DNA of 44,721 nt from Oscillospiraceae bacterium (lineage in GTDB: Bacteria; Bacillota; Clostridia; Oscillospirales; Ruminococcaceae), in contig JAFTQJ010000085.1 of the NCBI GenBank assembly GCA_017462785.1, positions 1-44,721 of the forward strand, read 5' to 3'. Numbering within the stretch: position 1 is the first letter of the stretch; each line of letters begins with the position of its first letter. The notes under the pieces were generated by a model. That model saw nothing but the letters and a program-made list of their open reading frames with translations, was not told the DNA's origin and did not search any database. Positions 1 through 44,721 of this stretch are shown here, piece by piece. Both the position numbers and the translations under genes were made by a program.

Positions 1-10
1 AAAGGGGGTA

Positions 11-93
11 TGGGGGAAAAGCCGGCATCTTGCCCGAAGAGAGCGAAGCGAACGGAGAGGCAAGGTGTGCCCATGCCGGCGTTCCCCCATTCA
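11..93 (+). repeat. Palindromic repeat element, copy A of a tandem pair
   Basis: An 83 bp unit repeated at 106-188 with a single difference (T at 66, C at 161); the period is 95 bp. Each unit is an imperfect palindrome: GGGGGAAAAGCCGGCAT at the left pairs with ATGCCGGCGTTCCCCC at the right, an inner CTTGCC pairs with GGCAAG, and a purine-rich core holds GAAGCGAACGGAG. The flank 1-10 continues the element leftward (AAAGGGGGTA). The same 19-nt start and a near-identical core recur inside the transporter gene at 2911-3016 with different but still self-complementary arms. Nothing here resembles a transposase gene; I read it as a small mobile or structured repeat of unknown type. Confidence 0.85.
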
Positions 94-105
94 GAATAGA
101 GGGCT

Positions 106-188
106 TGGGGGAAAAGCCGGCATCTTGCCCGAAGAGAGCGAAGCGAACGGAGAGGCAAGGCGTGCCCATGCCGGCGTTCCCCCATTCA
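106..188 (+). repeat. Palindromic repeat element, copy B of a tandem pair
   Basis: Second unit of the tandem pair, ending 17 bp before the queC start codon, so queC's ribosome-binding site (AAAGGAGA, 194-201) directly abuts it. If transcribed, the unit would fold into a long hairpin in the queC leader. Whether this affects queC expression cannot be told from sequence. It is not a recognisable preQ1 aptamer. Confidence 0.85.
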
Positions 189-205
189 CAATAAAGGAGA
201 AAAAT

Positions 206-895
206 ATGAGTAAAGCATTAGTATTAGCCAGCGGCGGCATTGACAGCACGACCTGTCTTGCATTCGCTGTGAAAGAATATGGCAGGGAAAATGTCGTTGC
301 CCTGTCCATGTACTACGGGCAGAAGCACGACAAGGAACTCAAAGCCGCAAGGGACGTGGCGGCATATTACGGTGTGGCATACAAGGAACTCGATCTTTCA
401 CTGATCTTTGCGGATTCCAAATGCTCGCTCCTCTCCCATTCTGAGGAGGAGATCCCGACCGACAGCTATGCCGAACAGCTTGCACAGACGGACGGCAAAC
501 CTGTTTCGACCTATGTGCCGTTCAGAAATGGCTTGTTCCTTGCTTCGGCGGCAAGCATTGCACTCTCGAATGAGTGCACGGAAATTTACTACGGTGCACA
601 TTCCGATGATGCCGCAGGTTCTGCCTATCCCGATTGCAGCGAAGTATTCAACATGGCAATGTCAGCGGCGATTTTTGAGGGAAGCGGTCAGGCACTGCGT
701 GTGCATGCACCGTTTGTGAGCATGACAAAGGCGGAGGTCGTTAAAACCGGACTGGAGCTGAATGCCCCCTATCATCTGACATGGAGCTGCTACGAGGGCA
801 AGGAAACGCCCTGCGGAAAATGCGGCACCTGCATCGACCGTGCAAAGGCGTTTGCGGAAAATGGGGTCGAGGATCCCGCACTGAAAGGAGAATAA
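206..895 (+). CDS. queC: 7-cyano-7-deazaguanine (preQ0) synthase QueC
   Basis: QueC converts 7-carboxy-7-deazaguanine to preQ0 using ATP and ammonia, in the queuosine tRNA-modification pathway. The 229-residue protein has the PP-loop SGGIDS at residues 9-14 and the zinc-binding set C195, C203, C206, C209 ([15 protein letters not shown]). The open frame continues upstream to 65, but that part is translation through the repeat; ATG 206 has AAAGGAGA just upstream and starts with the family's usual MxKALVLxSGG. It is followed one base later by queF. The pathway's other genes (queD, queE) are not seen and may lie left of the window. Cytoplasmic. Confidence 0.96.
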
Positions 896-896
896 C

Positions 897-1391
897 ATGA
901 GCCGAAACAAAGAAGAAATGCAGGACATCACCCTGCTGGGCAACCAGAATGTAAAATACGCACAGGACTATGCACCGGAGGTGCTGGAAACCTTTGATAA
1001 CAAGCACCCCGACCGTGACTATTTTGTCAAGTTCAACTGCCCCGAATTTACAAGCCTCTGCCCCATCACCGGACAGCCGGATTTTGCAACAATTTATATT
1101 TCCTATGTGCCGGATGTGAAGATGGTCGAGAGCAAATCCCTCAAGCTCTATCTGTTCAGCTTCCGCAATCACGGCGATTTCCACGAGGACTGCGTGAACA
1201 TCATCATGAATGACCTGATCAGACTGATGCATCCGAAATATATCGAGGTATGGGGAAAATTCCTGCCCCGTGGCGGCATTTCCATTGACCCGTACTGCAA
1301 TTACGGCAGACCCGGAACTGTCTGGAAACAGGTGGCATTTGACAGACTCTCCAAGCATGATATGTATCCGGAGATGGTCGATAACAGGTAG
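897..1391 (+). CDS. queF: NADPH-dependent preQ0 reductase QueF (type I, short form)
   Basis: QueF reduces the nitrile of preQ0 to preQ1, the base inserted in tRNA by Tgt. The 164-residue length fits the unimodular (YkvM-like) class. C55 in [13 protein letters not shown] is the thioimide-forming cysteine and D62 the proton donor, the same numbers as in the Bacillus enzyme; the NADPH motif ESKSLKLY is at 78-85, followed by FRNHGDFHE. The start codon lies 1 bp after the queC stop, so the two are translationally coupled and act in consecutive steps. Confidence 0.97.
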
Positions 1392-1400
1392 GAGATTACA

Positions 1401-1751
1401 ATGGACAAACAGAAATTGACAGAAGAAATGAACAGCTACAATATTCCAGAGTTAGAAGCCATCTGCGAAACACAGGGCGAATGCTATTCGGATGAAGAAA
1501 TGCGGATGATTGTGCACATTCTCGAACAGAAACGTCAGGAACGAAAAAACGGTGTGTGGAAGTTCAATATCCGAGAAACTGTCTGCTGTATCATTGGTTT
1601 GCTTTTTATCACTGCTGGACTTGCAATCGGCATTTACATGATCCTTTCCACCAAGCCGGACAAAAGGAAAACGGGAAAACGTACATTGCTTGCTGTCTTT
1701 ATTTCCCTGATGATACGACTTTTTATGAGTATTGGGGGATTCTCGATTTAG
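1401..1751 (+). CDS. Small two-helix membrane protein, unknown function
   Basis: A 116-residue protein I do not recognise. ATG 1401 is 9 bp after queF and has AGGAGATT upstream, so it is probably the last gene of the que operon. Residues 1-50 are charged and predicted soluble; two hydrophobic segments follow (about 59-82, CCIIGLLFITAGLAIGIYMI, and about 96-114), separated by a basic stretch (KPDKRKTGKR). There is no signal peptide and no catalytic motif. A terminator follows within 20 bp. A role in queuosine metabolism is not indicated by its sequence. Confidence 0.75.
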   Translation: MDKQKLTEEMNSYNIPELEAICETQGECYSDEEMRMIVHILEQKRQERKNGVWKFNIRETVCCIIGLLFITAGLAIGIYMILSTKPDKRKTGKRTLLAVFISLMIRLFMSIGGFSI

Positions 1752-1760
1752 CATGAATGA

Positions 1761-1797
1761 AAAACCGGAAAGCTCCACGCTCTCCGGTTTTTGTTTT
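1761..1797. terminator. Bidirectional terminator between convergent genes
   Basis: Stem AAAACCGGAAAGC / GCTCTCCGGTTTT with loop TCCAC, followed by TTGTTTT on the plus strand and preceded by an A-rich tract that serves as the U-run for the minus-strand gene ending at 1796. Confidence 0.85.
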
Positions 1798-2218
1798 ATC
1801 TTGTCATAATATCCACCATAAATACAATCGAACACCCTGCAAACAAAATGAAAAAGAATGAGCACAGAAATACAACCGCAATTCGTCCATACAGATCATC
1901 CGGTATGATGTAATGCTTCGGGTTTTCCGCTTCGTAGAACAGCGGTATTTTTGCCCCCTCATGGTATTTGGAGGAGCGTGCGGATGCTCCGAATTCGTTT
2001 GTGACCACAACCGCCTTGCCGTCCGCCGTAGTAAATTCCAGCATGGGATACAGGAAGCTTTGTCCTTTATAGGATCGGATATCCGCCGCAATTACGGTAG
2101 CTTCACAGGAAATACCGTGCTTTTTCAAATGAAAATAATCTACAAGCTTTCGGATACAGAACACATCCAGCACCAGAAAAGCAAGTCCGATCACGCCCAG
2201 CCAGAATACGCCCTCCAT
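1796..2218 (-). CDS. DUF3592-like membrane protein
   Basis: A 140-residue protein with a hydrophobic segment at each end (about 5-24 and 111-135) around a soluble beta-rich middle. The middle has the DUF3592 pattern: ATVIAAD, YPMLEFTTADGK, then YHEGAKIPLFYEAENPKHY. DUF3592 proteins have no established function. The start ATG shares one base with the stop of the upstream transporter (TAATG), and GAGGTG lies 8 bp before it, so the two genes are co-translated. Family call is by motif pattern only. Confidence 0.75.
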   Translation of the reverse strand: MEGVFWLGVIGLAFLVLDVFCIRKLVDYFHLKKHGISCEATVIAADIRSYKGQSFLYPMLEFTTADGKAVVVTNEFGASARSSKYHEGAKIPLFYEAENPKHYIIPDDLYGRIAVVFLCSFFFILFAGCSIVFMVDIMTR

Positions 2219-3219
2219 TATGATTTCACCTCTTTTTGGGGCAGATAGAAATTATTATACCAGAACACACCCACCGCCGCCGCAATGATGATGGCGTAGC
2301 CGACAAAACTCCATCCGTCCGGAATCTCCGAGAAAAACAGAAATCCCAGTGCTGTCGAGAAGATGATCTGCGAATAGTCATACACCGAAATTTCCTTTGC
2401 CGGTGCGTAGCAGTACGCCGCCGTGATGGTGAATTGTCCGCCAGCTGCCGCCGCACCCGCACCGAGCAGGAAGAGGAGCTGTGTCCATGTCATCGGGTGG
2501 AAATCGAACAGCAGAAACGGCAGTGTCACCACGCAGGAAAAACCGGAGAAAAACGCCACGATGAACGTTTTCGACATGCCCTTTTGCCCGAGGATGCGTA
2601 CCATGCAGTAAGCAAAGCCTGCACAGATGCCCCCGAACAGCCCAGCCGCCGAGCCAATGAAATCGGAGAAATCGAGGGTCGGCTTGATGATGAGCAGACT
2701 CCCTAAAAATGCCGTAAGTACGGCGAATCCCTGAAAGGGCTTGAGCTTTTCTTTCAGGAAGATCCACGAAAACAGGATCGTGAAAAAGGGGGACATTTTA
2801 TTCAGCATGGACGCATCCGAGAGCACCAGCTGGTCGATGGCGTAGAAATTGCAGAGGATGCCGATCGTCCCAAAGATCGACCGCAGAAGCAGATAGCCAA
2901 ACCCCTCTATCTGAAATGGGTGACGCAGCACGAAGCAGCTTTGGCGATACGCTCCCTCCGTCAACTCCGGTCGCTTCACGCCAAAAGTGCTGCTTTCCCC
3001 CATACCCCCTTTCTGAAAATGAAAATTTTTCCGGTCTTTCACAAGCAGTACAAATGCGATCAGGAACGCTACAAAATTGCGGAAGAAGCTCTTCTGGATC
3101 GACGGCAGATCGCCGGAAAGCTTCACAAATGCATTCATGAACGCAAAACAGAATGCGGATAGGATAATCAATAAAATGGCTTTGTATTTAGATTTCATAG
3201 AACCTCCTTTTTTGTCCAT
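2218..3219 (-). CDS. EamA/DMT-superfamily transporter with a 35-residue repeat-derived insertion
   Basis: A 333-residue inner-membrane protein with the ten-helix, two-EamA-domain layout of drug/metabolite transporters; recognisable parts are FCFAFMNAFVKL (helix 1), LLLRSIFGTIGILCNFYAI (helix 3), NKMSPFFTILFSWIFLKEKL (end of domain 1) and the second domain from about 180. Substrate unknown. Residues about 69-103, in the loop between helices 2 and 3, are encoded by the palindromic repeat at 2911-3016; without them the loop would read KNFHF-IEGFGY, a normal length. Two starts are possible: ATG 3219 (GGAGG 6 bp upstream) and ATG 3198 (GGAGG 4 bp upstream). It overlaps the next gene by one base. 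Confidence 0.9.
   Translation of the reverse strand: MDKKGGSMKSKYKAILLIILSAFCFAFMNAFVKLSGDLPSIQKSFFRNFVAFLIAFVLLVKDRKNFHFQKGGMGESSTFGVKRPELTEGAYRQSCFVLRHPFQIEGFGYLLLRSIFGTIGILCNFYAIDQLVLSDASMLNKMSPFFTILFSWIFLKEKLKPFQGFAVLTAFLGSLLIIKPTLDFSDFIGSAAGLFGGICAGFAYCMVRILGQKGMSKTFIVAFFSGFSCVVTLPFLLFDFHPMTWTQLLFLLGAGAAAAGGQFTITAAYCYAPAKEISVYDYSQIIFSTALGFLFFSEIPDGWSFVGYAIIIAAAVGVFWYNNFYLPQKEVKS
2911..3016 (-). repeat. Palindromic repeat element inserted in frame in the transporter gene
   Basis: Read on the minus strand, this segment begins TCAG then AAAGGGGGTATGGGGGAAA, identical over 19 nt to window positions 1-19. It contains the core GAAGCGACCGGAG (GAAGCGAACGGAG in the tandem copies) and ends CACCCATTTCAG (CCCCCATTCAG there). 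The arms between differ from the tandem copies yet remain complementary (GCAGCAC with GTGCTGC, TTTGGCG with CGCCAAA). TTTTCAG at one edge and ATTTCAG at the other may be a target duplication. No stop codon is introduced, so the host protein gains about 35 residues. Confidence 0.8.
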
Positions 3220-3253
3220 CGTGTGCCTCCTTTGTCATCATGCCGGAAACGCC

Positions 3254-3282
3254 TTGACATTCTGACGCAAAAATGCTACAAT
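3254..3282 (+). promoter_or_regulatory. Sigma-A promoter for the 3323 gene
   Basis: TTGACA (3254-3259), 17 bp spacer, TACAAT (3277-3282). It lies about 40 bp upstream of the ATG at 3323. Confidence 0.8.
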
Positions 3283-3322
3283 ATACATATAGAAACGCCA
3301 TGCAGAGAAAGGGGAACCGCCA

Positions 3323-3862
3323 ATGAAAAATATCAGCTACCGTGTCGCACTCGGCGGCATTGTATCCTCCTTCTGCCTGATGGCAATGTTCCTGACGGGC
3401 GTATTTCCCGTGCTCTATCTCGTGCTCCCCATGATCGCAGGCATCCTCATGCTGATCGTTGTGACCGAAGTCAGCATCCCATGGGCACTGTTGACCTACC
3501 TTGCGGTCGGGCTTCTATCGCTGTTTGTGACCTATGATAAGGAGGCGGCACTTGTTTTTATCCTGTTTTTCGGGCATTATCCGATCTCCTATCAATATCT
3601 GAACAGGATCCCCGTCAAGGCTCTGCGGCTGATCGCAAAGCTGCTGGTGTTCAACGGCTGCATGGTGCTGTATTTCTACATGAATGTCTATTTGTTCGGT
3701 CTGAAAGACCTGCTCGAAGCCTTTGAGGACTTCGGAAAATACGGCGGTATCATCCTGCTTGTCCTCATGAATCCATTCTTCCTGATGTATGACTATTCAT
3801 TGGACGGAATGTGTGAGATCTACCGCCGGAGCCTGAAACCGAGAATTTTGGGAAAACGCTGA
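3323..3862 (+). CDS. Uncharacterised polytopic membrane protein (179 aa)
   Basis: A conserved-looking Firmicutes membrane protein of unknown function. Five hydrophobic stretches are visible: about 8-30, 32-50, 54-82, 92-118 and 135-155, ending in a short basic tail (RRSLKPRILGKR). The opening SYRVALGGIVSSFCL resembles the start of ECF-type substrate-binding subunits, but no ligand-specific motif is recognisable, so I do not assign a substrate. AAAGGGG precedes ATG 3323 by about 8 bp. It has its own promoter and its own terminator and is convergent with luxS. Confidence 0.75.
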   Translation: MKNISYRVALGGIVSSFCLMAMFLTGVFPVLYLVLPMIAGILMLIVVTEVSIPWALLTYLAVGLLSLFVTYDKEAALVFILFFGHYPISYQYLNRIPVKALRLIAKLLVFNGCMVLYFYMNVYLFGLKDLLEAFEDFGKYGGIILLVLMNPFFLMYDYSLDGMCEIYRRSLKPRILGKR

Positions 3863-3896
3863 AATCACCGAAGCGGATGCTTCGGTGATTTTGTTT
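3862..3896. terminator. Bidirectional terminator between the 3323 gene and luxS
   Basis: Stem AATCACCGAAGC / GCTTCGGTGATT with loop GGAT, followed by TTGTTTT on the plus strand. The minus-strand T-run lies in the A-rich bases before 3862. It overlaps both stop codons. Confidence 0.85.
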
Positions 3897-4366
3897 TATG
3901 CCTCCGGATAAGTGAGCTTCTCAGGTGTCCAGCCCTCCAGAGCCTTGCACATATCTCTTGCAATTGCCTTTGCACCTGCAAGATCATGCATCAGATAATT
4001 GCCGCATTCGATCTTCTGGCTGCCGGGGATCTCGCCCTCGAATTCTGCAATGAAAGCAAAGCATTCCTGCACCAGACGGATGGCGGTTTCCTGCGTCATC
4101 GTGTCACGCACGAGGAAATAAAAACCCGTCAGACAGCCCATCGGTCCCACATAAACAATCTCCGGACTGTGTTCCGTATTGCGGACATAGGTGGCAAACA
4201 GATGCTCAAAGGTATGAGCCGCCGGCGGTGTGAGGTAGTCATTTTCTGCGTTGTTCGGGAGCTTCATGCGGATGTCATAGGTCACAACATCACCGTCAAT
4301 ACGGGAGGTGTACATGCCCTTGCCGAGCACGTCATGGTTGATGGTAAAGCTTGCAATTTTTTTCAT
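3896..4366 (-). CDS. luxS: S-ribosylhomocysteine lyase LuxS
   Basis: LuxS splits S-ribosylhomocysteine into homocysteine and DPD, the precursor of autoinducer-2, in the activated methyl cycle. The 156-residue protein has the metal site H51-x-x-E54-H55 (HTFEH) with C121 (CGNYLMHDL), and the catalytic C78 in GPMGCLTGFY. The opening MKKIASFTINHD is typical. GAAAGGA lies 9 bp upstream of the start. The partner gene pfs/mtnN is not in the window; luxS stands alone between a terminator and a divergent region. Cytoplasmic homodimer in the family. Confidence 0.97.
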   Translation of the reverse strand: MKKIASFTINHDVLGKGMYTSRIDGDVVTYDIRMKLPNNAENDYLTPPAAHTFEHLFATYVRNTEHSPEIVYVGPMGCLTGFYFLVRDTMTQETAIRLVQECFAFIAEFEGEIPGSQKIECGNYLMHDLAGAKAIARDMCKALEGWTPEKLTYPEA

Positions 4367-4481
4367 AAGATCGAGTCCTTTCAGGTAATGGTGTTTACAG
4401 TTCTATTTTACAACAGAACAGGCAGATTGTCAAGAGCCTGACACAGCAGAAAATGATATATAAATCTGCGGAAAACAGTAA

Positions 4482-4510
4482 TTGACAACTGATTCCCGAT
4501 ATGCTATAAT
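4482..4510 (+). promoter_or_regulatory. Sigma-A promoter for the GH3 gene or its leader
   Basis: Consensus TTGACA (4482-4487), 17 bp spacer, TATAAT (4505-4510). The expected transcript start is near 4517, only about 16 nt before the leader hairpin. Confidence 0.9.
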
Positions 4511-4532
4511 GAAAATACAAAATTTGAAGTAA

Positions 4533-4581
4533 AGCCACGCAAAAGGGGCGGGAATACCCCTGTTTTGCGTGGCTGATTTTT
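4533..4581 (+). terminator. Terminator-like hairpin in the GH3 leader (candidate attenuator or short RNA end)
   Basis: AGCCACGCAAAA (4533-4544) pairs perfectly with TTTTGCGTGGCT (4563-4574), enclosing GGGG...CCCC, and is followed by GATTTTTTAAA. It lies between a consensus promoter and the GH3 start, so most transcripts should stop here unless an antiterminator acts. No BglG/LicT RAT sequence or alternative pairing is obvious. It could equally end a separate small RNA of about 65 nt. Confidence 0.75.
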
Positions 4582-4598
4582 TAAAATGAGGTGTTATT

Positions 4599-7379
4599 AT
4601 GTATCCCTTTCAGAATCAGGAATTGAATGCGGAGGAGCGTGTCCGTGATCTGCTGGCACGTCTGACGCTGGAGGAAAAGATCGGTCTGCTGTCCACCCAC
4701 CAGTCGCCCGTGGAGCGTCTTGGCATCGGCGAATGGTATGTCGGTCATGAGATCGCAAGAGGACTTGTGAACCGTGAGCAGGAGGATCCCTCCACGGTAT
4801 TCCCCCAGCCCATCGGCATGGCGGCAAGCTTTGACCCCGATATGATGTATGAGATCGGAAAGACCGCCGGCAGGGAGGCGAGAGCCTACTATAATGAAAA
4901 GAAAAAGGGCGGTCTGATGGTATGGGGCCCGACCGTTGACCTTTCCCGTGACCCGAGATGGGGCAGAAACGAGGAGTGCTATGGTGAGGATCCCTACCTG
5001 ACCGGAGAAATGACCATTTCCTATACCAAGGGGCTTCGTGGTGATGGAAAAGTTTATGCGACCATCCCCACGCTCAAGCATTTCAGTGCCAATAACCACG
5101 AAGAGGGGAGGGGAAGCGATAGTGCAAACCTCAACCCCCGTCTGAAGCATGAGCACTATTATGCGGCATTCCGTGCTCCCATCATGCGTGGCGGTGCGGA
5201 GAGTATCATGACCGCCTACAATGACATCTGCCATGCACCGGCGGTCATGAATCACGACCTGAAAAACGTCCTCAAAAAGGAATGGGGGCTTGGCTTCATC
5301 GTCACGGACGGCGGCGATTTTTCCCAGAATGTCACCGCACACAAGCATTTTACCTCCCACGCAAAAGCTTTGCAGGCATGCCTGTATGCCGGCACGGACT
5401 GTATGACGGATGTGGAGGAAAATGTCCATGCCGCAGCAAGAAAGGCTCTCGCAGAGGGGCTGATCTCCGAAACGGATATTGACTGTGCCATTGGCAATAT
5501 CCTCCGTGCAAGGGTGCAGCTCGGACATTTTGATGAGTCCACGCCCTTCGATCATCTGACCCGTGCGGATGTGAACACCGAGGCTGACCGTGCACTCAAT
5601 CTCCGTGCCGCCAAGGAGGGGATGGTACTGCTGGAAAACAACGGCATTCTCCCTCTTGACAGAACCAAAGCTGGTATGATCGCACTGCTCGGAGCCTATG
5701 CCGACTGCGATCTGCCGGACTGGTACACAGGCACTTCCAGCTACCACATTACCATCAAAAAAGGTCTGGAAGAGGCAGGCTTCGAGGTCGTGACCGATGA
5801 GGGCTGGGATATTGTCAAACTCGAAGCCCCGAACGGCAAATTCCTCCGTCTGGGAGAGGATAACCATTTCTATGCGGATGCCGATGAGGAACATGCGGAG
5901 GAATTTTACTACTGCCTGCATGATGACAAACACAGATGGGTGAATCTCAAAAGCGTGAAGACCGGACGGTTCCTGCGGGTTCCTGACGGTGACGTACCGG
6001 AATACGGCGGCACGCTGGTCTATGCATGGTTCACACCGGAAACCCTCCATGTGGATCATCACAGCGGTACGGGAAAATATGTCATTTCCCACTATCTCCA
6101 CGGCAGACAGTTCACGCTGGATGAAAATGACCGCCTTGTCGTGCGGAAAAAGGCACGTCCGGATGATGCTGTGATGTTCTCGCTCCATACACAGAGTGAC
6201 GGCAGAAAGCGGCTTCTTGCACTTGCAGAGCAGGCGGATACCGTGATCTACTGTGCCGGCAACGACCCCGAACAGGTGGCAAGAGAATGTTATGACAGAA
6301 AGACCATCCGCCTGCCGATGGTGCAGCAGGAAGCAGTGGAGCAGCTCACACAGCATTGCCCCAATACGATCCTGCTCATGACTTCAAGCTACCCGTTTGC
6401 ACTGGAATTCAGCAATGCCCCTGCGGCGATCCTCTGGAGCTCCCACGCAGGTCCTGAGCTGGGTCATGCAGCAGCTGCAACCTTATTCGGTGAAAATAAC
6501 CCTGCCGGACGGCTGCCGCAGACGTGGTATGCCTGTGACGAGGATCTGCCGGACATCAGGGATTATGACATCATGAAAAACAAAATGACCTACCGCTGGT
6601 TTGACGGAAAGCCCCTGTATCCGTTCGGCTATGGTCTAAGCTACAGCAAATTCGACTACAGTCGTTTAAGCTGTGAAATCGGAGAATCGGAAATTCTGGT
6701 CTGCATTGATGTGACAAATACTTCCGATGTGGACGGCGATGAGGTCGTGCAGGTCTATGCACATGCCCATTCCGCACGCATCCGGAGAGCACTGCGTCAG
6801 CTCTGCGGTTTCAAGAGGGTACATGTCAGAGCTGGCGAAACTGTCCGCTGTGAGATCGCCGTGCCCCTTCGTGAACTCGAAATCTACGACGTATCCAGAG
6901 AAAGATTCTGCCTGGAAAGCGGCGAATATACGCTGATGATCGGTGCATCGAGTGAGGACATCCGTCTGTCGGAAACGCTCACCATCGAGGGTGAAATCAT
7001 TCCGCCCCGTGACCTTACCAAGGAAACCGCCGCACAGCTCTATGATGCGGAGGAGGGGACGGAGATCTTCACAGACTGTCTTTCCGGCGTGACCCATGTC
7101 CGCAGTATGGCGTGGTCGAGCATGCTCGTTTTCCAGAATGCCGACCTGTCCGGTGCAAAGAGTCTGACCGTCCGGGCATCCGTGCCCTGTGAAAATGCGG
7201 TCGTCCGTGTGTACCTCGATCAGGAGGATACGCCGGCTGCTGAGTTTACCGCCCTTGCATCCGATGGCTATGCGGATTTCCACGCATATACGGTTCCTCT
7301 CCATGCGGATGGCTGCCACGATTTGAGATTGGCATTCGGCAATAACTGCTGCATCCGTTCACTGCAAATCACCAAATAA
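4599..7379 (+). CDS. Glycoside hydrolase family 3 with an inserted beta-trefoil-like domain and a C-terminal CBM6-like domain
   Basis: A 926-residue protein with no signal peptide, so probably an intracellular beta-glycosidase acting on imported oligosaccharides. Residues 1-330 form the GH3 TIM barrel: WGPTVDLSRDPRWGRNEECY (109-128), TLKHFSANNHEEG (158-170) and the nucleophile D237 in FIVTDGGD. The alpha/beta domain starts near 335 and is split by an insertion at about 405-530 (PNGKFLRLGEDNHFY, TGRFLRVPDGD) that resembles fascin/beta-trefoil repeats. It resumes with AILWSSHAGPELGHA; a fibronectin-III-like domain follows (about 685-805), and the last 100 residues (GCHDLRLAFGN) resemble CBM6. 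Substrate (glucoside, xyloside or other) is not fixed by the sequence. Its leader carries a terminator-like hairpin. Confidence 0.93.
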   Translation: MYPFQNQELNAEERVRDLLARLTLEEKIGLLSTHQSPVERLGIGEWYVGHEIARGLVNREQEDPSTVFPQPIGMAASFDPDMMYEIGKTAGREARAYYNEKKKGGLMVWGPTVDLSRDPRWGRNEECYGEDPYLTGEMTISYTKGLRGDGKVYATIPTLKHFSANNHEEGRGSDSANLNPRLKHEHYYAAFRAPIMRGGAESIMTAYNDICHAPAVMNHDLKNVLKKEWGLGFIVTDGGDFSQNVTAHKHFTSHAKALQACLYAGTDCMTDVEENVHAAARKALAEGLISETDIDCAIGNILRARVQLGHFDESTPFDHLTRADVNTEADRALNLRAAKEGMVLLENNGILPLDRTKAGMIALLGAYADCDLPDWYTGTSSYHITIKKGLEEAGFEVVTDEGWDIVKLEAPNGKFLRLGEDNHFYADADEEHAEEFYYCLHDDKHRWVNLKSVKTGRFLRVPDGDVPEYGGTLVYAWFTPETLHVDHHSGTGKYVISHYLHGRQFTLDENDRLVVRKKARPDDAVMFSLHTQSDGRKRLLALAEQADTVIYCAGNDPEQVARECYDRKTIRLPMVQQEAVEQLTQHCPNTILLMTSSYPFALEFSNAPAAILWSSHAGPELGHAAAATLFGENNPAGRLPQTWYACDEDLPDIRDYDIMKNKMTYRWFDGKPLYPFGYGLSYSKFDYSRLSCEIGESEILVCIDVTNTSDVDGDEVVQVYAHAHSARIRRALRQLCGFKRVHVRAGETVRCEIAVPLRELEIYDVSRERFCLESGEYTLMIGASSEDIRLSETLTIEGEIIPPRDLTKETAAQLYDAEEGTEIFTDCLSGVTHVRSMAWSSMLVFQNADLSGAKSLTVRASVPCENAVVRVYLDQEDTPAAEFTALASDGYADFHAYTVPLHADGCHDLRLAFGNNCCIRSLQITK

Positions 7380-7381
7380 GC

Positions 7382-7423
7382 AAATGGCATCACCCTTGTT
7401 TTGGGGTGATGCCATTTGTTTTA
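7382..7423. terminator. Bidirectional terminator after the GH3 gene
   Basis: Perfect 14-bp stem AAATGGCATCACCC / GGGTGATGCCATTT, followed by GTTTTAAT. It serves the GH3 gene and the convergent sdpI-like gene. Confidence 0.9.
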
Positions 7424-8089
7424 ATCATTCCGATGCTGATACGCATAAACAGAAGTAATCACAAAAACTGCCATCAGAATGACCATGAAGATGATCAGCA
7501 GCCATTCCGGTGAGAGTCCGGCGATCATTGCAATCACGTCAATGAGAACCAGCAGGAATCCGGCAATGACGAATACCTTGCCGCCGAACCGATGCGTCAG
7601 TTTCCAGCACTGTTCGTTGTTCAGCGTCCATGAGATCTTGATGCCGAGGGTTTTGTTCGGTGTGATGGTCGGGAAGAAATTGCCCATGGCAATGAACAGC
7701 AGCCCGAATGCAAGGATCAGCAGGTATCCCATATGCGGCATATGCTCCATTTTTGCACCGATCACCGCTCCGCCCTGTATCGACCAAAGCAGAAAGATGT
7801 TTACACAGATGAAAAATATCGTAAGAATCAGCATCGTGATCTGGAGGGGCTTGCGGTTCGGATAATCCTTTTTGCGAAGCTTCAGCTCCAGCAGAATTCC
7901 GAGTGATACCAGCAGCGGCAGGAACGCCGGAACCAGCATCGTCCATTTCGAACCGACAGCATCCACCTTCCAATTCACATCAAAATGCGTCGGGACAGTA
8001 TCCGGCAGCGTGGGAATGTAAATGAGCGTTGCAATCAGATTGAGGATGGATAATACAAAGCTGATGATCATAGGTTTATTGTTCTTCAT
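7421..8089 (-). CDS. SdpI-family (DUF1648) membrane protein
   Basis: A 222-residue polytopic protein with an N-terminal DUF1648 region (LPDTVPTHFDVNWKVD, about 28-43) and a C-terminal SdpI-type region (FPTITPNKTLGIKISWTLNNE then TEQ-like WKLTHRFGGK). In Bacillus subtilis SdpI gives immunity to the toxin SdpC and sequesters its ArsR-type repressor SdpR. AGGAGG lies 6 bp before ATG 8089, and the gene overlaps the arsR gene by 14 bp. No sdpC-like toxin gene is visible here. Immunity or signal sensing is an inference from the family and from the adjacent ArsR gene. Confidence 0.9.
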   Translation of the reverse strand: MKNNKPMIISFVLSILNLIATLIYIPTLPDTVPTHFDVNWKVDAVGSKWTMLVPAFLPLLVSLGILLELKLRKKDYPNRKPLQITMLILTIFFICVNIFLLWSIQGGAVIGAKMEHMPHMGYLLILAFGLLFIAMGNFFPTITPNKTLGIKISWTLNNEQCWKLTHRFGGKVFVIAGFLLVLIDVIAMIAGLSPEWLLIIFMVILMAVFVITSVYAYQHRND

Positions 8090-8357
8090 GGTGTTCCTCC
8101 TGTGCCCCGAACATACCCATCATGGATTTCAGAAATTCCTGAAAAACCGTGGTGTTCAGGCTGTAGATGATTTTCTGTGCCTGCCGCTGTGTGCGGACAA
8201 GCTCTGCTTCTTTCAGTATTTTCAGATGATGCGAAATTGTTGCTCCCGAAAAATCGAAATGCTCTCCGATCTCTCCGGCAGTCATGTCCTGCTTTTGCAG
8301 GAGTGTGAGGATCTCACGCCTTGTCGCATCCGCAAGTGCACTCCAGACATCACTCAT
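8076..8357 (-). CDS. ArsR/SdpR-family winged-helix repressor
   Basis: A 93-residue DNA-binding protein with the ArsR winged helix: DVWSALADATRREILTLL, then the recognition helix region SGATISHHLKILKEAELV and a short wing. No ArsR metal-binding cysteines are present, as in SdpR-type repressors. The chosen ATG overlaps the yhfC stop by 8 bp (ATGAGTGA); a GTG three codons earlier (8366) is possible. It lies between yhfC and sdpI in one operon, and the TTTAGA-N6-TCTAAA boxes around the operon promoter are its likely autoregulatory sites. Confidence 0.92.
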   Translation of the reverse strand: MSDVWSALADATRREILTLLQKQDMTAGEIGEHFDFSGATISHHLKILKEAELVRTQRQAQKIIYSLNTTVFQEFLKSMMGMFGAQEEHHEEQ

Positions 8358-9192
8358 GCAATGCACCCCATTTCTTCCGGAGTTTCAGAATGCCGAAGAT
8401 GCTGCCGACCGCAACAACTGTGATAAAACCTTCCACGATCACATATACCATATTCATGCTGATGACTTCACCGAGATACGGTGTCGCAAGTCCCTGTCCG
8501 ATGGCAGCCACACTGTCCACAAGTGTATGAATCGCAAGGCAGATGAAAATGCCGGTGAGCGGACGTTTTTTTGCCACGAAATAGCATACCAGCATACTCA
8601 GGAACAGATGCAGGATCACGGTCATGGCACGTTCCCAGATGCCCAGAAGATACAGCGGTGCGGCGGTATTGATGAGACTATCCTTGAGTGCATCAAACTG
8701 TGCCGTATCCACGCCAGCCTGTGCGGCAGCTTGCTGTATCATGCTGTCAAATGTACCTGTGTTGATCATCACAGCATAGAGGATGTTGTTGATATATTGA
8801 AGCCCGACCACGACCACAGCTTCGATCAAGCCATGTGCCAGACCTGCCGCCATTGCTTTGTGCAGGGTGATGCCTTTCCGGTCGAGGATCTTTGCAGTTG
8901 TGAATCTTCCGGCAAGCTCGAACAGTCCGGCGGTTGCCGCAATCAAAATGGCATAGATCAGATAGTGGTTATCCGCAAATGCCATATACCCTTCGTTCAT
9001 GGAAAGGGCGTTCAGAATCGGAATGCGGATGAGCATCTGTGGAATGAAAAATCCTGCCGCTCCGATCAGTGCTGCGATCCAGACCTTTTCCGCTTTATGC
9101 CGGATGCAGTACCAGATCATGATGACAATAGGGACGATCGTTGTTGTCGCAAGTGCGATGCACATGCAGATGATGGATAATGTACTTACCAT
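8350..9192 (-). CDS. YhfC-family intramembrane protease-like protein
   Basis: A 280-residue protein with about seven or eight hydrophobic segments and the YhfC signatures GLAHGLIEAVVVVG (about 138-151), WERAMTVILHLFLSMLV (about 205-221) and AIHTLVDSVAAIG (about 238-250). The conserved Glu and His residues are those proposed as the active site of this glutamic/CAAX-type intramembrane protease clan. Substrate unknown. AGGAGG lies 8 bp upstream of ATG 9192. First gene of the yhfC-arsR-sdpI operon. A protease that may clip a membrane peptide together with an SdpI-type immunity protein suggests envelope or peptide stress, but that is inference. Confidence 0.85.
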   Translation of the reverse strand: MVSTLSIICMCIALATTTIVPIVIMIWYCIRHKAEKVWIAALIGAAGFFIPQMLIRIPILNALSMNEGYMAFADNHYLIYAILIAATAGLFELAGRFTTAKILDRKGITLHKAMAAGLAHGLIEAVVVVGLQYINNILYAVMINTGTFDSMIQQAAAQAGVDTAQFDALKDSLINTAAPLYLLGIWERAMTVILHLFLSMLVCYFVAKKRPLTGIFICLAIHTLVDSVAAIGQGLATPYLGEVISMNMVYVIVEGFITVVAVGSIFGILKLRKKWGALHE

Positions 9193-9239
9193 AAGTAAAA
9201 CCTCCTGTTCCGGTGAGTTCTGTCCTGTACCGGATGTTA

Positions 9240-9257
9240 TTTAGAATTTTGTCTAAA
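9240..9257 (-). promoter_or_regulatory. Operator box 1 (TTTAGA-N6-TCTAAA), downstream of the -10
   Basis: TTTAGA (9240-9245), ATTTTG, TCTAAA (9252-9257). It sits just downstream of the -10 of the yhfC promoter, over the transcription start, where a bound repressor would block RNA polymerase. Likely bound by the ArsR protein encoded in the same operon. Confidence 0.75.
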
Positions 9258-9260
9258 TAC

Positions 9261-9289
9261 AGTATAGCACAGTTCGTCCGCTTTGTCAA
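9261..9289 (-). promoter_or_regulatory. Sigma-A promoter of the yhfC-arsR-sdpI operon
   Basis: On the minus strand TTGACA (9289-9284), 17 bp spacer, TATACT (9266-9261). Bracketed by TTTAGA-N6-TCTAAA palindromes on both sides. Confidence 0.88.
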
Positions 9290-9295
9290 GTGTTA

Positions 9296-9313
9296 TTTAG
9301 AAATTTTTCTAAA
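9296..9313 (-). promoter_or_regulatory. Operator box 2 (TTTAGA-N6-TCTAAA), upstream of the -35
   Basis: TTTAGA (9296-9301), AATTTT, TCTAAA (9308-9313), within a 22-bp palindrome with 10-bp arms TATTTAGAAA / TTTCTAAATA. It begins 7 bp upstream of the -35. Confidence 0.78.
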
Positions 9314-9318
9314 TATTT

Positions 9319-9336
9319 TTTAGATTTTTTTCTAAA
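9319..9336 (-). promoter_or_regulatory. Operator box 3 (TTTAGA-N6-TCTAAA)
   Basis: TTTAGA (9319-9324), TTTTTT, TCTAAA (9331-9336). Its centre is 23 bp from that of box 2, about two helical turns, which would put bound dimers on the same DNA face. Confidence 0.72.
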
Positions 9337-9339
9337 CAA

Positions 9340-9372
9340 TAAAAATTCCCGAATCATAGCGATTCGGGAATT
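9340..9372 (-). terminator. Terminator overlapping the flippase stop codon
   Basis: AATTCCCGAATC / GATTCGGGAATT with a 5-nt loop, followed on the minus strand by TTTTATTG. The flippase stop codon (9356-9354) lies inside the stem. Confidence 0.85.
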
Positions 9373-10865
9373 GTAGTTTGTTGATGGCTTCCAAGGGAGA
9401 AGAGCATTCTCTGCACGAGCAAATAAACACAGCCGCAGAGCAACCCGTAAATACACATCTGTACAACGCCGCCGTCCGGTTCGATCCGCAGGACGGCAAA
9501 GGCGGCATTGAGCAGCTGAATGGCAAAGACGGCTGAAAACACAGGAATACCGAGCAATTTCTCCCACTGCGGACGGAGATCCGTTTTCTTTATGACCATC
9601 CACAGCCTTGCAAGATTGCCGCAGACATTGCTTGCATAATAGGAGATCACGATGCCATAGAAACCGAAGAGGGGAATGCAGACCAGCACCGCAGAAATGC
9701 GGATGATGTACTCCGCAAGATAATTGAGCGAGGAAAACGCCTGTGCACCCATCCCCTTGATGATGCTCTCCAGCACGATCTCCAGATAGATGAACGGCAC
9801 AACGGGTGCGAGGAGCATGATCATTTTGCCGCCGATCTCACCGCCGCCGAGCAGTTCCCCAAGCTCTCTGCCGAAGAGGAGGAAGAGAGCTGTCACAAAC
9901 ACCGCAAATACGACCGTCTGCCGGAGCACCTTTTCTGAAAGGCTGGTGATGCGGATCTTGTTGCAGGCGGCGGATTCCCGTGCGGTTTCCGTCACCAGAA
10001 TGCCGGAAAGCGAACAGAGAATGGTGGAGGGGAAGAACAGCGTGGGAATGATGATCGCCTCGAAAATACCGAACTGGCTGAGTGCCTCTCCGGTCGAATT
10101 GCCTGCCTGCTGGAGGGTGATGGGAACGAGGGCGTCATTGGCAGAGCTGAGAATGGAGGTCAGTGCACTGCCAGCCATGACCGGAACCGCCAGCCGGACA
10201 TAGCAGGGGAGGGAAATGGACACGCTGCCGGATCTCGGGATCCGGCATTTCCGGAAACAGCAGAGCAGGTAAATGAGTGTCGCCAGCGAACCGCCCACCG
10301 TGCAGAATGCGGTCATATAGCAGATGGCGGCACCCGATACGGGCGTGATCCACCAAACGCAGAAAGCCATGAGGACGCACCGCACAAGAAAACCGATCGT
10401 ATCGGAGGCGGCACAGATCTTTGTGTAACAGCAGGCGTTGAAATAGCCACGCATGCATGCGGTAATTGTCAGCAGGGGAAGTGCTGCCGCCATCATGCGG
10501 ATGGGGGAGGTGAGTGCTGTATCGTGCAGGAATTTTTCGCTGAAAAACGGGGCAAACAGGAGGATGACAAGAGCCGTCAGCAAGCTCATTGCAAGGCTCA
10601 CGCACAGGCAGTAAGAAAGCACTCTGGAGGGGTCACGGGAGGGCTTGCCCAACTCCTCCGAGATGAAGCGGCTTGCACAGAGGAACACATTTCCGCTTGC
10701 CGTGATGGAAGCAAGGGAGAAAAACGAGCCGGTCAGCGACAGAACGCCGATCGCCTCCGTACCGAGTGCATCGGTCATGAACACATTCAGAAGCAGACCA
10801 AGACCATCCAGCGTCATCTGTATGACGGTAAGCAGGATGGTGTCTTTCATAATATTTCTCTGCAT
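9354..10865 (-). CDS. Polysaccharide/lipid flippase of the MATE-MVF (SpoVB/Wzx-like) superfamily
   Basis: A 503-residue protein with about 14 hydrophobic segments in two repeats, the layout of oligosaccharide-lipid flippases such as SpoVB and MurJ. Recognisable stretches are SRFISEELGK after helix 2, RGYFNACCYTK, and FYGIVISYYASN near the second half. It probably moves a lipid-linked sugar or peptidoglycan precursor across the membrane; no glycosyltransferases are adjacent to define the substrate. The frame extends upstream to 10937, but ATG 10865 has GGAGG exactly 6 bp upstream and is chosen; a further ATG at 10850 is possible. A terminator stands just upstream, so it is a single-gene unit. 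Confidence 0.88.
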   Translation of the reverse strand: MQRNIMKDTILLTVIQMTLDGLGLLLNVFMTDALGTEAIGVLSLTGSFFSLASITASGNVFLCASRFISEELGKPSRDPSRVLSYCLCVSLAMSLLTALVILLFAPFFSEKFLHDTALTSPIRMMAAALPLLTITACMRGYFNACCYTKICAASDTIGFLVRCVLMAFCVWWITPVSGAAICYMTAFCTVGGSLATLIYLLCCFRKCRIPRSGSVSISLPCYVRLAVPVMAGSALTSILSSANDALVPITLQQAGNSTGEALSQFGIFEAIIIPTLFFPSTILCSLSGILVTETARESAACNKIRITSLSEKVLRQTVVFAVFVTALFLLFGRELGELLGGGEIGGKMIMLLAPVVPFIYLEIVLESIIKGMGAQAFSSLNYLAEYIIRISAVLVCIPLFGFYGIVISYYASNVCGNLARLWMVIKKTDLRPQWEKLLGIPVFSAVFAIQLLNAAFAVLRIEPDGGVVQMCIYGLLCGCVYLLVQRMLFSLGSHQQTTIPESL

Positions 10866-10886
10866 AGGCGACCTCCGGAAAACAAA

Positions 10887-10910
10887 AATGGCAGTACGGG
10901 TTGTACTGCC
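10887..10910 (-). terminator. Terminator hairpin, left copy of a 24-bp direct repeat
   Basis: GGCAGTAC / GTACTGCC stem with loop AACCC on the minus strand, followed by ATTTTTGTTTT, a good intrinsic terminator. The identical 24 bp recurs at 11030-11053. It would stop transcription from the two small genes to the right before the flippase. Confidence 0.75.
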
Positions 10911-11029
10911 GCAGTCTGTTGAAAAGGCACTCTGCAAGAGGACGGGTAAAGGAGGCGGCAGCCCCCTCTAAATCCCTTTCCCCTTTGGGGAGGGGGCAAA
11001 CTTTGCAGAATCTATTTTCAAAATAAGCG
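10911..11029. repeat. 119-bp imperfect palindrome between duplicated terminators
   Basis: Near its ends TTGAAAA (10919-10925) faces TTTTCAA (11014-11020), and CTCTGCAA faces TTGCAGA. Inside, CCCTTTCCCC pairs with GGGGAGGG. It lies exactly between two identical 24-bp copies of a terminator hairpin, as expected if a small non-autonomous element inserted and duplicated the hairpin. No coding potential. I recognise no named family. Confidence 0.6.
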
Positions 11030-11053
11030 AATGGCAGTACGGGTTGTACTGCC
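11030..11053 (-). terminator. Terminator-like hairpin, right copy of the 24-bp direct repeat
   Basis: Same stem-loop as at 10887-10910. Here the minus-strand continuation is ATTCGCTTATTTTG, a weaker T-tract, so termination is less certain. It follows the 11155-11484 gene by about 100 bp. Confidence 0.6.
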
Positions 11054-11154
11054 ATTCTATGCGGGGGGTGTTCAGGTTATGCTTTTCGTTTTTTTGCAAT
11101 GATTCTCGCTGGTTGGATGGATTTCAAATGTTGTGCTCGATCGGTATTCCTCCA

Positions 11155-11484
11155 TCAGATTCCAAAATGGATCACCCATTGTTCCGAAGTGTACGCCGTT
11201 TTCAGAAGTGTACGCAATTGATTCAGTTCCGAATTTTCCGGCAGCACCTCCAGCATTTTTCGGCTCGCATCGGGCGGAATGAGTGTGATGCCGCAGTAGG
11301 CAAGCCCCTTGCCGGGGACATCGGTCGTATGCCAGAACATGGGGATTTCGCAGAACAGGGGATCGACGGTTTCAATGATGTCATCCTCCACTCCAATGCA
11401 GTGGTAACGCTTGGGTTCGTACTCATCGTAGCGGACACCGTTCTGCGGTGCGTGCGGCATCATGCCGAATTTGTGTTTTGCCAT
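11155..11484 (-). CDS. Conserved hypothetical protein (109 aa)
   Basis: A soluble protein without a membrane segment or signal peptide. I know of similar uncharacterised proteins in gut Firmicutes but no function. Visible features are MAKHKFGMMPHAP at the start, YDEYEPKRYHCIGVEDD, a central FWHTTDVPGKGLAYCGITLIPP (the most family-like part) and a C-terminal EQWVIHFGI. GAAAGGA lies 9 bp upstream of ATG 11484. It follows the 63-residue membrane protein by 15 bp and shares its promoter. Confidence 0.8.
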   Translation of the reverse strand: MAKHKFGMMPHAPQNGVRYDEYEPKRYHCIGVEDDIIETVDPLFCEIPMFWHTTDVPGKGLAYCGITLIPPDASRKMLEVLPENSELNQLRTLLKTAYTSEQWVIHFGI

Positions 11485-11499
11485 AATATGTCATCCTTT

Positions 11500-11694
11500 C
11501 TAAATAAGTCCCTGTACATTCCAGAGCATGACTGTGCTGATGATTGCGGCGATCACCGAAATCATAAGTCCGCCGATGGCAAAGCCTTTCAGCCGTCCGG
11601 CGGATTTGTTCAGTACTGCATAGCACAGAATGCAGAAAAATACAGCGGCACTGATAAAAGCGAAAATGCCGACAAGTTCAATCCATGATTTCAT
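11500..11694 (-). CDS. Small membrane protein with two helices (64 aa)
   Basis: The start is ATG 11694, with GAAAGGAACAACGCA upstream; the frame is open further upstream but that part crosses the promoter and a terminator. Two hydrophobic helices are predicted (about 8-26 and 38-60) joined by a basic turn (NKSAGRLKG). No family recognised. First gene of a two-gene unit with the 109-residue protein. A TTTAGA-N6-TCTAAT box identical in pattern to the yhfC operators lies upstream at 11795. Confidence 0.75.
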   Translation of the reverse strand: MKSWIELVGIFAFISAAVFFCILCYAVLNKSAGRLKGFAIGGLMISVIAAIISTVMLWNVQGLI

Positions 11695-11725
11695 TGCGTT
11701 GTTCCTTTCAGAGTGGATTATCTGT

Positions 11726-11754
11726 ATTATACACCCGATGGCAGGAAATGTCAA
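11726..11754 (-). promoter_or_regulatory. Sigma-A promoter for the 11694 gene
   Basis: On the minus strand TTGACA (11754-11749), 17 bp spacer, TATAAT (11731-11726): full consensus. Confidence 0.9.
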
Positions 11755-11787
11755 GAAAATCCCTCCCGAATCGAATCGGGAGGGATT
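11755..11787 (-). terminator. Terminator of the fucose operon
   Basis: AATCCCTCCCGATTCG / CGGGAGGGATT hairpin on the minus strand followed by TTTTCTT, about 40 bp after the fucI stop. Confidence 0.88.
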
Positions 11788-11794
11788 CACTTTA

Positions 11795-11812
11795 TTTAGA
11801 TAAAAATCTAAT
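11795..11812 (-). promoter_or_regulatory. Fourth TTTAGA-N6-TCTAAT box, between fucI and the 11694 gene
   Basis: TTTAGA (11795-11800), TAAAAA, TCTAAT (11807-11812). It matches the three yhfC operator boxes except for the last base. It is in the fucI 3' untranslated region, 41 bp upstream of the -35 of the small membrane gene, with the fucI terminator between. Confidence 0.5.
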
Positions 11813-11826
11813 TACAAGTACCGTGC

Positions 11827-13584
11827 TTACTTGTAGAGAGGACCATACGCCCCGCAGGCACGATAATCCGCACCTTCAAGATCCTTTGTGCCGAATGCAG
11901 ACCATGCGTGCGGACGGTACAGCTCCTCGTCCGGTACATTGTGCATGGAAACCGGAATACGCAGCATGCTTGCCAGTGTGATCAGATCCTTGCCGATATG
12001 TCCGTAGGTCAGGGAACCGTGGTTTGCACCCCAGTTTGCCATTACGCTGTAAACATCACGGAATGCATCCGTTCCGGTCAGACGGGGAACAAACCATGTG
12101 GTCGGCCAGGTCGGGTCGGTTCTCTTGTCGAGCACCTCATGCACACCGTCCGGCAGAACCGTTGTCCAGCCCTCTGCGATCTGCAGAACCGGCTGTGAAC
12201 CGTTGATGATATTCACACGCATCATTGTCACCGGCATCTCTGCCTGTGTGCGGAAATGGGAGGAGAAGCCGCCGCCACGGAAATAGCCGAGATTTGCCGG
12301 ACACCAGTCCACCTTGTCCGTGATCGCATCAATATCCTCCTGTGTCATATCCCACCACTGCTTCATGACTGCATTGCCGTTTTCATCCTTTGCCATGCCG
12401 GTCGCATCCAGTGCCGCAGAACCGGAGTTGATGAGGTGGATGAAGCCGTTCTCTGCAAGTCCGGTCGGACGCACGCCCGTCACTCTCTCCACAGCATCCG
12501 GACTCCAGTAGGTACGCACATCCGCAAAAATGGATGCCCTGCCGGAAAGGAGATTGCCGAAGAGCATTGCAGTGCCATTCAGACCGTCATTTTCTGTGGC
12601 AAGGAGGGTCGGCTGCTTCTTGCCGTTCCAGTCGAATGTGGAATTGAGGATCGCCTCGGAGAAGTCGCCGTTCGGCAGCCAGTCCGTCCACTGACGCTGC
12701 CCCTGAAATCCGCCGACAATCGCATTTCTGCCACGGCTTTCCTCCAGCCAGTTCATATCCGCAAGCACCGGATTGCCCAGCAGGATGTCCTTGAGCACGA
12801 GGGTCATCTTCACGCAGAATTCCCAGTTCTCTTCCTGATGCTCCGGCGGCAGCGGCTCTTCATTCACATCAAAGCCCATCGGACAATTGTCCATTGTCCA
12901 CTTGTATGCCTTTTCAAATTCTGCATGGTCGTAGATCTCCAGATTGATGCGGCGGAGCACCTCGGACATGTCCACCCATTCTGTACGCATGCCAAGATAA
13001 TTCTGGAAGAAATCCACATTGCACTGGGAACCTGCAATACCCATGGAAACACCGCCGATGTTCACATAGCTCTTGTTCCGCATCAGACCGACTGCCAGAC
13101 CGCATTTCGCAAAACGCAGGATCTTTTCAGCCACATCCGCCGGAATGCTGGTGTCATCCTTATCCTGCACATCCCTGCCGTAGATCGCAAATGCCGGCAG
13201 TCCCTTCTGTGCATGTGCAGCCATTGCAGCCGCCAGATAAACCGCACCCGGACGCTCCGTGCCGTTGAAGCCCCACACTGCCTTAATGGTCAGGGGGTTG
13301 AGGTCCATTGTTTCGCTGCCGTAGCACCAGCAGGGGGTGACGGAAAGGGTGGTGCAGACATTCTGTGTGGAGAAAAACTCCTCGCACTGGTATGCCTCAG
13401 CCACACCGCCGATGGTGGACGGGGCGATCACGCATTCCACCGGAGTACCATCCGGATAACGCAGCTCGGACTCGATCAGAGCCTTGGCTGCCTTCGCCAT
13501 GTTCATGGTCTGATCCTCCAGACTCTCACGGATACCGAGCTGTCTGCCGTCAATGACGGGACGAATACCAATTTTCGGATACAT
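11827..13584 (-). CDS. fucI: L-fucose isomerase FucI
   Basis: FucI interconverts L-fucose and L-fuculose (also D-arabinose/D-ribulose), Mn-dependent, cytoplasmic. At 585 residues it is close to the E. coli enzyme (591). Typical stretches are [13 protein letters not shown] at the start, [34 protein letters not shown] and [10 protein letters not shown], the last two carrying the Glu and Asp that bind the metal. ATG 13584 is preferred over GTG 13593 because GAGAGTG lies about 6 bp before the ATG. Last gene of the fucA-fucK-fucI operon and followed by a terminator. Confidence 0.97.
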
Positions 13585-13599
13585 AAGATTCACTCTCTT

Positions 13600-15063
13600 T
13601 CAATTGAAAATTTTCTTGTAATTATCATAAATATACGCATTTTCGGGATTCGGCGTATATTCCCTGATCTTGACTGAAGCTGCGATCAGCTTTCTTGCAG
13701 CGTTCAGATCCTCCAGCACACCGGCGGAGATCAGCTGGATTGCTGCATTGCCGTAGGCGGTCGCCTCAACGGGACCCGTCAGCACCGGAATGCCGCACAC
13801 ATCGGCAGTCAGCTGACAGAGGAGTGCATCCTTCACACCGCCGCCGAGCATGTAGATGTAGCAGTAACGCTGACCGGTGCAGGAATGGATCTCCTCAAGT
13901 GCATCCCTGAACTTGCATGCAAGGCTTTCATAGATGCAACGCAGTACATCGCTCACATCCGCCGGCAGGGGCTGGCTGCTCTCCGTGCACCAGTCACGCA
14001 CACGCTTCGGCATATCGCCGGAAACACCGAAAGCAGGTGCATCTGTGTCAATGAATCGCAATCCGGAGGGAGCATCCGCTGCCATCCGTTCCAGCTCTGC
14101 ATAGGTATATTGCTTTCCCTGTGCCGCCAGTGTTCTTCGTGTTTCCTGAATCAGCCACAGACCTGTGATGTTCTTGAGAAACGTCACCGTATCCCCATAG
14201 CCGACCTCATTCGTCAGATTGCATGCAGCGGACTGCTCGTTCACGATCGTTTCGTGCAGCTCCGTGCCGAATAATGCCCATGTGCCGCAGCTGATGAAGG
14301 TGAACGGCACATTGTCAGCGGAGGGAACCGCCGCCGCTGCACACTGCGTATCATGACCGCAGACCGCATAGACCGGAACTGACGGGATCCCCAGCTCTTC
14401 ACAGATCTCCTCGCACAGCATGCCCTTGATGGTACCCGTCTGCATCACCGGCGGAAAAATATGCTCCGGCAGACCGAGTGCTTCGACTGCCTTTGCAGAC
14501 CACCCTCCTGTGGAGGCATCGAAAAGCTGCGTCGTTCCGGCAATGCTCCGTTCTGCGGAAATATCCCCTGTCAGGAAATACGCCAGCAGATCGGGCATAA
14601 GCAGAAAGCACTGTGCCGCCTCCAGCAGCTCCGGTGCATTTTTCTGATGCTCCAGAAGCTGGAATGCTGTGTTGATCTGCATGATCTGATTGCCCGTGAG
14701 TGCATACAGCTCCTCCAGAGAGATCCGCTGTTCCGCTTCACGGATCATGCCGTCCGTTCGTTTGTCACGGTAGTGCAGGGGATTGGAAAGGAGATTGCCG
14801 TGCTTGTCCAGCAGACCATAATCCACGCCCCATGTATCAATGCCGATGCTGTCAAATCCACCCATTTCATGAGCTTTTTTCAGACCATTCTTGATCTCGT
14901 GCAGAAGCCGCAGCACATCCCAGTACAGATGACCGCCGACCGCAACAGGCTCATTCGGAAAGCGGTGCACTTCCTGTAATTTGAGCTGCCTGCCGTCGAA
15001 TATGCCCAGCACGGCACGTCCGCCGGATGCACCGAAATCGAACGCAAGGACTCTTTTTTTCAT
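13600..15063 (-). CDS. fucK: FGGY-family sugar kinase, probable L-fuculokinase (rhamnulokinase-like)
   Basis: A 487-residue kinase with the ATP-binding FDFGASGGRAVLG at the start, IDTWGVDYGLLD (about 75-86), CGHDTQCAAAAVP and ISCGTWALFG in the middle, and YMLGGGVKDALLCQ near the end. By sequence it looks closest to rhamnulokinases (RhaB), but between fucA and fucI its substrate is most likely L-fuculose, giving L-fuculose-1-phosphate for FucA. AAGGGG precedes the ATG. It is 12 bp after fucA and about 15 bp before fucI, so the three are one operon. Substrate is inferred from context. Confidence 0.92.
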   Translation of the reverse strand: MKKRVLAFDFGASGGRAVLGIFDGRQLKLQEVHRFPNEPVAVGGHLYWDVLRLLHEIKNGLKKAHEMGGFDSIGIDTWGVDYGLLDKHGNLLSNPLHYRDKRTDGMIREAEQRISLEELYALTGNQIMQINTAFQLLEHQKNAPELLEAAQCFLLMPDLLAYFLTGDISAERSIAGTTQLFDASTGGWSAKAVEALGLPEHIFPPVMQTGTIKGMLCEEICEELGIPSVPVYAVCGHDTQCAAAAVPSADNVPFTFISCGTWALFGTELHETIVNEQSAACNLTNEVGYGDTVTFLKNITGLWLIQETRRTLAAQGKQYTYAELERMAADAPSGLRFIDTDAPAFGVSGDMPKRVRDWCTESSQPLPADVSDVLRCIYESLACKFRDALEEIHSCTGQRYCYIYMLGGGVKDALLCQLTADVCGIPVLTGPVEATAYGNAAIQLISAGVLEDLNAARKLIAASVKIREYTPNPENAYIYDNYKKIFN

Positions 15064-15075
15064 GTGTTCAGCCCC

Positions 15076-15756
15076 TTACTGATTGTATTTTTTATAGCCA
15101 GGATGCTTGCCCGTGACACCGTACTGTGCACGCATATTGCAAAGACGCTCGATGTTCTCTCTGGAAATCTCCTGTGCACCTCCGAGCAGATGTGCTGTCA
15201 GGCTGATCTTTGCAAACAGCTCCAATGTTTCCATGCGGTAGTACGCCGTGATGAGATCGGCACCCACTGTCAGTGCACCGTGATTCTGCAAAAGCATCAC
15301 ATCATGCTCCTGTAAATAGGGCTTGATCGCCTCGGGTACCTCGTCCGTGGACGGTGTGCCGTAGGGAGTGACCGGAACACTGCCGATGGCAATGACGGAC
15401 TCGATCATGGAGTATTCGTCCAGTGCCTTGTTTGCCACCGCATAGCCCGTTGCCGTTGCAGGATGTGCATGGAGCACGGCACCCACATCCGGACGCTCAC
15501 GATAGCAGCACAGATGCATCTTGATCTCCGAGGAAGGTCTTGCACCTGCAAGCCCCTCCAGCACATTGCCCTCTGCGTCAATGCGAACAAGCTTTTCCGG
15601 TGTGATAAAGCTCTTGCTGATGCCCGTGGGCGTTGCGAGGAAAGTGCCGTCCTCAAGTCTGACGGAAACGTTGCCGTCGTTCGCAGCAACCCAGCCGAGC
15701 TGCCACATTTTATGGCAGACATCACAGATTTCATCCTTGATTTCCATTAAGTTCAT
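15076..15756 (-). CDS. fucA: L-fuculose-1-phosphate aldolase FucA (class II)
   Basis: Cleaves L-fuculose-1-phosphate to dihydroxyacetone phosphate and L-lactaldehyde. The 226-residue protein has the class II aldolase zinc site: E77 in SSEIKMHL, H96 and H98 in LHAHPATA, and H159 in NHGALTVG; the phosphate-binding GNVSVR is at 28-33. ATG 15756 has AGGAGG 7 bp upstream; the frame is open to 15804 but that part lies at the promoter. First gene of the operon. No sugar transporter, regulator or lactaldehyde reductase is adjacent, so those steps are encoded elsewhere. Confidence 0.95.
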   Translation of the reverse strand: MNLMEIKDEICDVCHKMWQLGWVAANDGNVSVRLEDGTFLATPTGISKSFITPEKLVRIDAEGNVLEGLAGARPSSEIKMHLCCYRERPDVGAVLHAHPATATGYAVANKALDEYSMIESVIAIGSVPVTPYGTPSTDEVPEAIKPYLQEHDVMLLQNHGALTVGADLITAYYRMETLELFAKISLTAHLLGGAQEISRENIERLCNMRAQYGVTGKHPGYKKYNQ

Positions 15757-15802
15757 GATGTGACCTCCTGTAATTTGCATTTTACATAAAACTACCTCCA
15801 TC

Positions 15803-15831
15803 ATTATACACTATTTTTGTTGACTTGTCCA
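15803..15831 (-). promoter_or_regulatory. Sigma-A promoter of the fucA-fucK-fucI operon
   Basis: On the minus strand TGGACA (15831-15826), 17 bp spacer, TATAAT (15808-15803). It lies about 45 bp upstream of the fucA ATG. Confidence 0.8.
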
Positions 15832-15835
15832 GTGC

Positions 15836-15866
15836 TTTTTCAATATTTTCCTAATTTTTTCAATAT
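15836..15866 (-). promoter_or_regulatory. 11-bp direct repeat upstream of the fuc -35 (candidate activator site)
   Basis: TTTTTCAATAT occurs at 15836-15846 and 15856-15866 (plus strand), 20 bp apart, starting 5 bp upstream of the fuc -35. A two-turn spacing next to an imperfect -35 (TGGACA) is typical of an activator site. The regulator is unknown and not encoded beside it. Confidence 0.45.
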
Positions 15867-15924
15867 AATGCTACTGCATCCGCAGATTGCCAGATATTTT
15901 TTCAAAAAAATCCGGCTCCAGCTA

Positions 15925-15953
15925 TTGACGGAACGGGTGAAATTCGGTATAAT
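15925..15953 (+). promoter_or_regulatory. Sigma-A promoter of the rpe-to-dnaE gene run
   Basis: TTGACG (15925-15930), 17 bp spacer, TATAAT (15948-15953). No other clear promoter is seen before the end of dnaE. Confidence 0.85.
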
Positions 15954-16007
15954 AGAATAAGAGAATCGTCTGCGGAATTTCTGCGGATGCTCTATGGAGG
16001 TGTTAAT

Positions 16008-16682
16008 TTGGAAAATTTAATCTCAGCGTCCATCCTGAATGCAGATCTGCTGCATCTGGAGGATGTCATTCATAAATTAGAAACCGCCGGTGCAGACATG
16101 CTGCATTTTGATGTCATGGACGGCGTGTTTGTCAATAATATTTCTTTCGGAATGCCGCTGCTCAAAGCAATGGCAGGTGCAACTCATCTGTTCAAGGATG
16201 TGCACCTGATGATCACTGATCCCCTGAAATATGTGGATGCATTTGCACAGGCAGGGGCGGATCTCATTACATTCCATTATGAGAGCGTGAGCGATCCCTT
16301 CGCAGTTGTGGAGGCGATCCATGCGGCAGGCTGCAAGGCAGGCATTTCCATCAAGCCCTCGACCCCTGCAGAAGCGGTGATCCCGTTTCTGGACAAGGTG
16401 GATCTGGTGCTCGTGATGACCGTGGAGCCGGGCTTCGGCGGTCAGGGCTACATCCACGAAATGACCGAGAAGATCGAAGCGGTACGCCGTGCGATCTCCG
16501 GCTGGGACAGGGACATCATGCTGGAAGTGGACGGCGGCATCAACGGCGAAACCGCTGAAATCGCCTGCAAAGCCGGTGCGGATGTGCTGGTAGTGGGCAG
16601 CTATCTGTTCAGTCAGGAGGATATGACCGCTGCAATTGCAGGCATGCGGTTCGGCTCCGGAGAGGCTGAAGAAATTGAATAA
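16008..16682 (+). CDS. rpe: Ribulose-phosphate 3-epimerase
   Basis: Interconverts D-ribulose-5-phosphate and D-xylulose-5-phosphate in the pentose phosphate pathway. The 224-residue TIM barrel has SASILNADLLHLE, LHFDVMDGVFVNN (metal-binding His and Asp), DVHLMI, MTVEPGFGGQGYI (catalytic Asp region) and LEVDGGINGETAE. The start is taken as TTG 16008: GGAGG lies 7 bp upstream, and this gives the family's short N-terminus. An in-frame ATG at 15987 overlaps that Shine-Dalgarno and lacks its own. First gene of the long run that includes the Rnf-like genes. Confidence 0.96.
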   Translation: MENLISASILNADLLHLEDVIHKLETAGADMLHFDVMDGVFVNNISFGMPLLKAMAGATHLFKDVHLMITDPLKYVDAFAQAGADLITFHYESVSDPFAVVEAIHAAGCKAGISIKPSTPAEAVIPFLDKVDLVLVMTVEPGFGGQGYIHEMTEKIEAVRRAISGWDRDIMLEVDGGINGETAEIACKAGADVLVVGSYLFSQEDMTAAIAGMRFGSGEAEEIE

Positions 16683-17616
16683 GTTATTTGCAGAACGCAG
16701 AACACGCAGACCGGAATACTGGATCGTGCTTGTGTCGATCTGCATGATGAGCGTATTTTTCTACGGCATCCGTGCCGCCGCTGTTATGGGACTTGCTGCT
16801 GTTACGGCAGTGCTGACGGATTTTTTCTGTCTGTTCCTGCAAGGAAAGGCGTACCGCACAGCGGATCTTTCCAATGCAGCCGCAGCGGTGATCATGGTGC
16901 TGATGTTTCCGGCAACCATCCCGTATTCGATCGTGATCCTGAGCACGGTGTTCATGATCACAGTCGGCATTCATGCATTCGGCAGCCGTGGGGACTATCT
17001 TTTTCCGCCGGCGGCAGTGGGCTATCTGTTTGCACTGCTCTGCTGGAAACACGAGGTACTGCAATTTCCGGAGGCAGGTCAGCCGCTTGCGTTGTTCGGA
17101 AATGATGCCGCAGTCACGCCGTCCCTCAGCTCTGCCATTCTGACAGAGCGTGTTCTGAAAATGGACGTGCTCGACCTTCTGACCGGAGCCGCACCCTCCC
17201 CGATGGGAACGGGCTGCATCCTGCTTCTGGCAGTCGGTCTGCTGGTGCTGGTTTGCAGACGCTGCGTTTCCTACTGGGCGTTTTTGGGCTTTGTATTCAG
17301 CATCACCATGCTCTCGATGTGGGGCGTGATCCCGGCAGCAGTGCTGTTTTCAGCCAATATGCTGCTGTTTGCCCTGATGTTCCTGATCGGGGATATGGCT
17401 GCACCGCTGCAGGGAAGTTTTTCCGTGCTTTGCGGCAGTCTGATCACGGGCATGCTGACATGGGTCCTGCTTGAACAGTACCATCTCGAATATGCGGTCA
17501 TCATTGCAGTCCTGCTGACAAGTCCTGTCTGGCAGCTGCTCGCATCAATGGAAAAGTCAAGGCAGGAAAAGCGTGCTGCACTTGCCGCAGAACCGGCAGC
17601 AGGGGAGGAAGCATGA
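16675..17616 (+). CDS. RnfD/NqrB-like membrane protein lacking the flavinylation threonine
   Basis: A 313-residue polytopic protein aligning with RnfD: NKLFAERRTRRPEYW at the N-terminus, FYGIRAAAVMGLAAV, ADLSNAAAAVIMVLMFPATI, then FPPAAVGYLFAL where RnfD has its NPALAG-type turn. In RnfD and NqrB a threonine in the motif (S/T)GAT carries covalent FMN; here the motif reads LTGAAPS, so that residue is alanine (A173). The last 25 residues are charged and Ala/Glu-rich. Start probably TTG 16675 (GGAGAGG 8 bp upstream), overlapping the rpe stop; an upstream TTG at 16636 is less likely. It overlaps the next gene by ATGA. Function unknown. Confidence 0.85.
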   Translation: MNKLFAERRTRRPEYWIVLVSICMMSVFFYGIRAAAVMGLAAVTAVLTDFFCLFLQGKAYRTADLSNAAAAVIMVLMFPATIPYSIVILSTVFMITVGIHAFGSRGDYLFPPAAVGYLFALLCWKHEVLQFPEAGQPLALFGNDAAVTPSLSSAILTERVLKMDVLDLLTGAAPSPMGTGCILLLAVGLLVLVCRRCVSYWAFLGFVFSITMLSMWGVIPAAVLFSANMLLFALMFLIGDMAAPLQGSFSVLCGSLITGMLTWVLLEQYHLEYAVIIAVLLTSPVWQLLASMEKSRQEKRAALAAEPAAGEEA

Positions 17617-18191
17617 AAAAAACAAGATTTTCCGTTCTGGACGGACTCCTGCAAAAAAATGCGGTATTGGCGGAGGGCATGGTCATTGCACCGATCGTCG
17701 TCTGCTGCGATACGCTCCCGAAGGCTCTGATCCTGTCGCTTGCATTTGCATGCATCACCTTTCTGACCGTGATCATTGCTTCATTCTGCCCGAAAAAATT
17801 ACCCTATGCCGTGAAGGTCGTGTTCTACGCACTGACCGCTGCAATGGTGTACATTCCGGTTTCACTGCTCTGTGACTACCTGAATTATGCCTCCATCGGC
17901 ATTTATCTTCCGCTGCTTGCAGTCAATTCCATGATCGTGCTGCATTCCGAGCTGTATTTTTACAAGCTCCGCAGACGCACCATGGTACCGGCTCTCTTCT
18001 TTCATATTGCCGGCTTCTGCATGACAGCGATCCTGACCGGCCTTGTGCGTGAGATCCTCGCATACGGCACCATCTGCGGCAGAGCTGTGGATATGCCTCT
18101 GCTTTTGCAGGGCTTTTCTGCACCATGGGCAGGCTTCATTCTGCTCGGCGTGCTCTGTGCACTGCACAGAACGATATTCCCGAAGAAATAA
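17613..18191 (+). CDS. RnfE/NqrD-like membrane protein lacking both Fe-S cysteines
   Basis: A 192-residue protein with six hydrophobic helices, aligning with RnfE: DGLLQKNAVLAEGMVIAPIV corresponds to the family's WKNNxxLVQLLGLCPLL, and IYLPLLAVNSMIVLHSELYF to FIPLIVTNCIVVGRAEAFA; LVREILAYGT near 145 corresponds to LREIIGNGT. The two cysteines that help hold the [2Fe-2S] cluster in the RnfA/E (NqrD/E) core are replaced by A26 and S106. A CC pair at 31-32 is nearby but shifted by five positions. Its ATGA start overlaps the RnfD-like stop. Confidence 0.85.
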   Translation: MKKTRFSVLDGLLQKNAVLAEGMVIAPIVVCCDTLPKALILSLAFACITFLTVIIASFCPKKLPYAVKVVFYALTAAMVYIPVSLLCDYLNYASIGIYLPLLAVNSMIVLHSELYFYKLRRRTMVPALFFHIAGFCMTAILTGLVREILAYGTICGRAVDMPLLLQGFSAPWAGFILLGVLCALHRTIFPKK

Positions 18192-18203
18192 GGTGGCTCT
18201 GTT

Positions 18204-18845
18204 ATGTGGATATTTTCATCCCTGATCTCACTGCTTGCGGACAATCTGATCTTCACAAAGGCACTCGGTACAAGTACACTGATGGCTGCATCCAAGAATC
18301 GCTCCAATCTGGCGATCCTTTCTCTGATGATGACGCTTTTTTCCGTGCTTGGCTGTGTGCTGACGGGTGCTGCCTATCAGTTTTTGCCGCTTGCTGAACT
18401 GACCGTTTTTCCGTTCAGTTTTTTCCAGCCGCTTCTCTATGCGGCTGTCATTTCTGTGATCTACCTTCTGACCCTGCTCGTGCTCTACGCCGCAGGCGGT
18501 GAAAAGAGCCGCAAAGTCAGAAAGTACGTTCACCTTTCCGCATTCAACTGTGCTGTCATGGGCACCGTCCATCTGGCATTTCCGGCTGGATTGTTTGTCC
18601 GTGATGCCGTGACACCGGCGGAATTTTTAGGTCTGCATTTCTATTCCATTCCCCGACTGAGCATAACTGGCTCGCTTTTGTTCGGAATGCAGACAGGATT
18701 AGGTTTTATGCTGGCATCCCTCATACTGCTTGCAGTACGCAAACGCCTGTACAGTGAAACTGTTCCGGCAGCATTCAGGGGATTTCCGGCTGTTCTGGTA
18801 TATATTGGACTGATTTCTATGGCAGTCCATGCGATCGCTGCGTGA
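18204..18845 (+). CDS. RnfA/NqrE-like membrane protein retaining one of two Fe-S cysteines
   Basis: A 213-residue polytopic protein aligning with RnfA: LLADNLIFTKALGTSTLMAAS corresponds to VNNFVLxKFLGLCPFMGVS, so the first cluster cysteine is lost (S24). HLSAFNCAVMGTVHL matches LITTNCAVLGVAL and keeps the second cysteine (C116). GLGFMLASLILLAVRKRLYS and VPAAFRGFPAVLVYIGLISMA match the family's C-terminal helices. AGGTGG precedes the ATG. Third of three Rnf-like genes; the soluble electron-transfer subunits RnfB, RnfC and the flavoprotein RnfG are not nearby. It probably still forms an inverted membrane pair with the RnfE-like protein. Confidence 0.85.
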   Translation: MWIFSSLISLLADNLIFTKALGTSTLMAASKNRSNLAILSLMMTLFSVLGCVLTGAAYQFLPLAELTVFPFSFFQPLLYAAVISVIYLLTLLVLYAAGGEKSRKVRKYVHLSAFNCAVMGTVHLAFPAGLFVRDAVTPAEFLGLHFYSIPRLSITGSLLFGMQTGLGFMLASLILLAVRKRLYSETVPAAFRGFPAVLVYIGLISMAVHAIAA

Positions 18846-18895
18846 CCGAAGAGAAAAAAGGCACCGCAGCCTGAGAGAGGAGCATACAATTTCAT

Positions 18896-20098
18896 ATGAA
18901 ACTCAAACCGAAAGGACGAAAGATATATCGGTACAAGACACGCTTTGAGCGTCTGAAGGGCTTTCTCCGCAATTCCGGTGCCGTTTTCATGACCATTGCC
19001 GGCATTGGAGTGTTGGTTTTCGTTGGTTACAGTGCAGGCGGCCCCATTGTGGCATTTCTGGAGGAACAGAAGATCCTCACCCCCGCCTCAAGCATTGCTG
19101 AAACCGAAGCAGAACCGGCACAGACACAGGAGCCTTCCGACCCGACAGCGGAGTCTGTGACAGATGTTCCGGAGGAAACGAGCCTTCCTGCAGCTGAAGA
19201 AGTCTGGATGCAGGGCTATACCCTCATGCCCGAAGCACTCTTTACAGAAGATGCACTGCGTCAGGCAGTTGCCCGCGTACCGGAGGAAACGACCCATGTA
19301 TTCGTACCCCTGAAGGACAGGGGCGGCAGTCTGTATTTTGCCGCCGCTGTACAGGATGCTGGCATTTCCGGTGCGGTCGTTGCCGCCATGCCTCTGGAAA
19401 CCATCCGCAGCATCATTGCGGATGCCGGATACACCCCCTCCGCCGTCATCAACACCCTTGAGGATACGATCTATCCGCAGGCTTTCCCGAAGGCTGGCTA
19501 CACCATCGCCGGTACGGATACCTGCTGGCTCAATGCGGACGGAAAGCCCATGCTTTCACCGTTCAGTCCGATCGCCAAGGATTACCTCTGCACGCTGACC
19601 GCAGAGATCGCCGATGCAGGCTTTGCAGCGATCCTCTGTGAAGGATTGGCATTCCCTGATTTCTCGGAGGATGATCTTGCACAGCTCGACCCGAGAGCAG
19701 GTGCATCCGATCGGGGAACCGTTCTTGCACAGCTGCTGAATGCCATGCAGGAATCCGCCGGTGATGCACAGATGATCGTCAGCATCGACGGTGCACAGCT
19801 GCTGGCTGGCAGGGCAGAGCTGCTCCATGCAGGTACGCAGATCACACCGGATCATGCCGCTGTTACCATACAGTCCGGCACGGAATCCGAGCTTGCTGCA
19901 ATGCAGTCCGAGCTTCTGGAGATCCCCTGCGTATTCCTTTACAACGAGAAAAAAACACTGCCGGACAGCGTGAACCGTATTTTCCGGCAGGAAGAACAGA
20001 CAACAGAACGAACAGATACAACAGAAACATCCGAAACAACAGAATCAACAGATACTACAGAATCCGAAACCGGATCGGAGTCCACTTCCGCTTCATAG
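18896..20098 (+). CDS. Membrane-anchored putative glycosidase-like (DUF4015-type) protein with a Thr/Ser/Glu-rich tail
   Basis: A 400-residue protein with a basic N-terminus (MKLKPKGRKIYRYKTR), one helix at about 28-52 that anchors it with the rest outside, an acidic linker (about 65-105), and a globular domain at about 105-365 whose repeated beta/alpha pattern (THVFVPLKDRGGSLYFAA, GISGAVVAAMP, AGYTIAGTDTCWL, GFAAILCEGLAFPD, QMIVSIDGAQLLAG) suggests a TIM-barrel like that of the putative glycosidase family DUF4015. Catalytic residues cannot be named. The last 35 residues are low complexity. It sits 50 bp after the RnfA-like gene and 30 bp before hprK. Family call moderate. Confidence 0.65.
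   Translation: MKLKPKGRKIYRYKTRFERLKGFLRNSGAVFMTIAGIGVLVFVGYSAGGPIVAFLEEQKILTPASSIAETEAEPAQTQEPSDPTAESVTDVPEETSLPAAEEVWMQGYTLMPEALFTEDALRQAVARVPEETTHVFVPLKDRGGSLYFAAAVQDAGISGAVVAAMPLETIRSIIADAGYTPSAVINTLEDTIYPQAFPKAGYTIAGTDTCWLNADGKPMLSPFSPIAKDYLCTLTAEIADAGFAAILCEGLAFPDFSEDDLAQLDPRAGASDRGTVLAQLLNAMQESAGDAQMIVSIDGAQLLAGRAELLHAGTQITPDHAAVTIQSGTESELAAMQSELLEIPCVFLYNEKKTLPDSVNRIFRQEEQTTERTDTTETSETTESTDTTESETGSESTSAS
19996..20095 (+). repeat. Low-complexity tract encoding a Thr/Ser/Glu tail
   Basis: Degenerate repeats of ACA/GAA/ACT codons (ACAACAGAA, GATACAACAGAA, ACTACAGAATCC) encode the C-terminal tail of the upstream protein. Such tails are common in surface proteins, where they may be glycosylated or act as wall spacers. 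Confidence 0.7.
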
Positions 20099-20128
20099 CG
20101 GTTCTGAATTCCGAACGGAGGAATATAT

Positions 20129-21109
20129 ATGAAAAAAGGAGTGACACCTATGGCAGAAAAGTTTACCATAGCACTGAAAAAAATCATTGATGAATTCAAG
20201 CTTGAAGTCATCTATATGCCGAGGGATCCCGAGGAGATCATGATCGACGAAAATGATGTCAACCGTCCGGGACTTCAGCTGATGGGCTTCTATGAGTACT
20301 TCAATCCGGAGCGAATCCAGATCATCGGCAAGATGGAATTCGCCTACCTGTCCACCGTGGATGAAAAGACCCGTTACGAGCGTCTGGAACTGCTGATCTC
20401 CCAGAAGCTGCCGGCACTTGTCATCACCCGTGAGCTGCCGTATTTCTCTGAGATGCTGGAGCTTGCAAGAAAGTATGAAATGCCGCTTCTGAGAAGCAAG
20501 GAGAGCACCTCCAATTTCATGTCCGGTCTGATCGCTTTCCTGAACCTGAACCTTGCCCCCCGCATCACACGCCACGGCGTTCTGATCGAGATCTATGGTG
20601 AGGGCGTATTCATCACCGGCGAAAGCGGTGTCGGCAAGAGCGAAACCGCCATTGAGCTGGTAAAGCGTGGTCACCGTCTGATTGCGGACGATGCGGTCGA
20701 GATCCGCAAGGTTTCCAACATCAGTCTGGTCGGCAGCTCTCCGGACAATATCCGCCACTTCATGGAACTGCGTGGCATCGGCATCATCAATGCACGCCGC
20801 CTGTTCGGTATGGGTGCGGTCAAGCTGACGGAGAAGATCAGCCTCGTTGTCGAAATGGAGCTATGGAATCCGGAGAAGATCTACGACCGTATGGGCATGG
20901 ATACACAGTATGTTTCCCTGCTCGGTGTCAAGGTGCCGTCCCTGACCATTCCTGTCAAGCCCGGCAGAAACCTTGCAGTCATTTTGGAGGTTGCAGCAAT
21001 GAACAACCGTCAGAAGGAAATGGGATACAATGCAGGTGCAGAACTGATGAACCGTCTGGGTATGCAGATGGACACCACCGAATCCATCAAAAATTACGAC
21101 GAATTCTGA
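20129..21109 (+). CDS. hprK: HPr kinase/phosphorylase
   Basis: HprK phosphorylates HPr on Ser46 and reverses this, setting carbon catabolite control in Firmicutes. The 326-residue protein has the Walker A GESGVGKS (164-171), catalytic H149 in TRHGVLIE, acidic pair D187-D188 in HRLIADDAV, and the family signature ELRGIGIIN (213-221). ATG 20129 has GGAGG 7 bp upstream; ATG 20150 (MAEKFTI) has AAGGAG upstream and is a possible alternative. First of the conserved hprK-murB-rapZ-whiA-dnaE set. Cytoplasmic hexamer in the family. Confidence 0.97.
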   Translation: MKKGVTPMAEKFTIALKKIIDEFKLEVIYMPRDPEEIMIDENDVNRPGLQLMGFYEYFNPERIQIIGKMEFAYLSTVDEKTRYERLELLISQKLPALVITRELPYFSEMLELARKYEMPLLRSKESTSNFMSGLIAFLNLNLAPRITRHGVLIEIYGEGVFITGESGVGKSETAIELVKRGHRLIADDAVEIRKVSNISLVGSSPDNIRHFMELRGIGIINARRLFGMGAVKLTEKISLVVEMELWNPEKIYDRMGMDTQYVSLLGVKVPSLTIPVKPGRNLAVILEVAAMNNRQKEMGYNAGAELMNRLGMQMDTTESIKNYDEF

Positions 21110-21134
21110 TGCACCCTAACTTTGGAGGAATACT

Positions 21135-22034
21135 ATGAGAGAACAACTGCACAAGCTCTGTGAACAATACGGCTGTCGTCTGGAAACGGATGTGAAACTT
21201 TCACAGCACACCACATTCCGCATCGGAGGAACCGCTGATTTCTGGGCGGAGATCACCTGCATCGAGGGCATGCAGGCTCTGCTGCGTTTTTGCAGGGAAG
21301 AGGGGATCCCGTATTTTGTCCTTGGCAAAGGCAGTAATGTTCTTGCGTCCGATGACGGCTACCATGGTGTGATCCTGCATCTTGGCAATGCCTTTTCTGA
21401 GATCTCTGTATCCGGCACTACTATGACCTGTCAGGCAGGTGCCGGACTCGGTGCTGCTGCACGCATTGCAGCAGAGCATGGGCTGACCGGCATGGAGACC
21501 CTCAGCGGCATCCCCGGCACCATCGGCGGTGCACTTTATATGAATGCCGGTGCCTATGGCGGTGAAATGAAGGATGTTGTCACAAGCTGTGAATACCTGA
21601 CCGCAGAGGGCGAGCTTCGCACGATGAAGCTTGCAGAAATGGAGCTTTCCTACCGTCACAGCATTTTTGCGGAAAATAATGCTGTCATTCTCACTGTTAC
21701 GCTGGAGCTTCAGGAGGGTGACAAGGCGGTGATCCATTCCAGAATGGAAGAGCTTCTTATCCAGAGAAAGACCAAGCAGCCGCTGGAGTATCCGAGTGCC
21801 GGCAGTACGTTCAAGCGTCCGGCAGGCAGCTATGCATCCCTGCTGATCGACCAGTGCGGTCTGAAGGGCAGAGCTGTCGGTGATGCACAGGTCAGCGAGA
21901 AGCACTGCGGCTTTGTCATCAACAAGGGAAATGCTACCTGTGCACAGGTGATACAGCTCTGTGACGAGGTGCGGACTGTGGTGCAGGAGCAGACGGGCTA
22001 TGTCCTCGAATTGGAGCCGATCCTGCTCGGCTGA
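21135..22034 (+). CDS. murB: UDP-N-acetylenolpyruvoylglucosamine reductase MurB
   Basis: Second step of peptidoglycan precursor synthesis: NADPH reduction of UDP-GlcNAc-enolpyruvate to UDP-MurNAc. The 299-residue FAD protein has FRIGGTADFW, LGKGSNVLASDDGYHGVIL and GIPGTIGGALYMNAGAYGGE, and the catalytic serine in PSAGSTFKRPAG as in the short (type II) enzymes, with a C-terminal Glu in LELEPILLG. TTTGGAGG precedes the ATG. It lies 25 bp after hprK. Confidence 0.97.
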   Translation: MREQLHKLCEQYGCRLETDVKLSQHTTFRIGGTADFWAEITCIEGMQALLRFCREEGIPYFVLGKGSNVLASDDGYHGVILHLGNAFSEISVSGTTMTCQAGAGLGAAARIAAEHGLTGMETLSGIPGTIGGALYMNAGAYGGEMKDVVTSCEYLTAEGELRTMKLAEMELSYRHSIFAENNAVILTVTLELQEGDKAVIHSRMEELLIQRKTKQPLEYPSAGSTFKRPAGSYASLLIDQCGLKGRAVGDAQVSEKHCGFVINKGNATCAQVIQLCDEVRTVVQEQTGYVLELEPILLG

Positions 22035-22043
22035 TGATCTCAT

Positions 22044-22071
22044 GCTCCGCATTGTTCATGCAGTGCGGAGC
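22044..22071 (+). other. Hairpin between murB and rapZ
   Basis: GCTCCGCAT (22044-22052) pairs with GTGCGGAGC (22063-22071). There is no T-run after it, so it is not a normal terminator; it may stabilise or pause the long operon mRNA just before the rapZ ribosome-binding site. Confidence 0.5.
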
Positions 22072-22095
22072 TGATTGGAAAGGAGAGAATGGTTT

Positions 22096-22962
22096 ATGCA
22101 GTTAGTCATGATTACCGGCATGTCCGGTTCCGGAAAATCCATGGTCATGCAGGTGATGGAGGACATCGGTTACTATTGTATTGACAATCTTCCGCCCCAG
22201 CTGATCTCCACCTTCGTGGACATCTGCGAGCATTCCGAGGACGGTCTGAATAAGGTTGCCATTGCCGTGGACATCCGTTCCGGCGAAATGTTCACAGAGA
22301 TCTACCAGTGCTGGCGGAAGCTGAAAAAGAATCCCGAGCTGGATATTAAGGTGATCTTTACCGAAGCATCCGATGAAGTGCTCCTGACCCGTTACAAGGA
22401 AACACGCCGCAAGCATCCCCTCGATGACAAATGCGGCTCTTTGCAGGAAGCGATCGCCTACGAGCGTGAACAGCTCCAGCAGCTTCGCCCCATTGCGGAC
22501 TATTATTTTGAAACCTCCCACCTCAGTGCGGCACAGCTGAAGCAGGAGATCAAGACCATGTTCCTTGAGAAAAAGACCGATTCCATTCTGGTCAAGGTCA
22601 TGTCCTTCGGTTATAAATACGGCGTGTCCACGGAATCCGACCTCGTGCTCGATGTCAGATGCCTGCCCAATCCTTTCTATATTCCGGAGCTGAAATCCCA
22701 CACCGGCTGTGAAAGCTGTGTGCGTGATTATGTGATGCAGTTCCCCCAGTCCATGGAGCTGTTTGCAAAGATCCTTGACATGCTGGAATTCCTGCTGCCC
22801 CTCTATATTTCCGAGGGAAAGAGCCAGCTCGTCATTGCATTCGGCTGCACGGGCGGCAAGCACCGTTCCATCACCTTTGCAGAGCTGATCGGCGATGCAC
22901 TGCGTGAAAAGGGATATCGTGTGCACAAGATGCACAGGGATATTGCCAAGGACAGAGGATGA
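22096..22962 (+). CDS. rapZ: RapZ/YvcJ-family nucleotide-binding protein
   Basis: A 288-residue P-loop protein: Walker A GMSGSGKS (8-15) and the C-terminal region with FGCTGGKHRSITFAE. In E. coli RapZ controls GlmS through small RNAs; in Bacillus the homologue YvcJ binds nucleotides and affects competence, so the target here is not defined. ATG 22096 with AAAGGAGA upstream is chosen over a TTG at 22075. It is adjacent to whiA, as in most Firmicutes and Actinobacteria. Confidence 0.96.
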   Translation: MQLVMITGMSGSGKSMVMQVMEDIGYYCIDNLPPQLISTFVDICEHSEDGLNKVAIAVDIRSGEMFTEIYQCWRKLKKNPELDIKVIFTEASDEVLLTRYKETRRKHPLDDKCGSLQEAIAYEREQLQQLRPIADYYFETSHLSAAQLKQEIKTMFLEKKTDSILVKVMSFGYKYGVSTESDLVLDVRCLPNPFYIPELKSHTGCESCVRDYVMQFPQSMELFAKILDMLEFLLPLYISEGKSQLVIAFGCTGGKHRSITFAELIGDALREKGYRVHKMHRDIAKDRG

Positions 22963-22977
22963 CGGAGGTGAAACAGA

Positions 22978-23898
22978 ATGTCATTTTCTGACAATGTACG
23001 GCAGAGCATCCGCAGCACCATCAACGATCACGACAAACGTTTCGCCTGCCTGTATGCCATGCTGCTGTACAGCAGAACACTGACAAAGGACGAGATCTGT
23101 CTGAAAAGCGAAAGCGAGATCTTCGACTCCGTATTCCCGATCCTGATGAAAACCATCTTCGGTGCCGCTGTACCCCTGAAAATCGAACGCAAGCCGAGAA
23201 AGGACGGCGGCATGCTCCACATCTACCGGATCACCGGCAGGGAGGCAGTTACAAGGATCCGTTCGACCTTTCACATCCATGAGCTGCGGCGGATCGACAT
23301 GCGGAATCTGCCCACCAACAGCATCGGCATGTTCCTCGGCGGCGTGTTCCTGACCTGCGGCAGCATGACCGACCCGAATAAGGATTATCACCTCGAATTT
23401 GCTGTACCCACGCAGGAGCTGTGTGATGATCTGTGTGATATTCTCCTGAGTGTCGGCGTGCATCCGAACACCACCAAGCGGAGATATGCGTATTCTGCCT
23501 ACCTGAAAGTCAGTGAGGAGATCGGTGATCTGCTGACCTTTATGGGAGCACAGAAATGCACCCTCGAACTGATCGACATCAAGATCGACAAGGAAGTCAA
23601 GAACAATGTGAACCGTCTGAACAACTGCGATATGGCGAATATTGACAAGGTGATCTCCGCAGCCGAAAAGCAGCGTGAGGACATTGAGGTCATCATCCGT
23701 CATGACGGCATGCGGAAGCTTTCGGACGAGCTGCATGAGCTTGCAGAGCTTCGCATGGAGAATCTCCATCTGAGTTTGCAGGATCTGGGTGAGATGCTGG
23801 AAAAGCCCATCGGGAGATCCGGCGTGAACCACCGGTTCCGCAAGCTTGCGGCGATTGCGGCACAGTATCGGGAGGAGGATGCAAATGGCGGCAGCTGA
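22978..23898 (+). CDS. whiA: DNA-binding protein WhiA
   Basis: A 306-residue protein: an N-terminal LAGLIDADG-like homing-endonuclease fold without nuclease function (RNLPTNSIGMFLGGVFLTCGSM, about 109-130) and a C-terminal helix-turn-helix (LSLQDLGEMLEKPIGRSGVNHR). WhiA is a sporulation regulator in Streptomyces and affects cell division and chromosome segregation in Bacillus. GGAGG lies 9 bp before the ATG. Its 3' end overlaps dnaE by 14 bp. Confidence 0.96.
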   Translation: MSFSDNVRQSIRSTINDHDKRFACLYAMLLYSRTLTKDEICLKSESEIFDSVFPILMKTIFGAAVPLKIERKPRKDGGMLHIYRITGREAVTRIRSTFHIHELRRIDMRNLPTNSIGMFLGGVFLTCGSMTDPNKDYHLEFAVPTQELCDDLCDILLSVGVHPNTTKRRYAYSAYLKVSEEIGDLLTFMGAQKCTLELIDIKIDKEVKNNVNRLNNCDMANIDKVISAAEKQREDIEVIIRHDGMRKLSDELHELAELRMENLHLSLQDLGEMLEKPIGRSGVNHRFRKLAAIAAQYREEDANGGS

Positions 23899-26800
23899 GG
23901 ATTTTGTGCACCTGCATGTGCACAGTGAATATAGCATGATTGACGGTGCCTGCCGTCTGGAACAGCTGGCTGCACAGGCGAAGGCTCTCGGTCAGACTGC
24001 CGTTGCCGTCACTGACCACGGCAATCTGTATGCGGCGATCATGTTCTATGAAGCGGCACTTGCACAGGGCATCCGTCCCATCATCGGCTGTGAGGTCTAT
24101 GCGGCACAGCGGACGAGATTTGACAAGGAACCCCGTCTTGACGGCAAGAGCTATCACCTCCTGCTGCTCTGTGAAAACAATGAGGGCTATCAGAATCTTG
24201 TCAGGCTTGTCACGCTTTCCAATCTGGAGGGCTTCTACAAAAAGCCGAGGGTGGATCTTGAACTGCTGCGAAAATACCATAAAGGGCTGATCTGCCTTTC
24301 AGCATGCATTGCCGGAGAAATCCCACGGAAACTGCTGGAAGGCAGTTATGATTCTGCCAAGGAAGCGGCACTGCGTTATCAGGAGATCTTCGGAAAGGAC
24401 AACTTTTTCATTGAGATCCAGAACCACGGCATTCCGGAGGAACGGCAGGTGCTGCCCCAGCTTCTGCGGCTTTCGAGAGAACTCGGCATCCCCCTTGCAG
24501 CAACCAATGATGTGCATTATCTGACCCGTGAGGATGCGGTGATGCAGAAAACCCTGCTCTGTATCCAGACGGGAAAAACGATGGACGAGCCGCACGGCAT
24601 GGGCTTTGCAACAAACGAATTCTACCTGAAAACCACACAGGAAATGGAAGCACTTTTCCCGAATCTGCCGGAGGCGATCACGAACACAAGGAAGATCGCA
24701 GACCGGTGTCAGGTGTCGTTCGTATTCGGTGAGCGAAAGCTGCCGCATTTTGTCAAAGAGGGCGTTGTGGATAATACTGCCTATTTCCGTGCACTCTGCA
24801 CCAAGGGCATGTACATGCGTTATGACAACGCACCGTCCGATGAGGTCAAAAAACGGCTTTTGCATGAGCTGCGTGTGATCGAAGAAATGGGCTTTGTGGA
24901 TTATTTTCTCATTGTCTGGGATTTCATCCGCTATGCCAGAACCCGTGGAATTCCCGTGGGTCCCGGCAGAGGCTCCGGTGCAGGCAGTCTGTGTGCTTAC
25001 TGCATCGGCATCACCAGCATTGATCCGATCGCAAACAAACTCCTCTTTGAACGCTTCCTCAATCCGATGCGTGTCAGCATGCCGGATATTGACATAGATT
25101 TCTGCATCGAGGGCAGGCAGGCGGTCAAGGATTACGTCGTGGAACGTTATGGCTCGGAGCGTGTCTGTGAGATTATCGCCTTTGATACCATGAAAGCCCG
25201 TGCAGCCGTGCGGGATGTGGCAAGGGTGATGAATCTTCCGTATGCTCTTGCGGACAAGACTGCAAAGCTGATCGACAGCAAACAGTCCGTTGCCGGTTCG
25301 CTTGCACAGAACAAGGAACTGAAAGCTCTCTATGATACGGATGAACAGGTGCGGCGGCTTCTTGATATGGCTGCCCGTGTAGAGGGCATGCCCCGACATG
25401 TGACCACGCATCCGGCAGGTGTTGTGATCGCAGGATTCCCGATCGGGGAATATGTACCGCTGCAAAAAAATGATGAAACCATTGTCACGCAGTATGCGAA
25501 AAACGAGCTGGAACAGCTCGGTCTGCTGAAGATGGATTTTCTCGGGCTGCGGAACCTCACTATTATCAGGGACTGTGAGAGAACGGTTCAGAAACAGGAA
25601 CCGGACTTTTCAGTTGATCGTATTCCGCTGGATGATCCGGAAGTCTACAAGCTCCTTTCCAAGGGCAGTACCTCCGGTGTGTTCCAGCTTGAAAGCAACG
25701 GGATCCGTCAGGTGCTGATGCGGATGAACCCGCAGGATATGGGCGATATTATTGCCGTCCTCGCACTCTACCGCCCCGGACCGATGGACTCCACCCCGAC
25801 CTATATCCACAACCGCCATCATCCGGAAAGTGTGCAGTATCTGCACCCGATGCTTGAAGGGATCCTGAAGGAAACCTATGGCTGTATCCTGTATCAGGAG
25901 CAGGTCATGGAGATCTGCCGCACGCTTGCCGGTTATTCCTACGGCAGAGCTGACCTTGTGCGTTCAGCCATGTCCAAGAAAAAAACAAGCGAAATGGCAA
26001 AGGAGCGGAAGATTTTTCTCTATGGTTCCGGAGAGGAGGACGGCTGTACCGGTGCGGTCGCACATGGTGTGCCGCTGGAGATCGCCGAGCAGATCTTTGA
26101 CCAGATGGAAAGCTTCGCCTCCTACGCCTTTAACAAGTCCCACGCAGCCGCCTACGGGCTTCTTGCGTACCAGACCGCCTACCTCAAATGCCACTATTTC
26201 ACGGAATACATGGCAGCACTCATGACGAGCGTCATTTCCGAAAGTCCCAAGCTTATGAGCTATCTGGAGGAGTGCCGTGCAGCCGGTGTGCAGATCATGC
26301 TGCCGGATGTCAATACGGGTGAATGGAGCTTTTCCGGCAGCGGCAGCAAAATGCATTTCGGTCTGCTTGCCATCCGCAATCTCGGCAAGGGACTGATTGA
26401 AAAAATGGTGAGGGAACGGCAGGAAAACGGCAGGTTTACAGGGTTTGTGGATTTTTGCCGCCGCATGTCTGCACACGGCATGAACAAACGTGCACTTGAA
26501 GCGATGATTCAGGCAGGTGCACTTGACCGCCTTGACTGCAACCGCCGCCAGATGCTGCTGTGCTATGAAAATGTGATGGATGCGGTCAGCAGCGGTGAAC
26601 GGGTGATCGAGGGACAGATGAGCCTGTTCGGGGATGCGGATGTGCATGCCGCCTCGGATCTGACCATACCGTCAGCGGAGGAATTTCCCCTTGTCAAGCT
26701 CCTGCAAATGGAAAAGGAAGCGGCTGGCATGTACCTTTCCGGTCATCCCATGGACGGACTGCGGCATGTGCGTGAATTGCTGCACTGCACCTCCATCGGC

Positions 26801-27355
26801 TGGATCACAGAAAATAAGGGCAGAAATGTCAGGGACAAGCAGGATGTGAAACTCCTCTGCTCCGTCCAGAGCATCAAGAAACACCGCACAAAGGGCGGCG
26901 AGGATATGTGCTTTCTGACTGCCGAGGATGCCGACGGAAGCGTGGATGTGATCGTCTTTCCAAGGCTCTATGCAATTTCCATGCAGCGGCTGCGGCAGGA
27001 TGCCATCCTCTGCATCAGCGGCAGGATCTCACAAAAGGATGATGAAGTTTCGGTCATTGCGGAAAGCATTCGTGCAGAGGAAGATTTCCCCCTGATGTTC
27101 CGGCAGATGCAGCTCTGCTTCAAACTCAGCAGCAGTCAGATCTCCCTGCTCGATCGGGCAGCGGAGGTGTGCAGGAAATTTGCCGGCGAAACAGAAGTCA
27201 TTGTCTATCTGACCGACCAGAAACGATTTGTTTTTCCCAGAAGCAGGATGTCGGCAGAGATCTCCGAACAGCTCTATCAGGAGTTGTGCCGTGTCATTCC
27301 CAAGGATTCGATCGGCTGTATTCCGGCGGTCGGCAGGAGAAACGGTACGGCATAA
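23885..27355 (+). CDS. dnaE: DNA polymerase III alpha subunit DnaE
   Basis: A 1156-residue replicative or error-prone-type C-family polymerase close in length to E. coli DnaE. The PHP domain is at the N-terminus with intact metal residues (HLHVHSEYSMIDG at 9-21, TDHGN, IIGCEVY). The palm carries PGRGSGAGS (about 358-366) and the catalytic PDIDIDFC (about 398-405); the fingers have YSYGRADLVRSAMSKKK, then a helix-hairpin-helix and an OB-fold (about 975-1045). ATG 23885 has GGAGGAGG upstream and overlaps the whiA stop. Last gene of the run; no clear terminator follows. Confidence 0.96.
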   Translation: MAAAEDFVHLHVHSEYSMIDGACRLEQLAAQAKALGQTAVAVTDHGNLYAAIMFYEAALAQGIRPIIGCEVYAAQRTRFDKEPRLDGKSYHLLLLCENNEGYQNLVRLVTLSNLEGFYKKPRVDLELLRKYHKGLICLSACIAGEIPRKLLEGSYDSAKEAALRYQEIFGKDNFFIEIQNHGIPEERQVLPQLLRLSRELGIPLAATNDVHYLTREDAVMQKTLLCIQTGKTMDEPHGMGFATNEFYLKTTQEMEALFPNLPEAITNTRKIADRCQVSFVFGERKLPHFVKEGVVDNTAYFRALCTKGMYMRYDNAPSDEVKKRLLHELRVIEEMGFVDYFLIVWDFIRYARTRGIPVGPGRGSGAGSLCAYCIGITSIDPIANKLLFERFLNPMRVSMPDIDIDFCIEGRQAVKDYVVERYGSERVCEIIAFDTMKARAAVRDVARVMNLPYALADKTAKLIDSKQSVAGSLAQNKELKALYDTDEQVRRLLDMAARVEGMPRHVTTHPAGVVIAGFPIGEYVPLQKNDETIVTQYAKNELEQLGLLKMDFLGLRNLTIIRDCERTVQKQEPDFSVDRIPLDDPEVYKLLSKGSTSGVFQLESNGIRQVLMRMNPQDMGDIIAVLALYRPGPMDSTPTYIHNRHHPESVQYLHPMLEGILKETYGCILYQEQVMEICRTLAGYSYGRADLVRSAMSKKKTSEMAKERKIFLYGSGEEDGCTGAVAHGVPLEIAEQIFDQMESFASYAFNKSHAAAYGLLAYQTAYLKCHYFTEYMAALMTSVISESPKLMSYLEECRAAGVQIMLPDVNTGEWSFSGSGSKMHFGLLAIRNLGKGLIEKMVRERQENGRFTGFVDFCRRMSAHGMNKRALEAMIQAGALDRLDCNRRQMLLCYENVMDAVSSGERVIEGQMSLFGDADVHAASDLTIPSAEEFPLVKLLQMEKEAAGMYLSGHPMDGLRHVRELLHCTSIGWITENKGRNVRDKQDVKLLCSVQSIKKHRTKGGEDMCFLTAEDADGSVDVIVFPRLYAISMQRLRQDAILCISGRISQKDDEVSVIAESIRAEEDFPLMFRQMQLCFKLSSSQISLLDRAAEVCRKFAGETEVIVYLTDQKRFVFPRSRMSAEISEQLYQELCRVIPKDSIGCIPAVGRRNGTA

Positions 27356-27473
27356 TGTATAAATGATATGACGTAAATTGTCAGAAACGTACAAAGGACA
27401 GATTTGAATTCGGAAAAACATGGCTATTATCTTGAAATAAAATGAATCCTCATAGAGGAAAGTGAAAAAAGGC

Positions 27474-27502
27474 TTGACATCATGGTGTAAATGTTGTAAA
27501 AT
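27474..27502 (+). promoter_or_regulatory. Sigma-A promoter of pfkA
   Basis: TTGACA (27474-27479), 17 bp spacer, TAAAAT (27497-27502). The rest of the 27356-27550 gap is AT-rich; I see no terminator or other element in it. Confidence 0.85.
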
Positions 27503-27550
27503 AAGAATGTAAAGAAATTTTTGCGATTGCAGAATGGAGAATGTATTGCT

Positions 27551-28513
27551 ATGAAAAAAATCGGTGTTTTGACCAGCGGCGGCGACGCTCCGGGTATGAA
27601 TGCGGCAGTCAGAGCTGTTACTCGTGCGGCACTGGCCAAGGGCATGGAAGTAGTAGGTATTCAGAGAGGTTATGTAGGTCTGCTGAACCATGAGTTCATT
27701 GAGATGAATGCAAGAACCGTTTCCGGCATCATCCAGCGTGGCGGAACCTGTCTGTATACAGCAAGATGCCCTGAATTTCGTAACATGGAAGGTGTCCTGA
27801 AGGGCAAGGAGGTCTGCGAAGAGATCGGTATTGAGGGTCTGGTAGTCATCGGCGGTGACGGTTCCTTCAGAGGTGCCGGAGATCTGTCCTCCGTTGGCAT
27901 TCCCTGTATCGGTATCCCCGGCACGATCGACAATGACATTCAGTGCACAGAGTATACGATCGGCTACGATACTGCTATGAACACTGCAATGGAAATGATC
28001 GACAAGCTGCGTGATACCACACAGTCCCATGCCCGCTGCTCCGTTGTGGAGGTAATGGGCAGACGTGCAGGCTTCATCGCTGTGAATGTGGCAATGGCAG
28101 TAGGTGCAGAGGCTGCTTTCACACTGGAGCGTGAGTACGATCTGGACAAGATCGCAGCAAAGATGATCCGTACCCGTGATTCCAAGGGTAAGAACCATTT
28201 CATCATCGTTGTTTCCGAGGGCGTTGGTCAGGCAGAGAATATTGCAAGAACCATTCAGGAAATGACCGGTATTGAGTCCAGAGCAACCATTCTGGGTCAT
28301 GTACAGCGTGGCGGTTCTCCGACCATCCGTGACCGTGTAATGGCAACTGAAATGGGTTACCATGCAGTTGAGCTGCTCGAACAGGGCATCGGCAACAGAA
28401 TCGTAGGTCTGAAGAATGGTCAGATCTATGACATCGACCTGCAGGAAGGTCTGGCAATGAAGAAGCCCTTCATTGATACCAGATACGATATCCTGATGGA
28501 GACTGCATATTAA
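27551..28513 (+). CDS. pfkA: ATP-dependent 6-phosphofructokinase
   Basis: Commits glucose to glycolysis by phosphorylating fructose-6-phosphate. The 320-residue protein has LTSGGDAPGMNAAVR (7-21), the ATP site GGDGSFRGA and the catalytic PGTIDNDI, then MGRRAGFIA and HVQRGGSPT. Glycine in GGDGS rather than Asp indicates ATP, not pyrophosphate, as donor. ATG 27551 has TGGAGA about 11 bp upstream; an in-frame TTG at 27521 lacks support. Own promoter, and a G+C hairpin follows. Confidence 0.97.
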   Translation: MKKIGVLTSGGDAPGMNAAVRAVTRAALAKGMEVVGIQRGYVGLLNHEFIEMNARTVSGIIQRGGTCLYTARCPEFRNMEGVLKGKEVCEEIGIEGLVVIGGDGSFRGAGDLSSVGIPCIGIPGTIDNDIQCTEYTIGYDTAMNTAMEMIDKLRDTTQSHARCSVVEVMGRRAGFIAVNVAMAVGAEAAFTLEREYDLDKIAAKMIRTRDSKGKNHFIIVVSEGVGQAENIARTIQEMTGIESRATILGHVQRGGSPTIRDRVMATEMGYHAVELLEQGIGNRIVGLKNGQIYDIDLQEGLAMKKPFIDTRYDILMETAY

Positions 28514-28524
28514 TTCAGAAACAA

Positions 28525-28553
28525 CAGCATCCCTCCGCTTCGGCGGAGGGGCT
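28525..28553 (+). terminator. Hairpin after pfkA (weak terminator)
   Basis: CAGC-AT-CCCTCCGC, loop TTCG, GCGGAGGG-GCTG. The stable stem is followed by ATTATC rather than a T-run, so termination may be partial. Confidence 0.6.
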
Positions 28554-28560
28554 GATTATC

Positions 28561-28661
28561 ATACAGAGTAGAGATCTGTGCGTTAAGTGCCGACCGGACG
28601 GGGAGTTGCCGGTAGGACGAAAAGGCAAACCTTGCGGTACAGATTTCGCATCCCGCTGAAT
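28561..28661 (+). ncRNA. Tetrahydrofolate (THF) riboswitch
   Basis: Matches the THF aptamer: AGAGTAGA then GCGTTAAGTG at the 5' side and GCGGTACAGATTTCGCATCCCGCT at the 3' side given here in positions 28634-28657. Outer pairing ATACAG / CTGAAT (28561-28566 with 28656-28661, one mismatch), GATCTGT with ACAGATT, and CCGACCGG with CCGGTAGG are visible. It precedes a FolT-type gene, the classic target. Between it and the start, GTGTAATTTGAAGC can pair imperfectly with GCCTTGAATTATGCAC, and AAGGAGG follows at 28721, so control is probably at translation. Confidence 0.88.
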
Positions 28662-28731
28662 GTGTAATTTGAAGCTCTCGTTGGCCTTGAATTATGCACG
28701 AAGCTGTCATGGCTCGCATAAAGGAGGTTAT

Positions 28732-29343
28732 ATGATGAGCTTTTTTTCTATGTTTGGAACATCCTTCAAGGAGTTCCGCAATGTCCGCACAGTGCTGATT
28801 ACCGGACTTTTCATTGCCGTTTCCATGGTGCTTGAAATGTTTTCCATCAATCTTGCCCTGTTCAAAATCAATTTTGCATTTCTCGCCATTGCCGTGATCG
28901 GCATGCTCTTCGGTCCGTCCGTCGGTCTGATCGCCGGCATGCTCTGCGACATCGTGGGATTCATCGCAAAGCCGGACGGCGGTTTCTATCCTGCCTATGT
29001 ACTGGTTGCCGGATTGCAGGGTCTGATCTACGGCATCTGCCTGTACCGCCGCATGGATCCGCAGCTCCGCATTTTCAAGCAGCAGAACAGCATGGTCACG
29101 CTCTGCATTCGTGCTGTGATCGCAAGGCTGCTGGATGTGGTGATCATCAATCTGCTGCTCAATACTGCATTGAATCTGCATTACGGTTTCATTCCGGCAG
29201 AGGCATATGGTACGGCAGTGATCGCAAGAACAGCCAAAAATGTATTGGAGCTTGGTGCGGACATTCCGCTGCTGATGATCATACTCCCTGCGGCACTTGC
29301 AGCATTCAAGAGAATGGGCACGATCCGTACTGCACGGAGCTGA
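28732..29343 (+). CDS. folT: FolT-type folate ECF transporter substrate-binding subunit
   Basis: A 203-residue membrane protein with six hydrophobic helices. RNVRTVLITGLFIAVSMVLEMF, FLAIAVIGMLFGPSVGLIAGML and DIVGFIAKPDGGFYPAYVL fit the S-component fold and the FolT group. It captures folates and works with the shared EcfA-A'-T energising module, not encoded here. Two adjacent start codons (28732, 28735) follow AAGGAGG; the second has the better spacing. The THF riboswitch directly upstream supports the folate assignment. Confidence 0.92.
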   Translation: MMSFFSMFGTSFKEFRNVRTVLITGLFIAVSMVLEMFSINLALFKINFAFLAIAVIGMLFGPSVGLIAGMLCDIVGFIAKPDGGFYPAYVLVAGLQGLIYGICLYRRMDPQLRIFKQQNSMVTLCIRAVIARLLDVVIINLLLNTALNLHYGFIPAEAYGTAVIARTAKNVLELGADIPLLMIILPAALAAFKRMGTIRTARS

Positions 29344-29376
29344 TTCCGAAAACCGTAAAATCTCATAAAATAATGC

Positions 29377-29405
29377 TTGCTTTTTTATGCATCTTGTTGT
29401 ATAAT
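29377..29405 (+). promoter_or_regulatory. Sigma-A promoter of proC
   Basis: TTGCTT (29377-29382), 17 bp spacer, TATAAT (29400-29405). Confidence 0.75.
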
Positions 29406-29445
29406 AGAAGTAAGCATTCTTTTTTGAAAGGAAAGGTGACGATTC

Positions 29446-30252
29446 ATGTCAAAAACAACGATCGGCTTTATCGGTGCCGGCAATATGGGCTTTGCCATCA
29501 TGAAGGGTGCAGCGGAAAGTGCATCCGGTGCGGAGCTTCAGATCTCCGCATTCGATCCCGATACTGAAAAACTCAGCCGTCTTGCAGAATACGGTGTGGC
29601 TGCCTGTGCATCCGGCAGGGAAGTGCTTGAAACCTGTAAATATGTATTCCTTGCAGTCAAGCCCCAGATGTTTGATACCGTACTCGCAGAGCTTGCCCCT
29701 GCCGTGACAAAGGATACCGTGCTGATTTCCATTGCAGCCGGCATCACCGCTGAGTACATCCGCAGCATGACCATTCCCGAGGCAAAGGTCATTCTTGTAA
29801 TGCCCAATACGCCCCTCCTGCTCGGCGAAGGTGCCTCCGCACTTGCGAAATGTGCACCGACAACGGATGAGGAATTTGCAGTGGTCTGCCGCATTTTTGA
29901 ATCCTGCGGAAAAATCGCAGCGGTACCGGAAAACAAGATGAAGGAGATCATCGCTGTCAACGGCTCCAGCCCTGCGTTCATCTACCTCTTTGCCAAGGCT
30001 TTTGTGGACTATGCAGAGAAGGAAGGGATCGCTAAGGAAACAGCACTCCCCCTGTTTGCACAGAGCCTGATCGGTTCGGCGAAAATGCTGACCGATTCCG
30101 GTTATTCGATCGAGGAACTGATCCGCATGGTTTCTTCCCCCGGCGGCACAACACTTGCCGGACTTGACCAGCTCTATGCAGGAAAGCTGGAGGCAACGGT
30201 GGATGCTGCCTGCACTGCCTGCACAAAGCGTGCCTACGAGCTGTCAAAGTAA
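29446..30252 (+). CDS. proC: Pyrroline-5-carboxylate reductase ProC
   Basis: Last step of proline synthesis, NAD(P)H-dependent. The 268-residue protein opens with the Rossmann motif IGFIGAGNMGFAIMKG, has MPNTPLLLGEGASAL and NGSSPAFIYLFAKAFVD, and ends with the signature MVSSPGGTTLAGLDQLYAG. GAAAGGTGA lies upstream of the ATG. Single gene with its own promoter; the next gene follows after about 48 bp. Confidence 0.97.
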   Translation: MSKTTIGFIGAGNMGFAIMKGAAESASGAELQISAFDPDTEKLSRLAEYGVAACASGREVLETCKYVFLAVKPQMFDTVLAELAPAVTKDTVLISIAAGITAEYIRSMTIPEAKVILVMPNTPLLLGEGASALAKCAPTTDEEFAVVCRIFESCGKIAAVPENKMKEIIAVNGSSPAFIYLFAKAFVDYAEKEGIAKETALPLFAQSLIGSAKMLTDSGYSIEELIRMVSSPGGTTLAGLDQLYAGKLEATVDAACTACTKRAYELSK

Positions 30253-30300
30253 CATAAATTTGCGGACATGCACATAGACTGCAACAAGGAGTTGATGTGC

Positions 30301-30882
30301 ATGAAACAAGAATTATCCTGCGAAACCGGAAATGCTGTAATGTGGATCAGCGTTTTCACCGGAGCCATATCCGGAAGCATCCTGAAAGCCGTGATCCCCG
30401 ATGCCGGAATGCTGCGTACCGCCTTTTTCCGTCAGGGATTGGGGCTGGAGATCCGGAATTCGGAAATAGGGGAGCTTCTGCTGCATCTGTGCGGCATTCC
30501 GCTGCTCTGGATGCTCTTTGCAGCGGTTCTCGGCACCTCGCTTGCCGGAAAACCGCTTGGCTTTGGGCTTCTGTTCTTTCGTGGAATGGCTGTCGGAGCA
30601 GTGCTCTGTGAGCTGTATCTTTTGCAGGGAGCAGGGGCATTTCTGACGGCAGTGCTGTTTGTTTTCCCGTTTGCAGCCGCCGGAACATTCCTGTTCATAC
30701 TTGCAGTGAGGGAAATGAACCGCTTTTCCGCTGCACTTATCCGCTGTGTGCAGGGCGGCGAGAGTCCGGAGGTGCGTCTGTATCTCCTGCGTTTTCTGGT
30801 GCTGGCAGGTTTTCTCCTGCTGACAGGGGGCTTGCAGTGCATCTGGCTGAAATCAGGTTTTGCGGTCATGACGGGAAAATAG
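30301..30882 (+). CDS. Polytopic membrane protein, possibly SpoIIM-like
   Basis: A 193-residue protein with five hydrophobic segments (about 13-32, 62-83, 88-112, 116-138, 163-185). The arrangement FFRQGLGLEIRN...LLLHLCGIPLLWMLFAAVLG, then GFGLLFFRGMAVGAVLCELY, recalls stage II sporulation protein M/DUF95 proteins, which help peptidoglycan breakdown during engulfment. The match is weak and spores are not shown for this organism. AAGGAG lies 9-10 bp before ATG 30301; an ATG at 30268 is less likely. Located between proC and a DUF624 protein. Confidence 0.65.
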   Translation: MKQELSCETGNAVMWISVFTGAISGSILKAVIPDAGMLRTAFFRQGLGLEIRNSEIGELLLHLCGIPLLWMLFAAVLGTSLAGKPLGFGLLFFRGMAVGAVLCELYLLQGAGAFLTAVLFVFPFAAAGTFLFILAVREMNRFSAALIRCVQGGESPEVRLYLLRFLVLAGFLLLTGGLQCIWLKSGFAVMTGK

Positions 30883-30918
30883 GGATACCCTATCAAAGAA
30901 AAGGAAAGGAAGTAATCT

Positions 30919-31860
30919 ATGGGACTATTTGGAAATTATGAATCCTCGGGTGTGGGCATTGCCAAGAACGCCCCGAAAAAGAAACCGTTTTTCCGATTCT
31001 GGGAACTGACCGGACGGAAATTCTGGAAGCTGATCGAAGTGAACATGCTCCTGATGACTCTCTGCATTCCGGTCATCGGTGCGGCGGCAGCACTGTATTT
31101 TCTCATCAACGTCAATACGGGACTTGCCCTTGCAGTGTTCGCTCTGCTCCTGCTGACTGCCGCCGTCCTGCTCGGTCCGTATCTTGCAGGATGTGCCAAG
31201 ATCCTGCGGAATTTCACGCTTGAGAAACCGCTGTTCCTGTTCGATACATTCAAAAAGACCTTTGTCAGCTGCTTCAGGCAGTCCTGCATCATGGGTCTGC
31301 TGGATATTCTGATCGCTGGCTCTGTTGCGGCAAGCTTTTATGTGTATCCGCTGATGATCGCTGCTGCAAAGGAAAACGGGGCATCTCCCACGATGTACTA
31401 TGTGCTGTTCGTGGCGAGTCTGAGCGTCGCACTTGCGGTACTGCTCATGAGCTTCTATGCTTACCTGATGATCGTTTCGACTGATCTGAGTATGAAGAAC
31501 ATTCTCAAAAACTCCCTCGCACTCAGCTGTGTTGCCCTGAAAACCAATTTGCTGACACTGGTGATCTCCGGTGCGATCCTCGGCGTGTTCATCCTGCTGA
31601 CGGTTCTGTTTCCGGCTGTGATGGGCTTTATCTGGCCGTTCATGCCGCTGTCCTTCATCGGGTTTGTGATCGTGTTCAACTGCTATCCGGTCATCCAGAA
31701 GTATGTCATCAACCCCTACTATGCCCAGCGTGGCGAGGTGAATCCCGAAATGCTCCATGGTCAGAGTCAGGGCGAGAATGTATTCGAGGATCAGGGCGGC
31801 AAGGAAAAACCTGTTGAGTCAAAGAAGCAGAAGAAGGGCAAGGGAAAGGTCATTTCCTGA
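30919..31860 (+). CDS. DUF624/YesL-like membrane protein
   Basis: A 313-residue protein with about six hydrophobic helices and a lysine-rich C-terminal tail (KEKPVESKKQKKGKGKV). The opening MGLFGNYESSGVGIAKNAPK followed by RFWELTGRKFWKLIEVNMLL, and ILRNFTLEKPLFLFDTFKKTF, fit DUF624 proteins. In Bacillus YesL lies with a rhamnogalacturonan uptake locus, but the role is unknown. AAAGGAAAGGAAG precedes the ATG. No sugar genes are adjacent. Possibly co-transcribed with the preceding membrane gene (36 bp gap). Confidence 0.78.
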   Translation: MGLFGNYESSGVGIAKNAPKKKPFFRFWELTGRKFWKLIEVNMLLMTLCIPVIGAAAALYFLINVNTGLALAVFALLLLTAAVLLGPYLAGCAKILRNFTLEKPLFLFDTFKKTFVSCFRQSCIMGLLDILIAGSVAASFYVYPLMIAAAKENGASPTMYYVLFVASLSVALAVLLMSFYAYLMIVSTDLSMKNILKNSLALSCVALKTNLLTLVISGAILGVFILLTVLFPAVMGFIWPFMPLSFIGFVIVFNCYPVIQKYVINPYYAQRGEVNPEMLHGQSQGENVFEDQGGKEKPVESKKQKKGKGKVIS

Positions 31861-31903
31861 TGAAAAAATTTTAGAAAACTTCATATTTTTTTTGAAAAAC
31901 CCC

Positions 31904-31932
31904 TTTACAAACGAAATCTTTTGTGCTATAAT
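31904..31932 (+). promoter_or_regulatory. Sigma-A promoter of rpsO
   Basis: TTTACA (31904-31909), 17 bp spacer, TATAAT (31927-31932). Confidence 0.85.
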
Positions 31933-31939
31933 AGTAATG

Positions 31940-32035
31940 TTCCGTGTACTTGGAATGGGGGATACGCCCGCATCCGGGATTTTTACCTGCCCCACTCTAT
32001 GTTGCGGATAATACATTTTTAAAGAGGTGAAACAA
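31940..32035 (+). promoter_or_regulatory. rpsO leader, candidate S15 autoregulatory RNA
   Basis: A leader of about 95 nt separates the promoter from rpsO. TGGGG (31956-31960) can pair with CCCCA (31990-31994) around an inner CCCG/CGGG hairpin, placing structure upstream of GAGGTG. S15 represses its own translation through leader RNA in several bacteria; no specific known motif is identified here. Confidence 0.35.
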
Positions 32036-32302
32036 ATGCTGCGTAAGGAAGAAAAGACAGCTGTCATCGAAGCCAATCGTACAAGCGAGGTAGACACAGG
32101 TTCTCCTGAGGTACAGATTGCGATTCTGACACGTCGCATCAATGACCTGACTGAACACCTGAAGGTGCACAAGAAGGATCATCACTCCAGAAGAGGTATG
32201 CTGAAGATGATCGGCCGCAGAAGAAACCTGCTGGCTTATCTGAAGAAGAAGGACATCGAAAGATACCGTGCAATCATTGCAAAGCTGGGTATCCGTAAGT
32301 AA
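32036..32302 (+). CDS. rpsO: 30S ribosomal protein S15
   Basis: The 88-residue protein has the S15 helices: [14 protein letters not shown], then [20 protein letters not shown] and [20 protein letters not shown] with the rRNA-binding H-x-K-D-H-H-S-R-R segment. ATG 32036 follows AAAGAGGTG; a GTG at 32027 lies inside that Shine-Dalgarno and is rejected. Followed by a hairpin and then pnp, the usual rpsO-pnp order. Confidence 0.97.
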
Positions 32303-32311
32303 TTGCGGGTT

Positions 32312-32345
32312 AGGAAGGCAGTGGGGTATCCCCTCTGCCTTTCCT
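32312..32345 (+). terminator. Hairpin after rpsO
   Basis: AGGAAGGCAG-GGGG pairs with CCCC-CTGCCTTTCCT around TATC, followed by TATAAG. A strong stem with a poor T-run; it may act as a processing or partial termination site between rpsO and pnp. Confidence 0.6.
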
Positions 32346-32398
32346 TATAAGTAAATTCACAAAATTGCGTCAGCAGCGGTCTATTAGCATCTGACCGT

Positions 32399-32428
32399 AC
32401 CTCCGCAGCAGCGGGGGCAGGGTTTTTT
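32399..32428 (+). terminator. Terminator-like hairpin in the pnp leader
   Basis: CCTCCGC, loop AGCA, GCGGGGG, then CAGGGTTTTTT. It stands about 35 bp before the pnp start and after the rpsO hairpin. It could be an attenuator or a cleavage site, since pnp is commonly autoregulated through its leader; no specific mechanism is visible. Confidence 0.55.
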
Positions 32429-32463
32429 GCTAAAAACGCTGTCTGGCACAAAGGAGGAAAACT

Positions 32464-34578
32464 ATGTTTGAGAATTACAGAACATTTGAAACAACCTATG
32501 CCGGCAGACCGCTGGTAGTGGAAACCGGCAAGACCTGCGGGCTGTCCAACGGCTCCTGCTGGGTTCGCTACGGTGAAACAGTCGTAATGGCAAACGTTAC
32601 CGCTTCCGCAAAGCCCCGTGACGGCATCGACTTCTTCCCGCTGTCCGTGGACTACGAGGAAAGACTCTACTCCGTTGGCAGAATCCCCGGTTCCTTCACC
32701 AAGCGTGAGGGCAAGCCTTCCGAAAAGGCGATCCTGACTTCCAGAATGGTGGACAGACCCATCCGTCCGCTGTTCCCGAAGGACATGCGTAATGATGTTT
32801 CCGTTGTGATGACTGTACTGGCTGTGGATCCTGACTGCTCTCCCGAGATCGCAGGCATGATCGCAACTTCCATCGCAATTTCCATTTCCGATATTCCGTG
32901 GAACGGTCCGATCGCCGGCATCAGCGTAGGTCTGGTTGACGGTGAGATCGTGCTCAATCCCACACAGGAGCAGAGAGCAGTGACCGACCTGAACCTGACT
33001 GTTGCAGGCTCTGCTGAAAAGATCGTTATGATCGAGGCTGGTGCAAACGAGGTGGACGAAAAGACCATGCTCGATGCCATCATGACAGGTCATGAAGAGA
33101 TCAAGAAGATGGTTGCATTCATCAGCGGCATTCAGGCTGAGATCGGCAAGAAGAAGTTTGCATTTGAATCTCAGGAAGTACCGCACGAGATGTTTGAAGA
33201 AGTAGAAGCACTCTGCAGCGAAAAGGTGAAGTTTGCTCTCGATACCGATGACAAGAACATCCGTGAGGAGCGTCTGAAGCCCATCGTTGACGAGATGCAT
33301 GCAGCTCTGGATGAGAAGTATCCGGAGGAGGCTGCAAAGCTCGACGAGTGCATGTACAAGCTCCAGAAGAAGATCGTTCGTGCATGGCTCTATGAGGGCA
33401 AGCGTGTGGACGGCAGAGGCATTGACGAGATCCGTCCGCTGGCTTCTGAGGCTGGCGTTCTGCCGAGAGTGCACGGTTCCGGTCTGTTCACAAGAGGTCA
33501 GACACAGGTGCTGACCATTGCGACTCTGGGTCCGGTAAGTGACTCCCAGAAGATCGACGGTCTGGATGAAGAAACCTCCAGGCGTTATATGCACCACTAC
33601 AATTTCCCGTCCTATTCCGTAGGCGAAACCAAGCCCTCCAGAGGCCCCGGCAGACGTGAGATCGGTCACGGTGCACTGGCTGAAAAGGCTCTGGTTCCGG
33701 TTCTTCCGTCCGTTGAGGAATTCCCCTATGCGATCCGTACCGTTTCCGAGGTTCTCTCCTCCAACGGTTCCACCTCTCAGGGTTCCATCTGCGGTTCTAC
33801 GCTGGCTCTGATGGATGCAGGCGTACCGATCAAGGCACCGGTAGCAGGTATCTCCTGCGGTCTGATCACACTGCCCGACAGCGATGATTTCATGACCATG
33901 GTGGACATTCAGGGTCTTGAGGACTTCTTCGGCGATATGGACTTCAAGGTGGGCGGTACTCACAAGGGTATCACCGCAATTCAGGTGGACATCAAGGTTG
34001 ACGGTCTGACACCGGCAATCATTGCTGAGGCATTTGAAAAGACCAGAAAGGGCAGACTCTACATTCTCGATGAGATCATGCTCAAGGCAATTCCGGCTCC
34101 CAGAGAGACTGTGAACACCTATGCACCCAAGATGCTCCAGACCAAGGTACCGGTGGACAAGATCCGTGAGGTAATCGGTCAGGGCGGCAAGGTGATCCAG
34201 AAGATCTGTGCTGAGTGCGATGTTAAGATCGACATCAACGAAGAGGGCAACGTATTTGTCAGCGGTATCAATCTGGACAATGCAAAGAAGGCAATCCAGA
34301 TCGTGGAGACCATTGCAAATGATCCTGAGGTTGGTGCGATCTACAAGGGTAAGGTTGTACGCCTGATGAACTTTGGTGCGTTCGTTGAGATCGCTCCTGG
34401 CAAGGACGGTCTGGTACACATTTCCCAGCTCGACAACCATCGTGTAGAGCGTGTGGAGGATGTGGTTGCCATTGGTGACGAGATCGTTGTCAAGGTCATC
34501 GAGATCGACAAGCAGGGCAGAATCAACCTCTCCCGCAAGGAAGCACTGGCTGATATTGCTGCAAAGAAGAACAACTGA
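32464..34578 (+). CDS. pnp: Polyribonucleotide nucleotidyltransferase (PNPase)
   Basis: A 3'-to-5' phosphorolytic exoribonuclease. The 704-residue protein has two RNase PH domains (TYAGRPLVVETGKTCGLSNG near the start; GSGLFTRGQTQVLTI and GQGSICGS-like TSQGSICGSTLALMDAG in the second, with the catalytic Asp in MVDIQGLEDFFGDMDFK), a KH domain (KVPVDKIREVIGQGGKVIQK, about 560-579) and an S1 domain (YKGKVVRLMNFGAFVEIAPG, about 628-647). AAAGGAGG precedes the ATG by 8 bp. Cytoplasmic trimer in the family. Confidence 0.98.
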   Translation: MFENYRTFETTYAGRPLVVETGKTCGLSNGSCWVRYGETVVMANVTASAKPRDGIDFFPLSVDYEERLYSVGRIPGSFTKREGKPSEKAILTSRMVDRPIRPLFPKDMRNDVSVVMTVLAVDPDCSPEIAGMIATSIAISISDIPWNGPIAGISVGLVDGEIVLNPTQEQRAVTDLNLTVAGSAEKIVMIEAGANEVDEKTMLDAIMTGHEEIKKMVAFISGIQAEIGKKKFAFESQEVPHEMFEEVEALCSEKVKFALDTDDKNIREERLKPIVDEMHAALDEKYPEEAAKLDECMYKLQKKIVRAWLYEGKRVDGRGIDEIRPLASEAGVLPRVHGSGLFTRGQTQVLTIATLGPVSDSQKIDGLDEETSRRYMHHYNFPSYSVGETKPSRGPGRREIGHGALAEKALVPVLPSVEEFPYAIRTVSEVLSSNGSTSQGSICGSTLALMDAGVPIKAPVAGISCGLITLPDSDDFMTMVDIQGLEDFFGDMDFKVGGTHKGITAIQVDIKVDGLTPAIIAEAFEKTRKGRLYILDEIMLKAIPAPRETVNTYAPKMLQTKVPVDKIREVIGQGGKVIQKICAECDVKIDINEEGNVFVSGINLDNAKKAIQIVETIANDPEVGAIYKGKVVRLMNFGAFVEIAPGKDGLVHISQLDNHRVERVEDVVAIGDEIVVKVIEIDKQGRINLSRKEALADIAAKKNN

Positions 34579-34600
34579 GTTCACAATTCAAAATAAACAA

Positions 34601-34632
34601 AGCCGCTGTTCATCCGGACAGCGGCTTGTTGG
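34601..34632 (+). terminator. Terminator after pnp
   Basis: AGCCGCTGT, loop TCATCCGG, ACAGCGGCT, then TGTTGGTT. Stable stem with a moderate T-run, 20 bp after the pnp stop. Confidence 0.7.
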
Positions 34633-34653
34633 TTCTACAGAAAGGAGTGTATT

Positions 34654-35169
34654 ATGAAAATTGCGATCATGGGCTACAGCGGTTCCGGGAAATCGACACT
34701 TGCAGGAAAACTGAGCAAAATATACGGGGCGGATGTGCTGCATTTTGACACAGTGCATTTTCTGCCGGAATGGGAGGTCCGAAGCAGGGAAGAGAAGGAA
34801 CGTATCACGGAGGAATTCATGAACACCCATGATTCATGGGTCATGGACGGGAATTATTCCAAGCTATTTTACGAACGCCGGCTGAATGAAGCGGATGTGA
34901 TCATCCTTCTGCTCTTCAACCGGTTTTCCTGCCTGTATCGTGCAGCGAAACGCTACCGGAAATACAGAAACACCTCCCGTCCGGATATGGCAGCCGGCTG
35001 CAATGAAAAGCTGGACTGGGAATTCATCAGATGGATCCTGCATGACGGAAGAACCAAAGAAAGCAGGGCACGTTACCGCAGCGTAGCAGAACAATATCCG
35101 CAGAAGGTTGTCATCATCAGGAACCAGAAAGAGCTGGATGCTTATCTGAAGCAGTTTGCATCGAAATAA
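34654..35169 (+). CDS. P-loop kinase of the adenylate-kinase/FlaR (DNA topology modulation) type
   Basis: A 171-residue P-loop protein: Walker A GYSGSGKS (7-14), HFDTVHFLPEW (substrate-like segment), WVMDGNYSKLFYERRLNEADVIILLLFNR (Walker B-like), and a lid-like segment RPDMAAGCNEKLDWEFIRWIL. This matches proteins annotated as topology modulation protein FlaR, whose real substrate is unknown. AAAGGAG lies upstream of the ATG. It sits behind the pnp terminator without a clear promoter of its own. Confidence 0.82.
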   Translation: MKIAIMGYSGSGKSTLAGKLSKIYGADVLHFDTVHFLPEWEVRSREEKERITEEFMNTHDSWVMDGNYSKLFYERRLNEADVIILLLFNRFSCLYRAAKRYRKYRNTSRPDMAAGCNEKLDWEFIRWILHDGRTKESRARYRSVAEQYPQKVVIIRNQKELDAYLKQFASK

Positions 35170-35284
35170 ACCTTGAGATTTAGCTGAATTGTCAATTTCT
35201 GAAAAATGTCTGCCATTTTTTATACTGCGTTCATATTTATATTGTATAATGGTAGATGCAAATTACAGCAATGGAGATGAGCCT

Positions 35285-36055
35285 ATGAAGCCGGAACAAA
35301 TCGAGCATGAGATGAAACGTGTGATCTCAGCTGAAAATACATTCATGCGGATGAACACCCCCGACCCGTCCTCCCTCTGGCAGAAGCCGCTGGAACGGTA
35401 CATTCCCGCACAGCTGCAAAATACCCTCTATGCCGCATTCTGCAAAGCGTTCACACTGATTCTGGATAATGGTACCATGTGGATCGAAAAGACCTATAAT
35501 GCGGAGAAAATCAAGGAGGATTATCAGATCCACCAGTATGCCTCCGCTGTGCGGAAGGACAAAAACGGCATGTCGGATTTCCGGAAAAACGTCCGCAAAT
35601 CGAAATATGTCAATTCCATGATCTCGGCCGCTGAGGGTATCGGTATGGGAGCACTCGGCATCGGTCTTGCGGATATTCCGCTGCTGCTTGCCGTGCTTCT
35701 GCGAAGCGTTTACGAGATCGCTCTGCAATACGGCTTTTCCTACGACAGCGAGGAAGAGCAGGTTTTCATCCTCCGTCTGATGGAAACGGCACTCCTGCAC
35801 GGTGATGAGCTGGATTCACAGAATGCCGAGCTGAACCGCCTGCTCTATGCCGGAAAACTGCCGGAAATCAGCCGTTCGGAGCAGATCAAACGTACCTCCG
35901 GCGTACTTGCGGCGGATGTGCTGTTCCTGAAATTCATTCAGGGCATTCCTGTGGTCGGTATGGTCGGCGGTGTTTCGGATATCGTATGCCACAAGAAGAT
36001 CACGGACTATGCGGAGCTGAAATACCGCCGCCGCTTCCTGCACGGTCAAATGTAA
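35285..36055 (+). CDS. EcsC-family protein
   Basis: A 256-residue protein of the EcsC family (DUF697-like), named after a gene beside the Bacillus Ecs ABC transporter, with no known function. The core is AAEGIGMGALGIGLADIPLLLAVLLRSVYEIALQYGF, two apposed hydrophobic stretches, and IKRTSGVLAADVLFLKFIQGIPVVGMVGGVSD, ending in LKYRRRFLHGQM. ATG 35285 has GGAG 8 bp upstream; the longer open frame back to 35189 crosses the promoter region and is rejected. A TATAAT at 35245-35250 is the likely -10, with no good -35. Confidence 0.85.
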   Translation: MKPEQIEHEMKRVISAENTFMRMNTPDPSSLWQKPLERYIPAQLQNTLYAAFCKAFTLILDNGTMWIEKTYNAEKIKEDYQIHQYASAVRKDKNGMSDFRKNVRKSKYVNSMISAAEGIGMGALGIGLADIPLLLAVLLRSVYEIALQYGFSYDSEEEQVFILRLMETALLHGDELDSQNAELNRLLYAGKLPEISRSEQIKRTSGVLAADVLFLKFIQGIPVVGMVGGVSDIVCHKKITDYAELKYRRRFLHGQM

Positions 36056-36116
36056 AAACTGCACGGTACAGCTCCGATTTTGTCGGCAGATTTCTTGTTT
36101 TTTTGCGGATTGGTTA

Positions 36117-36145
36117 TTGACTAATCTGCAAATATGTGGTATTAT
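36117..36145 (+). promoter_or_regulatory. Sigma-A promoter of the asparagine-synthetase-like gene
   Basis: TTGACT (36117-36122), 17 bp spacer, TATTAT (36140-36145). A small CGGG-TTTT-CCCG hairpin follows at about 36154-36165 in the leader. Confidence 0.78.
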
Positions 36146-36189
36146 TTTAACAGCGGGTTTTCCCGTTAGTCTACGCAATGAGGTGTACT

Positions 36190-37728
36190 ATGATCGAAAT
36201 CAGGAAATACAGAGGTCACATCCGCAACTGGCAGGCACTCTGCGAAGAGCTTGGCATTGATGCCGGACTTTCCAGAGAAGCCCGTGAAGCGGAGATCCTG
36301 ACCAAAGCCTATGAAGCATGGGGAACGGAAATGGCGAACCACATGCACGGCATGTTCGCATTCGCCCTCTGGGATACGGATGTACAGAAGCTTGTCTGCA
36401 TCCGTGACCAGTTCGGCACAAAGCCGTTCTATTATTATCTGACCGCCGGCGGCGAGCTGTTGTACGGCACGATGGTGCGTGAAATTCTCAGTCAGGATGG
36501 ATTTGTCAAGGAGCTGAACGAAGAACAGCTCCAGATCTACATGAGCCTGACCTATCCGGCAGGGGAGGACACCTTCTTCAAGGGAATGAAAAAGCTCATG
36601 CCGGGCTGCTGTCTGGTTTGGCAGAACGGTGCAATTTCTATCACCCGTTACTGGAAGCCTGAGTTCCATGCGGATGAAACCAAGACGCTGGACGAGTGGG
36701 CGGATGAGATCCATTCCACTGTTGCACAGATGATGGAAGAGGTCAAGACACCCGATGAAACGGCGTATTCCTTCCTTTCCGGCGGCGTGGATTCTTCCTA
36801 TGTGCTTGCCATGTCCGATGTACAGATGTCCGCTTCCTGCGGCTATGATGATGAACGTTTCGACGAATCCGGACTTGCAAAGCAGACTGCCGATATTCTG
36901 GAGCGTGACAACAGCAGATGTCTGGTAACTCCTGAGGACTATTTTGCAGTGGTGCCCTATGTGATGTACAATATGGAACAGCCTTTGGGTGATGCGTCCG
37001 CAATTGCATTTGCGATCGCTTGCCGTGAAACTGCAAAGCAGAGCAAGCTCTGCTATTCCGGCGAGGGTGCGGATGAATTCTTCGGCGGCTACAACATGTA
37101 CCGCAATGCGGAACGCTACGGCGAAAACCTCAAAACCTTCTATGTCGGCAACACCAACATCATGAAGGAGGAGGAAAAGCAGCGTATCCTGAAGCACTAC
37201 AATCCCGATGTGCTCCCGATCAAGCTGGTTGAGCATATCTATGAGGAAACAGAGGGTCTGGATCCGCTGACCAAGATGTCCGCTGTGGACATTCAGATCT
37301 GGCTGGAGGGTGACATCTACCTGAACGTTGATAAGATGAGCACTGCCGCAGGGCTTGAGATCCGCATGCCTCTGACGGATAGACGCATTTTCGGCATTGC
37401 TTCCCGCATGCCCTCCCGTTTCAAGGTGAATGAGGAGCAGAACAAGGTCGCATTCCGTACCGCAGCCGCAAAGGTGCTGCCGGAGGAGATCGCATTCCGC
37501 AAGAAGCTCGGTTTTATCGTACCCATCCGCATCTGGCTGGCGGATGAACGCTACAATCAGGATGTACAGCGTCTGCTGTTCAGCGAGATTGCAGAGAAAT
37601 TCTTCCATATGGAGGAGCTTCGCAGCATCTGGGAAGAGTACATCGGCGGCAACTCCGACAACTGGAGAAAGGTCTGGATGATCTACACTTTCCTTGTATG
37701 GTATGAAGAATATTTTGTGAAGAGATAA
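36190..37728 (+). CDS. Asparagine synthetase AsnB-like protein with a truncated, Cys-less glutaminase domain
   Basis: A 512-residue protein whose synthetase half is complete: ATP site FLSGGVDSS (195-203), YSGEGADEFFGGYNMY, and MSTAAGLEIRMPL. The N-terminal Ntn amidohydrolase domain is cut short: no Cys at position 2, no RHRGPD or NGEIYN segments, and the protein joins the AsnB alignment only near NWQALCEELG and FAFALWDTDVQKLVCIRDQFGTKP. It therefore should not hydrolyse glutamine and may use free ammonia, or another amine donor. ATG 36190 has GAGG 6 bp upstream. No upstream coding sequence could supply the missing part. Own promoter and terminator. Confidence 0.9.
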   Translation: MIEIRKYRGHIRNWQALCEELGIDAGLSREAREAEILTKAYEAWGTEMANHMHGMFAFALWDTDVQKLVCIRDQFGTKPFYYYLTAGGELLYGTMVREILSQDGFVKELNEEQLQIYMSLTYPAGEDTFFKGMKKLMPGCCLVWQNGAISITRYWKPEFHADETKTLDEWADEIHSTVAQMMEEVKTPDETAYSFLSGGVDSSYVLAMSDVQMSASCGYDDERFDESGLAKQTADILERDNSRCLVTPEDYFAVVPYVMYNMEQPLGDASAIAFAIACRETAKQSKLCYSGEGADEFFGGYNMYRNAERYGENLKTFYVGNTNIMKEEEKQRILKHYNPDVLPIKLVEHIYEETEGLDPLTKMSAVDIQIWLEGDIYLNVDKMSTAAGLEIRMPLTDRRIFGIASRMPSRFKVNEEQNKVAFRTAAAKVLPEEIAFRKKLGFIVPIRIWLADERYNQDVQRLLFSEIAEKFFHMEELRSIWEEYIGGNSDNWRKVWMIYTFLVWYEEYFVKR

Positions 37729-37731
37729 AGC

Positions 37732-37768
37732 AAATGCTGCTGCACGTTGATGGTGCAGCAGCATTTTA
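37732..37768. terminator. Bidirectional terminator between the asnB-like gene and gtrA-like gene
   Basis: AAATGCTGCTGCAC / GTGCAGCAGCATTT with a loop of about 7 nt. Nearly the same stem (AATGCTGCTGCAC) ends the expansin gene at 44129, so this is a reused terminator sequence. Confidence 0.88.
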
Positions 37769-37770
37769 AG

Positions 37771-38217
37771 TTACTCCTGAGCCAGCTCCTGTTTTTTGGA
37801 ATTGCGGAACACCAGCTTTTTGCCAAGAATGTAATTCAGTACAATGACGATCACCTGAATGATGTATTTTGTCATCATCTCATCAGCATGGAGCAGCTCA
37901 ACGGCAAAGAACATGCCGAATATGTCGATCAGTCCCGTGAAGCCCCGTGCAAAGACGTATTTGATGATCTCCAGCAGAAGCTCCTTTGCATTGGCACAAT
38001 GATGACGGAACACAAACAGCTTGTTGGTGATGTAGGCAAGCACCTTTGCAGTGAGCACCGCAATGATATTGGCGATGCCGTATGCCATGCCGACATGCTC
38101 AAAAAGAAGCTTGAACACCAGAATATTGGCGATCGTTGTCAGCACGCCAAATACTGCATAGCTGATGAATTCTCTGGAAAAAACTTTCCTGATTATTTTC
38201 TGAATCAACTCTTTCAT
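37771..38217 (-). CDS. GtrA-family membrane protein
   Basis: A 148-residue protein with four helices. EFISYAVFGVLTTIANILVF at the start, IANIIAVLTAKVLAYITNKLFVF and a final IIQVIVIVLNYILGKKLVF are typical of GtrA proteins, which are thought to help move lipid-linked sugars during glycosylation of surface polymers. ATG 38217 with GGAGG 6 bp upstream is chosen; ATG 38253 (MQEKPIS) also has a Shine-Dalgarno but overlaps the predicted transcript start. Divergent from the ABC-F gene. Partner glycosyltransferase not adjacent. Confidence 0.87.
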   Translation of the reverse strand: MKELIQKIIRKVFSREFISYAVFGVLTTIANILVFKLLFEHVGMAYGIANIIAVLTAKVLAYITNKLFVFRHHCANAKELLLEIIKYVFARGFTGLIDIFGMFFAVELLHADEMMTKYIIQVIVIVLNYILGKKLVFRNSKKQELAQE

Positions 38218-38271
38218 AGACATCCTCCGGACAGAGATGGGCTTTTCCTGCATGTGCAGGCTCTCCTTTTC

Positions 38272-38300
38272 ATTATATGCCATCGCCGTACAAAATTCAA
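38272..38300 (-). promoter_or_regulatory. Sigma-A promoter of the gtrA-like gene
   Basis: On the minus strand TTGAAT (38300-38295), 17 bp spacer, TATAAT (38277-38272). Confidence 0.72.
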
Positions 38301-38351
38301 TATTATTTTGTGAACATTCGCAGAAAACGGGAGAATACGATCGGCGAATGC

Positions 38352-38381
38352 TTGACAATGCAGCAGAAAATATGCTATAAT
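38352..38381 (+). promoter_or_regulatory. Sigma-A promoter of the ABC-F gene
   Basis: TTGACA (38352-38357), 18 bp spacer, TATAAT (38376-38381), about 34 bp before the ATG. It is back-to-back with the gtrA promoter. Confidence 0.87.
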
Positions 38382-38414
38382 GAGTGCATATCTGAAGCAA
38401 CGAGGGGAAACAAG

Positions 38415-40199
38415 ATGATTTTATTATCCGCACAGAATCTATCCAGAACCTATATGGAACGCAAGGTGCTTGACGGGGCATCTTTCTTTTTGAATGAAGG
38501 CGACAAAGTCGGCATTATCGGCATCAATGGTACCGGAAAATCCACGCTCCTGCGGATCCTTGCAGGCGTGGAGGAACCGGACAGCGGCAGTGTGATCCGC
38601 ACAAACGGCGTCAGGATCTCCTATCTGCCGCAGATCCCGGAATTCGCACCGCATGGCAGCGTGTTGGAACAGGTCATGCTCCATCTTCCGGCTGACCTGA
38701 AAGAAGCCAAGGAATTCGAGGCACGTTCCATTCTTGGAAAACTTGGCATTGATGACTGCACAAGGGACATCGGCACGCTTTCCGGCGGTGAACGCAGACG
38801 TGCCGGAATTGCAGCGGCACTGATCCAGCCGAGCGACATTCTGCTTCTGGACGAGCCGACCAACCATATTGACAATGAAACCGTTCAGCTTCTGGAAGAA
38901 CAGCTCCGCAAATACCGTGGTGCAATTGTCATGGTAACGCATGACCGCTATTTTCTCAGCAGTATCACCGACAGGATCGTTGAGGTGGATCGTGGGCATA
39001 TTTATGAATACGAGGGGAATTACAGCACCTACCTCGAATTAAAGGCACAGCGTGAGGCGGATGTGCAGGCACATGAACGCAGAAACCGTACACTTTACCG
39101 GCAGGAGCTGGAATGGTTCCGCCGTGGTGTCAGGGCGAGGGGGACGAAATCCAAGGACAGGCTGGAACGCTTCCATGAGCTGGAGAACAGGGAAAAGCCC
39201 GTACAGGAGGAAAAGCTGCAATTGCAGTCCGTGGCATCCAGACTCGGCAAAAAGACGGTCGAAATCGAGGGGATCTCCAAGTCCATCGGCGAAAGACGGC
39301 TGATCTCCGACTTTTCCTGTATGCTTCCAAGGGATGCAAGGATCGGCATCGTGGGCAGCAATGGTGCCGGAAAGACCACACTGCTGAAAATGATCTGCGG
39401 TATGGTACAGCCGGATACGGGAACGGTCACGCTCGGCGACACTGTCCGGATCGGGTATTTTTCGCAGGAATGCGAGAGCATGGATCCGACCATGCGTGTG
39501 ATCGACTACATCCGTGAAACCGCCGAACGGATCCAGACACCGGAGGGCACGGTCACAGCAGCAAAGATGCTGGAAACCTTTCTGTTTTCATCGGAATTAC
39601 AGTGGAACCGGATCGAGAAGCTTTCCGGCGGTGAGAGAAAGCGGCTGTATCTTCTGAAAATTCTGATGACTGCACCGAATATCCTCCTGCTCGACGAGCC
39701 GACCAACGACCTTGACATTGCCACGCTGACGATTCTGGAGGATTATCTGCAAAGCTTCAATGGTGCAGTGATCGCTGTTTCCCATGACCGCTGTTTCCTT
39801 GACAAAACGGTCAGCGAGATCTGGGAGCTGAAAGATGGGGAGGTGCACCGCTTCAGCGGAAATTACAGTGACTATGCGGAGAAGTCCGTGCAGGAAACGG
39901 CGGAGCGTTCCCGCAAGTCAGCCGAAAAGAAGGAGCGTACCTTTACCGGAAAGACCAAGCTGAAATTTTCCTACAAGGAACAGCGTGAGTATGCAGTCAT
40001 TGATGAAGAGATCGCTGCACTTGAACAGAAAATCGCAGATACGGAAACAGAGCTTTCGGGCTGTACATCGGATTATGTCAGGTTGCAGGAGCTGACCACA
40101 GAAAAGGAAATGCTGGAGATGCAGCTTTCTGAAAAAATGGACAGATGGGTCTATCTCAATGACCTTGCTGAACGTATCGCCAACAGCGAAATGGTATAA
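38415..40199 (+). CDS. uup: ABC-F family ATPase, Uup-like
   Basis: A 594-residue soluble protein with two ABC cassettes and no membrane domain. Cassette 1: GINGTGKS (36-43), LSGGERRR, LLLDEPTNH. Cassette 2: GSNGAGKT, LSGGERKR, LLLDEPTND. The linker RRGVRARGTKSKDRLERF and the C-terminal coiled coil beginning KLKFSYKEQREYAVIDEEIA match Uup, a ribosome-associated ABC-F. Antibiotic-resistance ABC-F proteins are an alternative that sequence alone does not exclude. ATG 38415 follows GAGGGG; a longer open frame upstream crosses the promoter. Confidence 0.9.
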   Translation: MILLSAQNLSRTYMERKVLDGASFFLNEGDKVGIIGINGTGKSTLLRILAGVEEPDSGSVIRTNGVRISYLPQIPEFAPHGSVLEQVMLHLPADLKEAKEFEARSILGKLGIDDCTRDIGTLSGGERRRAGIAAALIQPSDILLLDEPTNHIDNETVQLLEEQLRKYRGAIVMVTHDRYFLSSITDRIVEVDRGHIYEYEGNYSTYLELKAQREADVQAHERRNRTLYRQELEWFRRGVRARGTKSKDRLERFHELENREKPVQEEKLQLQSVASRLGKKTVEIEGISKSIGERRLISDFSCMLPRDARIGIVGSNGAGKTTLLKMICGMVQPDTGTVTLGDTVRIGYFSQECESMDPTMRVIDYIRETAERIQTPEGTVTAAKMLETFLFSSELQWNRIEKLSGGERKRLYLLKILMTAPNILLLDEPTNDLDIATLTILEDYLQSFNGAVIAVSHDRCFLDKTVSEIWELKDGEVHRFSGNYSDYAEKSVQETAERSRKSAEKKERTFTGKTKLKFSYKEQREYAVIDEEIAALEQKIADTETELSGCTSDYVRLQELTTEKEMLEMQLSEKMDRWVYLNDLAERIANSEMV

Positions 40200-40205
40200 C
40201 TTTCA

Positions 40206-40232
40206 TGCCCCGTATGATGCGGGGCTTTTTTG
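40206..40232 (+). terminator. Terminator of the ABC-F gene
   Basis: GCCCCG / CGGGGC stem around TATGATG, then TTTTTTG, right after the stop codon. Confidence 0.9.
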
Positions 40233-40260
40233 TGCACTGCCGGCGGTTGATGAAAATTCC

Positions 40261-40289
40261 TTTACAAACCGCAAAACCTGTGCTATAAT
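40261..40289 (+). promoter_or_regulatory. Sigma-A promoter of the peptide-modification cassette
   Basis: TTTACA (40261-40266), 17 bp spacer, TATAAT (40284-40289). It resembles the rpsO promoter in core and edges (TTTACAAAC, TGTGCTATAATAG). Confidence 0.85.
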
Positions 40290-40323
40290 AGAGGTAGATC
40301 CACGAACGCAAGGAGGTATTGCT

Positions 40324-40479
40324 ATGAAAAAAGAACCCTATATCAGACCGGAAATGGAAATCTGTGAATTTGCAGCAGAGGACATCATTACGACCAGCAG
40401 CGAGCCTTCCCAGCTGACCAACGGCGGTGCGGATGCCGAACCGGAATCCGCTGCCTATGATGAGCTTTTCGGGGAGTGA
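40324..40479 (+). CDS. Small acidic peptide, candidate precursor of a modified peptide
   Basis: A 51-residue peptide starting MKKEPYIRPEME, with AAGGAGG 7 bp upstream of the ATG and a consensus promoter. Residues 1-20 look like a leader (basic start, then YIRPEMEICEFAAED); IITTSS (21-26) is followed by a short acidic tail ending YDELFGE. Small peptides with a K-x-Y-x-x-P start and an ED-I-I-T-T-S segment are common next to PqqD and HprK-like genes in gut bacteria, from memory. One cysteine (C14) and four serines (25, 26, 29, 42) are present. The five following genes are tightly packed. Precursor role is inferred. Confidence 0.72.
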   Translation: MKKEPYIRPEMEICEFAAEDIITTSSEPSQLTNGGADAEPESAAYDELFGE

Positions 40480-40487
40480 CCGGACGC

Positions 40488-41207
40488 ATGACGGGGCTGT
40501 ATCTGCTTGCAGGCATCCGGACTGAGATCACGTCAGTGTATCCCGATGTGCACCGGCTCTGTGCTGATTACAGAACACAGGGAACGCCGGAGCTGTACAT
40601 CCGGACGACACGGACGGAGATTTCTGCTGAACGGCAGCGGACGGAGGCATCACAGCATGCAGGGGACGGCTATCTGGAAACGCTCGCCGTGTACCGGAGG
40701 CTTGCGGAAAAGATGATAGCATTCCGCACAATCCTCATACACAGCTCTGCGATTGGAACGAATGGTACAGCCTATCTCTTTGCGGCAAAAAGCGGTACGG
40801 GCAAATCCACGCACACAAGACTCTGGCGTGAGATGCTCGGGGATGCGGCGGTCATGCTCAATGATGACAAGCCGCTGGTGACGGTCAATGCCGGCGGTGC
40901 CATTGTGCACGGTACGCCTTGGGACGGCAAGCACCGCCTGAGTGCTCCCATCTCTCTCCCGCTGGGCGGTATCTGTTTTCTGGAGCAGGGGATGGGAAAC
41001 CGCATCACGCCGCTGACGGCACGGGAGGCGTTCCCCATGCTTGCTGCACAGACCTACCGACCGGCTGATCCTGCCGGAACCGCAGGGACGCTCCTGCTTC
41101 TGGAACAACTCGCCGGAAGTGTGCCGCTTTATCGGATGCAGTGCAATGTGACACCGGAGGCAGCCGCAATTTCCTATGGAACGATGACGAAAGGACAACG
41201 GATATGA
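40488..41207 (+). CDS. HPr-kinase-like P-loop kinase (RiPP-associated type)
   Basis: A 239-residue protein with the Walker A FAAKSGTGKSTHTRLW (about 97-112), an acidic LNDDKPLV corresponding to the DD pair of HprK, and WDGKHRLSAPISLPLGGICFL. It lacks the N-terminal HprK domain and is distinct from the true hprK at 20129. In lasso-peptide clusters such as that of paeninodin a kinase of this type phosphorylates a precursor serine, so peptide phosphorylation is plausible here. ATG 40488 is chosen; GTG 40476 overlaps the peptide stop and has poor spacing. It overlaps the next gene by ATGA. Confidence 0.85.
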   Translation: MTGLYLLAGIRTEITSVYPDVHRLCADYRTQGTPELYIRTTRTEISAERQRTEASQHAGDGYLETLAVYRRLAEKMIAFRTILIHSSAIGTNGTAYLFAAKSGTGKSTHTRLWREMLGDAAVMLNDDKPLVTVNAGGAIVHGTPWDGKHRLSAPISLPLGGICFLEQGMGNRITPLTAREAFPMLAAQTYRPADPAGTAGTLLLLEQLAGSVPLYRMQCNVTPEAAAISYGTMTKGQRI

Positions 41208-41470
41208 AACTGAAATCGGAGTTTATCACGCACCGGATGGGCGATGAACAGGTGATGGTTGCCGCCGGAACATCGCAGTTCTGCGGCATTGTCCGGAGCA
41301 ACCGAACAGCGGCATTCATTGTGGACTGCCTGAAAACAGAAACAACGGAAGAGGATATCATTGCCGCCATGCTTGCAGCCTTTGATGCACCCGAATCCGT
41401 GGTTGCAGAGGATGTCCGCAGGATCCTTGATACCCTCCGCAGTATCGGTGCACTGGATGCAGAAAAGTAA
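41204..41470 (+). CDS. PqqD-like protein (RiPP recognition element)
   Basis: An 88-residue winged-helix protein with the PqqD pattern: FITHRMGDEQVMVAAG, NRTAAFIVDCLKTETTEEDIIAAML and a final VRRILDTLRSIGALD. PqqD-type domains bind the leader of ribosomally made peptides and present it to modifying enzymes. Start ATGA overlaps the kinase stop; its own end overlaps the peptidase start by 14 bp. Position between the kinase and peptidase fits a leader-binding adaptor. Confidence 0.88.
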   Translation: MKLKSEFITHRMGDEQVMVAAGTSQFCGIVRSNRTAAFIVDCLKTETTEEDIIAAMLAAFDAPESVVAEDVRRILDTLRSIGALDAEK

Positions 41471-41864
41471 TTTTGCCGCCGAACTTGCAGAGCACGGCAG
41501 TCTGGTTTATGTCTGCGAGGGGGACAGCATGCTTCCCTTGCTGCGTGAAAAGCGTGATCTGCTCATCATCAAGCCGGTACAGCGGCGGCTCAGACGCTTT
41601 GAAATACCGCTGTACCGGCGTGACAGCGGTCAATACGTCCTGCACCGTGTTCTGCGTGTGCGGAAAAAGGATTATATCCTCTGTGGTGACAACCGTCTGC
41701 GGATGGAATGCGGCATCACGGATGCACAGATCCTCGGCGTTCTGACGGCGGTCGTAAGGGACGGAAAGGAATATCCGCTTTCCGGATGGCGGTACTGGCT
41801 GTACGTTTACGCATACTGCGGTCCGAAAAGTCTGCTTGGTTTGCTGCTCTGTAAGGAGGTGTAA
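41457..41864 (+). CDS. S24/S26-family (signal-peptidase-like) protease
   Basis: A 135-residue protein with the nucleophile motif GDSMLPLL (about 22-29) and YVLHRVLRV, where the general base is His instead of the Lys of bacterial signal peptidase I, as in SipW/ER-type enzymes and S24/S26 peptidases; CGDNRLRMECG follows. There is no N-terminal membrane anchor; the only hydrophobic part is near the C-terminus (WRYWLYVYAYCGPKSLLGLLLC). It may remove the leader of the 40324 peptide. Start ATG 41457 lies inside the PqqD gene and has only a weak Shine-Dalgarno. Confidence 0.85.
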   Translation: MQKSNFAAELAEHGSLVYVCEGDSMLPLLREKRDLLIIKPVQRRLRRFEIPLYRRDSGQYVLHRVLRVRKKDYILCGDNRLRMECGITDAQILGVLTAVVRDGKEYPLSGWRYWLYVYAYCGPKSLLGLLLCKEV

Positions 41865-41868
41865 TGCC

Positions 41869-43020
41869 ATGAAACAGGCAGGAGCTGACCTGATCTGGCT
41901 TTGCCGCTGTGCACTGCATGGGACTGTTCCTGAACCCGAACGGATACAGAAAACAGACCTTGCAAAGCTCTGGGAAATGGCACGTTTTCACAGCCTGACT
42001 GCATTGACGGCGGCGGTGCTGCTCAAAGCAGGCGTACAGCTTCCCTCCGAATGGACGGAAGCTCGCTGGAAATCCGTGCGGAAGAATCTGCTCCTTGACG
42101 CAGAACGTGCAGAAATCGAAGCCTTTCTCGAAGAAAACAACATCCCCTTTGCACCCCTCAAGGGCATCCTGCTGAAAGAGCTGTACCCCGAAGCCGGCAT
42201 GCGGGAAATGGCGGATCAGGATATGCTCTGCGACAGCAGAGGACGGGAAAAGCTTGCGGCGTTCATGGAAAAACGGGGTTACAGCGGTTCCTGCATCGGC
42301 AGGGGCAACCACGACATTTTCAAAAAGCCGCCGGTTTACCATTTTGAAATGCATACAGCACTCTTTGGTACACACCAGAATCCGCAGTTTGCGGAGTATT
42401 TTCGTAAAATGGAGGAAAACCTGCTGCGATCGGGCAGCGGATGCAGAAAGTGGCTTTCCGATGAGGAGCATTATCTCTATCTGACCGCCCACGCCTTCCG
42501 CCACCATGCGGAGGGCGGCACGGGGGTGCGGACGTTGCTCGACTTTTATCTCTATCTGCAAAATTATGGTGCGTTCATGAACTGGGAGGAGCTGTCCGCT
42601 GGACTGGATGAGCTGGGGCTGACGGAGTACGAAGCAACGCTCCGCACACTTGCACATCAGCTTTTCGCAGGGGAAGGGGAGCAAGGCCTGACGGACAAGC
42701 AGCGTGAGATGCTGGAATATTGTCTGTTTTCAGGGACGTTCGGCACAACTGCACATCGGGTGCAAAAGGCAGGGAAATGGGCATATCTCCGGCAAAGGCT
42801 GTTTCCGGATATGGCGTTCTATCGGGAATTCTACCCGTTTTTCTGCCGGCACTGGCTTCTGCTTCCGATCGCATGGCTGATACGGCTTTTCCGTGCCGTT
42901 TTGATTCGGCGTAACCATCTCAAAAAAGAATTGAATGCAATTCTGAAAAAACATAACAGGAGGAACAATCATGATCAAGCACATCATTCTCTGGACACTG
43001 AAAGAGGAATTCACAGCTGA
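41869..43020 (+). CDS. Nucleotidyltransferase-fold protein (NTP_transf_5 type)
   Basis: A 383-residue protein with FAPLKGILLKELYPE (about 95-109), MADQDMLCD (the D-x-D-type metal motif) and HDIFKKPPVYHFEMH, a pattern of the uncharacterised nucleotidyltransferase family seen in lasso-peptide and other peptide clusters. The C-terminal part is helical with a hydrophobic segment FFCRHWLLLPIAWLIRLF. AAGGAGG lies 9 bp before ATG 41869. The frame runs 50 bp into the next gene, so its last 17 residues may be of little importance. It may transfer a nucleotide to the peptide; this is inference. Confidence 0.83.
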   Translation: MKQAGADLIWLCRCALHGTVPEPERIQKTDLAKLWEMARFHSLTALTAAVLLKAGVQLPSEWTEARWKSVRKNLLLDAERAEIEAFLEENNIPFAPLKGILLKELYPEAGMREMADQDMLCDSRGREKLAAFMEKRGYSGSCIGRGNHDIFKKPPVYHFEMHTALFGTHQNPQFAEYFRKMEENLLRSGSGCRKWLSDEEHYLYLTAHAFRHHAEGGTGVRTLLDFYLYLQNYGAFMNWEELSAGLDELGLTEYEATLRTLAHQLFAGEGEQGLTDKQREMLEYCLFSGTFGTTAHRVQKAGKWAYLRQRLFPDMAFYREFYPFFCRHWLLLPIAWLIRLFRAVLIRRNHLKKELNAILKKHNRRNNHDQAHHSLDTERGIHS

Positions 43021-43273
43021 GGAAAAGGAAACCATCAAACGGGGCATCAAAGAAGGACTGGAGGGACTCGCAGGCGTGATTCCGGGACTGCTCGAAATCC
43101 GTGTGAATACCGGCAGACTTCCAAGCTCCAACGCCGATCTGATGCTGGATTCGACCTTTGAGAGCGTGGAGGCTCTGAAAGCCTATGCAGTGCATCCTGC
43201 ACATGTGGAGGTTGCGGACACAAAGGTCAGACCCTACACGGCCCTGAGAAGCTGTCTGGATTTCGAGGTGTAA
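42971..43273 (+). CDS. Dabb-family (stress-responsive alpha/beta barrel) protein
   Basis: A 100-residue single-domain protein of ferredoxin-like fold: MIKHIILWTLKEEF, IPGLLEIRVNTG, LDSTFESVEALKAYAVHPAHVEV and a C-terminal strand. Dabb proteins form dimers; most have no defined function. AGGAGG lies 7 bp before the ATG, inside the end of the nucleotidyltransferase gene (50 bp overlap). Four bases separate it from the expansin gene. It may be a passenger rather than part of the peptide cassette. Confidence 0.88.
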   Translation: MIKHIILWTLKEEFTAEEKETIKRGIKEGLEGLAGVIPGLLEIRVNTGRLPSSNADLMLDSTFESVEALKAYAVHPAHVEVADTKVRPYTALRSCLDFEV

Positions 43274-43277
43274 TACG

Positions 43278-44123
43278 ATGAATCGGCGTATCATCGCAGG
43301 AGCTGCTGCGGCTTGCCTTGGAATCTGTGCATTCACTGCTGTGTCCGCATCGGCGGATGCCGGAACCATCCGTGCCTTGCAGGATTTTCTGCTGTGCACG
43401 AGCCGTTCCATGCCGGAAAATGCCGACCTGACGGCGGACGGCCGTGTGGATGCTTTTGATCTCTGTGTGATGAAGCGGAAAGCACAGCCAGTGCAGGGTG
43501 TGGAGAAATTAGAAGAGAAGGGGACTGTACACAGCGGATATGCAACATTCTACGGAGGCGGTTACGAGGGCGGCTGTGCCATGCTCGATCCGATCTCGAA
43601 GGAGGATTATTGGATCACCGCCATGAATATTGTGGACTACAGCAACGCTCAGCTCGCCGGAGCCTATCTTGAGGTGACGGGTGAGCTTGGAACGATCCGT
43701 GTGCTTGTGACCGATCTTCTGCCGGAGGGGCAGAAGGGGGATCTGGATCTCTATGTGGACGCTTTCCCTTTGATCGCTCCGGCGGAAAAGGGAAAGGTGC
43801 CTGTAACATGGAAGATCATCCCCCTCGACAGTGCAGAGGACGCACCGGTTTCCTACAAGTATAAGGAGGGCACGACCGAATTCTGGTGCGGTGTGCAGGT
43901 GAGAAACCACCGCTATCCCATCATGAAGCTGGAATACCTTGATGCTTCGGGCGAATTCGTGGAGATCCCCAGACGCAACTACAACTATTTTGAGAGTGAC
44001 AGTATGGGTGCGGGTCCGTTCACGTTCCGGATCACGGACATCTACGGCTCCGTCATCATTGATGAAAACATCCCCCTGACACCGGACGAGATCCAGCAGG
44101 GACATGTACAATTTCCGAAATAA
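43278..44123 (+). CDS. Secreted expansin (EXLX1/YoaJ-like) with an N-terminal half-dockerin
   Basis: A 281-residue secreted protein that should loosen plant cell walls without hydrolysis. Signal peptide about 1-27 (AAACLGICAFTAVSASA). Residues 29-68 carry a dockerin helix (IRALQDFLL) and one calcium loop D50-LTA-D54-G-RV-D58-AF-D61 followed by LCVMKRK; the first calcium loop is missing. The expansin double-psi barrel follows (HSGYATFYGGG, TDLLPEGQKGDLDL with the conserved D146), then a CBM63-like domain very like YoaJ (VQVRNHRYPIMKLEY, YNYF, GHVQFPK), with F202-W203 where YoaJ has two tryptophans. It would dock on cell-surface cohesins. Confidence 0.92.
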   Translation: MNRRIIAGAAAACLGICAFTAVSASADAGTIRALQDFLLCTSRSMPENADLTADGRVDAFDLCVMKRKAQPVQGVEKLEEKGTVHSGYATFYGGGYEGGCAMLDPISKEDYWITAMNIVDYSNAQLAGAYLEVTGELGTIRVLVTDLLPEGQKGDLDLYVDAFPLIAPAEKGKVPVTWKIIPLDSAEDAPVSYKYKEGTTEFWCGVQVRNHRYPIMKLEYLDASGEFVEIPRRNYNYFESDSMGAGPFTFRITDIYGSVIIDENIPLTPDEIQQGHVQFPK

Positions 44124-44128
44124 TCCTG

Positions 44129-44165
44129 AATGCTGCTGCACGAAAAGTGCAGCAGCATTTTTTTG
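44129..44165 (+). terminator. Terminator of the expansin gene
   Basis: AATGCTGCTGCAC, loop GAAAA, GTGCAGCAGCATT, then TTTTTT. Stem nearly the same as at 37732. Confidence 0.93.
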
Positions 44166-44537
44166 ATGGGGCAGGGGAGGGGAAAACGCTGTTTTATCCG
44201 GATTGTATACTCTGGAGCATGGTTTGATTTCAGTTAGCTAAAACTGATTGAAATGCCGATTGATTTGAAAAAATGCTTATATAACATTGATTTTTTGATT
44301 TACATTGATTAGCGGATGCTAATTGAATAGAATTTTGATGCTTGGTAAGCTGCTGCTAACTTGTGGCAAAAAAGAATACGCCGGCAGCTCCGGCGTAAGA
44401 GAAAACCCCAGAAACAATGGGATGTTTCTAGGGTTCAGTCTGTCGAAAAAACTCGTCAGGTTCAAAGGACGAAGTATTTTGGCGGGTCAAGGGTACGCAG
44501 TGCTCTCGCAATATTGCCCCAGAAAAGCCAGATAAAA
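44166..44537. other. Non-coding stretch with two hairpins, no gene recognised
   Basis: AT-rich to about 44340, then GC-richer. ACGCCGG-CAGCT-CCGGCGT lies at about 44379-44397, and CCCCAGAAACA / TGTTTCTAGGG at about 44404-44431; read on the minus strand the latter is followed by a T-rich tract and looks like a terminator. Short open frames here lack ribosome-binding sites and familiar domains. It may be the remains of a mobile or repeat element downstream of the tRNA genes. Confidence 0.45.
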
Positions 44538-44583
44538 GAATAATCCGAACACTCAACCAATCTGGATCGTGTTCGGATTATTA
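44538..44583 (-). terminator. Terminator of the tRNA operon
   Basis: AATAATCCGAACAC / GTGTTCGGATTATT, read on the minus strand and followed by CTTTTATC, 6 bp after the CCA end of tRNA-Glu. Confidence 0.85.
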
Positions 44584-44588
44584 CTGTT

Positions 44589-44663
44589 TGGTGACCCGTA
44601 CGGGAATTGAACCCATGATTCCGCCGTGAAAGGGCGGTGTCTTAACCTCTTGACCAACGGGCC
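44589..44663 (-). tRNA. tRNA-Glu (anticodon UUC)
   Basis: 75 nt including an encoded CCA. Acceptor GGCCCGT pairs with ACGGGTC (one G-U); the anticodon arm is CCGCC-CTTTCAC-GGCGG with TTC; the T-arm is TGGGT-TCAATTC-type and closes with ACCA. All arms are well paired. Three bases separate it from the upstream tRNA. Confidence 0.95.
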
Positions 44664-44666
44664 ATA

Positions 44667-44721
44667 TGGTAGCGGCAGCAGGATTCGAACCAGCGACCAA
44701 TCGGGTATGAACCGAGTACTC
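44667..44721 (-). tRNA. tRNA with CAU anticodon (Met or Ile2), 5' part outside the window
   Basis: The 3' 55 nt are present: anticodon loop TTCATAC (CAT), T-arm loop TTCGAAT and an encoded CCA. The anticodon stem shows one mismatch at its outer pair and the T-stem one T-T pair at its centre. The class (elongator Met, initiator Met, or Ile with lysidine) cannot be settled without the 5' half. Confidence 0.85.

Follow-up and report, generated by a model that had tools for sequence, protein, structure and literature searches.

A PqqD-guided kinase and S26 peptidase locus in a Ruminococcaceae genome as the probable hub of a multi-substrate peptide-maturation system

Introduction

The closest described systems are the clusters that make phosphorylated lasso peptides. 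In the available parts of the sources, the paeninodin (pade), pseudomycoidin (psm) and Bradymonas (bsf) clusters share a PqqD-type B1 protein, a kinase of the HprK fold and a YxxPxL leader, and some phosphorylated lasso clusters also hold an NTP_transf_5-type protein. The conserved leader residues are numbered Tyr -17, Pro -14 and Leu -12 in the accessible text of PMC10368454, and that of PMC9266682 describes a conserved His-Lys-Asp-Asp set in lasso kinases. For the bsf cluster, the source excerpts report that BsfK phosphorylates Ser3 of BsfA, that BsfB1 accelerates this reaction and that Ile(-2) matters. HPr kinase, PqqD or nucleotidyltransferase genes are mentioned together with rumen lasso clusters in the available passages of PMC7533575 and PMC13289728.

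Here, we analysed a 44,721-nucleotide stretch (the window) from an Oscillospiraceae bacterium of the family Ruminococcaceae, whose genome assembly is 88% complete. One of its loci has the PqqD-type B1 protein and the YxxPxL leader motif of lasso systems, and combines them with an S26 peptidase. Our comparisons suggest that this locus is probably the hub of a system that matures many peptides per genome, through PqqD-guided serine phosphorylation and leader removal by the S26 enzyme.

Results

Organisation of the locus

An earlier sequence-only reading had proposed one promoter followed by five tightly packed or overlapping genes, and this arrangement was confirmed by the open reading frames, protein families, alignments and a structural model (Table 1). 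The kinase and PqqD genes share an ATGA overlap and the PqqD and S26 genes overlap by 14 nt. Of the 19 best matches between the kinase and its homologues, 13 begin at residue 5, which makes its ATG a likelier start than the GTG. Promoter-like sites in the region were at chance level (2, compared to 2.3, sd 1.8, in shuffles), so that it is the position and quality of the site ahead of the peptide gene, not the number of sites, that count. Terminator-like stem-loops numbered 7, against 3.6 (sd 1.9) in shuffles, and the two that flank the locus imply that the unit may extend through the Dabb and expansin genes. The Dabb gene is no conserved neighbour: of 41 sources, only the window has it.

Table 1. 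Features of the locus and its flanks (window positions)
Feature	Position	Strand	Basis
Terminator-like stem-loop, end of upstream ABC-F gene	40207..40225	+	stem-loop scan
Sigma-70-type promoter-like site, TTTACA-17-TATAAT, extended -10	40261..40289	+	11/12 consensus matches
AAGGAGG ahead of peptide ORF	40310-40316		
Leader-tagged peptide of 51 residues with YIRPEM as recognition motif, DIITTS as junction and SEPSQLTNGGADAEPESAAYDELFGE as tail	40324..40479	+	
Peptide conserved segment M1-S25 (Y6, P9, M11, F16, D20, I21, I22, T23, S25)	40324..40398	+	
Peptide variable tail, LxNGGx...YxELF-like class common to L031, L039, L141 and L188	40399..40476	+	
Putative HprK/PEPCK-fold kinase; Walker A SGTGKST, NDDKP; GTG start, alternative ATG 40488	40476..41207	+	
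Predicted PqqD-family leader-binding protein (RRE)	41204..41470	+	Pfam match
S26 peptidase, Ser-His type (S24, H63)	41457..41864	+	alignment, PDB profile match
NTP_transf_5 nucleotidyltransferase (R112, D116, D118)	41869..43020	+	Pfam match
Dabb protein, perhaps co-transcribed	42971..43273	+	
Secreted EXLX1-type expansin carrying a partial dockerin; may be co-transcribed	43278..44123	+	
Strong terminator-like stem-loop	44128..44160	+	stem-loop scan

Assignment of the four enzymes and binding proteins

Searched as a single sequence, the kinase had no Pfam match at 0.1 and no PDB sequence match, and it hit the ScmC model (TIGR04249) with an E-value of 1e-7 at 31.5 bits, far below the cut-off of 125. 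Its structural model (pLDDT 93.5) matched PEPCK and HprK/P structures, which establishes an HprK/PEPCK fold. Residues H89, K110 and D131 were invariant in 17 of 17 aligned kinases and D130 in 15 of them; by our own assignment, these four would correspond to the His-Lys-Asp-Asp set of the lasso kinases. The PqqD protein matched PF05402 (E 5e-14) and reached 32.9 bits with the lasso_PqqD_Strm model, below its cut-off of 70, while the nucleotidyltransferase matched PF14907 (E 8e-45). Single-sequence searches with the S26 protein gave a weak S26/S24 match (0.037) and 0.0022 for the NiSOD-protease model. A profile of its family matched SPase I and SEC11A/C in the PDB (E 7e-4 to 5e-3), Ser24 and His63 were invariant in 22 of 22 sequences and the GDSM, HR and GDN boxes were present; judged by these alignments and profile matches, membership of the S26 family is settled.

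The gene set recurs across gut Clostridia

The five-gene set recurs across gut Clostridia, and the proposal of the sequence-only reading withstood the refuting conditions named there, an absent or unrelated peptide or a lack of co-occurrence of the other four genes. Of the 80 stretches that surround related kinases, 66 have a PqqD gene, 61 S26, 36 the nucleotidyltransferase, 34 an ABC exporter and 31 a related peptide. Fifteen further cassettes from other families, taken from peptide-carrying genomes, all had kinase and PqqD (15/15), 13 had S26 and 5 the nucleotidyltransferase, which is an optional part. The exporter noted as missing is indeed absent at this locus but not from the system. In the window genome, the best matches to one c4 exporter (L031) were ordinary-looking ABC proteins, the top three 25-27% identical, and none was assigned. 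The window copy, which also has no secreted-protein gene upstream, may be a reduced form.

At the genome level, the kinase was present in 37 of the 37 peptide genomes of a 391-genome class set, compared to 110 of the 391 overall (Fisher 2.5e-23, descent ignored), and, within the family, in 30 of the 33 genomes with a peptide, compared to 47 of 297. The three family genomes without a kinase match were G177, G198 and G282. Only loci of the window's family went into the peptide profile (A1), which makes the other 36 peptide genomes of the class set an independent sample. Conversely, 17 of 47 kinase genomes in the family and 73 of 110 in the class had no peptide at the thresholds used; part of the class kinase matches were a longer kinase, aligned only from about residue 70 on.

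A peptide family with a conserved junction serine

The conserved junction and variable tail predicted for the peptide proved to belong to a real family beyond chance, with 150 distinct members and an I(T)xS junction, although a member lies near the kinase in only the 31 stretches counted above. Together, the modification genes and an adjoining gene for a precursor whose leader is conserved and whose core varies give the locus the make-up of a RiPP system. In 138 of the 145 peptides having the Tyr, it is followed by a Ser at a spacing of 19, and Val or Ile stands four residues ahead of the Ser position in 139. Pro occupies Tyr+3 in 112 of the 145, with M/L/A/I/V two residues beyond, frequencies of Tyr and Pro that are not selection-free because the search patterns favoured both. 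Numbered as in lasso precursors (Tyr -17), the peptides have the conserved Ser at +3, the Val/Ile at -2 and a Thr at +1 (113 of 145 peptides). The junction Ser is the sole near-universal hydroxyl: about one seventh of the tails contain neither Ser nor Thr (21/145 Tyr-anchored; 24/147 by another pattern), and the shortest, by the Tyr-anchored count, have 5-8 residues.

Serine phosphorylation, suggested earlier by analogy to paeninodin, is now better argued, and the acceptor is probably the junction Ser. A paeninodin-like C-terminal Ser was rejected as acceptor, since the window peptide ends in Glu and a final Ser occurs in only 5 of the 150 distinct peptides; Ser3 of the bsf type appears to be the better parallel.

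Signal peptidases follow a -3/-1 rule at their cleavage site. On inspection, the junction was compatible with this pattern, mostly with Thr at -3 and Ser at -1. A cut after the junction Ser, as the rule suggests, would leave a phosphate there on the leader, which counts against the reading that we favour.

Peptide genes are dispersed behind secreted-protein genes

The five genes had been read as a closed cassette. Instead, they appear to be a hub for peptides scattered over the genome. Four genomes picked for many matches carried 10-22 dispersed peptide genes each, mostly 9-48 nt 3' of the ORF of a secreted protein; the gap lay in this range in 45 of 48 measured cases. By a crude rule, 34 of 35 complete upstream ORFs of the class loci had a signal peptide. 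When loci were chosen by the C-terminal domain of the upstream protein, a peptide lay directly behind it in 18 of 30, and in 9 of the 20 that were outside profile building. In 15 window-family loci the peptide precedes the gene of a Thr/Ser-rich lipoprotein, which has a tail of similar type, ELPF[VI]P, at its C terminus. The peptide tail likely acts with the secreted protein of the adjoining gene.

The window genome gave no C-terminal-domain match to a secreted partner at 1e-6. One protein on C81, which matched the C-terminal region of c7 proteins at 39% along 180 residues, was rejected as a partner as no peptide lies behind it, and the match on C2 was dropped because it falls in a Thr-rich linker. 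Mimicry of the upstream protein's last hairpin by the tails applied at most to one genus (G312/G347; mean z of 1.04 and 1.59, best cases L284, L277 and L281) and not to G313 or G511 (-0.37 and -0.03).

Discussion

Comparison across genomes shows the gene set, the peptide family with its conserved residues, the genome-level dependence of the peptide on the kinase and the dispersed substrates beside secreted proteins; for the chemistry, we consider the following scheme probable. The PqqD protein would bind a short peptide at its Y-x-x-P-x-(M/L) leader, and the HprK-fold kinase, presented with this substrate, would phosphorylate the near-invariant junction Ser at Tyr+19. The Ser-His S26 peptidase would cut near the junction (D-V-I-T-x-S), freeing the tail, which the dedicated ABC exporter found in many relatives could carry out of the cell. 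Where present, the nucleotidyltransferase may further modify the phosphate, as PsmN does in pseudomycoidin. Weighing against this scheme are the small share of kinase stretches with a peptide nearby, the kinase genomes in which no peptide was detected, the three peptide genomes with no kinase match and the possibly reduced state of the window copy.

More tentatively, and possible rather than probable, these genes would form a genome-wide system of phosphopeptides acting at the cell surface. A single hub of kinase, PqqD and S26 would process up to about 20 different short peptides, each translated behind a large Sec-secreted protein with whose C-terminal domain it co-varies; outside the cell, the processed tail would dock on, complete or tether this domain, and the window-family lipoprotein would hold the complex at the membrane.

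We regard it as unlikely that the tails are secreted signals such as pheromones, made by the kinase, S26 enzyme and exporter, with the adjoining lipoproteins and secreted proteins as receptors or regulated products. The short, acidic, exported-looking tails, the dedicated exporter and the many paralogues per genome would fit such signals, but up to 22 different tails in one genome are many for a signal. Moreover, no regulator occurred among the gene clusters that at least three loci of the window's family share at up to 6 kb from the kinase, a search in which rarer ones could escape; by Pfam on their members, these clusters were system genes, secreted proteins, radical SAM proteins and ordinary ABC-transporter proteins.

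It is still less probable that the peptides are antimicrobial RiPPs (bacteriocins) paired with secreted proteins only incidentally. Radical SAM proteins in 7 of the 80 kinase stretches (5 of 5 tested were Radical_SAM by Pfam), four of them beside Cys-rich peptide members (L074, L075, L077 and L078), are in keeping with it. Against such incidental pairing speak the peptides directly behind domain-chosen proteins, also outside the profile set, and the signal peptides of nearly all upstream ORFs.

A lasso pathway whose protease and cyclase are encoded elsewhere or have been lost, the peptides being lasso precursors, is very improbable, and we rejected it. The leader motif and its register, PqqD, the kinase and NTP_transf_5 are as in the phosphorylated lasso clusters, judged from the source excerpts, and 2.6 kb upstream in the window there is a gene resembling asparagine synthase. 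Nevertheless, the lasso B2 protease that the sequence-only reading had found missing here was absent from the 88%-complete window genome (no Transglut_core3, PF13471). The transglutaminases among the c7 secreted proteins are no B2 candidates, matching Transglut_core (PF01841) with PF13471 absent from their Pfam matches. As a cyclase, the short-looking asparagine synthase (36178-37728) was discarded: GtrA and ABC-F genes and a terminator-like site intervene before the peptide, and it was the only one among 143 sources, as phmmer (E 1e-3) gave no homologue in any of the other 142 stretches, some overlapping, a single-sequence query by which remote cyclase forms could be missed. The core also disagrees, since in the lasso register it reads TTSSEPSQL, with no Gly1 and no Asp or Glu at 7-9, and tails of five to eight residues speak against a lasso as well.

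Least credible of all are peptides acting in cis as sensors of expression or secretion of the upstream protein and turned over by the cassette: the short ORF-to-peptide gaps would suit them, but the window peptide has its own promoter-like site and no secreted-protein gene ahead, and a sensor would have no need of a phosphoacceptor, of an exporter or of a C-terminal motif specific to the lineage.

If our favoured reading of a multi-substrate maturation hub is true, gut Clostridia have detached leader recognition of the lasso type and Ser phosphorylation from the production of lassos and apply them generally, to many peptides in each genome, with the S26 enzyme in place of the leader protease. 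A set of unannotated small genes would gain a testable role, and large secreted rumen and gut proteins (BspA-type repeats, transglutaminases, beta-helix proteins) a new partner. The cell-surface version would add a new means by which bacteria assemble or anchor their surface proteins. In searches of the open-access (PMC) literature, we recognised no paper describing a kinase, PqqD and S26 set with dispersed peptides.

Compared to the phosphorylated lasso clusters, the present system has an S26 peptidase, with no cyclase in the searched loci, and many dispersed substrates per genome that lack the Gly1 and acidic ring residues of lasso precursors. The bsf precursor, as far as the available source text goes, is also like the peptide family in its Ile(-2) and its phosphorylated Ser at +3. 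Other described systems share single parts. The HPr-rel-A (TIGR04352 kinase, TIGR04353 PqqD) and SynChlorMet (ScmC) cassettes of NCBIfam likewise pair an HprK-related kinase with a PqqD-related protein, whereas the window proteins stay below the curated HPr-rel-A cut-offs (kinase 17.0 bits against 200, PqqD 16.0 against 35). Leader-cutting S26 enzymes, such as the Ni-SOD maturation protease (TIGR02754) and those of the SEC11/SipW type, have the same Ser-His S26 core; the window enzyme scores 18.4 with the TIGR02754 model against a cut-off of 63.25, and its substrate would be a PqqD-type leader. Finally, in double-Gly export with C39 ABC transporters, one processing and export machine serves many small leader-tagged peptides per genome, whereas here the leader would be recognised by PqqD, the protease is a separate S26 enzyme and the kinase is a core part.

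Composition and conservation of the cassette

We recovered in the window the gene set proposed by the sequence-only reading: a 51-codon peptide ORF followed successively on its 3′ side by genes for an HprK-fold kinase, a PqqD protein, an S26-like peptidase and an NTP_transf_5 nucleotidyltransferase, with junctions that are overlaps or a 4-nt gap. Upstream of the peptide lie, in order, an ABC-F gene, a terminator-like stem-loop closing it, a promoter-like site and a ribosome site. An expansin gene, its product secreted and bearing a partial dockerin, lies between the cassette and a terminator-like site. Pfam and family matches were clear for the PqqD protein and the nucleotidyltransferase and weak for the kinase and the S26 protein, so alignments were used to identify these two. 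In the PDB, the S26 profile had matches to signal peptidase I and to SEC11A/C (E 7e-4 to 5e-3), and Ser24 and His63 were invariant in 22/22 sequences. The kinase had no sequence match in the PDB; its model (pLDDT 93.5) matched phosphoenolpyruvate carboxykinase and HprK/P structures, and it keeps Walker A and the His-Lys-Asp-Asp set.

Features of the window and of related loci (window coordinates unless a contig or locus is named)
Position	Feature	Observation
20129-21109	Ordinary HPr kinase/phosphorylase	Both Pfam domains; distinct from the cassette kinase
36178-37728	Asparagine-synthase-like gene	Score 271.2 vs asn_synth_AEB cut-off 267.1; alignment to full-length models begins only at about position 74 of the model, and the glutaminase domain thus seems to lack its start
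40261-40289	Promoter-like site	11/12 consensus matches; count of such sites in the scan not above shuffles
43278-44123	EXLX1-type expansin, secreted	Partial dockerin repeat; co-transcription with the cassette possible
Window genome (G000), contig C81, 10044-12038	Secreted protein	Resembles an SGNH hydrolase by eye; C-terminal region as in the secreted transglutaminase-type proteins of cluster c7; no peptide gene behind it
L040:7454-7996	Lipoprotein ORF	Reads through, with no frame change, into a leader-tagged peptide that has an inner ATG at 7865; one tail common to both
L050:3666-3974	Example of the shared C-terminal domain (A3)	Confident model with beta strands and two helices

Scanning named genome contigs with the kinase profile gave at least 571 relatives among at least 596 candidate stretches, and the best 80 were kept with up to 10 kb on each side, many being ended by contig edges. 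Among these best 80 of at least 571, PqqD accompanied the kinase in 66, S26 in 61, the nucleotidyltransferase in 36 and the peptide in 31; an ABC exporter was found in 34 and radical SAM proteins in 7. The parts were several kb apart in a few stretches (e.g. L139 and L144). In other families, 14 genomes with the peptide supplied 15 further cassettes, of which 15 had PqqD, 13 S26, 6 the exporter and 5 the nucleotidyltransferase. Both sets of counts argue for a core of kinase, PqqD and S26, to which the exporter and nucleotidyltransferase are optional additions. The exporter (ABC_membrane plus ABC_tran) lies in several loci between the S26 and nucleotidyltransferase genes. It is absent from the window locus, and no close relative of the exporter cluster c4 was found in the window genome (88% complete); the window copy looks like a compact form of the system.

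The best 80 stretches were mostly labelled uncultured gut or rumen Clostridia and included Kandleria vitulina DSM 20405 and Ruminococcaceae bacterium AB4001; a few were labelled Bacteroidales, Synergistaceae or actinobacteria, where binning errors are possible. At four loci (L074, L075, L077 and L078) the kinase-PqqD-S26 set has between one and three radical SAM proteins next to it, together with Cys-rich members of this leader family, perhaps a thioether-type branch. Pfam typed the radical SAM proteins of L074, L075 and L078 as Radical_SAM, with no SPASM match.

The peptide family and its association with the kinase

Profile A1 was built from 18 peptides. Ninety-five peptides (one a fragment) and 56 from all loci gave 150 distinct sequences of more than 25 residues. 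Among the 145 with a leader Tyr, a residue fixed by the peptide selection, which also favoured Pro, the Tyr-to-Ser spacing was exactly 19 in 138, and the positions after Tyr held Phe at +10 (136), Asp at +14 (131), Val/Ile at +15 (139), Ile at +16 (121) and Ser at +19 (138). Tails were variable, from 5 to 44 residues with one of 92, and 21/145 had no Ser or Thr. This pattern argues that the leader-tagged peptides are a true family.

Among 297 genomes of the window's family, 47 carried the kinase, 33 the peptide and 30 both (Fisher 1e-25, common descent ignored); three peptide-bearing genomes had no kinase match. In a class sample of 391 genomes, the kinase was found in 110 and the peptide in 37, all 37 with the kinase (p 2.5e-23, or 6e-36 when restricted to 61 genomes classed as full-length kinase match, common descent ignored in both). 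The odds that we give our readings rest on this class-level co-occurrence. Five genomes of the window's genus were sampled: four had both kinase and peptide and one had neither.

Peptide genes behind secreted proteins

Four genomes picked for many peptide matches (G313, G312, G347 and G511) had 14, 15, 10 and 22 at E 0.001, spread over many contigs, and one or two kinases each. In the window's family, 18/20 stretches around trans peptides had a large or cut-off same-strand protein ORF upstream, L187 and L199 being the exceptions; a signal sequence was seen by eye in 13, the remaining ORFs being cut or of uncertain start. At the class loci, 48/56 peptides had an ORF of at least 60 codons ending just upstream, with a gap of 9-48 nt in 45/48 and an overlap of up to 4 nt in 3/48. 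A crude rule found a signal peptide in 34/35 complete upstream ORFs (13/48 were cut at an edge), and in 53/107 of all complete ORFs of at least 250 codons at the same loci, upstream ORFs included.

The N-termini of these proteins differ in the window's family (BspA-type LRR, transglutaminase, GLUG, beta helix), while many share a C-terminal domain (CTD) at the very end, 42/48 matches ending within 12 residues of the C-terminus. This domain has no Pfam family and only weak, immunoglobulin-like PDB matches. A CTD search was positive in 26/297 genomes, of which 21 carried the kinase and 21 the peptide, and 18/30 loci from this search had a peptide directly downstream; the pairing test is partly circular, because the loci behind the CTD profile had been located by their kinase or peptide. 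A downstream peptide was present in nine of the ten profile members, in 9 of the 20 other loci, and in 5 of the 15 loci outside the stretches fetched earlier around kinases or trans peptides. The window genome (88% complete) had one peptide profile match and no CTD match. The window tail class is common to L031, L039, L141 and L188, whose peptides lie directly 3′ of secreted transglutaminase-type protein genes.

Tail similarity tracked upstream C-terminus similarity within each of the four genomes. This correlation indicates linkage, not binding, because duplication of pairs as units would yield the same result.

Mantel tests of peptide tail against upstream C-terminus
Genome	n	r	p	r, near duplicates removed	p, near duplicates removed
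G312	11	0.63	0.0002	0.23	0.09
G313	9	0.95	0.0002	0.96	0.009
G347	8	0.69	0.005	0.63	0.019
G511	15	0.88	0.0002	0.36	0.005

At L284, L277, L281 and other loci of G312/G347, the peptide tails look like the final strands of the protein encoded upstream (L277 tail AKSYVKVGNGASWGEIYGG vs protein end AKAFVEIGGKYIWSDSISG), a likeness confined to this one genus among the four genomes. Thr/Ser-rich lipoprotein genes follow the peptide in 15 loci; from 61 pattern-selected ORFs, 24 loci were judged by eye to hold real ones, and 17 ORFs carry an ELPxxP-like C-terminal motif (e.g. ELPFVPVE). Peptide and lipoprotein tails were more alike within a locus than in shuffled pairs (16 pairs at 15 loci picked by hand; p 0.0004, or 0.007 when L067 is left out), as in FGDITWEN vs FGSIIWK (L067) and VDPFAG vs LLDPFE (L101). 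The bold case, a surface-assembly reading, would be that processed tails dock on, complete or tether the co-encoded secreted protein outside the cell.

Probable processing and comparison with known systems

The S26 protein would most likely remove the leader. Signal peptidases follow a -3/-1 rule, and the T-x-S triplet of the peptides would fit such a site; cut there, the Ser would end the leader. As for the junction Ser, the phosphorylated lasso peptide cluster bsf is reported to have a leader motif at -17 to -12, Ile at -2, Ser3 phosphorylated by BsfK, and acceleration of this step by BsfB1 (PMC10368454). With Tyr set at -17, position +3 of the present peptide family is Ser and position -2 is Val/Ile. 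This register match, the near-invariant Ser and the tails without hydroxyls make the junction Ser the likely phosphoacceptor. Ser phosphorylation and the -3/-1 cut cannot both be fully right, unless the cut lies ahead of the Ser or is itself regulated by the phosphate.

A lasso cluster was rejected, since no B2 protease was found in the 88%-complete window genome, the window asparagine synthase had no relative in 142 other stretches and the core residues do not match those of a lasso peptide. Window proteins also fell below the cut-offs of the HPr-rel-A and SynChlorMet models. Among phosphorylated lasso peptide systems, the PqqD-type PadeB1 is reported to bind its lasso leader at nanomolar affinity, presenting it to the leader protease (PMC5067487); PadeK uses the precursor as its substrate, and PsmN is associated with hexose on the phosphorylated Ser (PMC9266682). 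Altogether, the sequence comparisons support a real and conserved system, for which the literature searches gave no description. We place it with the RiPP/lasso-tailoring kind; its chemistry we infer.
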